Of a stretch of 64,000 nt of DNA, positions 1-64,000 are shown one piece after another. The number at the start of each line of letters is the position of its first letter. The stretch's first letter is position 1. Made by a program: the position numbers and the translations under genes. The notes under the pieces are model-generated. The model was not told where the DNA came from. It was given only the letters and a program-made list of their open reading frames with translations, and did not search any database. Source of the stretch: Methanobacteriota archaeon (lineage in GTDB: Archaea; Thermoplasmatota; Thermoplasmata; UBA10834); contig CP070748.1 in assembly GCA_020348345.1 (NCBI GenBank), forward strand, positions 1,567,682-1,631,681. Reading direction: 5' to 3'.

Positions 1-371
1 GCCTCCTTCGTATCGCCATAAGGATTCCCTGTTCGCGCAATATTGTCGGCGATCTTCGAGTGTGCCGGCAGCATGTGCCCCGCCTCGACCAGATCCCTTC
101 TGGCGGCTTTTACTATCTCGATCACCTTTATGTCCGAAGGGCATCTCCTCTCGCAGTCCTTGCATGTTGTGCACTGGTAGATCCTCTTCACTACGGAGTC
201 ATCGGGCTCGATATCTTCTCGGGCGAGCCCGTAGGCGAGTATCACTTTTCCTCTGGCAACGGAAGGGTCCCATTGATTGTCCTCGAAATAGGGGCACACG
301 CTCTTGCAGAAGCCGCAGAACGTGCAGGTCAGCATCTCCTTCTCCAGTTTCCGTGTCCTCTCCGCCTTCAT
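1..371 (-). CDS. Fe-S oxidoreductase subunit (GlpC/HdrD-like), C-terminus beyond window
   Basis: About 123 codons are visible; the gene runs off the left edge. Two ferredoxin-type 4Fe-4S motifs are present: C16-x2-C19-x2-C22-x3-C26-P and C67-x2-C70-x2-C73-x3-C77-P. This is the usual N-terminal dicluster module of glycolate/lactate oxidase Fe-S subunits, GlpC and HdrD-like proteins, which normally continue into CCG domains that cannot be seen here. The ATG is preceded by a GGGAG ribosome-binding sequence. It lies 45 nt downstream of a LarA-type lactate racemase on the same strand, so a role in passing electrons from 2-hydroxyacid oxidation is plausible. The exact partner and substrate are inference. 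Confidence 0.8.
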   Translation of the reverse strand, partial: MKAERTRKLEKEMLTCTFCGFCKSVCPYFEDNQWDPSVARGKVILAYGLAREDIEPDDSVVKRIYQCTTCKDCERRCPSDIKVIEIVKAARRDLVEAGHMLPAHSKIADNIARTGNPYGDTKE

Positions 372-416
372 GTCTGCGTTCTCCCTGTTCAATTCACAGA
401 TACATCCCGCGGCAAT

Positions 417-1664
417 CTAGACTGGCTGGATTTTCGGCACTGTAATCACAGCGTCCATAATAAAGGTCACCTTGGCTTCCTCTCCCATTTCTGTGAGGGC
501 GCCGTCCACCGCCTCCTGAACGGTACGTTTGGGCGTGAGATGTGCTTTCCTCGATATCGACGGTTCGAGTTGAGTGACCGCGTACATCTTGATATTGAGC
601 CCGATCTCCGCCATCTTTGCGGCCTTGTGATATCCGAGCTTGTATCCCTGCGCAATCTTATCTAACGCGTCCTTGGGCGTCTCTGCACTGGCAAGAAGCT
701 TGAGGAACGTGTCAGGGCCCACGCCGGTTCGGCATGCGCTGACGAGTATGATTATTCCCCCGTCGTTGACCGCGTACTTCGCATTGTCAAGGGCTTTCTG
801 TGACTGGTATAGATCAATGTCATGTGGGAACGAGGTGACCGCCACAACTACGTCCGCCTTGCTCGCCAGATTGACAACAAACACCTCGTCGGCCTTCGCA
901 ACCGCGGCATCAAAGGTCTCGTCAATATCCCCCGCGTACGCGGAGCATATGCGGTGATTTCGGTCGAGAACCACCATCACTGAGAATACCTTGGTATTCT
1001 TCAGATAGGCCATCGCATCCTCCATATCTTCGTGAACAGGATTGCCCTCAAGGGCGAGTGCTTGTGCGTCAATCGACAGCGCGTGTTTGTGATTCTGTTC
1101 AATGGTTTCGTACGCGGATACCCCTGGCAAGAACGCCTTTCTTCCTCCCGTATAGCCTGCGAAATAGTGCGGCTCTACGCTGCCTATCACAATGATTCGG
1201 TCAGCATCCGCGATCATCTTGTTCAGCCTGATTTCCGTGCCTCTCCTCGTTGTACCCAGCAGAAACATATCGCTCTTCTTGGAATCGTGGGAGAATATTC
1301 GCGGTCGAAGCTCCTCATATCTGTCTCCGAAGATGAATCTCATTTCCTCGTCTGTTGGCTCTCTATGCATTCCAGTCGCTACAATGAACTTGACGTTCAG
1401 CCCAGCCAAAGGGGGAAGCAAGAAGTCCAGGATCTTCGATGTGGGTGTCGGTCTAGTCGCATCGTTCACGATAACCAGTATGTTTGCTGCTTCTCGCACG
1501 AAGTCGGCAAGGCTTCCTGATCCGATGGGCTTCGATAAGGCAGCCTGGAGCAACGCCTCCTCGTCGCATTCCTTGAGCTCATTAGGGAATACTACCTCAC
1601 CCAGAGCCTCATCTGGAATCTCTACGGTCTCCGTTCCCTCTCCGAAGGGCACTTCAATCCTCAT
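417..1664 (-). CDS. larA: LarA-family nickel-pincer lactate racemase
   Basis: This 415-residue protein is full length for the LarA family, whose founding member interconverts D- and L-lactate with a nickel pincer nucleotide. Four residues match Lactobacillus plantarum LarA at a constant offset of eight: H100 (H108), H166 (H174), K176 (K184, which binds the cofactor covalently) and H192 (H200, a nickel ligand). The motifs DATRPTP (68-74) and FAGYTGGRKAFLPG (168-181) are also visible. The cofactor makers LarB, LarC and LarE are not in the window. The next gene downstream encodes an Fe-S oxidoreductase subunit, so this may feed a lactate or other 2-hydroxyacid dehydrogenase. Related LarA homologues racemise other hydroxyacids, so the exact substrate is unknown. 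Confidence 0.88.
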   Translation of the reverse strand: MRIEVPFGEGTETVEIPDEALGEVVFPNELKECDEEALLQAALSKPIGSGSLADFVREAANILVIVNDATRPTPTSKILDFLLPPLAGLNVKFIVATGMHREPTDEEMRFIFGDRYEELRPRIFSHDSKKSDMFLLGTTRRGTEIRLNKMIADADRIIVIGSVEPHYFAGYTGGRKAFLPGVSAYETIEQNHKHALSIDAQALALEGNPVHEDMEDAMAYLKNTKVFSVMVVLDRNHRICSAYAGDIDETFDAAVAKADEVFVVNLASKADVVVAVTSFPHDIDLYQSQKALDNAKYAVNDGGIIILVSACRTGVGPDTFLKLLASAETPKDALDKIAQGYKLGYHKAAKMAEIGLNIKMYAVTQLEPSISRKAHLTPKRTVQEAVDGALTEMGEEAKVTFIMDAVITVPKIQPV

Positions 1665-1752
1665 GTTGTGTGACCGGCCAAGAATACTGGTTCGTCTATT
1701 AGTACGTTAAGGTTTGTCATGGTCAGCCTGCGCCATTCCTTGGCATTGAAAA

Positions 1753-1760
1753 GGCTTATC
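1753..1760 (+). promoter_or_regulatory. TATA-like box of thiL
   Basis: GGCTTATC lies about 23 nt before the thiL ATG at 1780, which suggests a leaderless or very short-leader transcript. No thiamine riboswitch is recognisable in the short gap upstream. Confidence 0.45.
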
Positions 1761-1779
1761 TACGACATACAGAACTCAT

Positions 1780-2763
1780 ATGGATGTGAAGACTCTCGGC
1801 ACCCTGGGCGAGCGCGGGGCAATAAAGGTCATAGACGGGATTGTGAAGAGCGAAGCAGATGTCGGCATCGGCGACGATTGCGCGGCCATTGACATCGGCG
1901 ATAGATATCTGCTCGTAACTACGGACATGATGGCCGGAAAGACACATGTACCGAAAGGCATGAGCCCCTACGATGTTGGTTGGACTCTTGTTGCCGTCAA
2001 TCTGAGCGACATTGCTGCGATGGGCGGAACGCCTTGGGGGGTAGTGACCGCCATAGGAATTACGAGGGGCCACCCGATAGACTTCCTGGGCCAGATCGTT
2101 GACGGTATGAACGACTGTGCTCAGCGCTTTGACACCTCAATAGTGGGTGGGGATACCAAAGAGCATGAATCGTTGGCGCTCTGCGGCACCGCCATTGGCG
2201 AGGTGCCGAAGGATGAGATACTCCTCAGGAAAGGCGCGAAGCCAGGAGATCTCGTTGCCGTTTCGGGCGAGCTTGGAATGGCTGGCGCAGGATACTTCTC
2301 CATGAAGCGGAGCCTCTCACTGAACGAGGCAGAAGGCGTTCTGAAGAGGCCTTGGCCGCGCCTGAGAGAGGCCAGGGTGCTGGCCGCCTCAGGCATTGTT
2401 ACCTCCTGCATGGATATAAGTGATGGTCTGTCGTCTTCAATATACGAACTCTCCAGGAACTCGGGGCTGACATATGAGATCGACTACTCCCGCATTCCTA
2501 AGGCAAAGGAGGTCGATGAGGCGTTTCGTGATCTCGAAAGGCAGAAATCGTTGGTGCTCAACTTCGGCGATGACTTCGAGCTTCTGTTCACTGTGAAGCG
2601 TGAGGCTGAGGAGGAGTTGAAGACACTGTCAGTGAAGGCGGACTGTCCTTTTACGGTCATTGGAAAGGTCACCAGCGGCGAGGAGAACATTCTGATCGAC
2701 GAAAGCAAGAGGGAGAGGCTGGAGAACCTGGGCTATGAACACTTCAGATCGCGCCAGTCCTGA
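1780..2763 (+). CDS. thiL: Thiamine-monophosphate kinase
   Basis: This ATP-dependent kinase converts thiamine monophosphate to thiamine pyrophosphate, the last cofactor step. Its 327 residues fit the family. The N-terminal GIGDDCA motif (about residues 29-35), a TTDMM segment and the NLSDIAAMGG stretch are ThiL/PurM-fold ATP and Mg-binding signatures; DGLSSSIYEL and NFGDDFELLF further on are also typical. It overlaps the next gene by 29 nt, so the two are probably translated together. Confidence 0.93.
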   Translation: MDVKTLGTLGERGAIKVIDGIVKSEADVGIGDDCAAIDIGDRYLLVTTDMMAGKTHVPKGMSPYDVGWTLVAVNLSDIAAMGGTPWGVVTAIGITRGHPIDFLGQIVDGMNDCAQRFDTSIVGGDTKEHESLALCGTAIGEVPKDEILLRKGAKPGDLVAVSGELGMAGAGYFSMKRSLSLNEAEGVLKRPWPRLREARVLAASGIVTSCMDISDGLSSSIYELSRNSGLTYEIDYSRIPKAKEVDEAFRDLERQKSLVLNFGDDFELLFTVKREAEEELKTLSVKADCPFTVIGKVTSGEENILIDESKRERLENLGYEHFRSRQS

Positions 2764-3757
2764 GGCTCAACACTATGAAGTCGTTGGGCAGAAGGTGCAG
2801 TGCTTCCTTTGCCCTCATGAATGCCTGATAGCTGAGGGGAAGCACGGGCGCTGCGGCGTCCGAGTTAATAAAGAGGGGCGGCTCTACTCCGAGATATACG
2901 GGCTCGCGTCGTCGATTCATCCAGATCCCATCGAGAAGAAGCCTCTGTTTCACTTCATGCCAGGGACCACCTCGATATCGTTCGGTTCGGTAGGATGCAA
3001 TCTCTCATGCAGGCACTGTCAGAATTTCTCGATATCCCGGGCCTCACCGTCCGATTTCCGATTGACTTCGGTGTCCCCTGCTGATGTGGTGCGTCGTGCA
3101 AAGGAGGCTGATGCGAAATCAGTTTCTTGGACTTACAACGAACCGACGATATGGCATGAATTCACAACGGAAGCTTCTGCCATCGCTCATGAATCCGGAT
3201 TGAAGACGAATTACGTCACGAATGGATACATATCCGAAGACCCACTGAGAGAATTGAAGGGGGTCATAGACGCAATGAACATCGACGTCAAAGCATTCAG
3301 GGATGATTTCTACAAGGAAGTATGCGGTGGGGATTTGTCCCCCGTGCTGCGCACGTCCGAACTTGCAGTGAAGATGGGCATCCACGTCGAACTAACCTAC
3401 TTGGTCATTCCAGGGTACAATGATTCAGAAGCGGAAGTTGGTGAGTTCGCATCCTGGGTGAACGATACCATGCATTCGTCCATTCCCGTGCACCTCTCCG
3501 CATTTCACCCAGACTACAAGATGACGAATGTGCCCAGAACTCCCATCAAAACGCTCACGATGGCGCATGAGATCGCCAAGAAGGCCGGCCTCGACTTTGT
3601 CTACATAGGAAACGTGTATGCCGGGAACAAAGATGACACATTCTGTCCGAAGTGCGGATCGCTGGCCATTCGAAGGGAAGGATTCCGTGTTGAGGGTCAG
3701 GCGTTGGACGAAGGCAGATGCGGCAAATGTGGCGAACCTCTGAACATTGTACTGTAG
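2735..3757 (+). CDS. amrS: PflA-like radical SAM enzyme of the AmmeMemoRadiSam type
   Basis: This 340-residue radical SAM protein has the cluster motif C88-x3-C92-x2-C95 (GCNLSCRHCQNF). An upstream cysteine set C23, C26, C30, C40 and a C-terminal zinc ribbon (CPKCG, then CGKCG) are hallmarks of the AmrS group, once annotated as pyruvate formate-lyase activating enzyme. AmrS usually sits beside AMMECR1 and Memo proteins; neither is visible here. Its substrate is not firmly known in the family. It overlaps thiL by 29 nt and is followed after 20 nt by an HhH-GPD glycosylase, so the three look like one operon. Confidence 0.85.
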   Translation: MNTSDRASPEAQHYEVVGQKVQCFLCPHECLIAEGKHGRCGVRVNKEGRLYSEIYGLASSIHPDPIEKKPLFHFMPGTTSISFGSVGCNLSCRHCQNFSISRASPSDFRLTSVSPADVVRRAKEADAKSVSWTYNEPTIWHEFTTEASAIAHESGLKTNYVTNGYISEDPLRELKGVIDAMNIDVKAFRDDFYKEVCGGDLSPVLRTSELAVKMGIHVELTYLVIPGYNDSEAEVGEFASWVNDTMHSSIPVHLSAFHPDYKMTNVPRTPIKTLTMAHEIAKKAGLDFVYIGNVYAGNKDDTFCPKCGSLAIRREGFRVEGQALDEGRCGKCGEPLNIVL

Positions 3758-3777
3758 TCGCTGGTTGTGTGTGATTA

Positions 3778-4440
3778 ATGGCCTTGTCGATATCTGAAGT
3801 CGCCCTTCTTCTCGAACAGGAATACGGAAGCCCTGTCGGTTGGTGGTCTGCAGAGACGCCGTTCGAGGTGGCTGTTGGCGCCATCCTAACGCAGAGGACA
3901 TCGTGGGCAAACGTGGAATCGTCGATTGATGCCCTGAAGAGAGAGGGCTTACTGACACCCTCCCGACTTGTAGACGCTGGGGGTGCGAAGGTGGAGATGC
4001 TCGTCAGAAGAACAGGCTTCTATAGGCAGAAATCGAAGTATCTACTTGAACTCGCGTCATATGTGCAAGATGAATACGGCGGTGATTTGCTGAATATGAG
4101 TCGCCGACCACAATACCAACTCCGCGAGGAGTTGCTGAAGCTTCGAGGTGTTGGGCCTGAGACCGCAGACTCAATACTTCTTTATGCCTTGTCAATGCCG
4201 AGCTTCGTGGTGGACGCCTACACGACGAGATTCCTCGCGCGCCTTGGTTTGGATCTGGGACAAGGATATGACTCCATCAAGCAGAGTTTCGAAAGCGCTT
4301 TCGAAAACGATTCAGCTCGGCTCTCGAAGGCTCATGCGCTGATAGTCATCCATTGCAAGAGTAGGTGCAGAACGATTCCAGTCTGCAATGGCTGTCCATT
4401 ATTGTGTTCCTGCCGCTTAGAAGCCGAACAGAAGGAATAG
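3778..4440 (+). CDS. HhH-GPD DNA glycosylase (endonuclease III superfamily, lyase Lys absent)
   Basis: This 220-residue base-excision glycosylase has the helix-hairpin-helix LLKLRGVGPETADSI and the catalytic Asp in VVDAYTTRF. Classical endonuclease III has Lys two residues after GVG (GVGRKTA); here the site reads GVGPETA, so the lyase lysine is Glu. This points to a monofunctional glycosylase of the MagIII/3-methyladenine kind rather than a thymine-glycol lyase. Cysteines near the C-terminus (C-x5-C-x2-C-x5-C, plus extra) suggest a 4Fe-4S cluster with slightly unusual spacing. The stop region overlaps the convergent prepilin peptidase gene by 24 nt. A second, classical endonuclease III is at 15981-16616. 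Confidence 0.85.
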   Translation: MALSISEVALLLEQEYGSPVGWWSAETPFEVAVGAILTQRTSWANVESSIDALKREGLLTPSRLVDAGGAKVEMLVRRTGFYRQKSKYLLELASYVQDEYGGDLLNMSRRPQYQLREELLKLRGVGPETADSILLYALSMPSFVVDAYTTRFLARLGLDLGQGYDSIKQSFESAFENDSARLSKAHALIVIHCKSRCRTIPVCNGCPLLCSCRLEAEQKE

Positions 4441-5307
4441 AACGTTGCCAAGTACCGTCGTCAGCACGACGCCTCCCAACATTGGCACGATGAAAGGTAT
4501 CTTCGGCGTTATCCATACTCTCGCAACATCTCTCTCTCTTAGCTTCTGGATTTCTCTGGAAATATCCTCGTCGCTCTTGGGCCTGGAGTAGAAGATGTGT
4601 TTCCCTCTCTCGATCCGTTCCATGAGCCAGACATGTCTGCCTGCAACCTCGTCAATGTCCAGCACGTATCCAACGAAGACCTGAGGGAATCTGAGGTCCC
4701 CTTTCACAAGGTTCCTCATTAGAAAGGCCACAGGAAGGAAGGCAACAAGTATTGCAGCGTTGGTCAGTACAGAAATAGCGAATGGGAATACTATCTGCAT
4801 AGCTTCGTTTCCTGGTATGAATGGCATTCCGGAGATGGAGGGATAGATTGGAAACAGTATGGATAGCGCTATCAACGCCTTTGCGTCTGCTCCTCCGCGA
4901 ATCAGGTCAAACATATACATCAGTACGATAACCATCATGACCACAGGAATTGCAAGGAGTGGCTGGAAGTGTTTTTCGGCAGCCCATGCGCTACCCAAAG
5001 CAACCGTCGCAATCAAGGCGATTGCGTACTTGGCAATCGGTGAGTATCTGCGATATGAGGAGTCATCATCCGTGTCCCAGAATACGTCAGAGAGAATCGC
5101 CAGTACGGGAATCAGTATCAACACATACTCGATTGGAGCTTCGTCCATGATGATCCTCACTGGGAGGAGGAGAACGCCAAATGCAGACAGCACAATCCAA
5201 AACGCGTTTGGCACTCTACGTGTCCTGAGGTCGAGTACAGAAGCATATGCGAGGACCATAATGGCAGCGGCCAGCTGAACGGCTGCGAGAGTCTCTTGCG
5301 AATCCAC
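4417..5307 (-). CDS. Archaeal A24 prepilin/preflagellin peptidase
   Basis: This 296-residue membrane aspartic protease cleaves class III signal peptides from archaellins and type IV pilins. The two catalytic Asp are visible: D26 in SVLDLRTRRVPN and D141 in the GxGD-like motif RGGADAK. Several hydrophobic membrane segments span the protein, with a cytoplasmic loop around 200-260. It starts at a GTG, with a TATA-like ATTAAGTAC about 27 nt before it. Candidate substrates lie in the window at about 46.5-47.9 kb. Its stop overlaps the glycosylase gene on the other strand. Confidence 0.85.
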   Translation of the reverse strand: MDSQETLAAVQLAAAIMVLAYASVLDLRTRRVPNAFWIVLSAFGVLLLPVRIIMDEAPIEYVLILIPVLAILSDVFWDTDDDSSYRRYSPIAKYAIALIATVALGSAWAAEKHFQPLLAIPVVMMVIVLMYMFDLIRGGADAKALIALSILFPIYPSISGMPFIPGNEAMQIVFPFAISVLTNAAILVAFLPVAFLMRNLVKGDLRFPQVFVGYVLDIDEVAGRHVWLMERIERGKHIFYSRPKSDEDISREIQKLRERDVARVWITPKIPFIVPMLGGVVLTTVLGNVLFLLFGF

Positions 5308-5388
5308 GCGGAATGATGAAAATCGAGGTACTTAATGAATTCTGAGCCCCTTCGAAACCTGCCGATTTAAGAATACCTAGTTCGAGCA

Positions 5389-6411
5389 TCATGCACAAAG
5401 GTCCAATTCAAGCTCCTCCGCGATTCTGAGCGCTGATTCGTACTCGGAAACGCGGATCGAGCGTGATATATCTTTGAAGCCCTGTGCTCTGTGCGCCGGC
5501 CGATACTGTCCCATGACGTTTACTTTGACCTCTTTCAGGTTCTTCGCTATCCATGTCAGTATGGGGCGAGTGCAGCACTCCAGATGTGATGGAAGCACCA
5601 GATGCCTTATGATCATCTCCGCTTGAGCTCGGGCTATCTGATGATTTCGCTGCGTAACCTCCATGTACCGATCGATCCCCGAAAGCCTCTTCGCGCAGAT
5701 GTCGTTTCCATATTTGAAGTCGGTAAGATACACATCAATCGCTCCGTCAAGAAGTTCAAGGGTTCTCTCTGTGAGATACATGTTGGAATTCCACACCTGA
5801 GGTAAGTTGACATCGCACTCGGACAAGGTCCTGAGGATAAAAGCGAGATTCGATGTGGGGTCGCCGCCAACCCAATTGACGTTTTTCGAAGCTGCAGGCA
5901 GGTTCAATTGATGAACCTTTCCCGCATCATTCATGGCGCGTTTCTCAATTGCCTTCGATAGTAGATCAGGAGGAATCATCATTCCCGACACAGGGTTCGT
6001 CGAAATGTCGTAATTCTGACAATATACGCAATCAAAGGTGCACCCGGAGAAGAAAATCGTGTGCGAAGGCACCAACTCTGGCTCCTCTCCCATGTGCAGG
6101 AATTCGCTGGAAATCCTCGTGTCAAGAACGCCGCAGTGCCCCGCCTCACCACATGCTCTGTTTGCGTGGCAAGACCTCTCACACATGGTGCAGTCGGAAA
6201 GCATTCGGCCAGCCAGCTCGGCTTTCAAATCCAGCAATGAGACCTCTCCCTGGGATTTCTTCGAGGGAGCCGCACTTGAGTGAATGGCCCAAAGGGTTTC
6301 GGTATCTGATCGAAGGTCAACATCCATCATAGTCTGCTTCGAAGTCAGATACCTTGCCTCAGCCTCGCCTCCGAGTATCATCCAGTATCGATCAAGGGGA
6401 TCTCGCGCCAT
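5389..6411 (-). CDS. PflA-related radical SAM protein (COG1313 type)
   Basis: This protein has the radical SAM motif GCTFDCVYCQNYDIS and an earlier cysteine cluster (DCTMCERSC, then RACGEAGHCGV), as in COG1313 proteins related to pyruvate formate-lyase activating enzyme. I start it at the MARDPL methionine at 6411, because a TATA-like box at 6437-6445 lies about 30 nt upstream and would make this a leaderless start; an in-frame ATG at 6438 would precede the transcript. It diverges from the alkyltransferase/endonuclease V gene. Its substrate is unknown. It is distinct from the AmrS-like gene at 2735 despite the shared fold. Confidence 0.82.
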   Translation of the reverse strand: MARDPLDRYWMILGGEAEARYLTSKQTMMDVDLRSDTETLWAIHSSAAPSKKSQGEVSLLDLKAELAGRMLSDCTMCERSCHANRACGEAGHCGVLDTRISSEFLHMGEEPELVPSHTIFFSGCTFDCVYCQNYDISTNPVSGMMIPPDLLSKAIEKRAMNDAGKVHQLNLPAASKNVNWVGGDPTSNLAFILRTLSECDVNLPQVWNSNMYLTERTLELLDGAIDVYLTDFKYGNDICAKRLSGIDRYMEVTQRNHQIARAQAEMIIRHLVLPSHLECCTRPILTWIAKNLKEVKVNVMGQYRPAHRAQGFKDISRSIRVSEYESALRIAEELELDLCA

Positions 6412-6436
6412 CGTCTGTGTAGTTGTACCTGCACAC

Positions 6437-6445
6437 ATTTAATAC
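6437..6445. promoter_or_regulatory. Shared AT-rich box between divergent genes
   Basis: ATTTAATAC reads as a TATA box on both strands. On the plus strand it lies about 27 nt before the ATG at 6470; on the minus strand it lies about 30 nt before the ATG at 6411. Both genes could therefore be leaderless from one overlapping promoter, and their transcription would be mutually exclusive or coordinated. Confidence 0.45.
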
Positions 6446-6469
6446 TTGCACAGGCACTGACAATCGACA

Positions 6470-7444
6470 ATGATGCACCCATCACTCGACGATTTACCCG
6501 ATCTCTGGGAGGAGGTGTACGAGCTCGTATCTCAGGTGCCTGAGGGCATGGTGACCACGTACGGTGAGGTGGCAAAGGCTCTTGGCGATTCCATCGCAGC
6601 CAGATTCGTGGGACTAGCCATGAGTATGAATACCGACGTTGCCAGAGTTCCATGTCGGAGGGTCGTGCGATCGAATGGGGGCCTTGGCGGGTACACCAGT
6701 CCAAAGGGAGTCGCTGAGAAAGCACGCCTTCTCAAGAACGAGGGCATAACGATTCGAAATGGCCGAGTCGCAGATCTGGAAAGGCACCTCTTCACCAGTT
6801 TCCAGTCATCGGAGCCGCTAAGGTTGCTTAGGAAGAGGCAGAGGGCTTTAAAGAGCCAGGTTGCAGCCCCGGTGTCCGATATCGAAATCGACAGGGTTGT
6901 CGGAATGGACGTTTCCTACGGAACCGATCGCGCATTCGCATCAATGGTTGTGTTCGATGCGCGAAGCGGAAGTGTGATTGCGGAACGCGCAGTTGCCACG
7001 CGGGCTGTGTTTCCTTACATCCCCACCTACCTGGCATTTCGCGAATTACCCTTAATCGCGCCTTTGGCAGCCCTCGTCGAGGACGGAACGGTTGTGATGT
7101 ATGATGGGAACGGGATTCTCCATCCGGAGAAGTTCGGCATTGCGAGTCACGCGGGCGTGGCGTTCGACCTGCCGACAATAGGCGTCGCAAAGAGGCTCCT
7201 ATGTGGGAGAGTTGACACGCACGCTTCTGAGGGTGCTTCCCGAGTCACTCTAGATGGTGAGGTCCTCGGATATGCGTATTCCCGCCATTCGCGGTCGCCA
7301 GTGTATGTATCGCCAGGGAACGGAATTTCACAAGCACAGGCTCTTTTGACAGTGATGGCATTCACAAAACACCGCATACCTCAACCGATTCGAGCCGCTC
7401 ACAAGCTGGCAAATGAAGCGCGTCGTTCGGCAATCAACAAATAG
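6470..7444 (+). CDS. O6-alkylguanine-DNA alkyltransferase fused to endonuclease V
   Basis: This is a 324-residue two-domain repair protein. Residues 1-105 form an Ogt/MGMT domain with the acceptor cysteine C62 in VPCRRVV; residues about 110-324 form endonuclease V, with D137 in VVGMDVSYG, the Glu in LAFRELPL and the Asp in VMYDGNGILHPEKFG. A fusion of this order is known from Ferroplasma acidarmanus, where both activities were shown. The alkyltransferase hallmark PCHRV reads PCRRV here, so the histidine that normally helps activate the cysteine is Arg. Endonuclease V acts on inosine-containing nucleic acid. The panE gene follows after 25 nt. Confidence 0.93.
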   Translation: MMHPSLDDLPDLWEEVYELVSQVPEGMVTTYGEVAKALGDSIAARFVGLAMSMNTDVARVPCRRVVRSNGGLGGYTSPKGVAEKARLLKNEGITIRNGRVADLERHLFTSFQSSEPLRLLRKRQRALKSQVAAPVSDIEIDRVVGMDVSYGTDRAFASMVVFDARSGSVIAERAVATRAVFPYIPTYLAFRELPLIAPLAALVEDGTVVMYDGNGILHPEKFGIASHAGVAFDLPTIGVAKRLLCGRVDTHASEGASRVTLDGEVLGYAYSRHSRSPVYVSPGNGISQAQALLTVMAFTKHRIPQPIRAAHKLANEARRSAINK

Positions 7445-7469
7445 CATCGTCATATCATTTGGTACTGAA

Positions 7470-8387
7470 ATGAGAGTGTGCATCTTTGGGGCGGGCTCTA
7501 TTGGGAGTTGCATAGGTGGGATGCTGGCCAGAGATCACGAGGTCACGCTCATCGGCAGGAAAGCGAATGTCGACGCCGTCTCCGCCGGTGGGTTGATTCT
7601 GGAGGGGGTGGTCAGCAGAAAGGTCAAGGTTGATGCTAGGGAGAGCGTGGCAAATCTGCCTCCTCCTGATCTCCTGATAGTGACTACAAAAGCATATGCG
7701 ACAGCCAACGTCATAGAGGAGTGCAGGGAATGGACGCATGGTGATACGATTGCATTGACTCTTCAGAACGGCTTGGGCAACCTCGAGCAGTTGCGCTGCT
7801 GGAAGGGCGAGAGCGCAATCGGCGGCACAACCACAATGGGGGCATCGATGGTTTCCCCTGGCGTCGTTCAAGTTGTCGATCTGGGCAAGACCGTTCTGGG
7901 ATCGGACCTCAATCCTGCGTCCGCAAGATCAATCGCGTCCGCCCTTCGTGTGTCGGGTATCCCCACCAGGACAACCAGGCAAATCCGGGGAGAGATATGG
8001 TCCAAGGCAATCGTCAATGCTAGCATCAATCCAGTATCTGCGATACTGCGGCTCTCGAATGGCGAGCTAATCAAGAGTGAAACCGTCTCAAGATTGCTGA
8101 TGGACATATGCAGGGAGTGTGAACTGGTTGCTGAAGGATGTGGGATCAGCCTCCCCCACAAGTCCATGTACCTCCGGATGCGTTCCATAGCAAGACAAAC
8201 AGCCCCGAACAGGTCCAGTATGCTCAGAGATATCGAACTCGGGCGCAGGACAGAGATACGCAACATCAACGGCGAGATATGTCGAATGGGCCGCGACTTG
8301 GCCATCCCAACACCTCTGAACGCCGCTCTAATGTCTGTTGTCGAATCTCTGGAGAATCGCAAAGGTGGAGAAAGGTTAATATCGTAA
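7470..8387 (+). CDS. panE: 2-dehydropantoate 2-reductase (ketopantoate reductase)
   Basis: This NADPH-dependent enzyme reduces ketopantoate to pantoate for coenzyme A synthesis. The Rossmann motif GAGSIGSCIGG lies directly at the N-terminus when translation starts at the ATG at 7470; an upstream in-frame ATG at 7413 lies inside the preceding gene and adds a non-homologous extension. Further family marks are TLQNGLGN, GGTTTMGAS and SKAIVNASINPVSAI with the conserved Lys and Asn. Length is about 305 residues, which is normal. Specificity among ApbA/PanE paralogues cannot be read directly. Confidence 0.85.
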   Translation: MRVCIFGAGSIGSCIGGMLARDHEVTLIGRKANVDAVSAGGLILEGVVSRKVKVDARESVANLPPPDLLIVTTKAYATANVIEECREWTHGDTIALTLQNGLGNLEQLRCWKGESAIGGTTTMGASMVSPGVVQVVDLGKTVLGSDLNPASARSIASALRVSGIPTRTTRQIRGEIWSKAIVNASINPVSAILRLSNGELIKSETVSRLLMDICRECELVAEGCGISLPHKSMYLRMRSIARQTAPNRSSMLRDIELGRRTEIRNINGEICRMGRDLAIPTPLNAALMSVVESLENRKGGERLIS

Positions 8388-8415
8388 CATTGTACTTTTC
8401 GAGCACGGTGAAGAG

Positions 8416-9054
8416 ATGGTGGATGTAAAGGAACTGGCAGCGAATGCCAAGATACTGAGGAAGAAGGGGCTGAGCGTCCGTGAGGTCGCGGATGAGCTGC
8501 ACCTTTCCGTGGACACGGTCAATTACCTTGTGGAATATGGTCCAGAAGGATTGCCGCCTTCAGATGTAAAGATAGGATGGCGCTCAATCGGCGTGTCAGG
8601 ATACAGGATAGGGCTAATGGCCGAGCTTATGGCGGATATAGCTCTCGAGGAGCTTGGAAAGAAGGACGAGGACGCTGACGTCGTTCTGGGAATCTCCATA
8701 AACGGCATACCATTCTCCGCCAAGCTATCTGAGATACTCGGCATTGATATCGGAGTGTATCGCCCCCACGCCGAGAGCCAGAGCGGAGGCGCTTTCAGCT
8801 CCAACTACGCCTCGGTAGGAAATGGCAAGAAGATCATAATCGTGGACGACGTTCTGAGCACTGGAGCCACAATAAAGGGTGCGATAACCGATATCAAGGA
8901 AGCTGGTGGCAAACCAGTGCTCGCCCTTGTATTAGTGAACAAGAGCAGTCTCAACGAGATCGACGGCGTGCCCCTGCGGGGATTGGTACGGGCACGATCG
9001 CTTGGAGGAACCATTCTCGGCGGGGGCGGAAAGAAGGGCTTTCCCTACGGATAG
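8416..9054 (+). CDS. PyrE-like phosphoribosyltransferase with N-terminal HTH (GfcR-type regulator)
   Basis: This 212-residue protein joins a helix-turn-helix (about residues 12-40, GLSVREVADELHLSVDTVN) to a type I phosphoribosyltransferase domain. The PRPP-binding loop IIIVDDVLSTGATIKGA is intact. The archaeal family is annotated as orotate phosphoribosyltransferase-like, and haloarchaeal members such as GfcR act as transcriptional activators of sugar metabolism. The convergent neighbour is phosphoglycerate kinase (10-nt overlap at the 3' ends), which fits a link to central carbon metabolism but does not prove it. Regulator is more likely than catalytic PyrE. Confidence 0.82.
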   Translation: MVDVKELAANAKILRKKGLSVREVADELHLSVDTVNYLVEYGPEGLPPSDVKIGWRSIGVSGYRIGLMAELMADIALEELGKKDEDADVVLGISINGIPFSAKLSEILGIDIGVYRPHAESQSGGAFSSNYASVGNGKKIIIVDDVLSTGATIKGAITDIKEAGGKPVLALVLVNKSSLNEIDGVPLRGLVRARSLGGTILGGGGKKGFPYG

Positions 9055-10391
9055 GTGTTTCCGGCAGAAGCCTTCAGAGCCTCAACGACTGGCATGGGTT
9101 TGCCTAGAATCATACGTTCTATTGCCCCACCGCCAGTGCTCAGATATGAGAACTTGTCTGCCATTCCAAACTTGTTTGCGGCTGCGCCAGAGTGCCCTCC
9201 TCCGATAACGGAGTATGCATTGGCAGACGCGATTGCAGCGAAGATCTCCCTCGTCCCCTTCGAGAATTCCTCGATCTCATAGACTCCAGGCGGGCCGGAA
9301 AGGAGAATCGTCTTTGACTGCAGTATTACCCTTGTGAACTCCTCGATCGTCTTTGTTCCGACGTCCAGTATTGAGGCGTCTGACGGAATGTCTCCCAGGG
9401 CGTACTCCGATCTTCTTCCATCCTCGTCAATCGCACCATCTACGGGGAGAAGCAATTTGGTCCCGTGACGTTTCATCAGGCTCTTGGCCGCTTTCCGAAT
9501 ATCCTCCGTAATTCCTTTCTGCGCCATGCCTTCCGTTCCCTTGCCGACGCCATTACCAAGGATCATCTGAAAGGCGAATCCTGCTAATCCTGATATCAAG
9601 ATGTTATCCACATGATCAGTCTCGGCCAGTCTTTCTATGACGGGGAGGGCATCGGCGAATTTGGTGCCGCCGAATATGAATGTAGAGGGGCGTGCTGGAT
9701 TCTGTATCAACTCTGACAGAGCCCGGAATTCCCTTTCCATGAGCCTGCCAGCTGCTGACGGAAGAGTGTAGGTAAATCCGACGAGAGACGCGTGAGATCT
9801 ATGGGACGATGCGAAAGCATCATTGACAAAGAGGCTGAATAGCGGTGACAGGGTCGTGATCATCTCCGACTCAGCATGTTCTTCTGGCGACAATTTGAGC
9901 TGCTCTGTGGGGCAATTACGTATGTTTTGCAGCAGGATGCCTTCTCCATCTCCAAGTGCCTGTATCGCCCGCACTGCACGATCGCCGTATATGTCGTTGA
10001 TGTATCTTATCTTGCTATTGGTGCAAGAGCTGAGATAGTCAGCATGTTCATTCAGCGTTATGAAGTCGTAATCACCGGGTCTGCCCTGATGAGCGAGAAT
10101 CACCAGGCGCCCTCCTCTGTCAAGAAGCTCGCGCACCGTAGGAGCCGCGGATGCGATTTTGGACCCATCCTCGATTCTCAGGTTCTCCTCACCTATTGGC
10201 GAGTTGATATCGATCCTGAGCAGCACTCTCCTCCCCTTTATGTCGAAATCATCCAATGTGAGGAATTCCAATGGTGATCCAGATGAGGGAGCTGCCGCCT
10301 CTTCTTCGTCCAAATCACTCTGGCTGTCTGCGCCGTTTGGCTTGCTGTTTGTCATCCCAGTCCCCGTTTGCCTTCTCTGGCTGACTACCAT
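9045..10391 (-). CDS. pgk: Phosphoglycerate kinase
   Basis: This protein interconverts 1,3-bisphosphoglycerate plus ADP with 3-phosphoglycerate plus ATP. Family motifs are visible: VLLRIDINSPI and AHQGRPG near the N-terminus, VNDAFASSHRSHAS, FGGTKFADALPVI, LLSGPPGVYE and GGGHSGAAANKF. At 448 residues it is longer than the roughly 410 of most archaeal enzymes because of an acidic, low-complexity N-terminal extension of about 35 residues. A start at the internal methionine 13 is possible. A TATA-like TTTATAC box lies about 40 nt upstream of the given start, so the longer form could be transcribed. Confidence 0.95.
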   Translation of the reverse strand: MVVSQRRQTGTGMTNSKPNGADSQSDLDEEEAAAPSSGSPLEFLTLDDFDIKGRRVLLRIDINSPIGEENLRIEDGSKIASAAPTVRELLDRGGRLVILAHQGRPGDYDFITLNEHADYLSSCTNSKIRYINDIYGDRAVRAIQALGDGEGILLQNIRNCPTEQLKLSPEEHAESEMITTLSPLFSLFVNDAFASSHRSHASLVGFTYTLPSAAGRLMEREFRALSELIQNPARPSTFIFGGTKFADALPVIERLAETDHVDNILISGLAGFAFQMILGNGVGKGTEGMAQKGITEDIRKAAKSLMKRHGTKLLLPVDGAIDEDGRRSEYALGDIPSDASILDVGTKTIEEFTRVILQSKTILLSGPPGVYEIEEFSKGTREIFAAIASANAYSVIGGGHSGAAANKFGMADKFSYLSTGGGAIERMILGKPMPVVEALKASAGNTYP

Positions 10392-10471
10392 ATATGAATG
10401 TCGCTGAGTACCGGATTGAGAATAGCGTATAAATCATTGACGAAACATCGGCATCCGCGCCAGGCACGGGA

Positions 10472-10482
10472 AAGTATATAGG
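10472..10482 (+). promoter_or_regulatory. TATA-like box of the CBS-HPF gene
   Basis: AAGTATATAGG lies about 75 nt before the GTG start at 10553, which implies a leader of roughly 50 nt, unlike the many leaderless genes nearby. The leader contains no obvious Shine-Dalgarno close to the GTG except CTAGG. Confidence 0.4.
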
Positions 10483-10552
10483 ATAGGTAGCGTGATTGTG
10501 GCTCGTGGGAGCGTTTGACCCGGCCTGATCCCCGGAATGTTATTGCTAGGAT

Positions 10553-11713
10553 GTGCTTGAATTGAAGGCTACCGAGATAGACAGTGTACTCGTCAAGGAT
10601 GTCATGAGCACGCCGAGAATGACCGTGAGCAAGGGAGAGACCGTCTCCGACGTTATATCTAGGATGAAGAAAGGCCGCGTCAGGGAGATTCCCGTCCTCG
10701 AGAACAGCAAACCCCTCGGATTGGTGAGCTACTACTCGCTTCTGTCTCGGAGAAACCTGCCTCTGTCTGCAAAGGTCGAGCACATAATGGTACCCTGTCC
10801 AAGGCTTGAGGAGGATATGACGATTATCAGCGCAGCCGAGGAACTCATGTCCACTGGCGTCAGAGGCGCTCCCGTTGTGCGTAACAGCAAACTCGTGGGC
10901 TTCGTTTCCAGAACAGACATAATTCGTATCATCTCCAACATGGACACGTTGAGACGAAGACAGGTCGGAACCATCATGAGCAGAGCCCCCGTCTCGGTCA
11001 GCAAGAATGAGCCAGTGAGAAAAGCGCAGATCCTTATGAAAGGCCTTAACGAGAAGACGCTACCGGTCGTGGATGAGAAGGGCGGGCTCATAGGAGCCAT
11101 TGGAATGACCGAGATAATGGACGTCGTGTGGGCGCCTCGAGCGTCAAAGCCGCCAAACGAGGTGCGCGGCGATAGGGAACCAGCAGACGTCAGAGTGGAA
11201 AGCGTCATGAACCGATACCCTGCGCACGTTGCGCCTGATGATACTCTTGATAAGGCTACATCAGTGATGTTGTCGAAGAACCTCTCAACAGTGTTCGTAG
11301 CCGAGGAGGGCAAGCTTGTCGGAGTGATATCTCAGACGGATATCATGGAACAGGTCATAAGCCTGAGGCCACGAGAAGGAGTCTATGTTCAGATAACGGG
11401 GCTGGACGTCGAGGATCCAGAGGTTTACGAGGTCATGTACGATCTCATCGGGAGATCGATGAAGAAGATCGACAAGATCCAGTCGCCAAAGGTCTTCTCC
11501 GTGCACGTGACGGCTTATCATCAAGATGGCCTGAAGAACAAATACAGCCTGGGTGCAAGACTCACCACCGAGAAGGGAACGTATTACTCAAAGGGAAGTG
11601 ACTGGCATCTATACAGATCCCTGGATGCCGTCCTTGATCTGCTCGAGAAGAGCATCAGAAAGGATCACGAGAAGCAGCTGGCTGCACGCAGGCGGAAACA
11701 GAATCTCAAGTAG
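10553..11713 (+). CDS. Four-CBS protein with C-terminal HPF/RaiA-like domain, possible ribosome hibernation factor
   Basis: Four CBS repeats occupy roughly residues 14-275 (for example VKDVMSTPRMTVSKGETV, VGTIMSRAPVSVSKNEPV, VESVMNRYPAHVAPDDTL). CBS pairs bind adenine nucleotides and sense energy state. The last 100 residues resemble bacterial hibernation factor HPF/RaiA: an opening VYVQITGLDVED strand, and near the end DWHLYRSLDAVLDLLEKSIRK, which follows the HPF pattern of a Y-x-AID-x-A-x-DKLE-type helix. CBS-containing ribosome-dimerising proteins have been reported in Pyrococcus. A role in nucleotide-gated ribosome silencing is my inference. The start is GTG; an ATG two bases upstream is out of frame and quickly stops. 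Confidence 0.8.
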   Translation: MLELKATEIDSVLVKDVMSTPRMTVSKGETVSDVISRMKKGRVREIPVLENSKPLGLVSYYSLLSRRNLPLSAKVEHIMVPCPRLEEDMTIISAAEELMSTGVRGAPVVRNSKLVGFVSRTDIIRIISNMDTLRRRQVGTIMSRAPVSVSKNEPVRKAQILMKGLNEKTLPVVDEKGGLIGAIGMTEIMDVVWAPRASKPPNEVRGDREPADVRVESVMNRYPAHVAPDDTLDKATSVMLSKNLSTVFVAEEGKLVGVISQTDIMEQVISLRPREGVYVQITGLDVEDPEVYEVMYDLIGRSMKKIDKIQSPKVFSVHVTAYHQDGLKNKYSLGARLTTEKGTYYSKGSDWHLYRSLDAVLDLLEKSIRKDHEKQLAARRRKQNLK

Positions 11714-11716
11714 GGT

Positions 11717-12724
11717 TCACAGCCTCCAGTATTTCGATGCATTTCTGCTGCACCGCTCGATCGCCGCCATGCCCACGCACTCGTCATCGCCGGCGTCTGT
11801 GAACTCTAGAGGCGTCTCGACGCCCTTGAAAGCGCCGACAATCGACGCGACCACCTCTGAAAGGGCTGGCACATCGTATCCCCCCTCAAGGAAGAATGTG
11901 ATCCTCTTTCTGCATCCTTCGGACAACGTGATCAATCCCTTGGCATATTCCAGATAGCCCACAGAGGATAGGCTGAGCGAAGCGAGGGGGTCTCTATAAT
12001 GACCATCAGTTCCCAGCGATACAAGTATGGCGTCCGGATCGAACTGGCTTACAATCGGAACGACAAGTCGCGAAAGTGCGGCAAGATATGTCGAATCCCC
12101 AGAGCCCGAAGGGAATGGGATATTGATCGTGAACCCTTCGCCCTCCCCCGTTCCGAGAAAATCCACGCTGCCTGTCCCAGGAAAGATGCCCATCTGATGA
12201 GTCGAGATGTAAAGGACGTCCGCTCGATCTGTAAAGATGTGTTCGGTCCCGTTGCCGTGATGCACATCGGGATCCACTATCGCAATTCGGTGATCTCCAC
12301 CCCTCAACAAGCCTTCTGCAGCGATGGCGATGTTGTTGAAGTAGCAAAATCCCATCCCATAATCAGACCCCGCATGGTGGCCCGGAGGTCTGGTCAAGGC
12401 AAAGGATGCCGATTCCTCCTTCTTGGAATGTTCGACGGCATCAACCCCACATTTCGCAGATAAGGCGGCGATTTCATAGGTCTCAGGATGGACGAATGTA
12501 TCCATGGTCAGGTTGAAGTTCCCGCCATCGCGCAAGAGTCCGATGTACTCTTCATCATGGATCAGCTTCAGGCGATCCTCACATCCCCCAGTTGAGGAGA
12601 CGACGTCACTCCAGAGGCCATGCAGTTTCAACTTCTGGATGATGCCCTTCAGCCTTTCAGGCGACTCTGGATGGAACGATGTCTGCACATGCCTGCAGAA
12701 TTCCTCGTTGAAGAACAGTGCCAC
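11717..12724 (-). CDS. Histone deacetylase / AcuC family hydrolase
   Basis: This 335-residue protein has the HDAC-fold signatures TRPPGHHAGSD, DPDVHHGNGTEHIF (zinc ligands Asp and His), STHQMGIFPGTGS and LGTDGHYRDPLA (third zinc ligand Asp). It should be a zinc-dependent deacetylase acting on acetyl-lysine or acetylated small molecules such as polyamines; the archaeal family includes acetoin-utilisation-like proteins. It starts with GTG. The common DWDVHHGNG motif has Pro in place of Trp. It converges on the CBS-HPF gene with only 3 nt between stops. Confidence 0.9.
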   Translation of the reverse strand: MALFFNEEFCRHVQTSFHPESPERLKGIIQKLKLHGLWSDVVSSTGGCEDRLKLIHDEEYIGLLRDGGNFNLTMDTFVHPETYEIAALSAKCGVDAVEHSKKEESASFALTRPPGHHAGSDYGMGFCYFNNIAIAAEGLLRGGDHRIAIVDPDVHHGNGTEHIFTDRADVLYISTHQMGIFPGTGSVDFLGTGEGEGFTINIPFPSGSGDSTYLAALSRLVVPIVSQFDPDAILVSLGTDGHYRDPLASLSLSSVGYLEYAKGLITLSEGCRKRITFFLEGGYDVPALSEVVASIVGAFKGVETPLEFTDAGDDECVGMAAIERCSRNASKYWRL

Positions 12725-12815
12725 GTGTTCCTGAACTGGCTGAGTGTAGATAATGGTTTTCCAAGCGCTTCAAGAAGAGTCGTCACAAGATTTTTATTGT
12801 AAATAAGACTATTTT

Positions 12816-13427
12816 ATGGAGGGACCGAACATGGCATCAGCTGAGATAGTCTACTTCGATAGGCCAGGAAAGCACAATACTGAGGAATTGATTCAGCATG
12901 TATCGGAGTCGATTGGCAGAACTGGGATTGACACTGTGGTCATTGCAAGTAGTACCGGAGAGACTGCAATTAGAGCGATAGAGTCTTGGTCTGACCGATG
13001 TAAGAACATAGTCGTTGTGACGTCGCACGCAGGGTTCACTGACGAAGGAATGCTGGAAATGGATTCGGAAACCGAGCAAAGGATTCGCAAGGCCGGCGCC
13101 ACCGTGGTTCGTGCATCTCATGTTCTGTCCGGCCTAGAACGATCATTCACGAGGAGATTTCAGGGCATTTCGCGATCAGAGGTTGTATCCGAAACCCTTC
13201 GCACATTATTTGGACAAGGGATGAAAGTCTGTATTGAGATATCGATAATGGCGGCGGACAGTGGGGCAATCGTATGTGGGGAGAGCGAGATAATAGCTGT
13301 CGGGGGCACCGGCGAGGGCGCCGACACCGCATGCGTCGTCCGTCCATCCCATGCGAGCAACTTCTTCAAGTTCGAGGTGAGAGAGATACTGGCGAAGCCT
13401 AGGAGCAGAGGCGAATCAGGGTATTGA
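12816..13427 (+). CDS. COG1751-family protein with pyruvate kinase C-terminal-like fold
   Basis: This 203-residue protein matches the archaeal family annotated as pyruvate-kinase alpha/beta-domain protein. Characteristic stretches are TVVIASSTGETAIRA, VVTSHAGFTDEG, GMKVCIEISIMAADSG and IAVGGTGEGADTA. The catalytic barrel of pyruvate kinase is absent, so it is not that enzyme; function unknown. Two starts compete: ATG at 12816, about 20 nt after an AT-rich TATA-like tract, or ATG at 12831, which has a GGAGGG Shine-Dalgarno just before it. The next gene, a membrane protein, starts within its stop codon. Confidence 0.8.
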   Translation: MEGPNMASAEIVYFDRPGKHNTEELIQHVSESIGRTGIDTVVIASSTGETAIRAIESWSDRCKNIVVVTSHAGFTDEGMLEMDSETEQRIRKAGATVVRASHVLSGLERSFTRRFQGISRSEVVSETLRTLFGQGMKVCIEISIMAADSGAIVCGESEIIAVGGTGEGADTACVVRPSHASNFFKFEVREILAKPRSRGESGY

Positions 13428-13840
13428 TGAGCAAACCTATGAGTTGGGGTGATGTTGTGGACATTGTAGATATAATATTGATATGCGTCACGATTCTGAT
13501 AGTCATCTTCGTCTTCTATGTGAGCGCGGCGATTGTTGCTCAGGACTGGTCGGCTACGTCAACGTATGCCCTGCGCATCTTCGTAGTCTCCTTGGTTTTC
13601 GTCTTTGTCGTGCCCATTGTAAGCGACTTCGGGAGGGATCAAGAGCTGTCGAATCTGATGTTGCTGCTTTCGTTCGTCTTCCTTGTGGCGCTTGTCAGAT
13701 TCGTGATGGTTGAGGAACTCGCCGTTCCTGATGATTGGCTGGCATCAATGGTGATATCTTTCATGGGAGTTGCAATGATTTTCCTGATAGAAGTGCTCTC
13801 CGATCGCATCTTCGATCTGGGGCTGCCATCCGTGGTCTAG
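13427..13840 (+). CDS. Four-helix membrane protein, unknown function
   Basis: This protein of about 137 residues has four hydrophobic segments (roughly 12-36, 47-65, 75-92 and 105-125), separated by short charged loops. I do not recognise the family. Its ATG overlaps the preceding stop (TGATG), so it is translationally coupled to the COG1751 gene and the two probably act together. Its stop overlaps the convergent peptidase gene by 4 nt. No signal peptide or catalytic motif is visible. Confidence 0.7.
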   Translation: MSKPMSWGDVVDIVDIILICVTILIVIFVFYVSAAIVAQDWSATSTYALRIFVVSLVFVFVVPIVSDFGRDQELSNLMLLLSFVFLVALVRFVMVEELAVPDDWLASMVISFMGVAMIFLIEVLSDRIFDLGLPSVV

Positions 13841-14925
13841 AGAGTTCTCAAGTCTTTGGAGCATGAAGTCAAGATCCGACAGCCGCCCTTGGTCACCAGG
13901 ACATCGTCTTCTATTCTGACTCCTCCGTACCCTTTTATGTATATGCCAGGTTCCACAGTGAGGACCATTCCTGCTTTCAACGTCATGTCATTCGCAGACG
14001 ATATCGATCCAGGGTCGTGGACGGATATTCCAAGGCCGTGACCCGTGCTGTGTATGAAGAGTCCTTTGTACTTGCCGCCATCGATTACATGTCTCGCAGC
14101 GTCGTCCACGGCAGCTCCGCTGACACCATCCTCTATTGCGTCAATCGCGGCCTCTTGTGCATTGAGGACCGTTGCATGAATCTCTCTCTGACGCTTGCTA
14201 GATGAGCCACATACAAAGGTCCTCGTTATGTCCGAGACATATCGTTTGTAAGCAGCTCCGAAGTCGAATAGAGCGAAGTTGCCATTTCTCAGACGTCTTT
14301 TTGACGATGGCGTATAGTGCGGTTCTGCGCTCTTCGCACCGAACGCGACTGTGGAATTGAAAGCAGAAGCCGAGGCGCCGAGCATCATCATTCTGTAGTT
14401 GAGCTCCGCAGCTGCCTCTGTCTCTGTCATCCCCTCACCAATCATCTCTGGTATGGCGTCGCAAGCCATGGAGGCTATGCGGCAGGCTTTCCTTATGCGG
14501 CTTAGTTCGTCAGGCTGTTTGATCATGCGCGATTCTGACAGTTCATGTGAAATATCGACGAGCCTTGCTCCACCTGAGAGCCTCTTTATCAGCCTATGAT
14601 TGAACACTGTTAGTTCCTTGGCGTTGATTCCTATTCTTGAGTATCGAGACAACTTATTCTTCATCATGCGCATGCGAACCTCATTGTTCTCGAATACTGC
14701 TGTCTTCAACCCTTCTTCGGCTGCACTGAGGGCTTCAAGTTCGGAAGTGATGATCTCAACCCTCTTGGGTTCGACGATGGCCACACATCCCTCGAACAAT
14801 CCTGAAGTCAGCCCGGTTGCGTAGAAGAAGCAGGAGTCGAGGTTTGGTTCAACGGCATTCATGAGAACGACCGCGTCTACTTCCTTTTTCATAGCCGAGA
14901 ATATCGCCTTCTCCTTCGTTGCCAA
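13837..14925 (-). CDS. pepQ: Xaa-Pro dipeptidase/aminopeptidase (M24B)
   Basis: This cytosolic metallopeptidase of 362 residues has the M24 pita-bread fold. A creatinase-like N-terminal domain (1-125) precedes the catalytic domain, with metal ligands visible in ALFDFGAAYKRYVSDITRTF (two Asp), HSTGHGLGISVHDPG (His), VLTVEPGIY (Glu) and GGVRIEDDVLV (Glu). It should release N-terminal residues from Xaa-Pro peptides during protein turnover. The start is TTG, a few nt after the transcription start predicted from a TTTATAC box about 30 nt upstream. It lies 49 nt downstream of the aspartate dehydrogenase gene on the same strand. Confidence 0.92.
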   Translation of the reverse strand: MATKEKAIFSAMKKEVDAVVLMNAVEPNLDSCFFYATGLTSGLFEGCVAIVEPKRVEIITSELEALSAAEEGLKTAVFENNEVRMRMMKNKLSRYSRIGINAKELTVFNHRLIKRLSGGARLVDISHELSESRMIKQPDELSRIRKACRIASMACDAIPEMIGEGMTETEAAAELNYRMMMLGASASAFNSTVAFGAKSAEPHYTPSSKRRLRNGNFALFDFGAAYKRYVSDITRTFVCGSSSKRQREIHATVLNAQEAAIDAIEDGVSGAAVDDAARHVIDGGKYKGLFIHSTGHGLGISVHDPGSISSANDMTLKAGMVLTVEPGIYIKGYGGVRIEDDVLVTKGGCRILTSCSKDLRTL

Positions 14926-14974
14926 GAAGTCACCTGGCTGAAATAGTGCTAAATGTATAAAGAAATGGTGCGCT

Positions 14975-15781
14975 TCAAGCGCCTATCCAGGCCTCTCCTG
15001 TAATCTTCTTTATCGCAGAGATAGCCGACAGCGCTGCAAGATGGCTTGTTCTGGGATTCTTCTGCGACGGAACGTTCCTGGTTACGACATCGAGTTCTCC
15101 GAAGCTCCCTTTCGCTCGAAGGTGATGTTCATTGGTCTTGACCTGAGGGTCGCATACGATCTGTATCTTCGTTCTATCGAAGCCAATGCCCGCCAACGCC
15201 ACTGTTGCAGCGACGTTGATGTTCTGCGGAAATAGTCTCACCGCCTCCCCTGCACTTCCTTCGAAGAGGTTCGTCCTCACCCTCAGTTCGGAAGCCTCAA
15301 TGCCTCTCCCAGCAAGATAGGTGTTGCCATAGAAGGCCGAAGGCGGCTTCGTCGTCGTCAGCGTCACCTCCTCAATCTCGCCCAACCTACCAGCTGTTAG
15401 TGCATCGATGCCTCCGATTGCACCGCTCGGAACGAAGACCTTCGCGCCCTTACGTCTGGCTAGCCTGAAGATATCATTCTGAAACTCCTCATCGTGCAGA
15501 ACGCCTACACTCATGATGAGTACGTCAACTCCAGCGGAAATGGCAAGAGGTGCGTAGTAGCGGGCCGCGTCCTGGCTAGCGGCCTCGATGACCAATCGAA
15601 TATCGTTGAGCACTGGGACTATATCCGAGACGTAAGTCACTTTGGACAGCCTCTCCTGCAATCTCGTTGCGCACTCCTTGGAGCGGTCCGTGAGATACAC
15701 TGTCTCAACGGTCGGGATGCTCTCCGCTTCACGAGCTATCGTAGTTCCTATTGTGCCGCAGCCAATCACGCAGATGTTCAC
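14975..15781 (-). CDS. nadX: L-aspartate dehydrogenase
   Basis: This protein has an N-terminal Rossmann motif ICVIGCGTIGTTIA followed by PSGAIGGIDALTAGR, a TTKPP segment and FPQNINVAATVALAG, all typical of archaeal AspDH. The enzyme oxidises aspartate to iminoaspartate with NAD(P), the first step of the AspDH-type route to NAD. I place the start at the GTG at 15781, because a TATTTATA-type box (15803-15811) is about 25 nt upstream and the family begins right at this point; a longer frame to 15868 adds 29 unrelated residues. About 268 residues. Other NAD genes (nadA, nadC) are not in the window. Confidence 0.88.
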   Translation of the reverse strand: MNICVIGCGTIGTTIAREAESIPTVETVYLTDRSKECATRLQERLSKVTYVSDIVPVLNDIRLVIEAASQDAARYYAPLAISAGVDVLIMSVGVLHDEEFQNDIFRLARRKGAKVFVPSGAIGGIDALTAGRLGEIEEVTLTTTKPPSAFYGNTYLAGRGIEASELRVRTNLFEGSAGEAVRLFPQNINVAATVALAGIGFDRTKIQIVCDPQVKTNEHHLRAKGSFGELDVVTRNVPSQKNPRTSHLAALSAISAIKKITGEAWIGA

Positions 15782-15802
15782 GCTCAAATGATTGGCGCTA
15801 TC

Positions 15803-15811
15803 AATATAAAC
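15803..15811 (-). promoter_or_regulatory. TATA box of nadX
   Basis: On the minus strand this reads GTTTATATT. It is centred about 26 nt before the GTG at 15781 and decides the start in favour of a leaderless message. Confidence 0.55.
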
Positions 15812-15980
15812 TCTTGCCTGCATCTGGAGGTGACCGGAAGCGACGCAATGGATTTGGAGCGTGGCCATATGCCAAGGACGTCCTTTCGCAACGCGAAGAC
15901 CGTATCAGGGGTGAGGGAATCTGACCAGCAGGCACTCCGTCGAATCCCTCAGGGAGAAGGCGAGAGCGGTAAATGATAGA

Positions 15981-16616
15981 TTGACATCTGCCTACGGCAG
16001 AAAGGAGACAGCTGAGAGGGGCGATCCTGTAGACACGCTCATAGAGACGATACTCTCCCAGAATACAAGCGACATCAACTCTCACAGGGCGTTCAAATCA
16101 CTTAAGGGTAGATATGGCTCCTGGAGTGAACTGATTGGCAACAGTCCTGATGAAATCGCCGATGTAATTCGCAGCGGCGGCCTTGCAGAGGTCAAGGCAA
16201 AGAGGATACTCGGCGTATTGAACCTGCTGGATGCAGAGAGAGGGAAGATGGATCTGGAATTCCTATCTGACATGCCGGTCAAGGAAGCCGAGCGCTGGCT
16301 GACGTCGATTGAGGGTATCGGCCCCAAGACCGCCGCAATCGTGCTCCTCTTCTCGTTTGGCATGCCAACCTTTCCTGTCGACACGCACATATTCAGAGTG
16401 AGTCGTAGGCTTGGCTTGATAGCGGCGAGCGTATCTCGCGAGAAGGCGCAGAAGGAGCTAGGAAGTCTGATCCCACCACATGAGTATCACAACATGCACT
16501 TGAACATGATAGAGCATGGCAGGAGGTTGTGCAGATCGCGCAATCCGCTATGCGAAGAGTGCCCAATATCCGAATACTGTCTTCAATCAGTCAAGAGATC
16601 TGAGCCACAGTCTTGA
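15981..16616 (+). CDS. nth: Endonuclease III (classical bifunctional type)
   Basis: This base-excision DNA glycosylase/AP lyase acts on oxidised pyrimidines. The HhH motif GIGPKTAAIV retains the catalytic Lys, and the Asp is in PVDTHIFRV. The C-terminal C-x6-C-x2-C-x5-C (CRSRNPLCEECPISEYC) binds a 4Fe-4S cluster. I use the TTG at 15981 as start; the frame stays open for another 66 nt upstream and the codons there look homologous (ESLREKARAVNDRL) but hold no ATG or GTG. It leads a three-gene run with archease and a mevalonate-pathway decarboxylase (gaps of 18 and 11 nt). Confidence 0.92.
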   Translation: MTSAYGRKETAERGDPVDTLIETILSQNTSDINSHRAFKSLKGRYGSWSELIGNSPDEIADVIRSGGLAEVKAKRILGVLNLLDAERGKMDLEFLSDMPVKEAERWLTSIEGIGPKTAAIVLLFSFGMPTFPVDTHIFRVSRRLGLIAASVSREKAQKELGSLIPPHEYHNMHLNMIEHGRRLCRSRNPLCEECPISEYCLQSVKRSEPQS

Positions 16617-16634
16617 TATACCGACAACGGTCTT

Positions 16635-17048
16635 GTGATGCCGATGAGATATCGCCTTCTGGAACACACGGCCGACGCGCTGATTGAGGCATACGGCAGA
16701 ACTCTTTCCGAACGGTTCTCCAACGCCGCCTACGCTATGTTCGACCAGATAACGGAAGTGAGTGCGGTACGAACCATGGGGGAAGCATCGATCTCTCTCA
16801 GCGCCGACAGTGCTGAGCAATTGCTGGTTGATTTCCTCCAAGAGCTGTTGTACCTGCACGATACTGAGAATCTAGTATTCGCTGAGTTTGACGTTCACAC
16901 AGACGGCAAGACCCTTATGGCAACGGTCCGAGGCGAGGAGTTCGACAAGAATCGTCACCAGAAACGAGCCGTCGTCAAGGGCGTAACGTACCACAACTTG
17001 AAGATTGACGATGACTTGCAGAAGGTAGTCCTCTTGCTGGATGTCTGA
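16635..17048 (+). CDS. Archease
   Basis: This 137-residue protein is an archease (PF01951). It has the N-terminal LLEHTADALIEAYG motif with the metal-binding Asp, a central LLVDFLQELLYLHD helix, and the C-terminal AVVKGVTYHNLKI stretch. Archease activates the RNA ligase RtcB for tRNA splicing and repair by helping its guanylylation; rtcB is not in this window. The GTG at 16635 is followed immediately by ATG at 16638, and either may be used. Position between endonuclease III and an isoprenoid gene suggests general operon packing rather than a shared pathway. Confidence 0.92.
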   Translation: MMPMRYRLLEHTADALIEAYGRTLSERFSNAAYAMFDQITEVSAVRTMGEASISLSADSAEQLLVDFLQELLYLHDTENLVFAEFDVHTDGKTLMATVRGEEFDKNRHQKRAVVKGVTYHNLKIDDDLQKVVLLLDV

Positions 17049-17059
17049 GGTGTGTAGGG

Positions 17060-18019
17060 ATGAAGGCCTCTGCCAGATCACATCCGATTCAGGGCCTGAT
17101 CAAGTATCACGGTCTTAGAAACCCCAAGCTGAGGATTCCTTATCACGACTCGATATCAGTTGCGACTGCGCCGACGGTCACTCACACGACCATCGAGTTC
17201 GGCGACTTCGAAGTCGATAAAGCGTCCGTAGACGGCACCGAATTGTCAGGATCAAGCCTTGGCAGAATTCTGTCGGTTGTCGATGAGGTAAGAGCGAGGA
17301 GCGGAGTGAATCACAAGTTCAGGATGGAGTCCCTCAACAACTTCCCATCGAACATCGGGTTAGGAGCTTCCGCCTCGGGATTTGCCGCGCTGGCAGTCGC
17401 TGCCTGTGATGCAGTCGGGCTGAAGCTCACACTCGAGCAGATATCGACTATCGCAAGGAGAGGTGCGGGCTCTGCCGCGAGGTCAGTCACTGGAGCCTAC
17501 TCTCTCTGGAAGACAGGCCACGATGATGAGGATTCCTATTCCTATCAGATAGCGTCTGAGGAGTTTCAAATGGCAATCATCGTCGCTCTCGTTCCCGCGT
17601 TGAAATTGACAGACGACGCGCACAAAGAAGTGCTCGAATCTCCGTTCTTCCACTCTCGTCTGGCTTACGTTCATGGTGCGATTGCTGAAATGAAGAGCGC
17701 AATAAAGCGAAGGGATATCTCTCGGATAGGGGAACTGGCCGAGAAGGATTCTCTCATACTGCACGGCATCACAATGACTGGGACGGAAGAACTGATCCTG
17801 TGGAGACCTGAGACCGTTGAAGTGATCCTCGAGGTGAAGAGAATGAGGGCAGAAGGCATACCCGCGTACTTTTCAATAGACACTGGAGCAACCGTGTACA
17901 TCAATACCGAGCCAGATCATGCGCTCGAAGTTGAGGAAAGAATTCAAGCGTTGGGGATTGACACGATGAATTGCGCAGTTGGAGGCAGCGCTCGAGCCAC
18001 TGATGAGCACCTGTTCTAA
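17060..18019 (+). CDS. Diphosphomevalonate decarboxylase-family enzyme (GHMP superfamily)
   Basis: This 319-residue protein has the substrate loop HPIQGLIKYHG near the N-terminus, the GHMP motif FPSNIGLGASASGFAAL and the GSAARSVTGAYSLW segment with conserved Ser and Arg. The family decarboxylates mevalonate derivatives to give isopentenyl phosphate or diphosphate for archaeal lipids. In archaea close relatives act on diphosphomevalonate, 5-phosphomevalonate (Haloferax) or 3,5-bisphosphomevalonate (Thermoplasma), or are mevalonate 3-kinases; I cannot tell which from motifs. A UbiD-family candidate for the alternative archaeal route is at 32395-33642. Its stop overlaps the convergent gene by 4 nt. 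Confidence 0.82.
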   Translation: MKASARSHPIQGLIKYHGLRNPKLRIPYHDSISVATAPTVTHTTIEFGDFEVDKASVDGTELSGSSLGRILSVVDEVRARSGVNHKFRMESLNNFPSNIGLGASASGFAALAVAACDAVGLKLTLEQISTIARRGAGSAARSVTGAYSLWKTGHDDEDSYSYQIASEEFQMAIIVALVPALKLTDDAHKEVLESPFFHSRLAYVHGAIAEMKSAIKRRDISRIGELAEKDSLILHGITMTGTEELILWRPETVEVILEVKRMRAEGIPAYFSIDTGATVYINTEPDHALEVEERIQALGIDTMNCAVGGSARATDEHLF

Positions 18020-18768
18020 CGATCCGAACGTCTTGAATCTCTCTGCATCTCCACAGCTTCATCCATCGATATTTCGCCCGAGGCTACCATCTCTGCCAGC
18101 CGCTTCGACACCGTCAACTCCCCCATTGTGTGCATTCGGCTCAGTCTTTGAACGTTGCGGATTTCTCCCGGCGCCGGCGCTATCCGTTGTCTCTTTTTAG
18201 GCTGATATCCTGGCGTAAGCGCAATCTCGACAGCCGCATCTTCATCAGGCGTCTTCGATTTTCTCGTGGTGTTCCTTTCGTCCACCATCTCTCCCACATA
18301 CCCTAAGTCCCACAGAGCATTGAAGATCCTGTTTCGATTTGTGCGGTCGCCGTTGCCGAGCCTGATTGTCACTCTAGTTGGCGCGTATCGTTTCATCGTT
18401 TCCTGTACTATCTCCCCGACTGCCTCAGGCGCTGGAGCTAGTGTGCGGCTCAGAACGGTCCCGTGAGAGAGAATCGCTATCCCTGGTCTATCCCCTGGAT
18501 CGATTCCTATCGTCAGGTCTTCAGCCTTGCCTCCGCCAGCTAGAATGCTTTTGACCCTGATGATTGCCGATTCAGGTTCGTCATCGGTGACGACCATGTC
18601 AAAGGGTATTCGCTTTCTCTCGGCCTCCGTCGATATGACGACTTCGACGTTGGCTGGCAACGGCTCTGAAAAATCCAATGAGATGTGCTTCAATCCTTCG
18701 TCGCGAAGTGCAGAGAGCATCTCGTAGTACCTTCTGGGATTCTCGGTCAGTATCCCGATGACCTTCAT
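18016..18768 (-). CDS. Archaeal protein with RuvC/RNase H-like motif, unknown function
   Basis: The protein has about 250 residues. Its middle contains TIGIDPGDRPGIAIL, the opening strand of an RNase H/RuvC-type fold with an acidic residue after IGI. Later comes a conserved region RLGNGDRTNRNRIFNALWDLG and VDERNTTRKSKTPDEDAAVEIAL, where a second acidic cluster sits. The N-terminus (KVIGILTENPRRYYEMLSAL) resembles a small alpha/beta domain. I do not know its substrate; a nuclease or nucleic-acid-binding role is inference. The start at 18768 lies about 28 nt after a TTTTTATCC box, so the longer frame to 18831 is unlikely. Confidence 0.75.
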   Translation of the reverse strand: MKVIGILTENPRRYYEMLSALRDEGLKHISLDFSEPLPANVEVVISTEAERKRIPFDMVVTDDEPESAIIRVKSILAGGGKAEDLTIGIDPGDRPGIAILSHGTVLSRTLAPAPEAVGEIVQETMKRYAPTRVTIRLGNGDRTNRNRIFNALWDLGYVGEMVDERNTTRKSKTPDEDAAVEIALTPGYQPKKRQRIAPAPGEIRNVQRLSRMHTMGELTVSKRLAEMVASGEISMDEAVEMQRDSRRSDR

Positions 18769-18808
18769 CAAATGACAATCTGTGATATTCAGGATAAAAA
18801 CCTTTTGC

Positions 18809-19966
18809 TCAACTTCGTTTCCTGAACCCACCGAACTTCGACTTCTTCCTGTTTGGTATGCCGTATTCGCCTATTGAATCTGTGAAACGACGCAACATCT
18901 CCTTCTGCTCGGCATTCAGTTTCGTTGGCGTCATTACCATGACACCGACGAACTCATCGCCGTCTCCATAGCCTCTCAGATCCGGCATGCCCTTACCCTT
19001 CAGTCTAAAGACGGTCCCCGTCTGTGTACCGGGAGGTATCTTCACCAGTGCCGTCCCTTTGAGCGTGGGCACTTCGATTTCCGCTCCAAGCGCGGCTTCC
19101 CCGAATGTTATCGGAGATTCGATGTACAGATTCTTGCCCTCACGCTCGAACACTTCGTGCGGCGCAATATGAACAACAATGTAGAGGTCTCCTGGAGGCC
19201 CGCCGTTTTCACTGGCCTCACCCGCCCCTCTCACTCTCAATCTCATACCTTCTTCCGCGCCCTTCGGAACGGACACCCCAATCTTCGAGGTCGTTTTCGT
19301 ATAGCCTACTCCGTCGCACTTGGCGCACGGTTTTGAGATGTGCTTTCCTGATCCTTTGCAGCTGGGGCAGTTGGAGATCGAAACGAAGCTAGTGTACCCG
19401 CGTTTCTGTCCTCTCTGTATCTGGCCGGAGCCTTTGCAGGTGGGACATGAGCTGATGTCTTCGAGCTTAGCACCCTGACCGCCGCATATCTTGCACGCGA
19501 CAGTATGGGGTATTCTGAGCTCTTTCTCGATGCCTTCGGCAGCCTCCTCCAGTGAAATCTCAATGTCGTATCTGAGCGAGCGCCCCTCTTGAGGGCCTGA
19601 CCTCTGCCGCCCCCCGAAGAACTGGTCGAAGATGCTCCCTCCGAAGCCGAAGCCCGAGAACCCTCCGAAAATATCGCTGATGTCCTCGAAGTGCGTGAAA
19701 TCAGACCAGTCGAACCCGCCTTGGCGGAAGGTGCCCTCAACGCCCGCATGACCGTACTGGTCATATCTGGATCGCTTTTCCTGGTCCGCGAGGACTTCGT
19801 ACGCCTCGGACAGCTCTTTGAATTTCTCCTCAGCCGCTTTGGGTTGGTCCTTATTCTTGTCAGGATGGTACTTCATTGCGAGCTTCCTATAGGCTTTCTT
19901 GATCTCGTCGGCGCTGGCATTCCTGTTCAGGCCGAGGATTTCGTAGTAGTCTCGCTTCGAAGGCAT
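18809..19966 (-). CDS. dnaJ: Chaperone DnaJ (type I Hsp40)
   Basis: This 385-residue co-chaperone stimulates DnaK. The J domain (about 4-70) has the HPD tripeptide in [11 protein letters not shown] Gly/Phe-rich region (about 80-120) precedes four zinc-finger repeats of the CxxCxGxG type: [24 protein letters not shown] and CAKCDGVG. C-terminal substrate-binding domains follow, ending in a basic [12 protein letters not shown] tail. A GAGGT Shine-Dalgarno precedes the ATG. It is third in the order grpE-dnaK-dnaJ, 92 nt after dnaK. The trio is of bacterial type and is thought to have reached archaea by transfer. Confidence 0.97.
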
Positions 19967-20058
19967 CTGAAGACCTCATGGTTCTCGTTCGCCAGCCGTC
20001 AACGCCGGCTATCCTGGGAAGAAGAGAGGATAGTGAAAGAAGTTTTGGTCTAATGTGG

Positions 20059-21942
20059 TTATTTCTCCTCTTCCTCGTCGTCCATTATCTTGTATTCTGC
20101 ATCGACATATCCTTTGTCGGAATCGGACGATTGCTCAGGGCTGACGCCAGAGGGCGGTGGGGCTTGCTGAGCCTGGCTTGCCGACGCCTCCTCATACACC
20201 TTCTTTCCAATCTCCAACAACGCCTTGTCCAGCTCGTCCAATTTCTCCTTGATCACAGCCACGTCATTGGACTCCAGGGCGGCCTTCAACTCCTCAGAGA
20301 GCTTCGTCACTCTCTCCTTGAGGTCCGAGGGTATCTTGCCTTCCATCTCCTTCAGAAGCCTTTCGACCTCGTAGATCTTGGCTTCGGCGCGGTTCTTCAG
20401 ATCAACCTCCTCCTTCCGCCTGCGGTCGTCTTCTGCGTATGTCTCCGCATCCTTTATCATGCGATCGATTTCGCTCTCGCCGAGTTTCGTCGTAGCTGTT
20501 ATGGTAATCTTCTGCTCCTTTCCAGTGCCGAGATCTTTCGCTTTGACATCGATTATTCCATTCGCATCGATGTCGAATGTGACTTCTACCTGAGGAACGC
20601 CTCTCGGCGCCGGGGGTATGCCTATCAAGTGGAATCGTCCGAGACTCACATTGTCAACAGCCATTGGCCTCTCTCCTTGAAGCACGTGAATCTCAACACT
20701 GGTCTGCCCGTCCGCTGCTGTAGAGAATACCTCGCTCTTCCGGGTCGGAATAGTGGTGTTCCTCTCAATTAGCTTGTGGAACACTCCTCCGAGGGTTTCG
20801 ACTCCAAGAGACAGTGGCGTGACATCCAGCAGTAATATGTCCTTGACCGTACCCTCAATGACTCCTCCCTGGATGGCTGCTCCCATTGCCACGCACTCCA
20901 TAGGATCGACGCCACGCTCGATCTTCTTGCCGATGACTTCTTCCACGAATCTTTGCACAATGGGCATGCGGGTGGGCCCTCCAACCAGAATGATCTTGTC
21001 TATCTGATCGGGGTTCAACTTAGCATCTTCTAGCGCCTGCTTCATGGGCGCTCTGCATCGCTCAACGGTTGGCTTGACAAGATCCTCCAGCTTGGCTCTC
21101 GTGAGTTTCATTGCGAGATGCTTTGGTCCCGAGGCGTCTGCAGTCAGGTACGGAAGGTTCACCTCGGTCTCCATAGTCGATGAGAGCTCTATCTTCGCCT
21201 TCTCTGCCGCCTCTCTTATCCGCTGGACGGCCATTTTGTCCTTCGAGACGTCTATGCTGTGCTCGGCTTGAAACTCCTTCACTATGAAATCGACCACAGC
21301 GCCGTCCATATCGGTTCCTCCGAGCTGGGTGTCCCCGCTCGTCGAGACAACCTCGAACACGCCGTCCCCGAAATCCATTATGGTGACATCAAGTGTTCCG
21401 CCACCCAGATCAAACACCATTATCTTCTGGTCCTTCTCCGACTTGTCCAGTCCGTACGCAAGCGCGGCTGCCGTCGGCTCGTTGATTATCCTTACGACTT
21501 CCAAGCCTGCGATCGTCCCAGCATCCTTTGTGGCCTGTCTCTGATTGTCGTTGAAGTACGCCGGGACAGTTATCACAGCTTTCTTGACAGTCGATCCGAT
21601 ATGGACCTCTGAGTCCCTCTTGATCTTCTGAAGGATGAAGGCCGATATCTGCTGGGGGGTGTATTCCTTGCCTCCAACCTTCACCTTGTGGTCCGTGCCC
21701 ATCTTCCTCTTTATCGCGAAGACGGTGTTCTCCGGATTTGATACAGCCTGCCTTCTAGCGGGCTCTCCCACCAACATCTGACCTTCCTTGGTGAAGGCCA
21801 CATAGGAGGGGAACGCCTTCCCTCCCAGGCTTGTGCCCTCTGCACTGGGCACTATCGTCGCTCTTCCACCTTCGATCACAGCTGCGGCCGAATTGCTTGT
21901 GCCAAGGTCGATGCCTATGATCTTCTCTCTAGATTCCGCCAT
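20059..21942 (-). CDS. dnaK: Chaperone DnaK (Hsp70)
   Basis: This 627-residue ATP-driven chaperone folds and protects cytosolic proteins. Nucleotide-binding-domain motifs are [50 protein letters not shown] and [13 protein letters not shown]; the substrate-binding domain (about 375-490) contains the [12 protein letters not shown] linker region; the lid follows and ends in the acidic tail [11 protein letters not shown]. It has the shorter linker and insert typical of archaeal and Gram-positive DnaK. The ATG is preceded by a GAGGAG sequence. It lies between grpE (24 nt upstream) and dnaJ. Confidence 0.98.
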
Positions 21943-21966
21943 GCGTAATCACACTCCTCATTCTAC

Positions 21967-22584
21967 TCATTCTCCTCCATCTTGGTTATCTGTTTCTTGA
22001 TCGTCATGTTGAGTCGAGCCACCCTCATCGCCGTTAGCGGTACGTGCCGCAACTTCCACGGATACCTTCACTCGGGCAGCTCTTAATACCTTTGGACCTA
22101 ATGTGTAGCCTTTCTGAAAGACTTCAAGGATCTTCCCGGCGTCGTCGCCGTTGGCTTCCTCTCTCATCAGAGCCTCATGAACAAACGGATCAAAGGGAAC
22201 ATCAGTTCTGATCTCCTTCAGCCCCGCTCGTTGGAGAGTCTGCACAAGCTGTCTGCGGATACCCTCGAGTCCCGCCTCCTGAGACTCGCTTTCCGAGCCT
22301 CCGCGGGCTCCTTCGACCGCCTTGTCGAGAGTGTCCAGAACAGGCAGCATTTCGATTATGACTCGTTCCCCGGCCATCCTGGTCCTCTCGGCCCATTCTC
22401 GTTCTATCCTCTTCTTGTAGTTCTCGAACTCCGCTTGAGTTCGTTTCACCGTGTCCTCGAGCTCCTCGATTCTGGCGTCCCTTGCAGCCAGCATCTCATT
22501 GTCTCCGCTTCCGGCACGTCTCTGCCCTTTGGACGCCTCTTCCCCCTCCTTCGAGGACAGGGAATCCTCTGAGTCATCTGTCAT
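21967..22584 (-). CDS. grpE: Nucleotide exchange factor GrpE
   Basis: This 205-residue protein releases ADP from DnaK. A charged, disordered N-terminus (1-35) leads into a long coiled coil (about 36-75, EELEDTVKRTQAEFENYKKR) and the beta-wing domain (PFDPFVHEALMREE, VFQKGYTLGPKVLRAARVKVS). The start has a strong GGAGGTG Shine-Dalgarno 8 nt upstream, and a TTTATTTC tract lies about 65 nt upstream as probable TATA box. It is the first gene of the grpE-dnaK-dnaJ operon, which lies downstream of the thermosome gene on the same strand. Confidence 0.95.
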   Translation of the reverse strand: MTDDSEDSLSSKEGEEASKGQRRAGSGDNEMLAARDARIEELEDTVKRTQAEFENYKKRIEREWAERTRMAGERVIIEMLPVLDTLDKAVEGARGGSESESQEAGLEGIRRQLVQTLQRAGLKEIRTDVPFDPFVHEALMREEANGDDAGKILEVFQKGYTLGPKVLRAARVKVSVEVAARTANGDEGGSTQHDDQETDNQDGGE

Positions 22585-22674
22585 CAGTTTTCACCTCCAG
22601 CCGGGCACCACTCATCGCGCTCGAGCCGTCATGTATCATCTGTGAAATGAAATAAAGGGTTTGGTGAAGGCGGC

Positions 22675-24312
22675 CTAGTCGAAACCGCCCTCGTCCATAT
22701 CCGGCATCTTCGGTCCGCCGCCTTTGCCAGCATCCGATCCCTTGGATGCTATGACGTCATCGATCCTCAGTATCATTACGGCAGCGTCAGTCGCAGAGCT
22801 GATTCCCTGCTTGCCAACGCGCAAAGGCTCGAGAACCTTCTCCTTCTTCATGTCCGTTATTTTACCGGTGAACACGTTGATGCCAGAGTTCTGCTTGCCC
22901 GCTTTGTGAGCCTTCCTAAGCTCGATCAGCACATCAATGGGATCGAGGCCAGCGTTCTCCGCAAGCGCTGTCGGTACGACCTCAAGGGCGCTGGCGAAAG
23001 CGTCTATCGCTATCTGCTCTCTACCTCCAACAGATGCGGCGTAGTCTCTGAGCTTTAGGGCGAGCTCTGTGGCCGCCGATCCTCCTCCTGTGACAAGCTT
23101 GCCATCCTCGACCGCAACTGAAACCACGCTGATGGCATCGTTCAGTGACCTGTCGATTTCATCGATTACGTGCTCGGTGCCTCCGCGTATCAGAACAGAA
23201 ACGGCCTTCGGATTCCTGCATCCTGTCACGAAGGTCATTCTGTCCTCTGCGATCTTCTTCTCCTCGACCAGACTTGCAGTTCCAAGGTCCTTTGAGGTCA
23301 GGTCGTCCAGTTTGGTCACGAGGTTAGCGCCAGTCGCCTTGGCGAGCTTCTCCATGTCGCTCTTCTTCACCCTTCTGACGGCGTAGACGCCATCCTTCGC
23401 GAGATAGTGCTGCGCGAGGTCATCTATGCCCTTCTGGCAGAAGAGGACGGTGGCGCCGGACTTCTTCACGATGTTGACCATGTTCTTCAGCATGTTCTCC
23501 TCTTCCTCAAGGAAAGCATGCAGCTGGCTCGGATCGGTGATCTCGATCTTCGCGTCTATCTCAGTCTTCTTGACCTCCAAAGCCGAGTCAACAAGAGCGA
23601 CCTTCGCCTTTTCGATGCGCTTCGGCATGCCTGCGTGGACCGCTTCCTTGTCTACTATGATGCCCGCTATCATTTGCGTGTCATCCATGGACCCGCCCTG
23701 CTTCTTGACGATTTGAATGTTGTCGTCATCGACAGTCCATGCTCCGCCATCCTTCTTTTCAGCTACAGCGCTCACTGCGCTGACCGCAACATCTGCGAGC
23801 AGGTTTCTTGAAGCAGAGACACTCTTCGATATCATTGCCGTCCTAGCTATGTCCTTCAGGACATCCTTCTTGTCAGGCGTTACTGGGATCGCAAGTTTTT
23901 CGAGCAAATCCCGAGCCCGCTGAGCCGCCATCCTGAAACCGCCTGAGATCACCGTCGGGTGAACGTTCTGTTCAATGAGCGCTTCAGCCTTCTTTAGCAA
24001 CTCGCCAGCGAGGATGACCGCGGTTGTCGTACCGTCTCCACACTCATCATCCTGAGTCTTTGCGACCTCGACCAACATCTTGGCGGCTGGGTGCTCGACA
24101 TCGATCTCCTTCAGGATCGTCACGCCATCGTTCGTGATCACAACGTCGCCCATGCTGTCGACCAGCATCTTGTCCATTCCCCTAGGTCCGAGGGTGCTTC
24201 GTACGGAATCAGCGATGGCTCTCGCCGCTGTGATGTTGTTGAACTGGGCTCCTTTGCCTCTCTCTCTTTTCGTGCCTTCTTTCAATATAAGAACTGGTGT
24301 CTGACCAATCAT
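22675..24312 (-). CDS. Thermosome subunit (group II chaperonin)
   Basis: This protein of about 545 residues forms the archaeal ATP-dependent folding chamber. Signatures are [36 protein letters not shown] and [15 protein letters not shown] in the equatorial and intermediate domains, and IDDVIASKG near the end. The C-terminal tail is [15 protein letters not shown] instead of the longer GGM repeats common in other archaea. The ATG at 24312 has a GGAGGT Shine-Dalgarno 6 nt upstream, better than the in-frame codon at 24330. A CTTATATAG box at 24398-24406 predicts a leader of roughly 60 nt. Confidence 0.97.
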
Positions 24313-24397
24313 GTCATACCTCCGTTCCAACCATCATTCGAACCCGACTCCAGACGTTGTCCGATTCGGGTCTCCGAGTCCGTATATGTCAGAACTT

Positions 24398-24406
24398 CTA
24401 TATAAG
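24398..24406 (-). promoter_or_regulatory. TATA box of the thermosome gene
   Basis: On the minus strand it reads CTTATATAG, about 90 nt before the start codon. Together with the GGAGGT site at the start it indicates a leadered, Shine-Dalgarno-driven message, unlike most neighbours. Confidence 0.5.
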
Positions 24407-24526
24407 CGTTGCAGTGGACATTTCGGGGACTAAGTCTTCCTTGCCCATGCTCGTTGACGCTCTTGACGGGCAATTTCAGAGAGATACTGATATCAAAGAA
24501 CGAGCGCATCTCCGGTAGCACGACGA

Positions 24527-24536
24527 TTTTATATCC
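24527..24536 (+). promoter_or_regulatory. TATA box of the HisA/HisF-like gene
   Basis: TTTTATATCC is centred about 31 nt before the ATG at 24563, consistent with a leaderless transcript of the two-gene unit 24563-25653. Confidence 0.5.
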
Positions 24537-24562
24537 GGTATTCCTTTGCGCCAGAAGCCGAC

Positions 24563-25165
24563 ATGAAAATCGTTCCGTATTTGATTATCGAATCGAAGAT
24601 ACCGTTCCAGCACGGAAGCCTCAGAAGAAGGGTAAAAGAGGTCGTGTCCGGCTTGTCGAAAAGCCACGAAATGGTCTATGTCGCTGATGCCGATGGCATC
24701 TTCAAGAACAAACCTCAGCTCGACATAGCACAGAGCATATGCGATGAAATACCGACTCTGTACGAGGGTGGAGTGAGATACTCTCACAATGTGATCGACA
24801 TGTTGATAACAGGCGCCGAGAAGGCGGTGATCGGAACGAGTACGCTCGTCGACCTAGGCGAGCTCGGAGGAGCCTTTAAGTTGTCAGAGAACATTACCTT
24901 CAAAGTAGACTTCCGGGATGGGATTGTGAGTTCTGACCCCTCGATTGTGGGCCGGGCCCTCCCCGATCTGTTCCGGGATGTCGCAGAGATAGGAATCGAC
25001 GAAGTCATCGTTCCCCGGGTGCTCGCGGAGGAAGCCTCATCGACTGCATCGATCCATAATCTGAGGCTTGGGGTCATCGCGTCTCCATCCGAGTTCGCAG
25101 GCTTGGAGCAACTGGGAATCGATTTCATCATATCAGAAGATTACAGGAGCTTGGTGGGAGAATGA
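24563..25165 (+). CDS. HisA/HisF-like TIM-barrel protein
   Basis: This 200-residue archaeal protein is related to the histidine-biosynthesis isomerase HisA. It shows the half-barrel signatures YVADADGI, PTLYEGGVRYSHNVIDMLITGA, KAVIGTSTL and FKVDFRDGIV. It is shorter than HisA (about 240 residues) and seems to lack part of the second half barrel. No other his genes surround it, so histidine synthesis is doubtful; members of this related group have no settled role. The stop overlaps the DUF2240 gene start by 4 nt (ATGA), so the two are co-translated. Confidence 0.65.
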   Translation: MKIVPYLIIESKIPFQHGSLRRRVKEVVSGLSKSHEMVYVADADGIFKNKPQLDIAQSICDEIPTLYEGGVRYSHNVIDMLITGAEKAVIGTSTLVDLGELGGAFKLSENITFKVDFRDGIVSSDPSIVGRALPDLFRDVAEIGIDEVIVPRVLAEEASSTASIHNLRLGVIASPSEFAGLEQLGIDFIISEDYRSLVGE

Positions 25166-25653
25166 GTGAGCTACAGAGGAGTATCGCAGTTCTTTTCAGA
25201 CGGAAGGGCAAGGAAGTTCTGACGGAGAGGGAGTTCGTATTCTCCGCATCAATGGATCTAAGATGGTTCTCGCCCAAGGAGGCTCAGAAGATGATGGACG
25301 CCGGTGTCGCAGGAGGGCATCTCCGCAAGATGGATGGAAACCTCCTTCCCACATTTGATTTCAACGAGGTCGACGTGCCAATCGATTACAGGCCGACTCC
25401 AGGGATGCTGAAGGAGGCTTCCGGTGTACGTTCGAAAGATCTCTTCTCTGAGATAATCGACACGATATCGAGATCGAGATCGGTTTCCAAAAGAGAGGTC
25501 GTTTCCAGGGTGAACAAGAAGCAGGAGATGCTCGGCATCGACGTCGAGCCTGCTGCGCTGCTCGTGGCTTGCGACTACGGAATCGATGTGGACGGCGCGT
25601 TCATCGAAAGAGCCGCGAGCGAGGTTCTAAACAGAGAGTTCCACGGCGCCTGA
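25162..25653 (+). CDS. DUF2240-type archaeal protein
   Basis: This 163-residue protein is, I believe, a DUF2240 member: an archaeal-only family with a winged-helix-like N-terminus (SELQRSIAVLFRRKGKEVLTE, LRWFSPKEAQKMMDAGVAGG) and a second helical half with SVSKREVVSRVNKKQEMLGID. No catalytic motif is seen. It might bind nucleic acid, but that is inference. It is translationally coupled to the HisA/HisF-like gene and converges on the MBF1 gene with 12 nt between stops. Confidence 0.65.
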   Translation: MSELQRSIAVLFRRKGKEVLTEREFVFSASMDLRWFSPKEAQKMMDAGVAGGHLRKMDGNLLPTFDFNEVDVPIDYRPTPGMLKEASGVRSKDLFSEIIDTISRSRSVSKREVVSRVNKKQEMLGIDVEPAALLVACDYGIDVDGAFIERAASEVLNREFHGA

Positions 25654-25665
25654 GACTCTTCGCAC

Positions 25666-26163
25666 TCAATCCTTCTTCGCTTTGATGAGATCTGCTAGAG
25701 TAAGCGGGCCCGAGGTCGTGGCAGTGGATTGGGCCGTCACCTCTCCCGCGGATCGCTCTTTCAGTATGATGCCAAGCTCCTTCTGGAGCTTCCTGATTAG
25801 CTTCTCGTCCGGTCTCATGCTGCCGGATTCCACCTTGCTTATGATGGTCTGCTTCTCGTTGAGCTTCATTGCGAGTTCCTTCTGCGTAATCCCTTTTCGC
25901 GACCGCGCGTTCCGAACTCGAGAGGCATAATCGTCCACGAGTTCCTCCGTGCCGGCTTCCGCATAGACGTCTCTCGGCGTGAACCTCTTCTCCCTTCGTT
26001 CCAAACGCTGTTTGACCACGGGTTTCGGGCCCGGTTCTTCGGTGCGCCTTTTTTCGGCTTCAATGCCAAATTTTGCACATTCGGTACAAACCTCAAGAGG
26101 GACGCCTTCGATAACCACCTTCTTGCAGAAGGTGATATCCTTGCCGCATAGTTCGCAGACCAT
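25666..26163 (-). CDS. Multiprotein bridging factor MBF1 (archaeal type)
   Basis: This 165-residue transcription co-factor has an N-terminal zinc ribbon (C3, C6, C26, C29; an extra C13) followed by a basic linker and a Cro-like helix-turn-helix (about 80-135, [19 protein letters not shown]). Archaeal MBF1 binds the small ribosomal subunit and may link translation to transcription. The region beyond 140 is low in complexity. Its TATA-like TATTTATCC is at 26194-26202. It shares a divergent intergenic region with the proteasome-activating nucleotidase gene. Confidence 0.92.
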
Positions 26164-26193
26164 TAGAACACACTTCTGAACCGAGTCAGCAAA

Positions 26194-26230
26194 GGATAAA
26201 TAGAGTATTTAACCTTATATCATTTAAATC
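26194..26230. promoter_or_regulatory. Divergent promoter region of MBF1 and PAN genes
   Basis: Two TATA-like boxes face outward: TATTTATCC on the minus strand (26194-26202) for the MBF1 gene, and CATTTAAATC on the plus strand (26221-26230) for the PAN gene, about 30 nt before its ATG. Between them lies another AT-rich stretch, so factor binding at one could affect the other. Confidence 0.5.
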
Positions 26231-26255
26231 TGGACGCGCAAAAAAATCGCCACGC

Positions 26256-27488
26256 ATGGGGTGCACAAAGTTGGAAACTGAGCAACCTGAGCAACCTTCG
26301 CAACTGTACGAAGAGATTCAAAGACGACTATCAGTCCTAGAGGAGCGAAACCTCGAACTCGTCGAGGAGGCTCGACGGGTTGAAGGCGAGAAGCGATTTG
26401 TCGAGGGAGAGCTTATCAGGCTTCAGAAGGAGCTCAAGCGTTTGAAGGCCGAACTCGAGCGTTTGAAGGCCCCTCCACTCATAATCGGTCAGATCAAAGA
26501 TGTTCTTGCGGATGGGCGTGTTGTGGTCAAGAGCTCGACGGGACCTGATTTCGTGGTCAACACTTCGGATTACGTTTCACCTGAGCTACTGGAGGCGGGC
26601 GCACGCGTCGCGCTAAACAAACAGACTCTCGCTGTGATGGGAGTCCTACCTCCGTCGCTGGATCCGATCGTCATCGGCGCGGAGATAATCGAGAAGCCGG
26701 AAACGATGTACGACGACATCGGCGGCCTTCAGGAACAGATAGTTGAGATTCGTGAAGCCGTCGAGGATCCCCTTCTTCGGCCAGAGCTGTACAAACGTGT
26801 TGGCATAGACCCGCCGAAGGGCGTTCTTTTGGTAGGACCGCCCGGAACCGGCAAGACCCTGCTGGCGAAGGCGGTCGCCAAGCAGACGAATGCAACCTTC
26901 ATCCGGTTTGTCGGATCTGAGCTCGTTCAGAAGTACATCGGAGAGGGTGCGAGGCTCGTCAGGGAGTTGTTCGATCTCGCACGCCAGAAGGCGCCTTCCA
27001 TAGTCTTCATCGATGAGCTCGATAGCGTTGGCGCAAAACGACTGGAACTCGCCACTTCCGGCGACAGAGAGGTCCAGCGCACTCTAATGCAGATTCTCGC
27101 TGAACTCGACGGGTTCAACCCTCTTGGTGATGTGAAGATAATCGGTGCAACCAACAGGCCGGATATCCTGGATGAAGCCCTGCTCAGACCAGGCCGATTC
27201 GATAGGATAATAGAGATTCCGATACCAAGCTTCGATGCACGGGTGGAGATATTCCGCATCCACACGAGACGGATGAATCTTGACGAATCTGCAAACATAG
27301 ACGAGCTGGCAAGCAAAGCCGATGGTGCCACGGGCGCGGACATCAAGGCGATCTGCACCGAAGCGGGCATGTTCGCGATCAGAGATGGCCGAGATGTGGT
27401 GGCAATGTCCGATCTCGAGAGGGCAATATCGAAGGTACTGGACGACGGAGACCAGAAAGCTCTCGAATCAGGGCCGATGTTCGCCTGA
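26256..27488 (+). CDS. pan: Proteasome-activating nucleotidase (PAN)
   Basis: This 410-residue AAA+ ATPase unfolds substrates and opens the 20S proteasome gate. An N-terminal coiled coil (about 15-72) is followed by an OB domain (75-130) and the AAA domain, with Walker A GPPGTGKT (194-201), Walker [12 protein letters not shown] (about 249-259), the sensor GATNRPD and the arginine finger region LLRPGRFDR. The C-terminus is MFA, a variant of the HbYX gate-opening motif with Phe in place of Tyr. Thermoplasma itself lacks PAN, which argues against that genus here. Proteasome subunits are not in the window. Confidence 0.96.
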
Positions 27489-27518
27489 AGCGCCGATGCA
27501 GTGTGCGCCATGATTAAG

Positions 27519-27542
27519 GAGAGGATTCTCAATCGTCCTCTC
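27519..27542. terminator. Small stem-loop between convergent genes
   Basis: GAGAGGA at 27519-27525 can pair with TCCTCTC at 27536-27542 across a 10-nt loop, just after the PAN stop and overlapping the stop region of the convergent zinc-ribbon gene. It could serve as a two-sided transcription end, but no strong T tract follows on either strand. Confidence 0.25.
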
Positions 27543-27699
27543 TCTCTTCAATATCCTTCTCGATTACGAATGCTCCGATATACCCACATTTCTTGCAATG
27601 GTACTTGTACCCAGTTATAAGCGCAGCCTCGTAGTACAGGTCGGCGGAGCCGCATTGCGGGCAAACGAGTACTGTTCGAGGCGTGCGCCTTCGTCGCAT
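27529..27699 (-). CDS. 56-residue archaeal zinc-ribbon protein
   Basis: This small protein has two zinc knuckles, CPQCGS (C13, C16) and CKKCGY (C35, C38), with a conserved hydrophobic end YIGAFVIEKD. The layout fits a small archaeal zinc-ribbon family resembling transcription or ribosome-associated ribbons. It lies 46 nt downstream of truD on the same strand and may be co-transcribed with it and rpoL. The start is the ATG at 27699; the N-terminus is very basic (MRRRRTPR), which suits nucleic-acid contact. Exact function unknown. Confidence 0.75.
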   Translation of the reverse strand: MRRRRTPRTVLVCPQCGSADLYYEAALITGYKYHCKKCGYIGAFVIEKDIEEREDD

Positions 27700-27745
27700 C
27701 GTATGGTGTATCGTCCTCAGGCTAATCCAATCTTCCGCAGCGAAG

Positions 27746-29029
27746 TCAGTATTTCGTCAGCTCAGCCTTCATATACTCCCTCAGAAGGCATGTTGCGTAG
27801 CACCCCTTGTTGAGCGTGAACTTGAAAGCGACGAAATCGTCGTTCGGCGCCACATCAAGTTCCTTGATGGGGGCAAGAAGCTCTCTCCGCGTGCCTTTAG
27901 ACGACGCCTCCCTGAGGCCAACTATCTGAAAATCCTGCGCTAAAACACCTTCTTCCTCAATTATCCTATGCTCTATCTCTCCCATTTCCCCCTTCGCAAG
28001 TGCAGATTCACTCCCGTACAATGAACCACTGACAAACGCCTTTCCATGAGCAGCGTTTCTCAAGGCCTTGTCGATATTATCCTCGGTGACGTCGATGGGA
28101 TTGTCATGATCTGGAACGCCGTTCTTGTTCAAAGGCAAGACCAGGTCGCCTACGATCGGCACGTTGATGGGCAGGCCTCGGCGCATTCGCTCGCTCAGTA
28201 TACGATTGAACATTTGTGATTGATAGGCATGAACGAACATCATAAGCAAATTCCTTGGAAGCTTTCTGAGTGCTCCCACATAGTCATCGGGATCATTCAC
28301 CAGATGGGCGATGATGATTCTCTCAAAGGTGAATCTGGCTGGATACTCTCTGAGCGCCCTTTCAAAATCCCTAGTTTCCTGCAGAGTACGCCTGACATCA
28401 TCTCCTTCCAATCCCGTGCCGATGGGATTTCCGACGTATCTCATTACAGCCGCTTCGGCATCGCCCTTCGATAGGTCTCGGCCAACCAGATGTGTGATGG
28501 GTCTGACCGTCCCGAACCTCTGAATGCCGAAGTAGTTGGGAAATCCTCCAATCTCGGATAGCTTGGCATGAACCTCCTCACAGATGCGCCCCACATCGAT
28601 GTCTTCAGCGATGTCTCTAACCGTCACGGTGAATCGATTGCCTATCAGATCGCCTATCGAGATGGAGCGATTGGAGGTGTAGGCCTCAATGATTCTCACA
28701 TCGGGTATCCTGAGCTCTCTGACTGCATTGATATCGGCGCCGAAGGACATGAGCTGTGTAGCCTCCGACCTTCCGTCCTTTGTGCCTGCGAAGCCGATGC
28801 TCCGCCGGCCGATTCGCAGATTGCTGCCGAGTCTTCGAACGAGCCTATTCGCCTCCCAGTTCCTGTGCCAGACACGGGCTATCGTATACCTCCCCTCATG
28901 AACTTCGGGCGGTCTGACGGAGATCTCATCTACAACGAAATCCTCTATCGACTTCCTGAGCTTGCCCCCGATGCCTGGGATGCCCTCGCTGTAGAACCGC
29001 TCAAGCCCGAGATCGGCCTCGCTTGTCAT
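27746..29029 (-). CDS. truD: tRNA pseudouridine synthase TruD
   Basis: This 427-residue enzyme makes pseudouridine 13 in tRNA. The catalytic Asp is in GFAGTKDGRSEATQLMS; other family stretches are VDEISVRPPEVHEGRYT, GNRFTVTVRDI, PNYFGIQRFGTVRP and LMMFVHAYQSQMFNRILSER. Length is as expected for archaeal TruD. It lies between rpoL upstream and a small zinc-ribbon gene downstream. Confidence 0.95.
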   Translation of the reverse strand: MTSEADLGLERFYSEGIPGIGGKLRKSIEDFVVDEISVRPPEVHEGRYTIARVWHRNWEANRLVRRLGSNLRIGRRSIGFAGTKDGRSEATQLMSFGADINAVRELRIPDVRIIEAYTSNRSISIGDLIGNRFTVTVRDIAEDIDVGRICEEVHAKLSEIGGFPNYFGIQRFGTVRPITHLVGRDLSKGDAEAAVMRYVGNPIGTGLEGDDVRRTLQETRDFERALREYPARFTFERIIIAHLVNDPDDYVGALRKLPRNLLMMFVHAYQSQMFNRILSERMRRGLPINVPIVGDLVLPLNKNGVPDHDNPIDVTEDNIDKALRNAAHGKAFVSGSLYGSESALAKGEMGEIEHRIIEEEGVLAQDFQIVGLREASSKGTRRELLAPIKELDVAPNDDFVAFKFTLNKGCYATCLLREYMKAELTKY

Positions 29030-29079
29030 TGCATCAGCAGAATCCTATGAGGGGAGTAAAAAACTTCGTGAATGCATCG

Positions 29080-29352
29080 TCAGAGCTGCTTCTCGACGAG
29101 CTGTCTGGCCTCGACGTACTGGTTGGCAATCGCCTTCGCGGCTTTCTTGAGGGCGGCCTGGGGCTTACCGTCCTTCACCACAACGCTGAGGATGGCCTTG
29201 TCCAGCTGCGGGTGGCCAGTCGAGTACTGTGCGTCTTTCACGTTCTTGTCCTGCAGGAGCTCGTGTATGAGCGGATAGATCAGGGTCTCGTCAGCGTCCT
29301 CGATCTCTATCTTAATGAGGTCCTTCTTCTTTTCGACCAACTTGAACTCCAT
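29080..29352 (-). CDS. rpoL: DNA-directed RNA polymerase subunit L
   Basis: This 90-residue subunit (Rpb11 homologue) pairs with subunit D to assemble RNA polymerase. The signature is HELLQDKNVKDAQYSTGHP followed by a long C-terminal helix (ALKKAAKAIANQYVEARQLVE). A GAGAGGT Shine-Dalgarno-like site and a TTTATG TATA-like box lie upstream. It precedes truD by 50 nt on the same strand. Confidence 0.96.
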   Translation of the reverse strand: MEFKLVEKKKDLIKIEIEDADETLIYPLIHELLQDKNVKDAQYSTGHPQLDKAILSVVVKDGKPQAALKKAAKAIANQYVEARQLVEKQL

Positions 29353-29448
29353 GATACTCGGACCTCTCGTATGGACGAATGGTTCATAAAGCTTCCTGCC
29401 GCCTTAGCCGAAGCCTGACCCCTCTGTTGCTTGGCCAGGATTCGCTCC

Positions 29449-29607
29449 TTAGGGGTTATCGTCGGTCTTCTTCTCGTTCTCCTTGCTGCGCCGATACATC
29501 GTACCACAGACTGAACAGACGTCGACCTCCTCCTCACCCGTCGATTTATCTGCAATGATCTTCAATACGCATGCGCCGTCGCACATGGGACACTTCTTAT
29601 CCGACAT
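29449..29607 (-). CDS. 52-residue zinc-ribbon protein
   Basis: This tiny protein has two zinc knuckles, CPMC (C6, C9) and CSVC (C31, C34), around a short beta segment, with a charged C-terminus. The ATG overlaps the end of the hef gene and has a near-perfect AGGAGG Shine-Dalgarno 7 nt before it, so it is translated from the hef message. The family is not recognised. Its position between hef and rpoL suggests a nucleic-acid-related role, but that is only inference. Confidence 0.7.
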   Translation of the reverse strand: MSDKKCPMCDGACVLKIIADKSTGEEEVDVCSVCGTMYRRSKENEKKTDDNP

Positions 29608-31942
29608 TGGAAACCTCCTCCTTTCCGAACTTCCTACGCATCACAGTATGAATTCCCTGGGCAATAACCCTTCCCACACCCTCAACTTCCATAAGTTGCT
29701 CGGGACTCGCATCCGCAATGCCCTTCACGCTTCCAAAGCGTTCAAGCAGCCTCTGGGCGAGGGTGGCGGATACATTGGGCAGGCCCTGGACGAGGAAGAG
29801 CTGTCTGCCATCGGGGTCTAGCGTTGTCTGGAGGTTCCTGGCGCCACCCGCAGCTCGTCCGGCTTCCTGTCTATAGAGCGCTCTCAGTGCGGCAACGGTC
29901 TCCGATGTGTTGGTGGTTGAGAGCATGGGCATCCTGAACTCCGATAGCAGCGAACCAAGCGCATCGTACACTGCCGCGTTTCCAGCTTCTACGCCTTTCC
30001 CCTCCGGCGGCCCCTGGACGATCAATATCGGATGTAGAAACTGGTGTTTCATCTTCGCAAGGGAGGAGAATAGGCTCCCATCGGACATGTCCTCGATGAA
30101 CTCTTGAACGCTTCTTATCGATACGGCCACTCTATCCGAGACGACGATATCGGCGAATTCCAACCTTATCGCATTGAAGGAAAATCCTGCTTCTGCCAGC
30201 TCCCGCAGCAAAGCGGAACCTTCCAGCGCGTCCGAGACAGCAAGCGATGGCGCCTCGCTGGCATCTTCCTTGCCATACTCTGAGAGCGATTTCTGGCCAG
30301 CGGCTTCGGCCAATCTCTGAGAGAGCTGTTCCCTCTCCGTGAGCCTCTCTGAGGTCATTAGCTCAGATATCCCCTCCTTTCTTCGCCGGCTGCCACGAGA
30401 TGGCGTCTCAGGCAGACCTCTGCGCGCTCTCAGCTTCTTTCTGAGATTCTCGAGCTCTCGTTTCATCTGAAGCTCCTTTCTGCGTGAGGACCAGAAGTAA
30501 GCCTCATCCTTTGTGTCTCGGGTCATCAGTATGATGACCCTCCCTGCACGCCCGCGTCCCGTTCTCCCTCTCCTCTGGATGGTTCTTATCTCGGATGGAA
30601 CAGGTTCGTAGAAGATCACGAGATCCGTTGATGGGATGTCCAGTCCCTCTTCCGCGATGGAAGTTGCAACGAGAACGTTATGCTCTCCTCTATGGAATTT
30701 CTCGATCACCTCACGCTGCTCTTTCTGTTTGAGCCCGACATCCTCGCCTTTGCTCGCCTGCCCGACGAAGCGGGCCGGTCGCAGCCCATCAACGTGCGCC
30801 AAGCGATCAGTAATCAGGTCGCAGGTGTCTCGGTAATGGGTGAAGACTATCACACGAGATTCGGGGTTCGAGATGAACTGCGTCTTCAGTATAGGCAACA
30901 ACTTCTCCAATTTGGGATGGTCCGTGGTCATCTTGTACAGCTCGTTCCTCGCCATTTCGAATCGAGCATCTTTGACGAGGCTCCTGACCGCCTTGGATCG
31001 TTTGTTCTCCTCTGCAAGGTTGATCTGCTTCTGGAAGTAGTTCTCGAGAGCGCCTCTTCCTTGGGTCTCTGCCAGCTCGATGCCATGGTTCACCTTCATC
31101 GCGAGGGCTTGAACGCTGGCTATCTTGAATAGATTGTACGATTTCTTGCCGGAATTGAGCTGCGCTCTGATCGTCGCTCCGGCGGTCAACAGGTCGCGAG
31201 TCGTAACTGGCTTCTTGGGATCGAGGAAGCCCGCCGCTCTGAGTTTGGCAACCTGCTCGTCCAGTATCTGCCTGAGAAGAGCGACTATTCTGGCCATTCC
31301 TTCCTGCATAGGTACTCCTATGAACTCCGTTCTGATGTCCTGGGTGTATTCCACCACATCTTCGTCGAGCTCTGATCGTATCTCCACCCATGCTATCCCC
31401 AGATTCTCGCACACATCCGCTATCTTCGACACATCGGAGCCTGGCGACGCGGTCATGCCCAGTACAAGACAGTCGCGTTCCAACAGAGCCTTGCCAATAG
31501 GGACATATGAGTAATCGCCGACGGCACGGTGCGCCTCGTCAAACACGACCAAGTCGAATCCGGAGAGGTCAATTGCGCCTGAATCCAAATCGTTGGCCAC
31601 AACCTGAGGGGTGGAAACGACAACCCGGGCGCTAGTCCACACGTTTCTTCTGTCCTCAGGCTGGATCTCTCCCGTGAAGACCTCCGGTTCGAAGCCGATC
31701 AGATGCTCTCTCAAGAACTTGGCGTGCTGTTCCACAAGCGGTTTGGTGGGCGCCATGAACAACACGGTCCCCTTCTTGGCCCTCAGCGTCTCCGCTATCA
31801 CAAACAGCGCAACAACGGTCTTTCCCATGCCAGTGGGTAGAACCACCAACGTCGATTCGCTCAGTGCAGCCTGGGCGATGTTGGATTGATAATCCCTGAG
31901 CTCTATGCTCTGGGGCTTGATCAGATCGTGCTCGAGGAACAC
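29597..31942 (-). CDS. hef: Hef/FANCM-like helicase with degenerate XPF nuclease domain
   Basis: This 781-residue protein follows archaeal Hef. A superfamily 2 helicase (Walker A GMGKT 38-42, DEAH 135-138, a thumb-like insert, and motif VI QRRGRTGRGRAG) is followed by an ERCC4-type nuclease domain (about 585-690) and tandem helix-hairpin-helix motifs (about 700-765). Hef processes stalled forks and flaps. In active Hef the nuclease site is GD-Xn-ERK-X3-D; here the corresponding region is ADIVVSD then VAVSIRSVQEF, with S608-I609-R610 where ERK is expected and Glu for the last Asp. Nuclease activity is therefore probably lost, as in eukaryotic FANCM. The start is GTG. Confidence 0.92.
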   Translation of the reverse strand: MFLEHDLIKPQSIELRDYQSNIAQAALSESTLVVLPTGMGKTVVALFVIAETLRAKKGTVLFMAPTKPLVEQHAKFLREHLIGFEPEVFTGEIQPEDRRNVWTSARVVVSTPQVVANDLDSGAIDLSGFDLVVFDEAHRAVGDYSYVPIGKALLERDCLVLGMTASPGSDVSKIADVCENLGIAWVEIRSELDEDVVEYTQDIRTEFIGVPMQEGMARIVALLRQILDEQVAKLRAAGFLDPKKPVTTRDLLTAGATIRAQLNSGKKSYNLFKIASVQALAMKVNHGIELAETQGRGALENYFQKQINLAEENKRSKAVRSLVKDARFEMARNELYKMTTDHPKLEKLLPILKTQFISNPESRVIVFTHYRDTCDLITDRLAHVDGLRPARFVGQASKGEDVGLKQKEQREVIEKFHRGEHNVLVATSIAEEGLDIPSTDLVIFYEPVPSEIRTIQRRGRTGRGRAGRVIILMTRDTKDEAYFWSSRRKELQMKRELENLRKKLRARRGLPETPSRGSRRRKEGISELMTSERLTEREQLSQRLAEAAGQKSLSEYGKEDASEAPSLAVSDALEGSALLRELAEAGFSFNAIRLEFADIVVSDRVAVSIRSVQEFIEDMSDGSLFSSLAKMKHQFLHPILIVQGPPEGKGVEAGNAAVYDALGSLLSEFRMPMLSTTNTSETVAALRALYRQEAGRAAGGARNLQTTLDPDGRQLFLVQGLPNVSATLAQRLLERFGSVKGIADASPEQLMEVEGVGRVIAQGIHTVMRRKFGKEEVSNVG

Positions 31943-31996
31943 GAGTCTTTGACAGCGGCTCCTGTTTATCTAACTTTGCCGAATGGAGTGGCGAAT

Positions 31997-32311
31997 CTAG
32001 TGACATCCAGCGCAGGTGCTGCCGCAGGATGCCTCCGACTTGACCCTTACGACCACTCCTGGCCCCTGAGGCGTGTCGACTGTATCAATCGTTGCCTCTT
32101 TGAGGCTCTCTTCAAGGGTCTTGTCGTAGATCAGTGTGATGCCATCCTCCTTCAGCACGATGTCGTCGTCCTTCTTCTTGTCAAAGGCCATCATGAAGGC
32201 AGGGCCAGAACAGGAATATCCAGCAAACACTATTCTGATGGGGTCGTCCTTCTTCTCTTCCGCTACAATTGATTTGATTGTCTCGCATGCCTTCGGCGTT
32301 ATTGTCACCAT
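31997..32311 (-). CDS. HesB/IscA-like A-type Fe-S protein
   Basis: This 104-residue protein resembles IscA/HesB carriers: N-terminal VTITPKACETIKSIV, a central GYSCSGPAFMMAFD with C34, and C-terminal cysteines C96, C100 and C103. In IscA the pattern is one central Cys and a C-terminal CGC; here the spacing is C-x3-C-x2-C, as in a more divergent group of anaerobes. It may carry Fe-S clusters or iron, or bind another metal. A CTTAAATA TATA-like box lies about 35 nt upstream. The UbiD-family gene lies downstream. Confidence 0.72.
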   Translation of the reverse strand: MVTITPKACETIKSIVAEEKKDDPIRIVFAGYSCSGPAFMMAFDKKKDDDIVLKEDGITLIYDKTLEESLKEATIDTVDTPQGPGVVVRVKSEASCGSTCAGCH

Positions 32312-32394
32312 GATCTCTCGCCTCGTGTAGCTGTGAGGTAGGGACCATATTTAAGAGTTTTCGCCTAAAAGGTGCCAAGTCCGGGCACGCACGG

Positions 32395-33642
32395 TCATTG
32401 CACCTCGATTCTCTCGAATCCCTTGGCTCCTGTGGGCTTCGTGGCATCGATTCCCATCTTGGCCGTCGTCTGGCTCGCGCTCGGGTCGAGGCTGCTGCCC
32501 CTGGCATTTCCAATCGTAATCAGATCTTTGTCAGCCTGAAACCTCGTGGCCAATGCCCATTCGACAGACTTGTCGTCGTACACGTCGATGTCTTCGTCGA
32601 CGACAATGACGAGTTTCATGGACGTATGCGCCCCTAATGCGGCGAGTATCGCGTTCTTCCCGTCTCCTTCCTTCTGTTTCGTTATGGAGACGATGCCGTG
32701 AAGCCAGCAGCATCCTCCTTCCGTGAGCCTGACTGCATGGGCCTCGGGTACCGCAACACCGACCGCCTTCTTTATGACGGGCTCCCTCGGCAATCCCATC
32801 ATAAGGAAGTGTTCGTTCGACGCAGGCATTATAATCTGGAATATCGCATCATTTCGGTGGTAAATCCTGTCGATTTCCAGCACTGGTTGCTTCCTGACAG
32901 GATCCTGTGTGCCAGTTATGTCGACGAAAGGCCCCTCGTCGGTGAGTTCGTCCGTCAATCTGCCCTCGAACACATACTCCGCATACGCTGGCACAAGAAG
33001 GCCGCTCTCCAGCCTGCGAACTGCGACGGGGTCGCCAAGGCAGAGTTGTCGAAGCGTGTTGGCTATTGCGAGCTCGTCGGTCCCGAGTTCTACAGTCACA
33101 GCAGCGGAGAGGAGAATCGATGGACACAAACCCACGGCAACCGCGACCTTGAGTTCCTCGCCATCCCTCCTTGCCTTTCGATACAGCGCATGCAAGTGCC
33201 TGGGCACCACCCGGACGGCAAGCCTATTCTCGCCTATGAGCATCATTCTGTGGAATGACATGTTTCTTATGCCTTGATGCTCAGCTATGACAACACCAGC
33301 TGTGATGTACCTGCCACCGTCTCCTTCAAAGAATCTTGGAATGGCAGATTCTCTGAGGTCGAACTCAGTCAGGACGTTCTCCTCGAATGGCGCTCTGTCG
33401 ATCTCCTGCGGAGGCGTGGGCGATGACATCGCCTCAAGCAAGCGCGATGACAGTTCCTCCCCGCTAGAATTCAGCGCTCGTTCAATCCTCTCCCTGCTTG
33501 CCCATAGGTTTCCCACTGCCATATGTCCGTCCAGGTTCTCGAACAGAACCGGCGTATTTCCCGCTTTAGTGAGGTGCTTGGCAACCTCCATATCGCGGGA
33601 GACTCTCCCCTTCACAATCACTGTATCTTCGTATTGCTCCAA
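32395..33642 (-). CDS. Mis-upstream UbiD-family decarboxylase, candidate anhydromevalonate-phosphate decarboxylase
   Basis: This protein of at least 415 residues belongs to the UbiD family, which uses prenylated flavin. Recognisable stretches are FFEGDGGRYITAGVVIAEH, NMSFHRMMLIGENRLAVR, EGPFVDITGT and VDEDIDVYDDKSVEWALATR. Its length is nearer to archaeal anhydromevalonate-phosphate decarboxylase than to bacterial UbiD (about 490). That enzyme belongs to the modified archaeal mevalonate route, but other UbiD substrates are possible. The given TTG start is uncertain: homologous-looking residues (LSIRSLLEQYED) extend upstream to a CTG near 33663, about 25 nt past a GATATATTC box, without any ATG or GTG. 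Confidence 0.78.
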   Translation of the reverse strand: MEQYEDTVIVKGRVSRDMEVAKHLTKAGNTPVLFENLDGHMAVGNLWASRERIERALNSSGEELSSRLLEAMSSPTPPQEIDRAPFEENVLTEFDLRESAIPRFFEGDGGRYITAGVVIAEHQGIRNMSFHRMMLIGENRLAVRVVPRHLHALYRKARRDGEELKVAVAVGLCPSILLSAAVTVELGTDELAIANTLRQLCLGDPVAVRRLESGLLVPAYAEYVFEGRLTDELTDEGPFVDITGTQDPVRKQPVLEIDRIYHRNDAIFQIIMPASNEHFLMMGLPREPVIKKAVGVAVPEAHAVRLTEGGCCWLHGIVSITKQKEGDGKNAILAALGAHTSMKLVIVVDEDIDVYDDKSVEWALATRFQADKDLITIGNARGSSLDPSASQTTAKMGIDATKPTGAKGFERIEVQ

Positions 33643-33779
33643 GAGGGACCTGATGGACAGAAGACCACCTTGTTCTGGATAATCGCGAGAATATATCTAT
33701 CCTTTCGTCGCTGCAGAGGGTGCGGGGCACGGCAAAGAACGTTCTATGGGCACCGCTGGCAGCTCTGTTGTCTCATACC

Positions 33780-33790
33780 TTTTTATACAT
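33780..33790 (+). promoter_or_regulatory. TATA box of gltX
   Basis: TTTTTATACAT lies about 25 nt before the GTG at 33810 and decides that start: upstream in-frame codons back to 33720 would lie before the transcript. Confidence 0.55.
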
Positions 33791-33809
33791 ACCCATCCAT
33801 CGAGAGGCA

Positions 33810-35477
33810 GTGAATGTTGACGCCATAGTTCGGAAGTACGCACTGCAAAACGCCGTCTTCTTCAGTGGAAAGGCAACTGTTGGCGCGGTGCTCGGGAAGG
33901 TGATGGCTGAGAACCCCGTCCTCCGACAAAGGGCCAAAGAAGTCTCAACGATTGCTGCCCGCGTCGTTGCGGAGGTGAATGCAATGCCACTTGAGGCGCA
34001 GATGAGTGCGCTCGAAGAGACTGCTCCCGAGTTGTTGGTTAGAGAATCGAAGCCGAAGGACTTCGGCTTGCCGGACCTGGAGAATGCTGCAGGTCCTGTG
34101 CGAATGAGAGTTGCGCCCAATCCATCCGGTCCTCTCCACATCGGCCACAGCAGAATGGCGATTCTGAACGATGAGTACGTCAAACGCTATGGCGGCGCAT
34201 GCATCAGCAGGTTCGAGGATACCGATCCTGCAAGAATTGACCCTTCCGCCTACGATTCTATCCCTGTGGATCTTGAGTGGTTGGGAGTGAAAATTCATGA
34301 AACCATCATACAGAGCGATCGGTTCGATCTATACTATGAAGTGGCTAAGAAGCTGTTGAACATGGGCAAGGCCTACGTATGCACATGCAGGCCTGACGAC
34401 TGGCGCGAGTTGAAGGCCAAGAAGATGCCATGTCCTCACAGGGAGGAACCGGTCGAATCGCAAGCAACCCGTTGGGACCGAATGTTCGATGGAACATATG
34501 CTCAAGAGGAAGCGTCTCTGGTCGTGAAGACCGACTTATCGCACCCCAATCCAGCGATTCGTGACTTCGTCGGCCTGAGGATTGATGAGACTCCACATCC
34601 CAGGACTGGAACGCGATTCAGAGTCTATCCTCTGATGAACATGGCCGTGGCTGTTGACGACCATGAGCTCGGATTGACTCATGTGCTGCGGGGCAAGGAT
34701 CATCTGAACAACACCTACCGGCAACAGTACATCTACAGCTATCTTGGCTGGAAGGAGCCTGTATACGTCCATTACGGGCGAGTATCGATGGAGGAGGTAC
34801 AGCTGTCGACCTCCAAGATGTCAGCCGGTATAGCTGAGGGGCTCTACACCGGCTGGGATGACCCGCAGCTTGGCACACTGGCGTCTTTGAGGCGACGCGG
34901 GATCAAGCCTCAGGCAATAAGACGATACTGGATTGAGACAGGCATCAAGGAGGTCGACATCGCGTTCTCATGGCAGACTCTCAACGCTTTCAACAAGGAG
35001 CTGGTCGATGACACCGCAGCTCGATACTTCTTTGTTGACGACCCAGTGAGAATGTTGCTGAAGGCCTCGTCTCCTCTGACTGCGCACGCTCCGGTGCACC
35101 CTGCGCATCCGGAGCGTGGCGTAAGGCGTCTCCTGGTGCCTGTCGGAAGCGCCGTGTTTCTGAGCGGGTCCGATGTTCCACGCGAGGGTATCAGGATACG
35201 ACTCAAGGACCTATGCAACGCTGTCTATCGAGACGGCACGCTCCATTTCGAAGGCAACGACCTCTCAGTGCTGAAGGATGGAATCAGAATTGTGCACTGG
35301 GTACCTGAGAAGTCAGCGGAGGCCGAGGTTCGAATGGCGGACGGCAGTGTTCGGAAGGGTCTCGCCGAGATCGGCCTTAAATCCGCAAAGGGTGAAGTTG
35401 TCCAGCTCGAACGGTTCGGGTTTGTGAGAGTTGAGGAGACTTCTCCTCTTATAAGATGCGTCTACACCCACCGTTGA
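33810..35477 (+). CDS. gltX: Glutamyl-tRNA synthetase (archaeal)
   Basis: This 555-residue class I synthetase charges tRNA-Glu and, in archaea, usually also tRNA-Gln before amidation. The HIGH-type motif is PNPSGPLHIGHSRMA and the KMSKS-type motif is LSTSKMSAG. The archaeal/eukaryotic-like beta-barrel anticodon-binding half follows (LKDLCNAVYRD, ELVDDTAARYFF). An N-terminal archaeal extension (about 1-95) precedes the catalytic domain. The GTG start is fixed by the TATA-like box about 25 nt upstream. It converges on a radical SAM gene with 13 nt between stops. Confidence 0.95.
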   Translation: MNVDAIVRKYALQNAVFFSGKATVGAVLGKVMAENPVLRQRAKEVSTIAARVVAEVNAMPLEAQMSALEETAPELLVRESKPKDFGLPDLENAAGPVRMRVAPNPSGPLHIGHSRMAILNDEYVKRYGGACISRFEDTDPARIDPSAYDSIPVDLEWLGVKIHETIIQSDRFDLYYEVAKKLLNMGKAYVCTCRPDDWRELKAKKMPCPHREEPVESQATRWDRMFDGTYAQEEASLVVKTDLSHPNPAIRDFVGLRIDETPHPRTGTRFRVYPLMNMAVAVDDHELGLTHVLRGKDHLNNTYRQQYIYSYLGWKEPVYVHYGRVSMEEVQLSTSKMSAGIAEGLYTGWDDPQLGTLASLRRRGIKPQAIRRYWIETGIKEVDIAFSWQTLNAFNKELVDDTAARYFFVDDPVRMLLKASSPLTAHAPVHPAHPERGVRRLLVPVGSAVFLSGSDVPREGIRIRLKDLCNAVYRDGTLHFEGNDLSVLKDGIRIVHWVPEKSAEAEVRMADGSVRKGLAEIGLKSAKGEVVQLERFGFVRVEETSPLIRCVYTHR

Positions 35478-35490
35478 GGCTCCAGGGAAC

Positions 35491-36531
35491 TCACACATCC
35501 CAGAACGGCACAATGTCACAGCAAAGGCATGCATGGCACATCGTGTGGAACGCCAGAGGTGTGAGTCCATGCTCGCTCAGAATCGCCTTCTGTTCCCGCG
35601 CTAAATTGAGCATCCTGTTGGCTGTGATTGGGCGGATCTCGCCGATTGCAGCCTTCAGATCAGCTATGTTGTGTTCGTTCACACGCAACGCACGCAGCGT
35701 CGCCACTGCCCCCATGTTCGCGAGCACCTTGCTGCCATGCAGGACATTTTCATCGGTCTCGCCCATGCCGAATATAATGTTGGAGCAAACGCGATTCCTA
35801 CCGAAGACTCCGCAGGCGTGGTTGATGGCGTGCAGTATCGCAGTATAATCCCTTCCGGGGCATACCATCCCAAAGATGTCGGGGTCGAACGATTCAATGT
35901 TCAGCTTGATCTCTGTTGCTCCAGCTTCTCGAAGCTCCTCGACATGCCTTGGATGTGTCACATAGGGCTCCACACCTATGGGCGCATCAGGCAAAGCCTC
36001 CCTGATCCCTCTGACCAGGGCGGTGATTCTTTGGACGGTCTCCTCGACGGAAATCGGCACTCCGCTCGTTAGAGCGACTCCTGAGAACCCCTCAGACGCC
36101 GCCGCGCTGACAGCCATGTCAATAATGTCGTCGTCTGTTAGATTCTTGGTGATGTCATGTTTAAGGCGATGAGTGTTGCAGAACGAGCAGTTCAGCATAC
36201 AATTGCTGTCTGCGTTTATGAAAGCCTGGAACGGCGCGTGATACAGAGTTGGCAGGAGTTCGACAGCATCGATCACGACCTCCGCCCCCCGCACAAGCCG
36301 CAGACCGGACTCAGATTGGTGCAGCCTGAATTCGCCTTCTGTCCGTGATACAGCTTTCTTGGCTCTTGTGCCACCGAAGGAGAAGACGACTTCGGGCAAG
36401 CCTGCTCCAGGCCCTGCGGTCGATCTGCTCGGAGAGAATGGCAATCTGAAATTCTTCGGGATTCTCACAATCCCTCCGGCCAACAGGTGGGCTTTCGCGC
36501 GCGCGACTTCAGCACTCACTTTCGCTTCCAT
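35491..36531 (-). CDS. BioB/LipS-like radical SAM protein, function unknown
   Basis: This 346-residue protein has the radical SAM cluster motif C111-x3-C115-x2-C118 (SNCMLNCSFCNT) and a barrel resembling biotin-synthase-type enzymes (VEPYVTHPRHVEELREAGA, KLNIESFDPDIF, IIFGMGETDENVLHGS). The C-terminus carries a further cysteine cluster, TMCHACLCCDIVPFWDV, that could bind an auxiliary Fe-S cluster as in sulfur-inserting members such as LipS. The start overlaps the cysS stop by 16 nt, so it is the last gene of the cysK-cysE-cysS operon. A sulfur-insertion substrate is a reasonable guess but not proven. Confidence 0.78.
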   Translation of the reverse strand: MEAKVSAEVARAKAHLLAGGIVRIPKNFRLPFSPSRSTAGPGAGLPEVVFSFGGTRAKKAVSRTEGEFRLHQSESGLRLVRGAEVVIDAVELLPTLYHAPFQAFINADSNCMLNCSFCNTHRLKHDITKNLTDDDIIDMAVSAAASEGFSGVALTSGVPISVEETVQRITALVRGIREALPDAPIGVEPYVTHPRHVEELREAGATEIKLNIESFDPDIFGMVCPGRDYTAILHAINHACGVFGRNRVCSNIIFGMGETDENVLHGSKVLANMGAVATLRALRVNEHNIADLKAAIGEIRPITANRMLNLAREQKAILSEHGLTPLAFHTMCHACLCCDIVPFWDV

Positions 36532-37985
36532 ACGGCTCCTTCTGGCGTGTCCTGTATCTCGATGCCGAGTTCAGCGAGTCGGCTTCTGATTCGGTCCGCG
36601 CGGTCGAATTCCTTTCGCCTTCGTGCGTTCTCTCTCATCTGAACCAGTTCATCGATGTAGTTGTCGTCAGATATCCTGTTGCGGTCTATAGGCAGGTCAA
36701 TCTGCGCCGTCACGGTATCCTGCAATCGTGTCTCGTCTCGTGTCGGTATCAGTCTTCGCCTTTCTTCCTTTAGAACGTCGAAGAGATCATTGAATCTCCT
36801 GTAGGTCGATACGAGGCGGTCCACGCCAGTGTTGCTCAGGCTGCCATCTGCCAGCTTCCTGTTCGCCGTCCGAGACAATTCGAAGATGACAGCTATTGCC
36901 TCTCGGGTTGAAAAGTCATCGTCCATTGCCTGCGTGAGTCGCTCCCAGGCCTCGGTGCAAGCCTCTTCCATTCCATCGGCTCCCGTCGCATTGCCTCCCA
37001 CAGAGAGCAGAGCGGTGTATGTGTCTTGCAGCTTGTCCAGCGACTTCTTCGCTTCATCGAGCGAGTCTTCGGAGTAGTCCAATGGCTGTCTGTAGCTCGC
37101 ATTCAGTATGAAGAACCTGATTGTCTGAGGCGAGTACCTCTTCAGCACCTCATCGACAAGGAAGAAGTTCTTCAAGGATTTCGACATCTTCTCCTCATTG
37201 ACAGTCAACATTCCATTGTGCATCCAGTACTTCACAAACGGAGCCTCATTAAACGTCTCCGATTGCAGTATCTCGTTCTCATGATGCGGGAATACCAGGT
37301 CTGTGCCCCCGCCGTGAATGTCGACAGTCGTGCCGATATATTTCAGACACATGGCAGAGCATTCGATATGCCAGCCGGGCCTTCCCTTGCCCCATGGGCT
37401 GTCCCATGACACCTCACCTGGCTTCGCCGCCTTCCATAAGGCAAAATCCATCGGATCGCGTTTGTCTTCTCCGGGCTCCTTGCGGGTGCCAACGATCATC
37501 TGGTCGAGCGACTGACCAGAGAGTTTGCCATAGTCCTTCACCCTTCTTACAATGAAGTACACCGATCCTCTAGACTCGTATGCAAAACCCTTGTCGACAA
37601 GACCTTTGATCATCTCGATGATGTCCGGAATGGTCTCACTTGCCTTTGGATAGGCGTCCGCACGCCGTATCTTCAGTTTGTCCATCACGGAGAAGTACTC
37701 GTCTATCATCTGTCTTGAAAGGTCAAGAGGCTCCACGCCCAGCTCGTGTGCCCTTGCGATGAGTTTGTCGTCAACATCCGTGAAGTTCGTTATGTGTTTG
37801 ACGTCATAGCCTTTACCACGCAGATGGCGTACGACGACATCGAAGTTGATCGCAGATCTTGCGTGACCTAGGTGACTCTTGTCATAGGTGGTCACACCGC
37901 AGACGTATATGCCGACCTTGTTCTTCTGGAGCGGTTCGAACGGCTCCTTCCTTCTTGTGAGCGTGTTATGAATGACAAGTGCCAT
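36516..37985 (-). CDS. cysS: Cysteinyl-tRNA synthetase
   Basis: This 489-residue class I synthetase charges tRNA-Cys. The HIGH-type motif is YDKSHLGHARSAI, preceded by the zinc-ligand Cys in GIYVCGVTTY; KMSKS is EEKMSKSLKNF; further zinc-binding residues lie in IECSAMCLKYIG and GGGTDLVFPHHENE. It lies in one operon with cysteine synthase and serine acetyltransferase, so cysteine supply and its loading onto tRNA are likely co-regulated. The matching tRNA-Cys is 2.4 kb away (40353-40426). Some methanogens lack CysRS and use SepRS/SepCysS; this organism has the direct route. Confidence 0.96.
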   Translation of the reverse strand: MALVIHNTLTRRKEPFEPLQKNKVGIYVCGVTTYDKSHLGHARSAINFDVVVRHLRGKGYDVKHITNFTDVDDKLIARAHELGVEPLDLSRQMIDEYFSVMDKLKIRRADAYPKASETIPDIIEMIKGLVDKGFAYESRGSVYFIVRRVKDYGKLSGQSLDQMIVGTRKEPGEDKRDPMDFALWKAAKPGEVSWDSPWGKGRPGWHIECSAMCLKYIGTTVDIHGGGTDLVFPHHENEILQSETFNEAPFVKYWMHNGMLTVNEEKMSKSLKNFFLVDEVLKRYSPQTIRFFILNASYRQPLDYSEDSLDEAKKSLDKLQDTYTALLSVGGNATGADGMEEACTEAWERLTQAMDDDFSTREAIAVIFELSRTANRKLADGSLSNTGVDRLVSTYRRFNDLFDVLKEERRRLIPTRDETRLQDTVTAQIDLPIDRNRISDDNYIDELVQMRENARRRKEFDRADRIRSRLAELGIEIQDTPEGAVWKRK

Positions 37986-38013
37986 TGCGCGCCTCCATCG
38001 TTCCGAACGGCTA

Positions 38014-38751
38014 TTAATGATTCTCTTCGGCCGGGCAGCTCATTTCGGACGGCTCCTTGCCTGACTTCGTGGGAGATATCCTCTTCGGAGCGTCTATTCC
38101 CAGCTTCCCCTCAATCATCTCCAACCTGTACTCCATTTCCGAGATGCTGTGGCACATATCCACAAAAGCATTGACCACAGGATCTGGTAGTTCGTCGTGA
38201 TGAAGGTCGATGGTCGTTGTCCCCACTCGCTTGACAATCTTGGCCGGTATTCCGACAACCGTGGAGTTGGGAGGAACCGACTTCACAACGACAGAGCCAG
38301 CTCCGACGCGCACGTTGTCACCGACGGTTATCGGTCCAAGGATTGTTGCTCCGGCACCGATCACGACATTGTTCCCTATGGTTGGATGACGCTTTTTCTT
38401 CTCCGTACTGACGCCGCCCAGTGTAACGCCTTGGTAGACCGAGACATTATCACCTATCTCAGCCGTCTCTCCTATGACTACTCCAGTCGCGTGGTCAATG
38501 AAGAAACCGTTTCCAATCTTCGCTCCTGGATGGATGTCTGCGCCAGTGAACACACGCGCAAGATAGTTCAGCGCCCTTGCCGTCTTGAAGCGCTTCTTCT
38601 CGTAGTGCCTGTGTGCCATTCTGTGAAATCTCAAGGCGTGGAGACCTTGACTGAAGAGCGCTGCCTCCGTTCTGCTCTTGACTGCTGGGTCGCGGTCGAT
38701 AACCGTTTGTACATCGTCCTCAGAGCGCTCAGTCATGAGATTTCTCCTCAA
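38014..38751 (-). CDS. cysE: Serine O-acetyltransferase
   Basis: This 245-residue enzyme makes O-acetylserine, the precursor used by cysteine synthase. The left-handed beta-helix of hexapeptide repeats is clear (GADIHPGAKIGNGFFIDHATG, shown only in part here, then VVIGETAEIGDNVSVYQG and TLGGVSTEKKKRHPTIG). The active-site His region DHATG is intact. The N-terminal domain is short. Its start (38751, or ATG at 38736) overlaps the cysK stop, and cysS follows 28 nt later. Confidence 0.93.
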   Translation of the reverse strand: MRRNLMTERSEDDVQTVIDRDPAVKSRTEAALFSQGLHALRFHRMAHRHYEKKRFKTARALNYLARVFTGADIHPGAKIGNGFFIDHATGVVIGETAEIGDNVSVYQGVTLGGVSTEKKKRHPTIGNNVVIGAGATILGPITVGDNVRVGAGSVVVKSVPPNSTVVGIPAKIVKRVGTTTIDLHHDELPDPVVNAFVDMCHSISEMEYRLEMIEGKLGIDAPKRISPTKSGKEPSEMSCPAEENH

Positions 38752-39667
38752 ACAGGTCGGTGCTCAAATATCTTTCCCCAGTATCTGGCAGCATGACCAA
38801 TACCGATCTGTCACGCTCCAGTTCCTTCGCTATCTTCAATGCTGCGTGCACGGCTGCTCCAGACGACACTCCTACCATCAGACCTTCCTCTCTCGCGAGG
38901 GCACGTGTCATCTTCTTTGCGTCATTGGAGGTCACCCTAACGATCTCGTCATACGCCGACGTGTCGAGAACCTCCGGAATAAAGCCAGCACCGATGCCTT
39001 GTATTTCATGAGCGCCTGGTCTCTCTCCTGAAAGGACTGCCGATTCATTTGGTTCCACGGCCACGATTCTGATTCCCGGGAATTCTCGCCGCAGAGCTCT
39101 ACCAACGCCAGTGATCGTGCCTCCTGTGCCGACGCCGGCAACGAAAGCGTCCAGTGAATTGAACTCGGCAATAATCTCTGCCGCAGTTGTTAGTTCGTGA
39201 GTGTCCGGGTTCGCAGGGTTGCTGAACTGCTTGAGCATGAGCGAGTTCGGAGTTGACCGCTCGAGGTCTTCAGCCTTCTGGACCGCCCCTCTCATGCCAA
39301 GTGCTCCTGGAGTGAGCACAAGCTCGGCGCCTAATGCCGCCAGCAATGCACGTCGCTCTACGCTCATCGTATCGGGCATGGTCAGGATGAGTCTGTAACC
39401 CTTCACGGCAGATACCATTGCCAATCCAAGGCCGGTGTTTCCGGAAGTCGGCTCAATAAGGACCGTCCCTTCCTTGATGAGGCCGCGCCGCTCGCTGTCC
39501 TCAATCATTCCTTTGGCGATGCGGTCCTTGACCGACCCCATCGGGTTGAACGACTCCACTTTGGCATAGATCACAGCAGATTCCTGCGGAACGATGCGTC
39601 TGAGCCGCACGACCGGCGTGTTGCCAATCGTCGACAGAATGTCGTCAAAGGCTTCGGTGTCGCTCAT
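38729..39667 (-). CDS. cysK: Cysteine synthase (O-acetylserine sulfhydrylase)
   Basis: This 312-residue PLP enzyme joins O-acetylserine and sulfide to cysteine. The PLP lysine is in NPMGSVKDRIAKGM; other marks are EPTSGNTGLGLAM, the substrate loop TMSVERRALLAALGAEL, VAGVGTGGTITGVGRAL, SSGAAVHAALKIA and LPDTGERYLST. It is the first gene of the cysK-cysE-cysS-radical SAM operon. A TATA box (39700-39707) and an overlapping palindrome (39688-39701) lie just upstream, so control at the promoter is likely. Confidence 0.95.
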   Translation of the reverse strand: MSDTEAFDDILSTIGNTPVVRLRRIVPQESAVIYAKVESFNPMGSVKDRIAKGMIEDSERRGLIKEGTVLIEPTSGNTGLGLAMVSAVKGYRLILTMPDTMSVERRALLAALGAELVLTPGALGMRGAVQKAEDLERSTPNSLMLKQFSNPANPDTHELTTAAEIIAEFNSLDAFVAGVGTGGTITGVGRALRREFPGIRIVAVEPNESAVLSGERPGAHEIQGIGAGFIPEVLDTSAYDEIVRVTSNDAKKMTRALAREEGLMVGVSSGAAVHAALKIAKELERDRSVLVMLPDTGERYLSTDLFEEKSHD

Positions 39668-39687
39668 TGCCTAATCCCTCACAGTGC

Positions 39688-39701
39688 AATGACTAGTCGT
39701 T
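39688..39701. promoter_or_regulatory. Candidate operator palindrome in the cysK promoter
   Basis: AATGACTAGTCGTT is a 14-bp inverted repeat with one mismatched symmetric pair (12 of 14 bases match). It directly abuts the TATA box on the downstream side, where a bound repressor would block polymerase or TFB. The neighbouring HTH regulator gene (39873-40241) is the obvious candidate binder, but no binding data exist. Confidence 0.4.
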
Positions 39702-39707
39702 ATATAG
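39700..39707 (-). promoter_or_regulatory. TATA box of the cysK operon
   Basis: On the minus strand CTATATAA, about 36 nt before the cysK ATG. The predicted transcript start is near 39679, giving a leader of roughly 12 nt. Confidence 0.5.
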
Positions 39708-39872
39708 CTTCGCTGTTCAAGATGTCCCTTAGGCGAGCATGATGCGGAGAGACGCGAAAGAGCTCTGCTGCAATCAGCTTCATCATGCAATGTGCGCTTT
39801 CGAACATTGCATCAGTTCGTCTACAATGAGTGTATCTCACTGGACGCGTGCCCGGGTGCCGTCGGTAGATCG

Positions 39873-40241
39873 TTACTTGCCGCAGATGTTGCCGCTGGCG
39901 AGATTAATCGTGATATCGTGCATCCTGCAGAACTCGTCGTCGTCTCTGATGTCCTTACAGGCCTCGCACAGCACACTGTACCACTGCTGTCTATCCTCGC
40001 CCGCGATGATTCGATCAGAAATCTCTTTCGCGTAGGTCAAGATCTTAGGGAATCTCTCAATGAATCTCACATCTCCAGCCCTCGCCGAACTCAGATACTG
40101 GCTGACAGAGGCCTGTGTTATTCCCAATCTTCTCGCAATATCAGATTGCTTCATTCCGTGCTTGCCCGACAGCTCCTTCACGACCGATGCCCTCAGCGAC
40201 GGAAGGATCTTGCCAACCACTAGTTCACATGGTGTTTTCAT
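39873..40241 (-). CDS. HTH transcriptional regulator with conserved cysteines (COG2522-like)
   Basis: This 122-residue protein has a Cro-type helix-turn-helix (about 28-55, MKQSDIARRLGITQASVSQY) and then a helical region with C92, C95 (LCEACKD), C105 and C120; C5 lies near the N-terminus. The archaeal family is annotated as predicted transcriptional regulators. The cysteines could bind a metal or Fe-S cluster and sense sulfur or redox state. It sits between tRNA-Cys and the cysteine operon, all on one strand. The ATG at 40241 is chosen because a GGTTTATAG box near 40329 predicts transcription from about 40300, after the alternative GTG at 40316. Confidence 0.75.
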   Translation of the reverse strand: MKTPCELVVGKILPSLRASVVKELSGKHGMKQSDIARRLGITQASVSQYLSSARAGDVRFIERFPKILTYAKEISDRIIAGEDRQQWYSVLCEACKDIRDDDEFCRMHDITINLASGNICGK

Positions 40242-40352
40242 TTCACACACCGGAGTCAAATGCATTCGAGAGGCTGTGGGTGAGTTGTGTTCGATGCCCT
40301 CGACTGCAAAAGCCACTCCCCTCTATAAACCTTTCATTCAAAAATGATAATT

Positions 40353-40426
40353 TGGGGCCGGGAAGGAGATTTGAACTCCTGTCTGCGGATCTGCAGTCCG
40401 CCACATGGCCTCTCTGTCACCCCGGC
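40353..40426 (-). tRNA. tRNA-Cys (anticodon GCA)
   Basis: The cloverleaf folds fully: acceptor GCCGGGG with TCCCGGC (last pair G-T), D stem ACA/TGT, anticodon stem GCGGA/TCCGC with loop CTGCAGA (anticodon GCA), and T stem AGGAG/CTCCT with loop TTCAAAT. The 3' end is C73 followed by encoded CCA. Position 73 is U in nearly all tRNA-Cys and is an identity base for CysRS, so C73 is odd. The core otherwise matches Methanocaldococcus tRNA-Cys closely. It is upstream of the HTH regulator and cysteine operon. Confidence 0.93.
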
Positions 40427-40450
40427 ACGTGTCTGCAACAATCATCGAAT

Positions 40451-40460
40451 CAATATTTAT
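40451..40460 (-). promoter_or_regulatory. TATA box of tRNA-Cys
   Basis: On the minus strand ATAAATATTG, centred about 30 nt before the mature 5' end, as expected for an archaeal tRNA promoter. Confidence 0.5.
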
Positions 40461-40539
40461 GGTTTTCAGCGCCTTGGCGAGGCGGCCTCGAAGTGCTGGG
40501 CAACTCCGATGCCAGGCTGCGACGGAATGCAAGAATATG

Positions 40540-40549
40540 CTATATACTC
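40540..40549 (+). promoter_or_regulatory. TATA box of the isopropylmalate-synthase-family gene
   Basis: CTATATACTC is centred 25 nt before the GTG at 40570, supporting that start as leaderless. Confidence 0.5.
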
Positions 40550-40569
40550 AACTGTAGATTGCACATTTC

Positions 40570-41766
40570 GTGACTCACGAAGCAATCAGTCCATTCAACG
40601 CAATCTTGAGACGATCTCTGCCATCCAACATAACCGTGTACGATAGCACTCTCAGAGACGGCGAGCAGATGCCCGGCGTGAGGTTCAATACAGAGCAGAA
40701 GGTGGCAATCGCTCGGAAATTGGATGAAATCGGAATCCATCAAATCGAAGCAGGTTTTCCTGCAGTTTCCGCATCTGAACTGCGTTCGGTCAAGACGGTT
40801 TCGTCACTCGGCCTGGATGCCGAGATCCTCTGCCTTGCGAGGACCAAGGAGGAGGACATAGATGCGGCTGCAAGATGCGATGTTGACATGGTACTCCTGT
40901 TCATAGCGACCAGCGATATCCATATGCGTTACAAGCTGAAGCTGAGTCGTGACAAGGTTATGGAGAGAGCCGTGTGGGCGACGGAGTACGGCAGAGACCA
41001 TGGTATGAAGGTGAGCATGAGCACCGAAGACAGCACGCGTTCCGATTTGAGATTCATGCAGGAACTCTACAGAGCCTGCGAGAATGCAGGCGCTTGCCGA
41101 ATCGGCATCACGGATACCTTGGGGTGTGCGACCCCGGAAACCATATCATGTATCGTCGAAGAGGTTCGCCGGGAGACGTCAGCGCCGATCTCAGCTCACC
41201 TTCACAATGACTTCGGGCTCGCCCTTCCCAACTCGTTTGCCGCATTGTCATCGGGGGCCGAGGCGATTGCCACAACCGTCGGCGGCCTGGGAGAAAGGGC
41301 GGGCAACGTCTCGCTTGAGCAGCTCGTTATGGCTTTGGACAGCCTCTACGGCAGAGATATTGGCATATCAAAGGAAGGACTGACCGACCTTGGCGAGCTG
41401 GTATTCGAATTCGCAGGAGTCAGCATGCCTGCCAACCAGCCCTGGATAGGTCCGAACGCTTTCTCACACGAATCTGGCATTCATGTCGCCGCGGTTCTCA
41501 ACTGCCCTATGACCTACGAGAGCGTTCCTCCAGAAGCCGTTGGCAACCGCCGTCGCCTCGTGCTTGGAAAGCATTCGGGCACTGCAATCGTTTTGAGCCG
41601 ATTGGGTGAGCGAGGCGTCTCCGCCTCTCAGGAAGAGATATGCGGGATTGTGCGTGAGATCAAGCGCCTCGGGGAAAAGCAGGGGAGGGTGTCTGATAAC
41701 GAGTTCTGGTCTATTGTGGATCGTATGAAATCTCGATCCGAAAACAGCGGCGCCGCCGAGGATTAA
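40570..41766 (+). CDS. 2-Isopropylmalate/homocitrate/citramalate synthase-family enzyme
   Basis: This 398-residue enzyme belongs to the DRE-TIM metallolyase family that condenses acetyl-CoA with a 2-oxoacid. Signatures are VYDSTLRDGEQMPGV, AGFPAVS, GITDTLGCATPETI, HLHNDFGLALPNSFAAL and GGLGERAGNVSLEQLV, then HESGIHVAAVL. The C-terminal leucine-sensing regulatory domain of LeuA is missing, so it is more like homocitrate synthase, AksA or Re-citrate synthase. The 2-oxoacid used cannot be read from sequence alone. No leucine or lysine pathway genes adjoin. Confidence 0.82.
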   Translation: MTHEAISPFNAILRRSLPSNITVYDSTLRDGEQMPGVRFNTEQKVAIARKLDEIGIHQIEAGFPAVSASELRSVKTVSSLGLDAEILCLARTKEEDIDAAARCDVDMVLLFIATSDIHMRYKLKLSRDKVMERAVWATEYGRDHGMKVSMSTEDSTRSDLRFMQELYRACENAGACRIGITDTLGCATPETISCIVEEVRRETSAPISAHLHNDFGLALPNSFAALSSGAEAIATTVGGLGERAGNVSLEQLVMALDSLYGRDIGISKEGLTDLGELVFEFAGVSMPANQPWIGPNAFSHESGIHVAAVLNCPMTYESVPPEAVGNRRRLVLGKHSGTAIVLSRLGERGVSASQEEICGIVREIKRLGEKQGRVSDNEFWSIVDRMKSRSENSGAAED

Positions 41767-41803
41767 CCGACGTCTCAACGAAATGTCGCAATAAACTATG
41801 CTT

Positions 41804-42595
41804 TCAGTCCAATGGCAGCCTTCTTCCGGAGGGCGAGAGTCGGCCTTTGCCGAAGTCGTCAAGAGTTGCCAGCACCTCACCAGAGAAGACAGGGCCGTCT
41901 TTGCAGACATGCATGCCGTCAATCGCGCACGAGTCACAGATTCCAATTCCGCATTTGATGAACCTCTCCAATGAGGCCTGGAAGGGTAGATCCAGCTTCT
42001 TTGACATGCTGTAAACACCAGCTATCATCTTTTCAGGTCCACAAGCGCAGACAGAGTCGAAGGTAGCATTCTCAAGCAATTGAGAGGTGATATCTGTCGC
42101 CAATCCCTTCGCCCCAGCAGTGCCATCATCCGTCGAGATGTGTACTTCGGCCCCAGCGCTTTCACATCTTCCCCTCATGATGATCTCGGACTCTGTCCTT
42201 GCTCCGAGGACGAGGTCAACCTCGGCTCCTTTTTCAATCGCCATGTCAATTAGAGGGGCTATAACAGCCATTCCTGCTCCTCCTGCCACGGCAAGCATGC
42301 GGCGGCCATGGACTTCGAAACCTCTTCCGTAAGGACCACGGATGCCCACACGCTCTCCGGGTTTCATGGCCGACAGCGATTGTGTCCCTTCGCCAATTAT
42401 CTTGTAGGTTACGCCGAAGGCTTCGCCCGTGTATGACACGGACATGGGAAATTCGTCCTTTCCAGGTATCCAGATCATCACAAACTGGCCAGGATCCGCG
42501 TGCAGGGTGCCTATGAATCTCATCGTCTTGCATGAGGCCGCCTCATCTATCTGTTCCGCGATTGTGAAAGGCCTAAGCAGTGACATGATGCGCAC
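41804..42595 (-). CDS. pyrK: Dihydroorotate dehydrogenase electron-transfer subunit
   Basis: This protein of 263 residues passes electrons from dihydroorotate oxidation via FAD and a 2Fe-2S cluster to NAD. The cluster cysteines are in FIKCGIGICDSCAIDGMH and VCKDG near the C-terminus; a ferredoxin-reductase-like FAD and NAD domain (GPYGRGFEVHG, AVAGGAGMAVIAPLI) precedes. It overlaps pyrD by 23 nt and forms the PyrD-PyrK type 1B complex. The methionine at 42586 is a possible shorter start. Confidence 0.93.
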   Translation of the reverse strand: MRIMSLLRPFTIAEQIDEAASCKTMRFIGTLHADPGQFVMIWIPGKDEFPMSVSYTGEAFGVTYKIIGEGTQSLSAMKPGERVGIRGPYGRGFEVHGRRMLAVAGGAGMAVIAPLIDMAIEKGAEVDLVLGARTESEIIMRGRCESAGAEVHISTDDGTAGAKGLATDITSQLLENATFDSVCACGPEKMIAGVYSMSKKLDLPFQASLERFIKCGIGICDSCAIDGMHVCKDGPVFSGEVLATLDDFGKGRLSPSGRRLPLD

Positions 42596-43490
42596 CTCCC
42601 ACCATCTCCTGTATGGATCTGTAATCGTTCTTGCTCATGAATTCTGTCAATCCGGAACAGACTTCCGCGAACACGTCGGTTCCTCGCGATCTGATGGCTG
42701 TACCGATCTGCACGGCTCTCGCTCCTGCCATAAGGTATTCGAGGGCATCCCGAGCCGTCGATACACCCCCGACACCGATGATCGGTATGTCAACGGCTTC
42801 GAATATCTCGAACACACATCTGACACCCACGCTCCTGACAGCGGGCCCCGAGAGTCCTCCTACGCGGTTTGACAGCACTGGCATCCTGAGTTCGGGGCAG
42901 ATTGACATCGCCTTCAGAGTGTTTATCGCCACCACGCCATCGGCGCCGCCGTCCTGAGCGGCGATCGCGAGTTCCGTTATAGAGGAAGTGTTCGGAGTGA
43001 GTTTGGCAAGAACGGGACGGCTGACTTTCGCCTTGGTTGATTCACAGATATGCCTTACGTTGTCTGGATCCGAGCCAATCTCGGCGCCGTATCCCTCGGC
43101 ATGAGGGCAGCTCAGGTTCAGCTCTATTGCATCGGCTCCTGCGGCGCACAGAAGGGCCGCGACCTCCGCTATCTCGTCCGCATCAACGCCAAAGGCGCTG
43201 CCGATGACAGGGACCTCTCCTTTCTTAGCCTCGGCGATTTCTGCTGCATATGCCTCCACCCCTGGGTTCGGAAGGCCCATGGCGTTCAAGAGGCCGCATT
43301 CAACCTCAGCTACGCAGGGGTTGGGATGGCCTTGTCTCTCATACAAGCCCACAGATTTCGAAACCAGCGCGCCCGCCCCAGCATTGGCAACCTTGAGCAT
43401 ACTCTTGCCAGTTTCATCCAGGACCCCCGAGGCGAGTATGGTGGGGTTTCGGAGACGCATCCCCGCGATCTCAACTTCCAACCCGGTCAT
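42573..43490 (-). CDS. pyrD: Dihydroorotate dehydrogenase, type 1B catalytic subunit
   Basis: This 305-residue FMN enzyme oxidises dihydroorotate to orotate in UMP synthesis. The motifs NPTILASGVLDETG, NAMGLPNPGVEAYAAEI, ELNLSCPHAEGYG and IGVGGVSTARDALEYLMAGA (FMN phosphate site) are present. The catalytic base in type 1 enzymes is Cys in NLSCPH, seen here. A TTATAG box near 43529 lies about 35-40 nt upstream. It pairs with PyrK downstream; other pyr genes are absent from the window. Confidence 0.95.
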   Translation of the reverse strand: MTGLEVEIAGMRLRNPTILASGVLDETGKSMLKVANAGAGALVSKSVGLYERQGHPNPCVAEVECGLLNAMGLPNPGVEAYAAEIAEAKKGEVPVIGSAFGVDADEIAEVAALLCAAGADAIELNLSCPHAEGYGAEIGSDPDNVRHICESTKAKVSRPVLAKLTPNTSSITELAIAAQDGGADGVVAINTLKAMSICPELRMPVLSNRVGGLSGPAVRSVGVRCVFEIFEAVDIPIIGVGGVSTARDALEYLMAGARAVQIGTAIRSRGTDVFAEVCSGLTEFMSKNDYRSIQEMVGGAHHVTA

Positions 43491-43556
43491 GTGCTCCGAG
43501 CTTGATTGCCACTGCGCCTACTATAACTTTTCTCGGGCCTGAGCTGCCAACGCTCA

Positions 43557-43952
43557 TCAGGTCTTATGCTTGGTCTCATAGTCCTTTATCGCTTCGAGAA
43601 GAGCGTCTGCGGCCAGATTCGAGCAGTGCATCTTGACCGGTGGCAAACCGTCCAACGCATCCGCGACATCCCCTCTGGAAATCTTCTTGGCCTCTTCCAG
43701 GGTCTTGCCCTTGGCAATCTCGGTTATCATAGAGCTGGTGGCAATCGCAGCGCCACATCCAAAAGTTTTGAACTTGATGTCGGTAATTATGTTATTGTCT
43801 ACCTTTATGTACAACCACATGACGTCCCCGCATTGCGGGTTGCCGACCTTCCCGATGCCGTCGGCATCGGGTATCTCTCCGACATTCCTTGGGTTGGTGA
43901 AGTGGTCCATCACTTTGTCACTGTACAGAGCTACCACCTTCGTCATCCCCAT
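43557..43952 (-). CDS. iscU: Fe-S cluster scaffold IscU
   Basis: This 131-residue scaffold builds Fe-S clusters from sulfur handed over by IscS. The three ligand cysteines lie in NPQCGDVMW, TFGCGAAIATSS and KMHCSNLAADAL. The N-terminus SDKVMDHFTNPRNVGEI is canonical. It overlaps the end of iscS by about 30 nt and is translated from the same message. The LPPVKMHC motif that chaperones recognise is present; the DnaK/DnaJ set for it is at 18.8-22 kb. Confidence 0.96.
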   Translation of the reverse strand: MGMTKVVALYSDKVMDHFTNPRNVGEIPDADGIGKVGNPQCGDVMWLYIKVDNNIITDIKFKTFGCGAAIATSSMITEIAKGKTLEEAKKISRGDVADALDGLPPVKMHCSNLAADALLEAIKDYETKHKT

Positions 43953-45132
43953 TGGGGTGTTCGTTGCTGAACGGAGATATCTCCCTCAGCTTCGACACCA
44001 CTCCGGGCAGGACGTCAAGGAAATAGCTTACCTCTTCATGAGTGTTTTCCCTGCCTAGCGTCACCCTCAGGCTTCCGTGCGCCTGCTCATGCCTCAATCC
44101 CATCGCAAGAAGCACATGGGAAGGCGCGAGAGAGCCTGTCGAACAAGCCGACCCAGTCGATGCTGCGACGCCCAGTGTATCCAGTCCCAGCACCAGCCCC
44201 TCGCCCTCTATGAAATCGAATCTGAAATGGGCGTTTCCAGCAAGCCTATTGACTGGGTGGCCGTTGAGGTGCGAATCCGGAATGGTTTTCAGCACGGAGT
44301 CTATCATCCGGTCTCTCATATCCCTCATTCTATCAGCGCAGTCCTTCATGTCCCTTGCAGCTATCTGAGCTGCCTTTCCCAGTCCCACTATACCGGGTAT
44401 ATTCTCGGTGGATGACCTGAGTCCTCTCTCGTGTCCTCCGCCGTGAAGGATCGGTCCTATTCGCGTTCCACTCTTGACGTAAAGAGCTCCAACTCCCTTC
44501 GGCCCGTGAAACTTGTGGGACGATAACGACAAGAGGTCTACATTGTCTTTCTTCACGTCCACACGGATCTTGCCCACTGCTTGGACGGCGTCGGTATGAA
44601 ATGGAATCCCTTCCGCCTGTGCGATCTTGCCGATTTCTCTGACCGGCTGGACGGTCCCTATCTCGCTGTTGGCCATCATGACGCTTATCAGCACAGTATC
44701 CTTGCGAATGGCCTCCTCGACGTCCTCAGGTCTCACGAAGCCGTCATTTGTGATCGGCAGCTCCGAAACCTCAAATCCGGCGGCTTTCAGATTAGCGCAG
44801 GACTCGAGCACCGCATGATGTTCCATCCTGCTTGTGATGATATGGCCTGCTGACCGTCCCTCGAAAAGGGCCGTGCCCTTGATGGCAAGGTTGTCGGATT
44901 CTGTGCCGCTCGACGTGAAGACGATATCTGACGGATCGGCGTTAATGAGTCTTGCCACGTTTCTTCTCGCCTCCTCGAGGGCCCTCTTCGCCTCCCTGCC
45001 GAACGAGTGAATGCTGGAAGCATTGCCGCATCTCTCCGTGAAGTATGGTCGCATGGCCTCGACGACCTCCGGAAGCATTGGAGTTGTGGCTCCATGGTCG
45101 AAGTAGATCCTCCTGACTGGGTTCGCTGACAT
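43918..45132 (-). CDS. iscS: Cysteine desulfurase IscS/NifS
   Basis: This 404-residue PLP enzyme strips sulfur from cysteine. The PLP lysine is in LSSHKFHGPKGVG, with HTDAVQAVGKI and TSSGTESDNLAIKG as cofactor motifs; the catalytic Cys is in STGSACSTGSLAPSHVL. I start at ATG 45132, where the family begins (MSANPVRRIYFDHGATTP) and where a GTTTAAAC box (45158-45168) sits about 31 nt upstream; the open frame continues to 45387 but overlaps the divergent gene. iscU follows. Confidence 0.95.
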   Translation of the reverse strand: MSANPVRRIYFDHGATTPMLPEVVEAMRPYFTERCGNASSIHSFGREAKRALEEARRNVARLINADPSDIVFTSSGTESDNLAIKGTALFEGRSAGHIITSRMEHHAVLESCANLKAAGFEVSELPITNDGFVRPEDVEEAIRKDTVLISVMMANSEIGTVQPVREIGKIAQAEGIPFHTDAVQAVGKIRVDVKKDNVDLLSLSSHKFHGPKGVGALYVKSGTRIGPILHGGGHERGLRSSTENIPGIVGLGKAAQIAARDMKDCADRMRDMRDRMIDSVLKTIPDSHLNGHPVNRLAGNAHFRFDFIEGEGLVLGLDTLGVAASTGSACSTGSLAPSHVLLAMGLRHEQAHGSLRVTLGRENTHEEVSYFLDVLPGVVSKLREISPFSNEHPNGDDEGGSSVQ

Positions 45133-45157
45133 GACGATTCCAGTGATGCCACGCCGC

Positions 45158-45168
45158 CGTTTAAACGT
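45158..45168 (-). promoter_or_regulatory. TATA-like box of the iscS-iscU operon
   Basis: The minus strand reads ACGTTTAAACG, itself a palindrome, centred about 31 nt before the iscS ATG. It supports the shorter iscS start and a leaderless transcript. Confidence 0.45.
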
Positions 45169-45261
45169 TTGCGGAGGGGCCAGCGCTCCGCTTTGCGCTT
45201 CCAGAGCTGTGTTTGTCATTGATAAATGAGAAATACCGCCAACCAATATGCCGGCTTGCAT

Positions 45262-46473
45262 ATGGATGCTGAGAGGCTCAGGAAGGACTTCCCTCTTCTG
45301 GCATTGGGGGATGAGGCTACGCGTCCCATCTATCTGGATAGTGCATGCCAGACGCTTCGACCGAAATGCGTATTGGATGCGATGCACGAGTACTACTCAT
45401 CCTTCCCCGCTTGTGCGGGAAGGAGCTCCCACAAGCTCGCCACAGAGGTTGACATTCGGTGCGACGATGCGCGGACAAAGGCATCTACATTCTTCAATGC
45501 AGCCGACCCGGCAGAGATCGCCTTCCTCAAGAATGCGACCGAGGGACTGAACACAGTCATATTCGGGTCGGGGCTGAGGCGCGGAGACGAGGTGCTCACC
45601 ACCGATTATGAACACAATTCCGTTCACGTGCCACTCGTCCACGCGCAGCAAGAGATAGGCATCAGAAGGAGGATAGTTGCCAGTCGGGACGATGGTACAT
45701 TCGACCTGGAAGCATTCAAGAACGCTCTGAACACTGAGGTCAGGCTGGTGGCTATGTGCCTGACGTCGAATGTCACGGGCTACACCCTCCCTGCAAAGGC
45801 GATGGTAGAGATCGCCCATGATCATGGAGCCAAGGTCCTTCTTGATGCGGCACAGGCGGCTCCGAGTACGCGATTGAACGTGCAGGCTATGGGAGTGGAC
45901 TACCTGGTCGTCTCGGCGCACAAGATGCTTGGGCCTTCTGGCGTGGGCATCATGTACGCCTCAGCTGAGTGCTCTCGCACCCTGAGACCTCTCACCTTTG
46001 GCGGCCATGGCGTTACAGACACGACATTTGATTCATATGAGTTACTGTCTCCGCCAGAACGCTTCGAAGCAGGACTTCAGAACTACTCCGGGATTATCGG
46101 CACAGGGGCTGCCCTGGAATACCTTGACCGAGTAGGCCTTGAGGAGATCAGGGAACATGAGAGATCTTTGAACAAGCGCATGACTCGAAGACTGATGGAT
46201 GTCTCCGGCATAACCATCCTTGAGCCCTCGGACCCGAATCTCCGAGCTGGAATGCTGGCATTCAATGTGGCTGGCGTGTCCCACCACGATGTCGCGATGA
46301 TACTGGATCATTCGCGGAACATACTGCTCCGCGCCGGAAAGCTGTGTTGCCACTCGTTGTTCGAAGCGCGGCGTCTCGACGGATGCGTGCGCGCTTCGGC
46401 GTACCTGTACAACACGCCGGCCGAGATCGACGCATTCTCCCAGGCCGTGGAGGATATTGCCACGAAGCTGTGA
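45262..46473 (+). CDS. SufS/CsdB-type cysteine desulfurase (class V aminotransferase)
   Basis: This protein of about 403 residues is of the SufS/selenocysteine-lyase class: PIYLDSACQTLRP at the N-terminus, FLKNATEGLNTVIFG, LLDAAQAAPS, PLP lysine in VSAHKMLGPSGVG and catalytic Cys in RAGKLCCHSLFEAR. It is a second desulfurase beside the divergent IscS. No sufB, sufC or sufD is adjacent. The ATG at 45262 fits the family N-terminus (MDAERLRKDFPLLAL); an in-frame ATG at 45226 is also possible. It converges on the pilin-like operon with 4 nt between stops. Confidence 0.9.
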   Translation: MDAERLRKDFPLLALGDEATRPIYLDSACQTLRPKCVLDAMHEYYSSFPACAGRSSHKLATEVDIRCDDARTKASTFFNAADPAEIAFLKNATEGLNTVIFGSGLRRGDEVLTTDYEHNSVHVPLVHAQQEIGIRRRIVASRDDGTFDLEAFKNALNTEVRLVAMCLTSNVTGYTLPAKAMVEIAHDHGAKVLLDAAQAAPSTRLNVQAMGVDYLVVSAHKMLGPSGVGIMYASAECSRTLRPLTFGGHGVTDTTFDSYELLSPPERFEAGLQNYSGIIGTGAALEYLDRVGLEEIREHERSLNKRMTRRLMDVSGITILEPSDPNLRAGMLAFNVAGVSHHDVAMILDHSRNILLRAGKLCCHSLFEARRLDGCVRASAYLYNTPAEIDAFSQAVEDIATKL

Positions 46474-46477
46474 CGGC

Positions 46478-46951
46478 TCACCCCGAATCTGCCGCGCTCA
46501 TGAAAACCATTGTCTTCAGCACGCTCTGGACGGGTATCACACGGACGGCCAAGGCGATACGGTCCCCCGAGGTGGCGACGAGAGGGCCGCAGGACGAATC
46601 GAGCTCTTCGACCGTGCTTGTGTTCAGGCTGGCGCCGTCCCACGGCCAAAGATGAATGATATTGGAGGTGGTGACCACGCTTTGCGCCCTCTCCGACTTG
46701 ACTTCGACGCCGCCAGGCCAGATGGTCATAACGATTGGCAGGCTCATCGGGAGCCAGGGAACATCATATACACAACGTGCTTCACATCCCCCTTCTGTTA
46801 TGCTTGATATCAAATCGTCGAGCTGCCTCCCAATTGCCTTCAACTCTTCAGATTCCGTGACCGATTGCGGCTCCGTCAGCTCACAACTTAAGACAGAGAG
46901 AGCAAGAAGCGCGCATAATGAAACTCCCAGCTTTGATATCACGAAGTCCAT
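46478..46951 (-). CDS. Exported protein of pilin-like operon, unknown
   Basis: This 157-residue protein has an N-terminal hydrophobic segment (about residues 4-22, ISKLGVSLCALLALSVLSC) that is a signal peptide or membrane anchor. The rest is soluble with several aromatic and Pro residues and two cysteine pairs (EGGCEARC; SSCGP). It is the last of three overlapping or closely spaced minus-strand genes; the other two have pilin-like N-termini. It may be a minor pilin or an accessory protein of the same appendage or secretion device. The family is not recognised. Confidence 0.62.
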   Translation of the reverse strand: MDFVISKLGVSLCALLALSVLSCELTEPQSVTESEELKAIGRQLDDLISSITEGGCEARCVYDVPWLPMSLPIVMTIWPGGVEVKSERAQSVVTTSNIIHLWPWDGASLNTSTVEELDSSCGPLVATSGDRIALAVRVIPVQSVLKTMVFMSAADSG

Positions 46952-47424
46952 GGCAGCGCCTCACACACGATCGTCGGGACAGAGTCGTACGAGGCCACTT
47001 CGAGCCGCAGATCGAAAGCCTCCGCTATGATGTACAGACCGTCTAGGTCCTCCGACGTCAGCCATATTGCTGGCTGCATCGCTGTCCGAGCCATTCTACC
47101 GCCCGAGGATAGCTCCAAGACGATGCTGGTCATACACGGCTTTCCCCATTCATCGCCGACGGTCAGGCTAGCCATTTGGAGCCTTCCGTCGGAGGTGAAA
47201 TCCAAATGGACGGTTCTGACCGCCCCGAGCCCCTCGATGGATATCGCCTGTGCTGTTCGCATCGCCGTGTCGAGCTGCAGCTCGCATCGTTGGATGAAGT
47301 TCCTGTCCCTCAAGGATTCCAGAACGTCAGCAGCTGGCATTATCGAGAGCCCGGCAACGATCGCGATGATCAGAAGCCTGAGGGGCAGCGCCTCGAGGGC
47401 GTGGAGATCTCGAACCAGCGGCAT
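46939..47424 (-). CDS. Type IV pilin-like protein
   Basis: The N-terminus MPLVRDLHALEALPLRLLII, followed by a hydrophobic helix (about 15-30) with no charged residue, resembles archaeal class III signal peptides where prepilin peptidase cuts near the hydrophobic start. The downstream part of 161 residues is a beta-rich soluble domain (TVHLDFTSDGRLQMASLTVG). Similar EGLPL-K/Q/R-LLI starts are common in archaeal pilin-like proteins. Its start lies 5 nt after the previous gene's stop and its end overlaps the next start by 13 nt. A prepilin peptidase is at 4417-5307. Confidence 0.65.
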   Translation of the reverse strand: MPLVRDLHALEALPLRLLIIAIVAGLSIMPAADVLESLRDRNFIQRCELQLDTAMRTAQAISIEGLGAVRTVHLDFTSDGRLQMASLTVGDEWGKPCMTSIVLELSSGGRMARTAMQPAIWLTSEDLDGLYIIAEAFDLRLEVASYDSVPTIVCEALPWTS

Positions 47425-47429
47425 AGACG

Positions 47430-47843
47430 TCAGCTCGGTATCACGGGAATCTCGAAGCTGGAATCTATCCCGTAGTCGCCCTTCGCAACGGTGACAGTGA
47501 TGGTTGAAAGCATGGGCCCGTAGTGCTCCACCACGAGGCCCGTGAAGACAGCCCGTCCCATGGAATCAGTCACGCCCCTGACCAGCTCACCCTCATAAGT
47601 CCTGATGTTCCCCCCTTCGAGCAGCACTGTGGCGCCTTCGAGCCTGTCGCCGCTCTGATCCGTCACCACGACCGTCAGCGTCACCCCCTCCCTCGAGTAA
47701 ACACCATCGCCGTCGGAATCGAACACTGCTATCTCTCCCGGATTCACAAAGACCTCGCCGATCGACCGAGGAGCCGATATCGATGCCATCCACCCCATGA
47801 TAATCGTCAGGCCCAGCCCTGCCACGACCACCATTATGAGCAA
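47430..47843 (-). CDS. Type IV pilin-like protein with Ig-like domain, N-terminus uncertain
   Basis: From the TTG at 47843 the frame encodes LLIMVVVAGLGLTIIMGW and then a soluble beta domain (EIAVFDSDGDGVYSREGVTLTVVVTD, shown partly; VLLEGGNIRTYEGE). The frame stays open upstream to a TGA at 47907-47909 and there encodes DDCDGGIEGLPLQ, a typical pilin-signal lead. No ATG, GTG or TTG exists in that extra stretch, so the real start may be non-standard or hidden by a frameshift; the TTG cuts the hydrophobic signal in half. It heads a three-gene operon with the two genes downstream. Confidence 0.55.
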   Translation of the reverse strand: MLIMVVVAGLGLTIIMGWMASISAPRSIGEVFVNPGEIAVFDSDGDGVYSREGVTLTVVVTDQSGDRLEGATVLLEGGNIRTYEGELVRGVTDSMGRAVFTGLVVEHYGPMLSTITVTVAKGDYGIDSSFEIPVIPS

Positions 47844-48166
47844 TTGCAGGGGCAGTCCCTCGATGCCGCCGTCGCAGTCGTCAGATATCCCGACAGATCT
47901 GGCCGTTCAAACACCTCCCGAGCCTCGCTGAATACCGCTCACAATTACACGGGCGCAGTCTATGCTTGATACGAGTGTCTGCATGTAGTCTACGGGGGCG
48001 AACTGGTATGAGTCAGTGGGTGTTCATGACCGTTATCATGGTTGATTCTCAGATTGACATGTTCATATATGCTCGGAGGGGGTAGTCCTCAAACGAACAG
48101 CAGCCAAGGCCGAAGGAGCATGCTCTCCTTGCGACCTACGCTTGCGACTTCAAGGAGCGGATTGGA

Positions 48167-48985
48167 ATGGAAGCATCGAAGTGTCCGAAGTGCGGCGAAG
48201 AGCCGAATTTCCTCGAACACATGGAGAAGTGGTATTGCTATGAATGCAACTCTTATGTTGACGAGCCAGAAGTTGACACGTATGAAGAGCCAGTCGATAC
48301 GGTCGAAGAGGAGACCGTCGAAACGGCCGAGGAGGAGTCCCACGAGGAAGCTGTCGAGGCGGAGGCTCCGTCCGAGGAGGAGACCGAGGCGCCCGAGGCC
48401 GTTAAGGAGACGATCGAGGTGCGCATATGCCCCAATTGCTCTCAACCTCTGAAGTGGATAGAGAAGTATCAGAGGTACTACTGCTACAGCTGTAAGAAGT
48501 ACGCGCCGGTCGAGAGAAAGGTTGCGAAGCCTGAGCCAGAACCCGAGCAGGAGAAGACGGTCGAGGCCGTCCCTGCGGAAGAGCCGAAGGAGGAACCGAA
48601 GCCCATCGTGAAGGAGGATATAGGCAAGGCGTGCCCGGAGTGCGCAGGCGCGATGAAGTACATTGAGAAGTACAACGAATGGTACTGCCATGCGTGCAAG
48701 AAGTACCCACTCCACAAGCCGAAAGAGAAGCCTCCCGTCAAGGAGCAGCCCAAGAAGCGCGTCTGTCCCAAGTGTGACGGCCCTCTGAAGTACATCGAGA
48801 AGTACGGCCGTCACTACTGCTTTGCATGCAAGGCGTACGCCCCTAAATCCGGCGCCGCGAGCGACAAGAAGCGCTGTCCGGCATGCAAGTCGGAGTTGAA
48901 GTACATCAAGCAGTACAACGAATGGTATTGCTACACCTGCAAGAAGTACCCACTCAGGCCGACTAAGCCCGTGTTGCTGCTCTGA
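48167..48985 (+). CDS. Protein with five tandem zinc ribbons and acidic linkers
   Basis: This 272-residue protein has five repeats of C-x2-C-x14-C-x2-C with a strongly kept core (CPxC, then K-x-IEKY, then WYCYxCKKY). Repeat 1 starts at residue 6 (CPKCGEE); the others are about 83-112, 160-185, 203-228 and 239-264. An acidic linker of about 55 residues rich in Glu, Val, Thr and Pro separates repeats 1 and 2; a second acidic linker lies between 2 and 3. No membrane segment or enzyme motif is present. Multiple ribbons suggest binding to nucleic acid, ribosome or proteins. Family not recognised; tRNA-Thr follows downstream. Confidence 0.8.
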   Translation: MEASKCPKCGEEPNFLEHMEKWYCYECNSYVDEPEVDTYEEPVDTVEEETVETAEEESHEEAVEAEAPSEEETEAPEAVKETIEVRICPNCSQPLKWIEKYQRYYCYSCKKYAPVERKVAKPEPEPEQEKTVEAVPAEEPKEEPKPIVKEDIGKACPECAGAMKYIEKYNEWYCHACKKYPLHKPKEKPPVKEQPKKRVCPKCDGPLKYIEKYGRHYCFACKAYAPKSGAASDKKRCPACKSELKYIKQYNEWYCYTCKKYPLRPTKPVLLL

Positions 48986-49032
48986 AAATCATCCCCAACC
49001 CGTTCCCCCGGTGGTCCAGGCGTCTGATTGTG

Positions 49033-49105
49033 AGCCACCGGGGAGATTTGAACTCCCGACCTGCTGATTACAAGTCAGCTGCTCTCCCAGCTGAGCTACG
49101 GTGGC
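49033..49105 (-). tRNA. tRNA-Thr (anticodon TGT)
   Basis: The cloverleaf is complete: acceptor GCCACCG with CGGTGGC, D arm GCTCAGCTGGGAGAGC, anticodon stem GCTGA/TCAGC with loop CTTGTAA (anticodon TGT), T arm GGGAG TTCAAAT CTCCC, and discriminator T. No CCA is encoded. A CCTATATGCC box at 49136-49145 is about 35 nt upstream. Confidence 0.96.
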
Positions 49106-49135
49106 GCGAGGATCTGGCCGAGTAATGATGAACCT

Positions 49136-49145
49136 GGCATATAGG
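49136..49145 (-). promoter_or_regulatory. TATA box of tRNA-Thr
   Basis: On the minus strand it reads CCTATATGCC; the mature tRNA starts about 35 nt later, which allows a short 5' leader. Confidence 0.45.
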
Positions 49146-49279
49146 TTTTGACCTGGCATCGACAATGCGAGGTCCCAAGCTATGCGTCGACGGACGCATC
49201 TGGCATCGCCTCGGCTGCATCGGAACCTTTAAGTGGCGGGTATGTATCCGCACAAACCGCGCACCAGCGGTGGTATGCT

Positions 49280-50170
49280 ATGACCGATGATGAGGGTGCT
49301 AAGAAGCACCAGAAGAAGGATAAGGCGCACGACGAAGGAGGCTCCGGTATAGAACCGGGCAGCCTTGTGCTGGCAGATTTCAGTGGCTGGATCGAGGAGA
49401 CGGACGAGCTGTTTGACACGACCGATGAGTCACTGGCCAAGGAGAAGGACATCTTCGATGAGAAGATCGTGTATGGCGCCCAGCCACTGATTGTGGGAAA
49501 GGGGCGTCTGTTCCCTGGCCTGGACGAGCACATGCTGGCGGCCGAGATCGGCAAGGACTACGAGGCAGTCATCCCTCCGGAGAAAGGCGCAGGACCGCGA
49601 GACCCGAAGCTCGTCGAGCTGCATCCTATGCGCGAGTTTCTCAGGCAGGACATCGAGCCTCAGGTAGGCATGGAGGTAACAGTCAGGAACCGCAAGGCCA
49701 CCATCGTCGCGATGACTGCTGGCCGTGTAAGGATAGATTTCAACAACAGGCTCGCCGGTCGGACATTGAAGTACAAGTACAAGATCATCAGCAAGCCGGA
49801 CAAGCCCAAGGAAATAGCTGAGCTTCTGTTGAAGATGTCCTACGGTACCGCCGAGGGATTCGATGTCCATCATCATGGGAAGGAATACAGGATCACCCTA
49901 CCTGACGCGTGCAAGTACGACCAGAAGTGGCTGCTAACCAAGTACAGAGTCGTTACGGACATGCGTGATGTTCTTGATGCCGACAAGGTGTCGTTCGTTG
50001 AGGAATATTTGAAGCCGAAAGTCCAGGAGGAAGAGCCGGAGTTTAAACCGGAGCCGGAGGCGAAGGCGGAGACAGCAGACGAGCCAAAGGATGGCGCCAA
50101 GGAGGAGGAAGTCAGCACTGAGCCTGAGGAGAAAGCGCCCGAGGAGCTTTCGGATGAAGATCGACAATGA
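49280..50170 (+). CDS. Long archaeal FKBP-type peptidyl-prolyl isomerase
   Basis: This protein of about 296 residues starts at ATG 49280, with a TTTAAG TATA-like box near 49227. A SlyD-like FKBP domain with an inserted flap covers roughly 20-200 (GSLVLADFSGW, the GKGRLFPGLDEHMLAAEIGK segment in part, VTVRNRKATIVAMTAGRVRIDFNN). A further globular region (200-255) follows, then a long acidic tail rich in Glu and Pro (EEEPEFKPEPEAKAE). It should catalyse proline isomerisation and act as a folding helper. tRNA-Thr and tRNA-Arg flank it. The N-terminus has a Lys/Glu-rich leader. Confidence 0.85.
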   Translation: MTDDEGAKKHQKKDKAHDEGGSGIEPGSLVLADFSGWIEETDELFDTTDESLAKEKDIFDEKIVYGAQPLIVGKGRLFPGLDEHMLAAEIGKDYEAVIPPEKGAGPRDPKLVELHPMREFLRQDIEPQVGMEVTVRNRKATIVAMTAGRVRIDFNNRLAGRTLKYKYKIISKPDKPKEIAELLLKMSYGTAEGFDVHHHGKEYRITLPDACKYDQKWLLTKYRVVTDMRDVLDADKVSFVEEYLKPKVQEEEPEFKPEPEAKAETADEPKDGAKEEEVSTEPEEKAPEELSDEDRQ

Positions 50171-50265
50171 TCTTCTTCACATGGTGAGACCTGCGTAAAC
50201 ATCTTAATCATTCTCTCATATTAGTCGCACGGGAAGCTTCTGGAATATGATTCAGCCTCCGAGAA

Positions 50266-50339
50266 GGGCGCGTGGCCTAGCTGGATATGGCACTTGCCTC
50301 CTAAGCAAGCAGTCAAGGGTTCGAATCCCTTCGCGCCCG
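50266..50339 (+). tRNA. tRNA-Arg (anticodon CCT)
   Basis: The cloverleaf folds: acceptor GGGCGCG with CGCGCCC, D arm GCCTAGCTGGATATGGC, anticodon stem CTTGC/GCAAG with loop CTCCTAA (anticodon CCT), T arm AAGGG TTCGAAT CCCTT, discriminator G. No CCA is encoded. Upstream AT-rich CTCATATTAG may be the promoter. It reads the AGG codon. Confidence 0.96.
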
Positions 50340-50347
50340 CTCTCTTT

Positions 50348-50386
50348 GAGAAGAGGCCATAGGGGTGGAGAGAAGGCCTTAAGCCG
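50348..50386 (+). repeat. Upstream element, copy A
   Basis: GAGAAGAGGCCATAGGGG, then AGAGAAGGCCTTAAGCCG. It begins 8 nt after the tRNA-Arg gene and ends about 30 nt before the start of a small membrane-protein gene. Copy B at 50701-50733 has the same order of GAAAAGGCC, AGGG and AAGGCCTTAAG at about the same distance from its own gene. CCTTAAG may be the TATA box. Confidence 0.5.
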
Positions 50387-50415
50387 TCGAACGCGATTTC
50401 GAATTGGGAATTGCG

Positions 50416-50667
50416 ATGGCTGACAAGAAGCTCATGAACGCGGGAGTTGTGACGGCAGTCGTTGGTGGAGCTGTAATAATGATGGCCGTGACGATAATGA
50501 TCTATCCCGAGGAGACTGTTCGTCGCGGAGAAATGGAAGTGGTCCAGCCCTATTTCAGTGAGGGGACGATAGTCTTCGTTATCGGTATCGTGGTCCTATT
50601 CGCTGGCGTCGGATTGTATATTGCTGGCAAATACAAGAATAGGGATATCGCGATGCAGGCAAAGTAG
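50416..50667 (+). CDS. Small two-helix membrane protein
   Basis: From ATG 50416 this is an 83-residue protein with two membrane helices (roughly 8-28, TAVVGGAVIMMAVTIMIY, and 50-70, GTIVFVIGIVVLFAGVGLYIAG) joined by an acidic loop with an aromatic tip (VVQPYFSEG). The tail is short and basic. The family is not recognised. It shares upstream sequence with the next small membrane-protein gene (copies A and B), which suggests joint control. Confidence 0.65.
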   Translation: MADKKLMNAGVVTAVVGGAVIMMAVTIMIYPEETVRRGEMEVVQPYFSEGTIVFVIGIVVLFAGVGLYIAGKYKNRDIAMQAK

Positions 50668-50700
50668 TTGTTGCGATACGAGAGCGCAGCATTCTGCGCT

Positions 50701-50733
50701 GGGAAAAGGCCGCAGGGAGAAGGCCTTAAGGCG
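50701..50733 (+). repeat. Upstream element, copy B
   Basis: GGGAAAAGGCCGCAGGG, then AGAAGGCCTTAAGGCG. It matches copy A (50348-50386) and a shorter copy C at 51415-51444 that lacks the CCTTAAG part. The CCTTAAG (50724-50730) lies about 33 nt before the ATG at 50760, the same spacing as in copy A. Confidence 0.5.
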
Positions 50734-50759
50734 CATGAGGCGATTCGCATACGGGGGAA

Positions 50760-51020
50760 ATGATGAAGTACTCCAGCGTGGTGATTGCATACGCTGTATT
50801 GATTTTGAGCGGGTTCATCATTGGGTCATATGCTGCCGGTATGATTCTCATAAAAGCGACATCCTTCGATATGTTCGCGGGCGATGACGATATGGAGATG
50901 TTCGTCTACCTTACGCTCTTATGTGCGGGATTTCTGTTGGCGATAGTCTCGTTGATACTCATGCTATTCCGTGTGCTGCGTAGCACAGCGACTACGACTA
51001 ACTCGAAGGAAGGCCCGTAA
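50760..51020 (+). CDS. Small two-helix membrane protein
   Basis: This 86-residue protein has two membrane helices (about 6-30 and 46-70) with an acidic loop (FAGDDDMEM) between them and a basic-to-polar tail. A GGGGG tract lies just before the ATG ATG start. It is not clearly homologous to the 50416 protein in sequence, but has the same layout and the same upstream element. Function unknown. Confidence 0.65.
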   Translation: MMKYSSVVIAYAVLILSGFIIGSYAAGMILIKATSFDMFAGDDDMEMFVYLTLLCAGFLLAIVSLILMLFRVLRSTATTTNSKEGP

Positions 51021-51176
51021 AACGCGTTCTTCCCTCGAAATAGCCTTGATTCCGCCCCTATGCTCTCAAAGGCGTCTAACCCTTTCCGCGAGGCGTAAGG
51101 TACGAAACCCAGTAGCAAATCGACGAGCATGGGCGTTCTAAGGCTCGCTGGAGGCGACCGAGCGTATGTAACATGA

Positions 51177-51362
51177 TTAGTTGACGAAGTCAACAATGAC
51201 AAGAAGGATCAGGAAAGTCAAAATCACTGACAACCAAAAGAGATAGCTCTTCCAACTGCCAATGAAGCTCGCCCCATAGATTTCCTTCTTGGCCTTCGCG
51301 CCGTGCGGTAGTGCGTGTAGAGGCGGCCTTGACGGAAAAGGTACCTTTCGAATCCTGGCCAT
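51177..51362 (-). CDS. Small single-helix membrane protein
   Basis: This 61-residue protein has a basic, Pro-rich N-terminus (MARIRKVPFPSRPP) and one membrane helix near the C-terminus (LFWLSVILTFLILLVIVDF). I start at ATG 51362 because a CTGTTAAGG box near 51385-51391 lies about 29 nt upstream; the codon at 51401 precedes that box. No family is recognised. It is the weakest of the small genes in this stretch. Confidence 0.5.
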   Translation of the reverse strand: MARIRKVPFPSRPPLHALPHGAKAKKEIYGASFIGSWKSYLFWLSVILTFLILLVIVDFVN

Positions 51363-51414
51363 GTTAAAATCATCTCGCACCAATGCCTTAACAGTATTCA
51401 TGGATGTCCATCGT

Positions 51415-51444
51415 GAGAAAAGGCCATGGGGGCGGAAGAAGAGG
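51415..51444 (+). repeat. Upstream element, copy C (partial)
   Basis: GAGAAAAGGCCATGGGGG and GGAAGAAGAGG follow the first part of copies A and B, without the AAGGCCTTAAG part. No small gene starts close downstream. Confidence 0.35.
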
Positions 51445-51585
51445 AAAAGGGGTTCAGCTCCGGTTAATTCTCCGCTGATTGAATCCGTTCTATTGAAGAA
51501 TGAGCTGACGGGGGATAGCCAAGGAGTCTATCATGACCTCATGTGCTTGTCAGTGCCTAATTTCGGGATTCCTACCTCTCCATCC

Positions 51586-51606
51586 GATGCGAACTTGGTT
51601 CGCATC
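51586..51606. repeat. Perfect inverted repeat
   Basis: GATGCGAAC and GTTCGCATC form a 9-bp stem with a TTG loop. It lies about 28 nt before the TATA-like box of the zinc-ribbon membrane-protein gene, so it may be an operator or a hairpin ending an upstream transcript. Confidence 0.4.
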
Positions 51607-51718
51607 ACCAGGCATATTTGATTGACGAAAAAACATATAAACTATGGAATCAATTTGATTGTGGTCGGATCCCAGGGATGTAGCAAGGCTGCACGGGGTT
51701 CGGTTAGGAGGCCAGTTG

Positions 51719-52201
51719 ATGGCATCAACTGACGAAAGTAGTGGCAGAATGTGTGTGTCTTGCGGTCGATCCATTGCTATGGACTCGAATGTGTGCCAGC
51801 ACTGTGGGCATGATTTCAGAGCCCCAGCGCCTGTGGAAAAGAAGAAGACGGCGATTCCTGTAATCGGCGGAGTGCTCATCATAATCGCGGGATTCATGGG
51901 TCTCGCCATGGGTGGCATCTTGATTGCCATAGACGTCGATGAACTCGACACCGTTGGTTTGGATGTCGCCGGCGTCACCGATATGGTGGATGACATAATG
52001 ACTGCGTGCGGCATCATTGCGATAATAGTCAGCATTATCGTACTGCTCGGAGGGTTCTTCGGGGTGATGCGCAAGCACTGGGGCATCGCAGTGGTCGGCG
52101 GCGTACTGGGACTCTTCGTCATTGGGCCGTTCTTGCTCGGGAGTATCCTCTCCCTTATAGGTCTGATACTCGTGGCTGTCTCCAGGAAGGAATTCGAGTA
52201 G
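51719..52201 (+). CDS. Zinc-ribbon membrane protein
   Basis: From ATG 51719 this 160-residue protein has a zinc ribbon (CVSCGRSIAMDSNVCQHCG) followed by three or four membrane helices (for example IPVIGGVLIIIAGFMGLAMG, IIAIIVSIIVLLGGFFGVM, LGLFVIGPFLLGSILSLIG). A GGAGG Shine-Dalgarno precedes the ATG by 8-12 nt. Zinc-ribbon plus few-helix proteins are common in archaea and bacteria and have no shared known role. It lies downstream of an inverted repeat and a TATA-like box. Confidence 0.72.
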   Translation: MASTDESSGRMCVSCGRSIAMDSNVCQHCGHDFRAPAPVEKKKTAIPVIGGVLIIIAGFMGLAMGGILIAIDVDELDTVGLDVAGVTDMVDDIMTACGIIAIIVSIIVLLGGFFGVMRKHWGIAVVGGVLGLFVIGPFLLGSILSLIGLILVAVSRKEFE

Positions 52202-52253
52202 ACGTGAAGCCTCGAAATTCCACATAAACCCTTTATTCCACTTTCATTTCCTG

Positions 52254-52775
52254 CTAGGAGATCTGATCCTCGAACTCCTTCTCCCACCAGACGATGTAGT
52301 TTCTCTCGCCCGCCACGCGCCTTCGGATGGCTCGCTTAGCCAGGCTATGGGCTATTGTGGCATGCTCGAGGCTCCACGCCTTCCTTATATTCCCCGGCAT
52401 CTCGAGATAGCTCGGAGCCTCGTCAATGTATTTGGGTGGTAGACGCGAGAGAGCGTATAGATCGCACGCTCTCTCACCTGAGGGAATGTCGCGCGTGTTG
52501 AACTGCGCGAGGTGCATGAGCTCATGGGCGATCGTCCAGAAGGTTGGCGATTTGTAATCGCCGTTCCTCGCCTTGCGGACATCCAACATGAGCTTCACCA
52601 CTCCGTCATCGGATTGGAACGCGAGGCCGTCATAGGATCGAGTTAGCCCGATCTTCATCTTCCTACGTATCTCAGGGAAGTATGGGTGGAGGCGTCTCAC
52701 TCTTCTTTCGGCCTCCTCTCTCAACCTGGGAGCCAGGGTGAGAGCGCTCCTGGTCCATGCAATCTCAAGCAGCAT
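52254..52775 (-). CDS. HEXXH zinc metallopeptidase-like protein
   Basis: This 173-residue protein has the metal motif WTIAHELMHLAQ (HELMH), then a downstream acidic GERACDLYALSRLPP that may supply the third ligand. There is no signal peptide, so it is probably cytosolic. The size and motif resemble SprT-like or small gluzincin families, but no close family is recognised. A TATA-like GATAAAATACTCC lies about 27 nt upstream, giving a leaderless start. Confidence 0.7.
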   Translation of the reverse strand: MLLEIAWTRSALTLAPRLREEAERRVRRLHPYFPEIRRKMKIGLTRSYDGLAFQSDDGVVKLMLDVRKARNGDYKSPTFWTIAHELMHLAQFNTRDIPSGERACDLYALSRLPPKYIDEAPSYLEMPGNIRKAWSLEHATIAHSLAKRAIRRRVAGERNYIVWWEKEFEDQIS

Positions 52776-52848
52776 CTTGGGCTATCCGATGCAAGAGGAG
52801 TATTTTATCATATTCCCCTTGGCAGGGGCGGCGCAGCCACTGCCCGGC

Positions 52849-53583
52849 TCACTTCAGGCTGCCGTCTATGCCTATGATGACGCCATCGACCGAGGCATCG
52901 CTGCCCGCCTTCTTCAACGCCTCCTTCGCCAGTGCCATCAACCCCGAGCAGCACGGAACCTCCATCATAGCCACCTTGACGGACCTGGGCTTGGCTTCGG
53001 AGAACAGTCGCACGAGCTTCTCCAGGAAAGCGCTCTGTTCCTCAAGCTTCGGGCAGCCAATAACGATGGGCTTGTCCTTCATGAAGTCCTTGTGGAAATC
53101 GGCATAGGCGAACGGGCAGCAATCCGCTGCAAGGAGGATGTCGGCGTTTCTGTAGAAAGGGGAGGAGGGCTGGACGAGACGCCATTGAACCGGCCAGTTC
53201 ACCAGCTCGGACGGGCGGCGGTTCGCCGTATCTTCGGTCGCCGTGGAAGGAGGTGCGTGCACCCGCCTGAGCATCATCGGAGTCGCAGATGGACATCCGC
53301 AGGGGTGGCTGTCGTCCGCTTCTTCTGCACGATCCCCTCCAGCGTCCGCCAGGTGCCTCTTAACCGCCTCCTCATCGAAATCTGGCGCATCGCGCTCCAC
53401 GATGGTGAGCGCCCCCTCGGGACACTCTCCAATGCATGCTCCGAGGCCGTCACAGAAGACCTCGTTGACCACCTTCGCCTTCCCGTCGATTACTTCGAGC
53501 GCCCCTTCCGCACAAGCGATTACGCACTCCCCGCAGCCAGTGCATTTGTCCTCGTCGATCTCGATTATCTTTCGTTTTCCCAT
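52849..53583 (-). CDS. Two-cluster ferredoxin-like protein with cysteine-rich C-terminal domain
   Basis: This 244-residue protein starts at ATG 53583. It has two Fe-S motifs near the N-terminus: CTGCGECVIAC and CDGLGACIGECPEGA. Then comes a HPCGCPSATP patch and a C-terminal domain with AADCCPFAYADFH, VIGCPKLEE and MMEVPCCSGLM. Such proteins occur in anaerobic archaea and bacteria, often described only as 4Fe-4S binding proteins, and may move electrons to an unknown oxidoreductase. It lies 56 nt after the PHP gene on the same strand, so co-transcription is likely. Confidence 0.82.
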   Translation of the reverse strand: MGKRKIIEIDEDKCTGCGECVIACAEGALEVIDGKAKVVNEVFCDGLGACIGECPEGALTIVERDAPDFDEEAVKRHLADAGGDRAEEADDSHPCGCPSATPMMLRRVHAPPSTATEDTANRRPSELVNWPVQWRLVQPSSPFYRNADILLAADCCPFAYADFHKDFMKDKPIVIGCPKLEEQSAFLEKLVRLFSEAKPRSVKVAMMEVPCCSGLMALAKEALKKAGSDASVDGVIIGIDGSLK

Positions 53584-53639
53584 AGCCTCACCATTGCGCA
53601 AATCGAACGGTGCATTATGGCGTTGCAGAGGTGTATGCC

Positions 53640-54575
53640 TCACCCCTTACCTGTAAGGCCTATGGTATCATAAGCGGTCGCATCCGTCGAACCGGGCCCG
53701 ACCAATTCCTTCCACTTCAGCTTGGAACGCGATCTATGAAGCTTGTCTGCAATTACGCCAGCCGTCAGCGTGACCGGAGGCAGGAGGAAGATCATCGTTC
53801 CAGCAAGACCGATCAGTCGCGTTATCGCTCTTGCCTCAAATATCTCGCGCGAGCAACTCGAGTCGTCAGGCATATCCGCCCCCAAGAGCGATGACCAGAT
53901 AGTCCTCTGGAGGTTGAGGGTCATCATGGTTGTGAGCCAGACGAAGTCGCGGAAGGTAGTGTATTGTCCACCGAATCCTGTCTTCCCGTTTAGAATCGCA
54001 CGCCTCAACTCCTCACCTGTGGCACCATCGAATGTGGTGTAGCCATCTCCGACCATCATCGGAGCGTGGGCGTCGCTTCCGCCAGTCATCGCCATCGGAA
54101 GCCCTTCACACCTCTTCTGTGCTATGTCGTTTGCGTATCCATCTCTGTGGAACGCGTTGAACAGCTCAACCCCGTCTAGGTCAAGGTCCACGAGCTTCTC
54201 AGCGACAGAGCTGCAGTGCGCGCTGAACGGGTGCGGCGCTATGGCGACGCCGCCGAGCTCGTGAATGCGATCAATGGTCTCCTCCGCAGTCTGGTCGCGC
54301 GGGACGCTCTCCGAGAGGTACAGCCCGATTATCTCGCCGTCAGAGGTGGAGACTTCCTCACCGATGACGACCTCAACACCGGAGCTTTCGCGTGCAGCCT
54401 TCTTCGCTCCCTTGATCGTGTCGTGATCGGTCACGCACACGACGTCCAACCCTCTTCTCTCGGCCGATGAGACAACATCCTTCGGTTCGCTGACTGCATC
54501 GGGGAACCTGAGGAACCTCAGTTTGGACATGCCGGAGTACTTCGTGTGGGTGTGGAGATCCGCTCTGCCGACCAT
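53640..54575 (-). CDS. PHP-domain metal-dependent phosphoesterase
   Basis: This 311-residue protein has a PHP domain (about 1-180): RADLHTHTKYS, VCVTDHDTIKGAK, GEEVST, GGVAIAPHPF and GGSDAHAP, the expected His/Asp/Glu metal ligands. The remaining C-terminal part (about 210-311) has one or two hydrophobic stretches (ITRLIGLAGTMIFLLPPVT) and no known motif. PHP enzymes cleave phosphoesters such as histidinol phosphate or nucleotides; the substrate here is not known. The next gene downstream is the ferredoxin-like protein. Confidence 0.85.
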   Translation of the reverse strand: MVGRADLHTHTKYSGMSKLRFLRFPDAVSEPKDVVSSAERRGLDVVCVTDHDTIKGAKKAARESSGVEVVIGEEVSTSDGEIIGLYLSESVPRDQTAEETIDRIHELGGVAIAPHPFSAHCSSVAEKLVDLDLDGVELFNAFHRDGYANDIAQKRCEGLPMAMTGGSDAHAPMMVGDGYTTFDGATGEELRRAILNGKTGFGGQYTTFRDFVWLTTMMTLNLQRTIWSSLLGADMPDDSSCSREIFEARAITRLIGLAGTMIFLLPPVTLTAGVIADKLHRSRSKLKWKELVGPGSTDATAYDTIGLTGKG

Positions 54576-54739
54576 TCCCGGCGTAATCTGGGTAGAGATA
54601 GAAATCCCTTTTGTCCATGACGGAGGAGATTCGGGCTAGAAGACGGCCCTTTGCCGAATCAGCTGCGCGAGCGGCAAAGGTCGGTAGTCGCGGCAACAGC
54701 TTCTGAGCGGAAACCACATCGGGCTATCGCGGGAGTCAA

Positions 54740-56386
54740 TCACGACATTCGATGTCTCAGAACCTCTCCCGCCAGAGCTCCTGTCGGTTCCCCTTCGGCC
54801 ATGGCGACCGCGCCGTTCACCACGACGTACGGGATCCCATCGGGATACTGGTGTGGATAATTCTCGTAGGGGTATGCGTGAGGCCATCGGTTCGTTGCCT
54901 TGTCCTTGATGTTGGCGAGGTCGATCACGGTGATGTCAGCCTTCATGTTGGGCCTCAGCAATCCCCTGTCCAAGAGGCCGATCTTCTGTGCGGGGAAGCT
55001 GGTCATCCTGCGAACGGCGTCCTGAATCGTCAGGACCGGGTCGTCACGAACAAATCTCTCGAAAATCCCTGGATATTCCCCGAACGAGCAAGGCATATAC
55101 GGCGGCGGATCGCTTAACGGCCCCTCCAAGGACCAAGTGGCGCAATCGGAGGAGAACATCATGTTCGGGTCCTTCATCAGGGCTTTCACGTCATCCTCGC
55201 TGATGTAGTCGAAGATCGCCACTATTCCGTCCTTCTCCTCAACGAGCAGGTCGAAGTAGGTCTCGAACTCGTCGGAGCCCCTCTCCTCAGCTATCTGTCG
55301 GATGTTCTTGCCGACAAGGTCTTTCTGAGTGGGCGCATGGAGCACGAAGATCCTGTCGAAGCGTCCGTGTTTGAGAAGGCCACAAGGTCCGAAGGCTGGA
55401 AGCTTGTCATCGATTATCTCGCTACGGATCCTGCTCCGATTCTCCTGCGACTTCAAATGCTCGATCCTCTCCTCGGCGGGCAATGCGGCGAGGTACTGCG
55501 GCAGCGCCCCGCTCAGCTCGGGCGCAAGGTCAGTGTGGACATCATTGTCGATCGTAACGTCCAAACCTTTCTTCCTCGCCTCGGATACGAGCGCCAACGT
55601 CTCCTTCGTTCGTCCAATAGCACCCCATTTGGGACAGTTGTGCGAGATCTGCACTCTGACGCCTGCGCGATCGCCGATGAGGATCGCCTCCTTGATGCCT
55701 TCAAGGATGGTCTCTCTCTCGCCTCGAATGTGTGACGCGTACATGCCTCCGTAGCGGGCGACGATCTTGCACAGCTCGACGATTTCGTCGGTCTTCGCGA
55801 AGCATCCCGGCGGGTAGACGAGACCTGTTGATAATCCGAACGCGCCCGCTTCCATCGCCTCGGCGACGAGGCCCTTCATCGTTTCAAGCTCCGCGGCCGA
55901 CGGCGCGTCCATCCGGTCTCCCAACACGGCGGTCCTGACCGAGCCGTGTCCCTGAAGGGCCGCGATGTTGTGCCCGAGCCCGCCCTTTTCAAGGGCTGAC
56001 AGATACTCTTCGAAAGTGCTCCATTCCGCCTCTGATACTCTCCCGGCCCATTCGCCCCAATAGGTCTTTGCGAGTTCCACGTAAGGCTCCTTCATCGGGG
56101 CGACGCTCTGGCCGCAATTGCCTATGAGATGAGTCGTAACGCCTTGTCTTAGAGTGCTGTCGCACCCTCTGTACACAATCGCCGTCACGTCGGAATGTGT
56201 ATGGATATCGACGAAACCCGGGCAGACGTAGAGCCCTTCGGCGGATATCGCCCGCTCGCAATCACCAGGGTCGATCCTGCCTATCTCCGCGATTCTGTCC
56301 CCTTCGACTCCGATGTCAGCTTTGTACCACGGGTTTCCCGAGCCATCGATTACATATCCCTGCAGGATGCCTAAATCAAACCCCAT
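54740..56386 (-). CDS. N-acyl-D-amino-acid deacylase (D-aminoacylase) family amidohydrolase
   Basis: This 548-residue protein is of the amidohydrolase superfamily. Metal-binding motifs are GFVDIHTHSDV near the N-terminus, an intact GNCGQSVAP cysteine motif, SHIRGE and QISHNCPKWG. C-terminal DRGLLRPNMKADITVID and VVVNGAVAMAEGEPTG are typical of D-aminoacylases and D-hydantoinase-like enzymes. It would free D-amino acids from N-acyl forms, or act on related imides. No D-amino acid genes adjoin. The following gene on the same strand is DUF1015. Confidence 0.85.
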   Translation of the reverse strand: MGFDLGILQGYVIDGSGNPWYKADIGVEGDRIAEIGRIDPGDCERAISAEGLYVCPGFVDIHTHSDVTAIVYRGCDSTLRQGVTTHLIGNCGQSVAPMKEPYVELAKTYWGEWAGRVSEAEWSTFEEYLSALEKGGLGHNIAALQGHGSVRTAVLGDRMDAPSAAELETMKGLVAEAMEAGAFGLSTGLVYPPGCFAKTDEIVELCKIVARYGGMYASHIRGERETILEGIKEAILIGDRAGVRVQISHNCPKWGAIGRTKETLALVSEARKKGLDVTIDNDVHTDLAPELSGALPQYLAALPAEERIEHLKSQENRSRIRSEIIDDKLPAFGPCGLLKHGRFDRIFVLHAPTQKDLVGKNIRQIAEERGSDEFETYFDLLVEEKDGIVAIFDYISEDDVKALMKDPNMMFSSDCATWSLEGPLSDPPPYMPCSFGEYPGIFERFVRDDPVLTIQDAVRRMTSFPAQKIGLLDRGLLRPNMKADITVIDLANIKDKATNRWPHAYPYENYPHQYPDGIPYVVVNGAVAMAEGEPTGALAGEVLRHRMS

Positions 56387-56420
56387 AGCTACGACCGCCG
56401 CGCTATGAATCTACTTGTAT

Positions 56421-57677
56421 TTAGCATTCCCCGAAGAGGTAGAGGAGCGTTCCGGACCAGACCTTCGGGTAGAAGTAGGTTGATTTGTGCGGCATCTTGA
56501 GCCCCTCCTTCGCAACCTCCATCACCTGTTCCACGGTGGGCGCCTTGACGATGAAACAACCAACGTGTTCCTTCGTCGCCAGCTTGGAACGCGCGGTCTC
56601 GATTTCCTTCACATAGTCTATGTTGATCTTGCGGTCCAACATCTCGGCGGTGAATCCGAGCACTTGCTTCAACACCTTCTCCTGCAGGACGTAAACCGAC
56701 AATGCGCCTAGCGGGCCTGGGAGATTCTCTCCTTTAGGGGCTGCGAGCGCAAGCAGCTGTGCACCCGGGCACCAGACGCCGAAAGCGGTGCTGGGCGCTT
56801 CGTTCAGAGCCGATACCAGCTCCTCAGGCGAGTCGAATTCCTCGAGCACGAAATCCTTGCTGAGCCGGCTCCGAAGCGTCGTCAGGCTATCCTTCTCGAG
56901 GTTCCTGATCAGACGGTGTGCCGGGTATATGACCAGCCCCGGATTCTCGAAGCTCACGAGCGTCGAGAGCACGAAATCCGACGGGCTCCTGCCTTTCGAG
57001 GCGGAATCTCCGGCATTCTTGCGGTGCTCAAGAGCGGTCTCATATCTGTGGTGGCCATCTGCTATCAGCATGCGCTGGGGCTCAAGCAACTCCGCGATTC
57101 TGGAGACCACCTTGTTATCCGCGATTCTGACTATGCGATGGTGCACATTGCCAGCATCTATGAATCTGACCATCTCTGCGGATTTCCTGCACGAGTCGAT
57201 GGTCTTCTCAACCTCGCCAGTCGGGTCATCGTACAGCATGAAGATCTGCTCCAGGTTGCCCTTCAGCGAAGACAGTAGGGCCAATCGATCGGCCTTGTGC
57301 TTCGGAATGGTGTTCTCGTGCGGCAGGATCATGCCACTCGATGGATCCTCTAGCTTGACAAGAGCCACGATACCCGACCTGACACGTACGATTCCATCTT
57401 GGTCCTGGAAGGTCTGCTCATAGAGATACAGAGATCGCTCGGCGTCGCGCACAAGCACCTCGTCGTTGAGCCATCTCCTGAGGCGCTTCCTCGCCGTTGC
57501 GTATCCGTCGTTCTCATCTCCGAGCGTCAGATATGTGATGTTGAGCCGGTCCTCCTTAAGGCGGCGTTCCATGCCCCGGTCAATAACATCATACGGAGGT
57601 GCGACGAACCTCCCCACTTCGTTTCCGAATCTTTGGCTGTTGTAGTGAACCGCATTGAACGGCGCGATCTCGACCAA
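56421..57677 (-). CDS. DUF1015-family protein
   Basis: This 418-residue protein matches DUF1015: FVAPPYDVI at the N-terminus, SLYLYEQTF, MILPHENTIPKHKADRL, ADGHHRYETAL and GCFIVKAPTVEQVMEVA. The family is broad in anaerobes and archaea and has no firm biochemical role; the HHR motif suggests metal or phosphate binding. It lies 34 nt upstream of the D-aminoacylase gene on the same strand, so they may be one operon. Confidence 0.9.
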   Translation of the reverse strand: MVEIAPFNAVHYNSQRFGNEVGRFVAPPYDVIDRGMERRLKEDRLNITYLTLGDENDGYATARKRLRRWLNDEVLVRDAERSLYLYEQTFQDQDGIVRVRSGIVALVKLEDPSSGMILPHENTIPKHKADRLALLSSLKGNLEQIFMLYDDPTGEVEKTIDSCRKSAEMVRFIDAGNVHHRIVRIADNKVVSRIAELLEPQRMLIADGHHRYETALEHRKNAGDSASKGRSPSDFVLSTLVSFENPGLVIYPAHRLIRNLEKDSLTTLRSRLSKDFVLEEFDSPEELVSALNEAPSTAFGVWCPGAQLLALAAPKGENLPGPLGALSVYVLQEKVLKQVLGFTAEMLDRKINIDYVKEIETARSKLATKEHVGCFIVKAPTVEQVMEVAKEGLKMPHKSTYFYPKVWSGTLLYLFGEC

Positions 57678-57761
57678 CTGCAGACCCTTCCATTTAGGCT
57701 CATCCAGTAGCCGCTTATAAATGATTAGGTTGCATGAGCTGAATCGGCATAAGAGAACGGT

Positions 57762-58244
57762 CTAGCCTTCAAGGATGGGTACGTAGCCATACCAGACGCC
57801 ATCCTCCTGCAGGTGTATGAGATTCTCCCTCAGCAACTCGAGATGAGTTCGCTCCATCTTTTCGAGCTTCGAGAAGACCTCTCGAAGCTCTTCGTCAGCC
57901 TCTTTTGCGTGGCTCGAGTAGAAGTCAATCGACCGCTGCTCGGTTTCGATTCCGAGCTTTATGGCTGATATGGCGTCCTTGGTCTTGATTGAGTCCTTGA
58001 GAATTCCGTGTGGGAAAATCTTCTCCAGCCCTTCATCCAGTACCTCAGTTCGATCGTAGGCTCCTCCATGTGCCTCGAGCTCATTGGTGAGGATTGCCGC
58101 GTGCTCCTCCTCATCGTTAGCTAGCCCCTTCATGAGCGCTTTGGCTTTGGGGTCGCTGACGAGATCGTGGAATCTCATATAGTACTCCTTACCAAAGCGC
58201 TCGAACTCGATTGCCATCGCCAAGACGTCTCTAACAGTTGGCAT
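57762..58244 (-). CDS. Rubrerythrin-like ferritin-fold protein
   Basis: This 160-residue four-helix protein has the di-iron ligands spaced as in rubrerythrin: E13 and E16-type in AIEFERFGKEYY, E46-E47-H in NDEEEHAAIL, then GIETEQRSIDFY and KMERTHLELL. The C-terminal rubredoxin domain is absent. It probably reduces peroxide or stores iron in an anaerobe. Divergent from the sensor kinase gene, with which it shares about 220 nt of upstream DNA. Confidence 0.88.
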   Translation of the reverse strand: MPTVRDVLAMAIEFERFGKEYYMRFHDLVSDPKAKALMKGLANDEEEHAAILTNELEAHGGAYDRTEVLDEGLEKIFPHGILKDSIKTKDAISAIKLGIETEQRSIDFYSSHAKEADEELREVFSKLEKMERTHLELLRENLIHLQEDGVWYGYVPILEG

Positions 58245-58468
58245 GTCGCATCACCCACTCAGGTAGAAGTGAACTGATAACACAGCTAATAAACTGTTAT
58301 GTCAGATTTCGGACCTCTGCAGTGCAAGCCGGCTCTGCAAGGTTTCAAGGCCTGCAACTACTATATTATAATCGCGCACTCTATTACATTCCTGAAGCGA
58401 CCTGGAAGGCCGATCGTGCGGCTCGTCCGCCCAATCATCGACTACCCAGGTTTTTGAGGGTTGGTCGC

Positions 58469-60949
58469 ATGAACTCAGACCGGATTGATGCTCATGCCTG
58501 CAAGAAGGACGCCCCGTTGATTAACGACAGGATGTGCTTGGAGCTTACTGGCATAATGAGGAGCATATCACGGGGCAGCCATCTTCGAAGCATTCTTGCA
58601 GAGGTAATCGAATCTTCGAAGCGCGTGAGCAGAGCCGCCGACGTACGCGTCAGAGTGTACTCGAGCGATGTTGCGCTGGAGCTAATCGACCCGCGGCCCA
58701 GTGATGAATCGGGCGAATGCCCGATGATCATCTCTGAGGGCGGACCAGGTGTTTCTCAGACGCATGAGGGCAGGAAAATCATCGAGGGGTGTTATTTCAC
58801 TCGCTCGAAACAGCGGCCCAATTCCTCATCATCTGGTTCCGAGCAATCGAAGTGGCAGGAAGGCGACGTGTTCACATTTCCGGTGTGCTACGCTTCGGGC
58901 GATTGTGTTGCCGACCTGGAGGTTTTTGAGACGGCTGATGGCCTTCTACTGACCGATTGCGACGTGGTTAGGATCAGACTGTTGGCCGAGCTCGCCGCAG
59001 TTGCCATCGCCAAACTGAAGGAGGAGATTCGCTTCGAGCGAATCTCGGACGATATGAAGCAGCGGACGGCGCTTCTTGAAGATCTTTTGACAATATCCTC
59101 CTCGATTGTCTCGGAGAGGAGCCCTGATACGCTATCCAGGATGATTCTCACCTCGTTGGCAACTCTTTTCGGCTTCCAAAGGGTGACGCTGGTGGGCCTC
59201 GATGAGTCCGTCGGCGAGTTCAGATGGTTAGCGACCTTCGGATACCCTCCCGAGTCAGCTGACGCAGCCAAGTCCAGGACCATACCGCCTGAGGTCGTTC
59301 TTGAGGAATTCGTCGCTGGGAATAGCATCTCAAGATCTGCCTATCACATCCCGTTCGAGAAGATGTCAGACAATTCGCGCAAGTACTTCATAACACCCGA
59401 AACGGTGAACAGCGCTGCTAAGCTTGGGCCGAGGAAGGATCGGGAGCTTCGCGAAGGCGATACTCTGGCGTTCGTTCTGAGAGACTCTTCAGCCCGAATT
59501 GTGGGGGCCGTTTACGCCTCCATGCCACTTGACGGTTTGATTCCGGATAAGGAAACAATCGAGACAATCGAGATATTCACCTCACTGGCGGAAGTCGCCA
59601 TGGAGGACGCTCGTCTGTCTGAAGATAGAGAGGTCGCACTTCGACTGAGCAGCCAGAGAACGGAGCAGCTCTCACGCATATTCGAGCTGACATCCGAGCT
59701 GATGTATGTCAAGAATCTGGACCAGTTGCTCGACGATGTGCTGAAAACGTTGGCGCAGCTCCTCGGTCTCAGAAGGATGGTGATTGGCATACGCAACGAT
59801 GAGCGGGGGACATTCGTCGTACAGGCGGTCTACGGTTACCCCGAGGAGAACGTCGAGGGCATAAAGGCGGTCGAATATCCCATTGAGCGAATCACTCATC
59901 TGATAGACCCGGAATCCACCCCTTACCCCGCCTCCCCGGTGAAGTGGCGGAAGAAGGTGGGACGCAGGACGTATTACATACCCACCGAGAGCGCGGATCG
60001 AGAGCCCGACGACGTGGTCTACTATCCCGATCAGGACCTCATACGCCACCCAAGGAAGAGCAAGGACCATTGGCACGAGCTCGATTACATGGACACGTAC
60101 ATCTTCGATAGGGAAGACGAGGTGCTAGCGTATATTGAGATACTGAGACCAAGGGACAACCGAGTGCCGGACTCCGACACCATCGAGATCATAGAGATCT
60201 TCGCAAGTCTCGTGGGAATTGCGATTGAGAACTCGAGGCTCTTCCAGAGCCAGGTCGAAAGCAGGCGTTCCGCAGAGTTCTTCACCGACCTGCTGTCTCA
60301 TGACATCAAGAATTTCAATCAGGCCATAATGGGATATCTGGACATACTCAAGGTCTATCTTCCAGCGCCGGAGCAGGTTACGCAGATTGAGAAGATCGCC
60401 TCCCAAGTAATGAACGTCAACAGGCTGGCGAACGATGTGCGGACGATGTCGAGGCTTACATGGGGCAATGTGAACCTGACAAGGATAGACTTGGGTGCGA
60501 TTCTTGTCGAAAGCGCAGATAACGTGAAAACTATCTATCTCACGAGGGATATCGAGATAATAACTCGGAATGTGGAGCTGCAACGATTCTTCGTCAATGC
60601 AGATGAGTTGCTCAGGGAGATGTTCTCCAACATCCTCACGAACGCAGTCAAGTACGATTCGAACGATAGGGTGGTCATCGAGATCGAGGTGAATAGGGAG
60701 TCCGAGGGCAAGCGCCGATGGGTGATCACATCCATCTCCGATCGTGGCTGTGGCGTGGCGGACAATATGAAGGAGGCAGCCTTCGAACGGTTCTCGAGAG
60801 GCGCCAAGCTTAAGGGCTCGTCAGGCCTCGGTCTGCATATCGTAAAGATGCTTGCCAAACGATACAGAGGAACGGTTTGGATAGAAGATCGTATCCAGGG
60901 GCGCAGCGATCAAGGCTCCGTATTCAAAGTGAAGCTGCCGGAGTATTGA
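58469..60949 (+). CDS. Soluble GAF-domain sensor histidine kinase
   Basis: From ATG 58469 this is an 826-residue protein. Three GAF-like sensor modules (about 20-190, 210-380 and 410-590) precede the HisKA dimerisation helix with the phosphoacceptor His611 in LLSHDIKNFN and the HATPase domain (N-box N725, ISDRGCGVADN, SSGLGLHIVKML). No membrane segment is visible, so it should sense a cytosolic ligand or redox signal. A response regulator is not next to it. The open frame runs upstream to 58238 but lacks homology there. Confidence 0.85.
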   Translation: MNSDRIDAHACKKDAPLINDRMCLELTGIMRSISRGSHLRSILAEVIESSKRVSRAADVRVRVYSSDVALELIDPRPSDESGECPMIISEGGPGVSQTHEGRKIIEGCYFTRSKQRPNSSSSGSEQSKWQEGDVFTFPVCYASGDCVADLEVFETADGLLLTDCDVVRIRLLAELAAVAIAKLKEEIRFERISDDMKQRTALLEDLLTISSSIVSERSPDTLSRMILTSLATLFGFQRVTLVGLDESVGEFRWLATFGYPPESADAAKSRTIPPEVVLEEFVAGNSISRSAYHIPFEKMSDNSRKYFITPETVNSAAKLGPRKDRELREGDTLAFVLRDSSARIVGAVYASMPLDGLIPDKETIETIEIFTSLAEVAMEDARLSEDREVALRLSSQRTEQLSRIFELTSELMYVKNLDQLLDDVLKTLAQLLGLRRMVIGIRNDERGTFVVQAVYGYPEENVEGIKAVEYPIERITHLIDPESTPYPASPVKWRKKVGRRTYYIPTESADREPDDVVYYPDQDLIRHPRKSKDHWHELDYMDTYIFDREDEVLAYIEILRPRDNRVPDSDTIEIIEIFASLVGIAIENSRLFQSQVESRRSAEFFTDLLSHDIKNFNQAIMGYLDILKVYLPAPEQVTQIEKIASQVMNVNRLANDVRTMSRLTWGNVNLTRIDLGAILVESADNVKTIYLTRDIEIITRNVELQRFFVNADELLREMFSNILTNAVKYDSNDRVVIEIEVNRESEGKRRWVITSISDRGCGVADNMKEAAFERFSRGAKLKGSSGLGLHIVKMLAKRYRGTVWIEDRIQGRSDQGSVFKVKLPEY

Positions 60950-60961
60950 GTCGAATGCCGA

Positions 60962-61894
60962 TTAGAATCGTGCGACGCCTCGCATGATTTCGACGACGGA
61001 GCCGCCGACTCTCACCGATTCTATCGTTTCATGGTCCGACATCCTGACTTCCACGTCGATTCTGCTGGGCCGACCCATGGAGAATCCCTGCTCGTTTATG
61101 ATGGTGGCTCTCCTGGCGATTTCAACGAGACGGCGATGAACGAGATACGCTCCGAGGCATCCGCTCGCGCTTCCAGTTGCGGGATCTTCCAGTACACTTC
61201 CCGAAGAGAGGAAAAATCCTCGAGAGTGGGTCGTCGCTGAGGGGCTCACAGGGTCGATTGAGGTGGCATAGACATCGACAACGTTCTCGGGCAGCCTTCC
61301 CACGACCTCCGAGAACGCAACCGCATTGGCCGTGATGCTCTCGACGGCTTTCCTGCTCATCAAAGGCACGATCAGCCATGGAAGTCCAGTGGACACCAGC
61401 TGAGGAGGTGCTCTCTCCAAGTCGAAGTCCTTCTCGTTAACGGACAGCGCCTGCGCCAGCAGCCCGATGTCCTCGAATTCGTCGCCGAACTCGGGCACGC
61501 ACTGGACTGTCACGACCTTCTTCACGGTTCCTCCGGAGCTGTGAATCTCAACAGGAAGGGTTCCAGCTTGTGCTTCCATCATTGCGATCGTAACCCCGTC
61601 ACGCACGCTTATCATGCCTTCGTTCGCCAGCACGAAGAAGGTTCCGATAGTTGGGTGTCCAGCATAGGGTATCTCCATATCTGGCGTGAAGATGCGGACC
61701 TTGGCGTCTGCGCGGGACGATTTCCCCGCCGGGAGCACAAATGTCGTTTCAGACAGATTCATCTCCTTAGCGAGTAGCTGCATCTCCTTGGTTGTCAATC
61801 CCTTTGCATCAGGAAACACCGCGAGAGGATTTCCTCCGAACGGCTTCTTCGTGAAGACGTCTACTCGGACGTATTCGCATTCCTTTCTCGCCAT
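60962..61894 (-). CDS. PhzF-family isomerase/epimerase
   Basis: This protein of about 310 residues belongs to the PhzF family: VRVDVFTKKPFGGNPLAVFPD, a catalytic-type Glu in NLSETTFVL, and IPYAGHPTIGTFFVLA and LEDPATGSASGCLGAYL. The founding enzyme isomerises a phenazine precursor; most homologues have no known role. ATG 61894 is chosen because an AGTTAAATG box lies about 30 nt upstream; the frame to 62092 would start before it. It converges on the histidine kinase gene (12 nt). Confidence 0.85.
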   Translation of the reverse strand: MARKECEYVRVDVFTKKPFGGNPLAVFPDAKGLTTKEMQLLAKEMNLSETTFVLPAGKSSRADAKVRIFTPDMEIPYAGHPTIGTFFVLANEGMISVRDGVTIAMMEAQAGTLPVEIHSSGGTVKKVVTVQCVPEFGDEFEDIGLLAQALSVNEKDFDLERAPPQLVSTGLPWLIVPLMSRKAVESITANAVAFSEVVGRLPENVVDVYATSIDPVSPSATTHSRGFFLSSGSVLEDPATGSASGCLGAYLVHRRLVEIARRATIINEQGFSMGRPSRIDVEVRMSDHETIESVRVGGSVVEIMRGVARF

Positions 61895-62061
61895 CGCTCC
61901 CTTGATTCCGCTTTCTGCATTTAACTGCATTGCACGGAATCTCAGGCGAAAACGCCAATTGCTGATTGTCAAGCACAAACGACGACAGGTGCGAAAGGAC
62001 GCGTTTCCGCTTCTATAGAACGCGCACACGCCCACGTATGCGTGGCTCGTGTTCCGCCAAA

Positions 62062-62075
62062 TTATATTTATATTC
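62062..62075 (+). promoter_or_regulatory. AT-rich TATA-like box of the secreted repeat-protein gene
   Basis: TTATATTTATATTC lies about 90 nt before the ATG at 62160. The implied leader of about 60 nt contains C-rich runs at 62108-62128 and no clear Shine-Dalgarno. Confidence 0.45.
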
Positions 62076-62159
62076 GCCAGGTAGCTACTCATCTGCGTGA
62101 CGGAGAGCCCAACCCCCCAGGGCCCCCCAAGGCGAGATCACAATATGAGGCGATTTTGA

Positions 62160-64000
62160 ATGGATGAGAGTAAGCACTACTCGAGAAGATGCGTGACTGT
62201 TATCATCGCGTTGACCTTCATCGGAGGCATAATGACTGTTCTCCCTGCGAAGGCCATAGACTTGCCGAGCGATGCATGGATCAAGGGGAACGTTTCCGAT
62301 AGCCTAGGCCCGATCCCGAACTCGTATGTCAAGGTCATGATGTTCACCGCCGGCGGCGTAGACATCAACTGGACATTCTCCGACGCCCTCGGCGATTACG
62401 AGATCGGTGTGCCCGGCGGATTCGACTACATGATATTCGCCGCAAATGGCAGCTATATGATGAGTATGAACCAAGTGTCCGTTCTAACAGGCGAGACCAA
62501 ATGGGTGAACTTCACGCTCGATCCCATCGCCGTCGAAGCCGACGTGACGATCAAGGGCTACGTCAAAGACAGCGAGGGCGCCTCGCGAGACGACGGCCAT
62601 GTCCTCGGCATAGTATACGATCCCATGGGTGACGACATGCCAGAGTACGCCAACCTGACCGTTCCGAAACCCGACGGTTACTTCGAGGTCAATGTCATTC
62701 CGAGCACTGGGGGTGGCGGCGCCGTCGCCATGGACTTCCCAGGCTTCAACATGATTGAGAACAGTACGGAAGATCCGCTGGTGGGCGGGGAGACCTATTG
62801 GTTCAACATCACCCTCGAGGCTCCATCGTACGACGACAATGCAATGCTGTACGGCTATGTGACGGTCAGTGGCAGCCTTACACCGATTGCGAATGCGCTC
62901 GTTGCGATTGAGATATGGAATGAAGATCCTGATGGCGGCTACTCCAACTACACCTTCACTGACGCGAACGGTCACTACGAAATGAACGTTACAAACGGCT
63001 CCGCGAGGCTAATGATCTCGAAGGGCGGCTACTCAATGGCCATGTTCGAACTCGAGATTCTGCCGTTCGTCGCGATTCAGAGGAATGCGGAGCTCACGCC
63101 GGTGAATTGCGTGGTTAAAGGTAACGTGACCGATGGGAAATCCAGCGATCCGATGGAGTACGCGACCGTGTTCATATGGTATGGCGGCGGCGAGATGTCT
63201 ATTACCAATACGAACGAGTCTGGCTTCTACGAGATGAAATGCGTAGCTGGCGAGAACCTGTACATGAGCGTCGAGGTGGATAATTACTCGCGAGGAGTCG
63301 CCGAGATAGACCTTCTGCCGGGCGACGAGAAGTGGCAGGACTTCGAACTCTGGCCTGTATCAGCCTGGATCGAAGGAAACGTGACCGACTTCTTCGACGG
63401 AACCGGAATAGCCAACGCGCGTGTCGAAGCCGACTCCGAGGGCTACTACGAAGAAGGCTCCACGGACGACTTCGGCTACTACAACCTGTCGGTACCACAG
63501 GGTACCTACGACGTTAGGATCACCGCGACAGATTATTGGGAGAACGAATCGACCGTAGAAGTGTTGGACGGGATGGCCACCAAGCACGATGTCAGATTGA
63601 TGCCGTGGGATATTCCTGAATTCTGCAGACTGTACGGTTGGGTCAACGATACTGATTCGGGAACCGGGATAGACGGAGCTACCGTGTACATCGAGCTAAC
63701 GGACGGTGGTTACTCGGACGAGACTTACAGTGCTAGCAACGGGTCGTACGAGATCTTCATCCCCGCGGCTGAGATCAAATATCTAGTTACTGCCCGCATG
63801 CATTACCCCGCATATGGCGTGTTCGATGCGGAAGGGCTCGTCGATGAGAGAATGGACTTTACGCTTGATGCGGACATGTACCGGCCGAATATAACCTACA
63901 CACAAGAACCTATAGAGAACCTCACGTGGTTCAATCCGACCGTTATCGACATCGAGATTGAAGAGCCCAATATCGAGAGTTTCATGCTGCTGCAATGGAT
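62160..64000 (+). CDS. Large secreted repeat protein (carboxypeptidase-regulatory-like domains), truncated by window
   Basis: The frame is open for 613 codons and continues past the edge. An N-terminal signal peptide (RRCVTVIIALTFIGGIMTVLPAKA) is followed by repeating beta-sandwich units of about 90-100 residues. Each opens with a W/Y-x-x-G-x-V-x-D type strand (for example WIKGNVSDSLG, TIKGYVKDSEG, LYGYVTVSG, VVKGNVTDG, WIEGNVTDFF, LYGWVNDTDSG) and contains a G-x-Y/F end. This is the pattern of CarboxypepD_reg/PEGA-like domains in archaeal surface and S-layer-like proteins. Many N-x-S/T sites would allow glycosylation. It likely sits on the cell surface; the ligand is unknown. Confidence 0.85.
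   Translation, partial: MDESKHYSRRCVTVIIALTFIGGIMTVLPAKAIDLPSDAWIKGNVSDSLGPIPNSYVKVMMFTAGGVDINWTFSDALGDYEIGVPGGFDYMIFAANGSYMMSMNQVSVLTGETKWVNFTLDPIAVEADVTIKGYVKDSEGASRDDGHVLGIVYDPMGDDMPEYANLTVPKPDGYFEVNVIPSTGGGGAVAMDFPGFNMIENSTEDPLVGGETYWFNITLEAPSYDDNAMLYGYVTVSGSLTPIANALVAIEIWNEDPDGGYSNYTFTDANGHYEMNVTNGSARLMISKGGYSMAMFELEILPFVAIQRNAELTPVNCVVKGNVTDGKSSDPMEYATVFIWYGGGEMSITNTNESGFYEMKCVAGENLYMSVEVDNYSRGVAEIDLLPGDEKWQDFELWPVSAWIEGNVTDFFDGTGIANARVEADSEGYYEEGSTDDFGYYNLSVPQGTYDVRITATDYWENESTVEVLDGMATKHDVRLMPWDIPEFCRLYGWVNDTDSGTGIDGATVYIELTDGGYSDETYSASNGSYEIFIPAAEIKYLVTARMHYPAYGVFDAEGLVDERMDFTLDADMYRPNITYTQEPIENLTWFNPTVIDIEIEEPNIESFMLLQW

Follow-up and report, generated by a model that had tools for sequence, protein, structure and literature searches.

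The hef locus and the architecture of its product

The window, by which we mean the whole 64,000-nucleotide stretch of DNA that was analysed (G000:C1:1567682-1631681), is part of a 1.70-Mb genome in a single contig that is rated 86.8% complete. Its reverse strand carries a hef gene with the following features:

29597..31942, (-): hef gene, whole ORF including the stop codon; 781 aa, GTG start, one unbroken frame
31427..31915, (-): helicase RecA-like domain 1, residues 10-172 (Pfam DEAD/ResIII)
residues 35-42, 135-138 and 164-168, (-): domain 1 motifs Walker A LPTGMGKT, DEAH and TASPG (motif positions)
30956..31273, (-): helical insert separating the two helicase domains, residues 224-329 (Pfam PF21210)
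30554..30904, (-): helicase RecA-like domain 2, residues 347-463, with motif VI QRRGRTGR at 456-463 (Pfam and motif positions)
30275..30295, (-): PIP-box-like motif QKSLSEY in the linker, residues 550-556 (QxxLxx[FYWH]-type pattern)
29873..30244, (-): ERCC4/XPF-type putative pseudo-nuclease domain, residues 567-690 (Pfam ERCC4 36.8 bits, cut-off 24, and fold model)
30101..30154, (-): degenerate catalytic motif ADIVVSDRVAVSIRSVQE, residues 597-614 (active form GDxxxS..xVERKxxxD)
29633..29821, (-): (HhH)2, tandem HhH (HHH_2/HHH_5; 52% identity, 0.9 A to 1x2i)

The protein matches the NCBIfam Hef model PRK13766 over residues 2-772 with 794 bits (cut-off 610), its Pfam matches are DEAD, Helicase_C, ERCC4 and HhH, and residues 6-493 match the Pfu Hef helicase structure 1wp9 with 414 bits. 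The motifs I, II, III and VI of SF2 FANCM/Hef-type helicases are all present, and the helicase is fused to a C-terminal ERCC4 domain followed by (HhH)2, which is the architecture of Hef. As far as the sequence can tell, neither the helicase nor the HhH part is damaged, in line with the original prediction; by descent and architecture the protein counts as an orthologue of Hef, though not as a canonical helicase-nuclease of that type. Its named relatives, with 61-79% identity, are encoded by MAGs of uncultured Thermoplasmata or 'Euryarchaeota'.

Motifs of the QxxLxx[FYWH] type occur in 108 of 110 Hef linkers, against about three expected from shuffles. Contacts between Hef and PCNA are described for Thermococcus, Pyrococcus and Thermoplasma (PMC7776575), and T. 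acidophilum Hef is reported there, by way of citation, as a PCNA binder (cited in PMC7776575). The PIP-box-like motif of the window Hef is a candidate site for the same contact.

A 52-aa ORF with two CxxC pairs (CPMC...CSVC) lies at 29449-29607 (-) and shares 11 bases with the 3' end of hef; it is followed on the same strand by the genes for RNA polymerase subunit L and TruD, with which it possibly forms one transcription unit.

Loss of the catalytic site

The ERCC4 domain of the window Hef departs from the GDXnERKX3D active-site motif of Hef. Exactly as had been claimed, S608-I609-R610 stands in the place of ERK and Glu614 in that of the last Asp (597-ADIVVS, 608-SIRSVQE-614), all within one unbroken frame; the original prediction had passed over the changes in DxRE, in the glycine of GD, in GRLF and in EG. 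GD reads AD (Gly to Ala, with Asp598 kept), DxRE reads S-D-A-L with Ser in place of the first Asp, GRLF has become GSLF, and VQG stands where (I/V)EG is conserved. Within the metal-binding pair of XPF/MUS81 nucleases the GD Asp is present as Asp598 and the ERK Glu is replaced by Ser608; in a comparison protein the metal is held by D715, E725 and the backbone of R726 (the numbering of that protein, not of the window Hef). Judging from these residues, the domain is devoid of what is needed for metal binding and catalysis and is probably inactive, and the retained Asp598 together with the Lys-to-Arg exchange may permit some residual or altered metal chemistry.

Extent and age of the loss

The original prediction was to be supported if all close relatives lacked ERK as well, and they do. 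The triplet is absent from 20 of 20 readable copies of the order, namely 18 of 18 distinct copies of the window's own family (f1) and both copies of the sister family (f2). The idea that the loss is limited to one genus was dropped, both families of the order having it. In all 18 f1 copies the DxRE Asp is Ser, the DxRE Glu is aliphatic, the ERK Glu position is uncharged (A/T/S/I) and EG has become QG. The ERK Arg position is occupied by V/F/I/L, Lys has changed to Arg in 17 of the 18, and the X3D position varies (E/Q/D/S/A). The GD Asp is the sole catalytic-motif residue kept throughout f1, and it is invariant in f2 too. In the two f2 copies the ERK Glu is Ile and Val, respectively, in a pattern that differs from f1 (IKE, VRE).

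A separate observation concerns window residue 642, the Glu of (I/V)EG, which adjoins the former active site and is Gln in every f1 copy: this is a fixed change and not simple random decay.

The comparison set, sampled outside the order by surveys of the class and the phylum, holds 112 other distinct ERCC4 domains of the phylum. D and E are kept in 111 of these, and ERK is complete in 110. Every catalytic residue is retained by 63 distinct fused Hefs outside the order, while 48 distinct standalone XPF domains outside the order retain D, E, K and the last D. A low ERCC4 score was rejected as a sign of a dead domain: Hefs of family f46 go down to 68 bits yet keep GD..ERK..D.

The single exception among the 112 is L205 (G333:C277:4414-4749; same phylum, other class), a fused Hef with AD for GD, RRL for ERK, a terminal E and Ala in place of the DxRE Asp, residues that support a dead motif. 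L205 is possibly an independent loss; we do not count it as a second one, for the tree leaves its placement open and a grouping with the order is compatible with the data (p-AU 0.24).

In a tree built from the helicase only, bootstrap/SH-aLRT support is 100/100 for f1, 100/99 for f2 and 99/94 for f1+f2, with the joint clade nested among class Hefs that either bear ERK or consist of the helicase only. The simplest reading, and the most likely one, is a single loss before the two families split; in view of the differing residues there may have been two losses inside the clade. Nested as it is among ERK-bearing archaeal Hefs, the loss is most likely independent of that in FANCM.

Hef variation across Thermoplasmata

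Among 300 Thermoplasmata genomes that are at least 80% complete, 277 have a match to the Hef-type helicase, and ERCC4 is present in 74; comparison of the two lists indicates that roughly 200 of the 300 have the helicase without ERCC4. Hefs of the class commonly lack the nuclease, usually by absence of the whole domain, and the window's order is the case in which the domain persists in dead form. Since roughly 200 of the 300 genomes are helicase-only, a Hef without cutting activity is evidently viable in this class, which makes the dead domain less surprising and a motor-only Hef more plausible. Helicase-only Hefs (e.g. the Thermoplasma type) share with the window protein the class, a related helicase and, presumably, the inability to act as a Hef nuclease. 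Their ORFs, about 520-560 aa long, lack the C-terminal nuclease domain entirely, whereas the window protein keeps the dead domain with (HhH)2. A whole order has pseudo-nuclease Hef only, next to many class relatives without a detectable ERCC4 domain. Our literature search returned no described dead or nuclease-less Thermoplasmata Hef, a weak negative given its limited coverage of papers.

Several Thermoplasmata families (L040, L041, L042, L131-L165) encode a standalone XPF of 190-330 aa with ERK intact, which occurs beside either a full-length or a helicase-only Hef.

Comparison with Hef, FANCM and non-catalytic XPF proteins

The window protein shares its domain order (helicase, linker with PIP-like motif, ERCC4, (HhH)2) with the archaeal Hefs of Pyrococcus, Thermococcus and Haloferax, and the fold of the nuclease domain is predicted to be the same. 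Modelled with AlphaFold2 (mean pLDDT 81, pTM 0.57, with the relative placing of the two domains uncertain), residues 556-781 superpose on the Pyrococcus Hef nuclease domain 1j22 with a TM of 0.90 by target length and 1.8 A, and on the Pyrococcus Hef HhH domain 1x2i with 0.9 A; the model also matches Aeropyrum XPF and FANCM-FAAP24. Relatives that bear ERK were among the sequences in the underlying alignment, and the predicted fold partly depends on them. What sets the window protein apart is the replacement of DxRE...GD...ERKX3D, the described Hefs having helicase and nuclease domains that are both active (PMC3905845).

FANCM likewise fuses an SF2 helicase/translocase to a dead ERCC4 domain with (HhH)2, the window protein being placed in this category by sequence only, and the two share the exchange of Lys for Arg in ERK and of the terminal Asp for Glu. 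The FANCM motif is CDXnERRX3E, with the Glu kept, and FANCM-FAAP24 is without detectable nuclease activity (PMC3905867). The parallel with FANCM drawn in the original prediction therefore stands for the dead ERCC4 domain on a helicase, but the loss goes deeper here: the ERK Glu that FANCM keeps is gone, as is the DxRE Asp. A FAAP24-like partner was not found, with one ERCC4 domain per genome, and the window Hef is expected to form a homodimer. The likeness to FANCM is one of working principle, not of membership, and extends to an outline of function that we infer. ERCC1, EME1, EME2 and FAAP24, the non-catalytic members of the XPF family, also have the ERCC4 fold without the catalytic motif; unlike the window's dead domain, which is fused to the motor, they are separate chains that partner a catalytic or motor subunit.

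Constraint on the putatively dead domain

The ratio of ERCC4 to helicase divergence is 2.31 in f1, and two families that bear ERK have 1.02 and 1.28. In four closely related pairs with unsaturated silent sites (drawn from L004/L006/L007 and L014/L015), dN/dS lies at 0.22-0.31 for the ERCC4 domain and at 0.09-0.15 for the helicase. Both comparisons are simple ones, by Nei-Gojobori and by distances. Because of these two results, constraint on the f1 domain is read as relaxed, not removed; purifying selection persists.

The faster evolution could be slow decay, and at its extreme the domain would be a functionless remnant on its way to deletion, as in most Thermoplasmata Hefs, with the helicase alone mattering. 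The doubled rate is as expected of such a remnant, as are the free variation at the lost positions (A/T/S/I, V/F/I/L) and the common occurrence of helicase-only Hef in the class. We nevertheless hold this to be unlikely, because the readable copies, from five genera, all have the domain at full length (f1 and f2 being about 45% identical overall), the (HhH)2 that follows shows good conservation, and 22 of the domain's 124 positions are invariant in f1, among them the new AD and VQG that are absent from active Hefs. Nor does it look like a pseudogene, with an unbroken frame and a domain dN/dS well below 1.

More improbable still is a domain that continues to cut, through a site rebuilt from Asp598 and shifted acids or with an altered metal or substrate preference. 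The invariance of Asp598 in both families, the similar Arg in place of the ERK Lys in nearly all f1 copies and the several invariant positions nearby would suit such an enzyme; on the other hand, none of the other active-site acids is both present and constant in f1, f2 has also lost the ERK Glu in a pattern of its own, and FANCM retains more of the motif with undetectable nuclease activity (PMC3905867). An error of sequencing, assembly or frame, for which only the MAG origin of the genomes speaks and which had been named as grounds for refutation, has a negligible chance, since the frame is unbroken and 19 more independently assembled copies of the order show the same loss.

Candidate nucleases and a model for the order's Hef

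A search for ERCC4 in 21 genomes of the order gave one match in 20 of them and never two, so that no second XPF/MUS81-type domain was found in this set. The separate XPF-like nuclease that might have received the hand-over suggested in the original prediction was thus not found; a hand-over to another kind of nuclease survives, with Hjc as the visible candidate. Hjc is encoded in 18 of the 21 genomes, including all four with a completeness of at least 90%, and the residues E, D and ExK are present in the two copies read. The copy in the window's genome scores 26 bits with NCBIfam (cut-off 70) and 42.5 bits with Pfam (cut-off 21.1), its probable orthology resting on the Pfam match and the residue pattern. 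FEN1/XPG is likewise found in 18 of 21. UvrC, NucS (NucS_C) and DUF790/Bax1 were each found in 0 of the 21 genomes, despite positive controls that gave matches, and were discarded as substitute cutters; the genomes are MAG-derived and that of the window is 86.8% complete, which means that these absences are not absolute. Loss of hef together with hjc is synthetically lethal in Haloferax volcanii (PMC3905845), and Hjc is therefore the natural candidate here. Reasoning from that analogy, it is most plausibly the cutter for the order's Hef, whether the hand-over would be physical or functional.

The reading that we favour, and regard as probable, is that of a genuine Hef orthologue turned FANCM-like: a PCNA-tethered translocase of forks and junctions with a pseudo-nuclease module, whose cutting is left to other enzymes. 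The SF2 motor would act on stalled forks and junctions by binding and remodelling them, with ATP-dependent fork reversal or branch migration suggested by its intact motifs, and the linker would tether the protein to PCNA. The dead ERCC4 domain would be retained with (HhH)2 as a folded platform for dimerisation and junction binding, and the remodelled junctions would be cut by a nuclease of another family, as no other XPF/MUS81-type domain was found in the order's genomes. A more specific version, which we put forward tentatively and with rather less than even expectation, is that the order independently reached a FANCM-like state in which the dead ERCC4 domain serves as a recognition or recruitment module at junctions, delivering remodelled forks to Hjc in lineages without XPF/MUS81-type, UvrC, NucS or Bax1 nucleases.

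The favoured reading of a FANCM-like translocase would make the order's Hef a natural separation of motor and cutting functions and an archaeal parallel to FANCM. In this clade the cutting of forks and junctions should rely on Hjc or on a yet-unrecognised nuclease.
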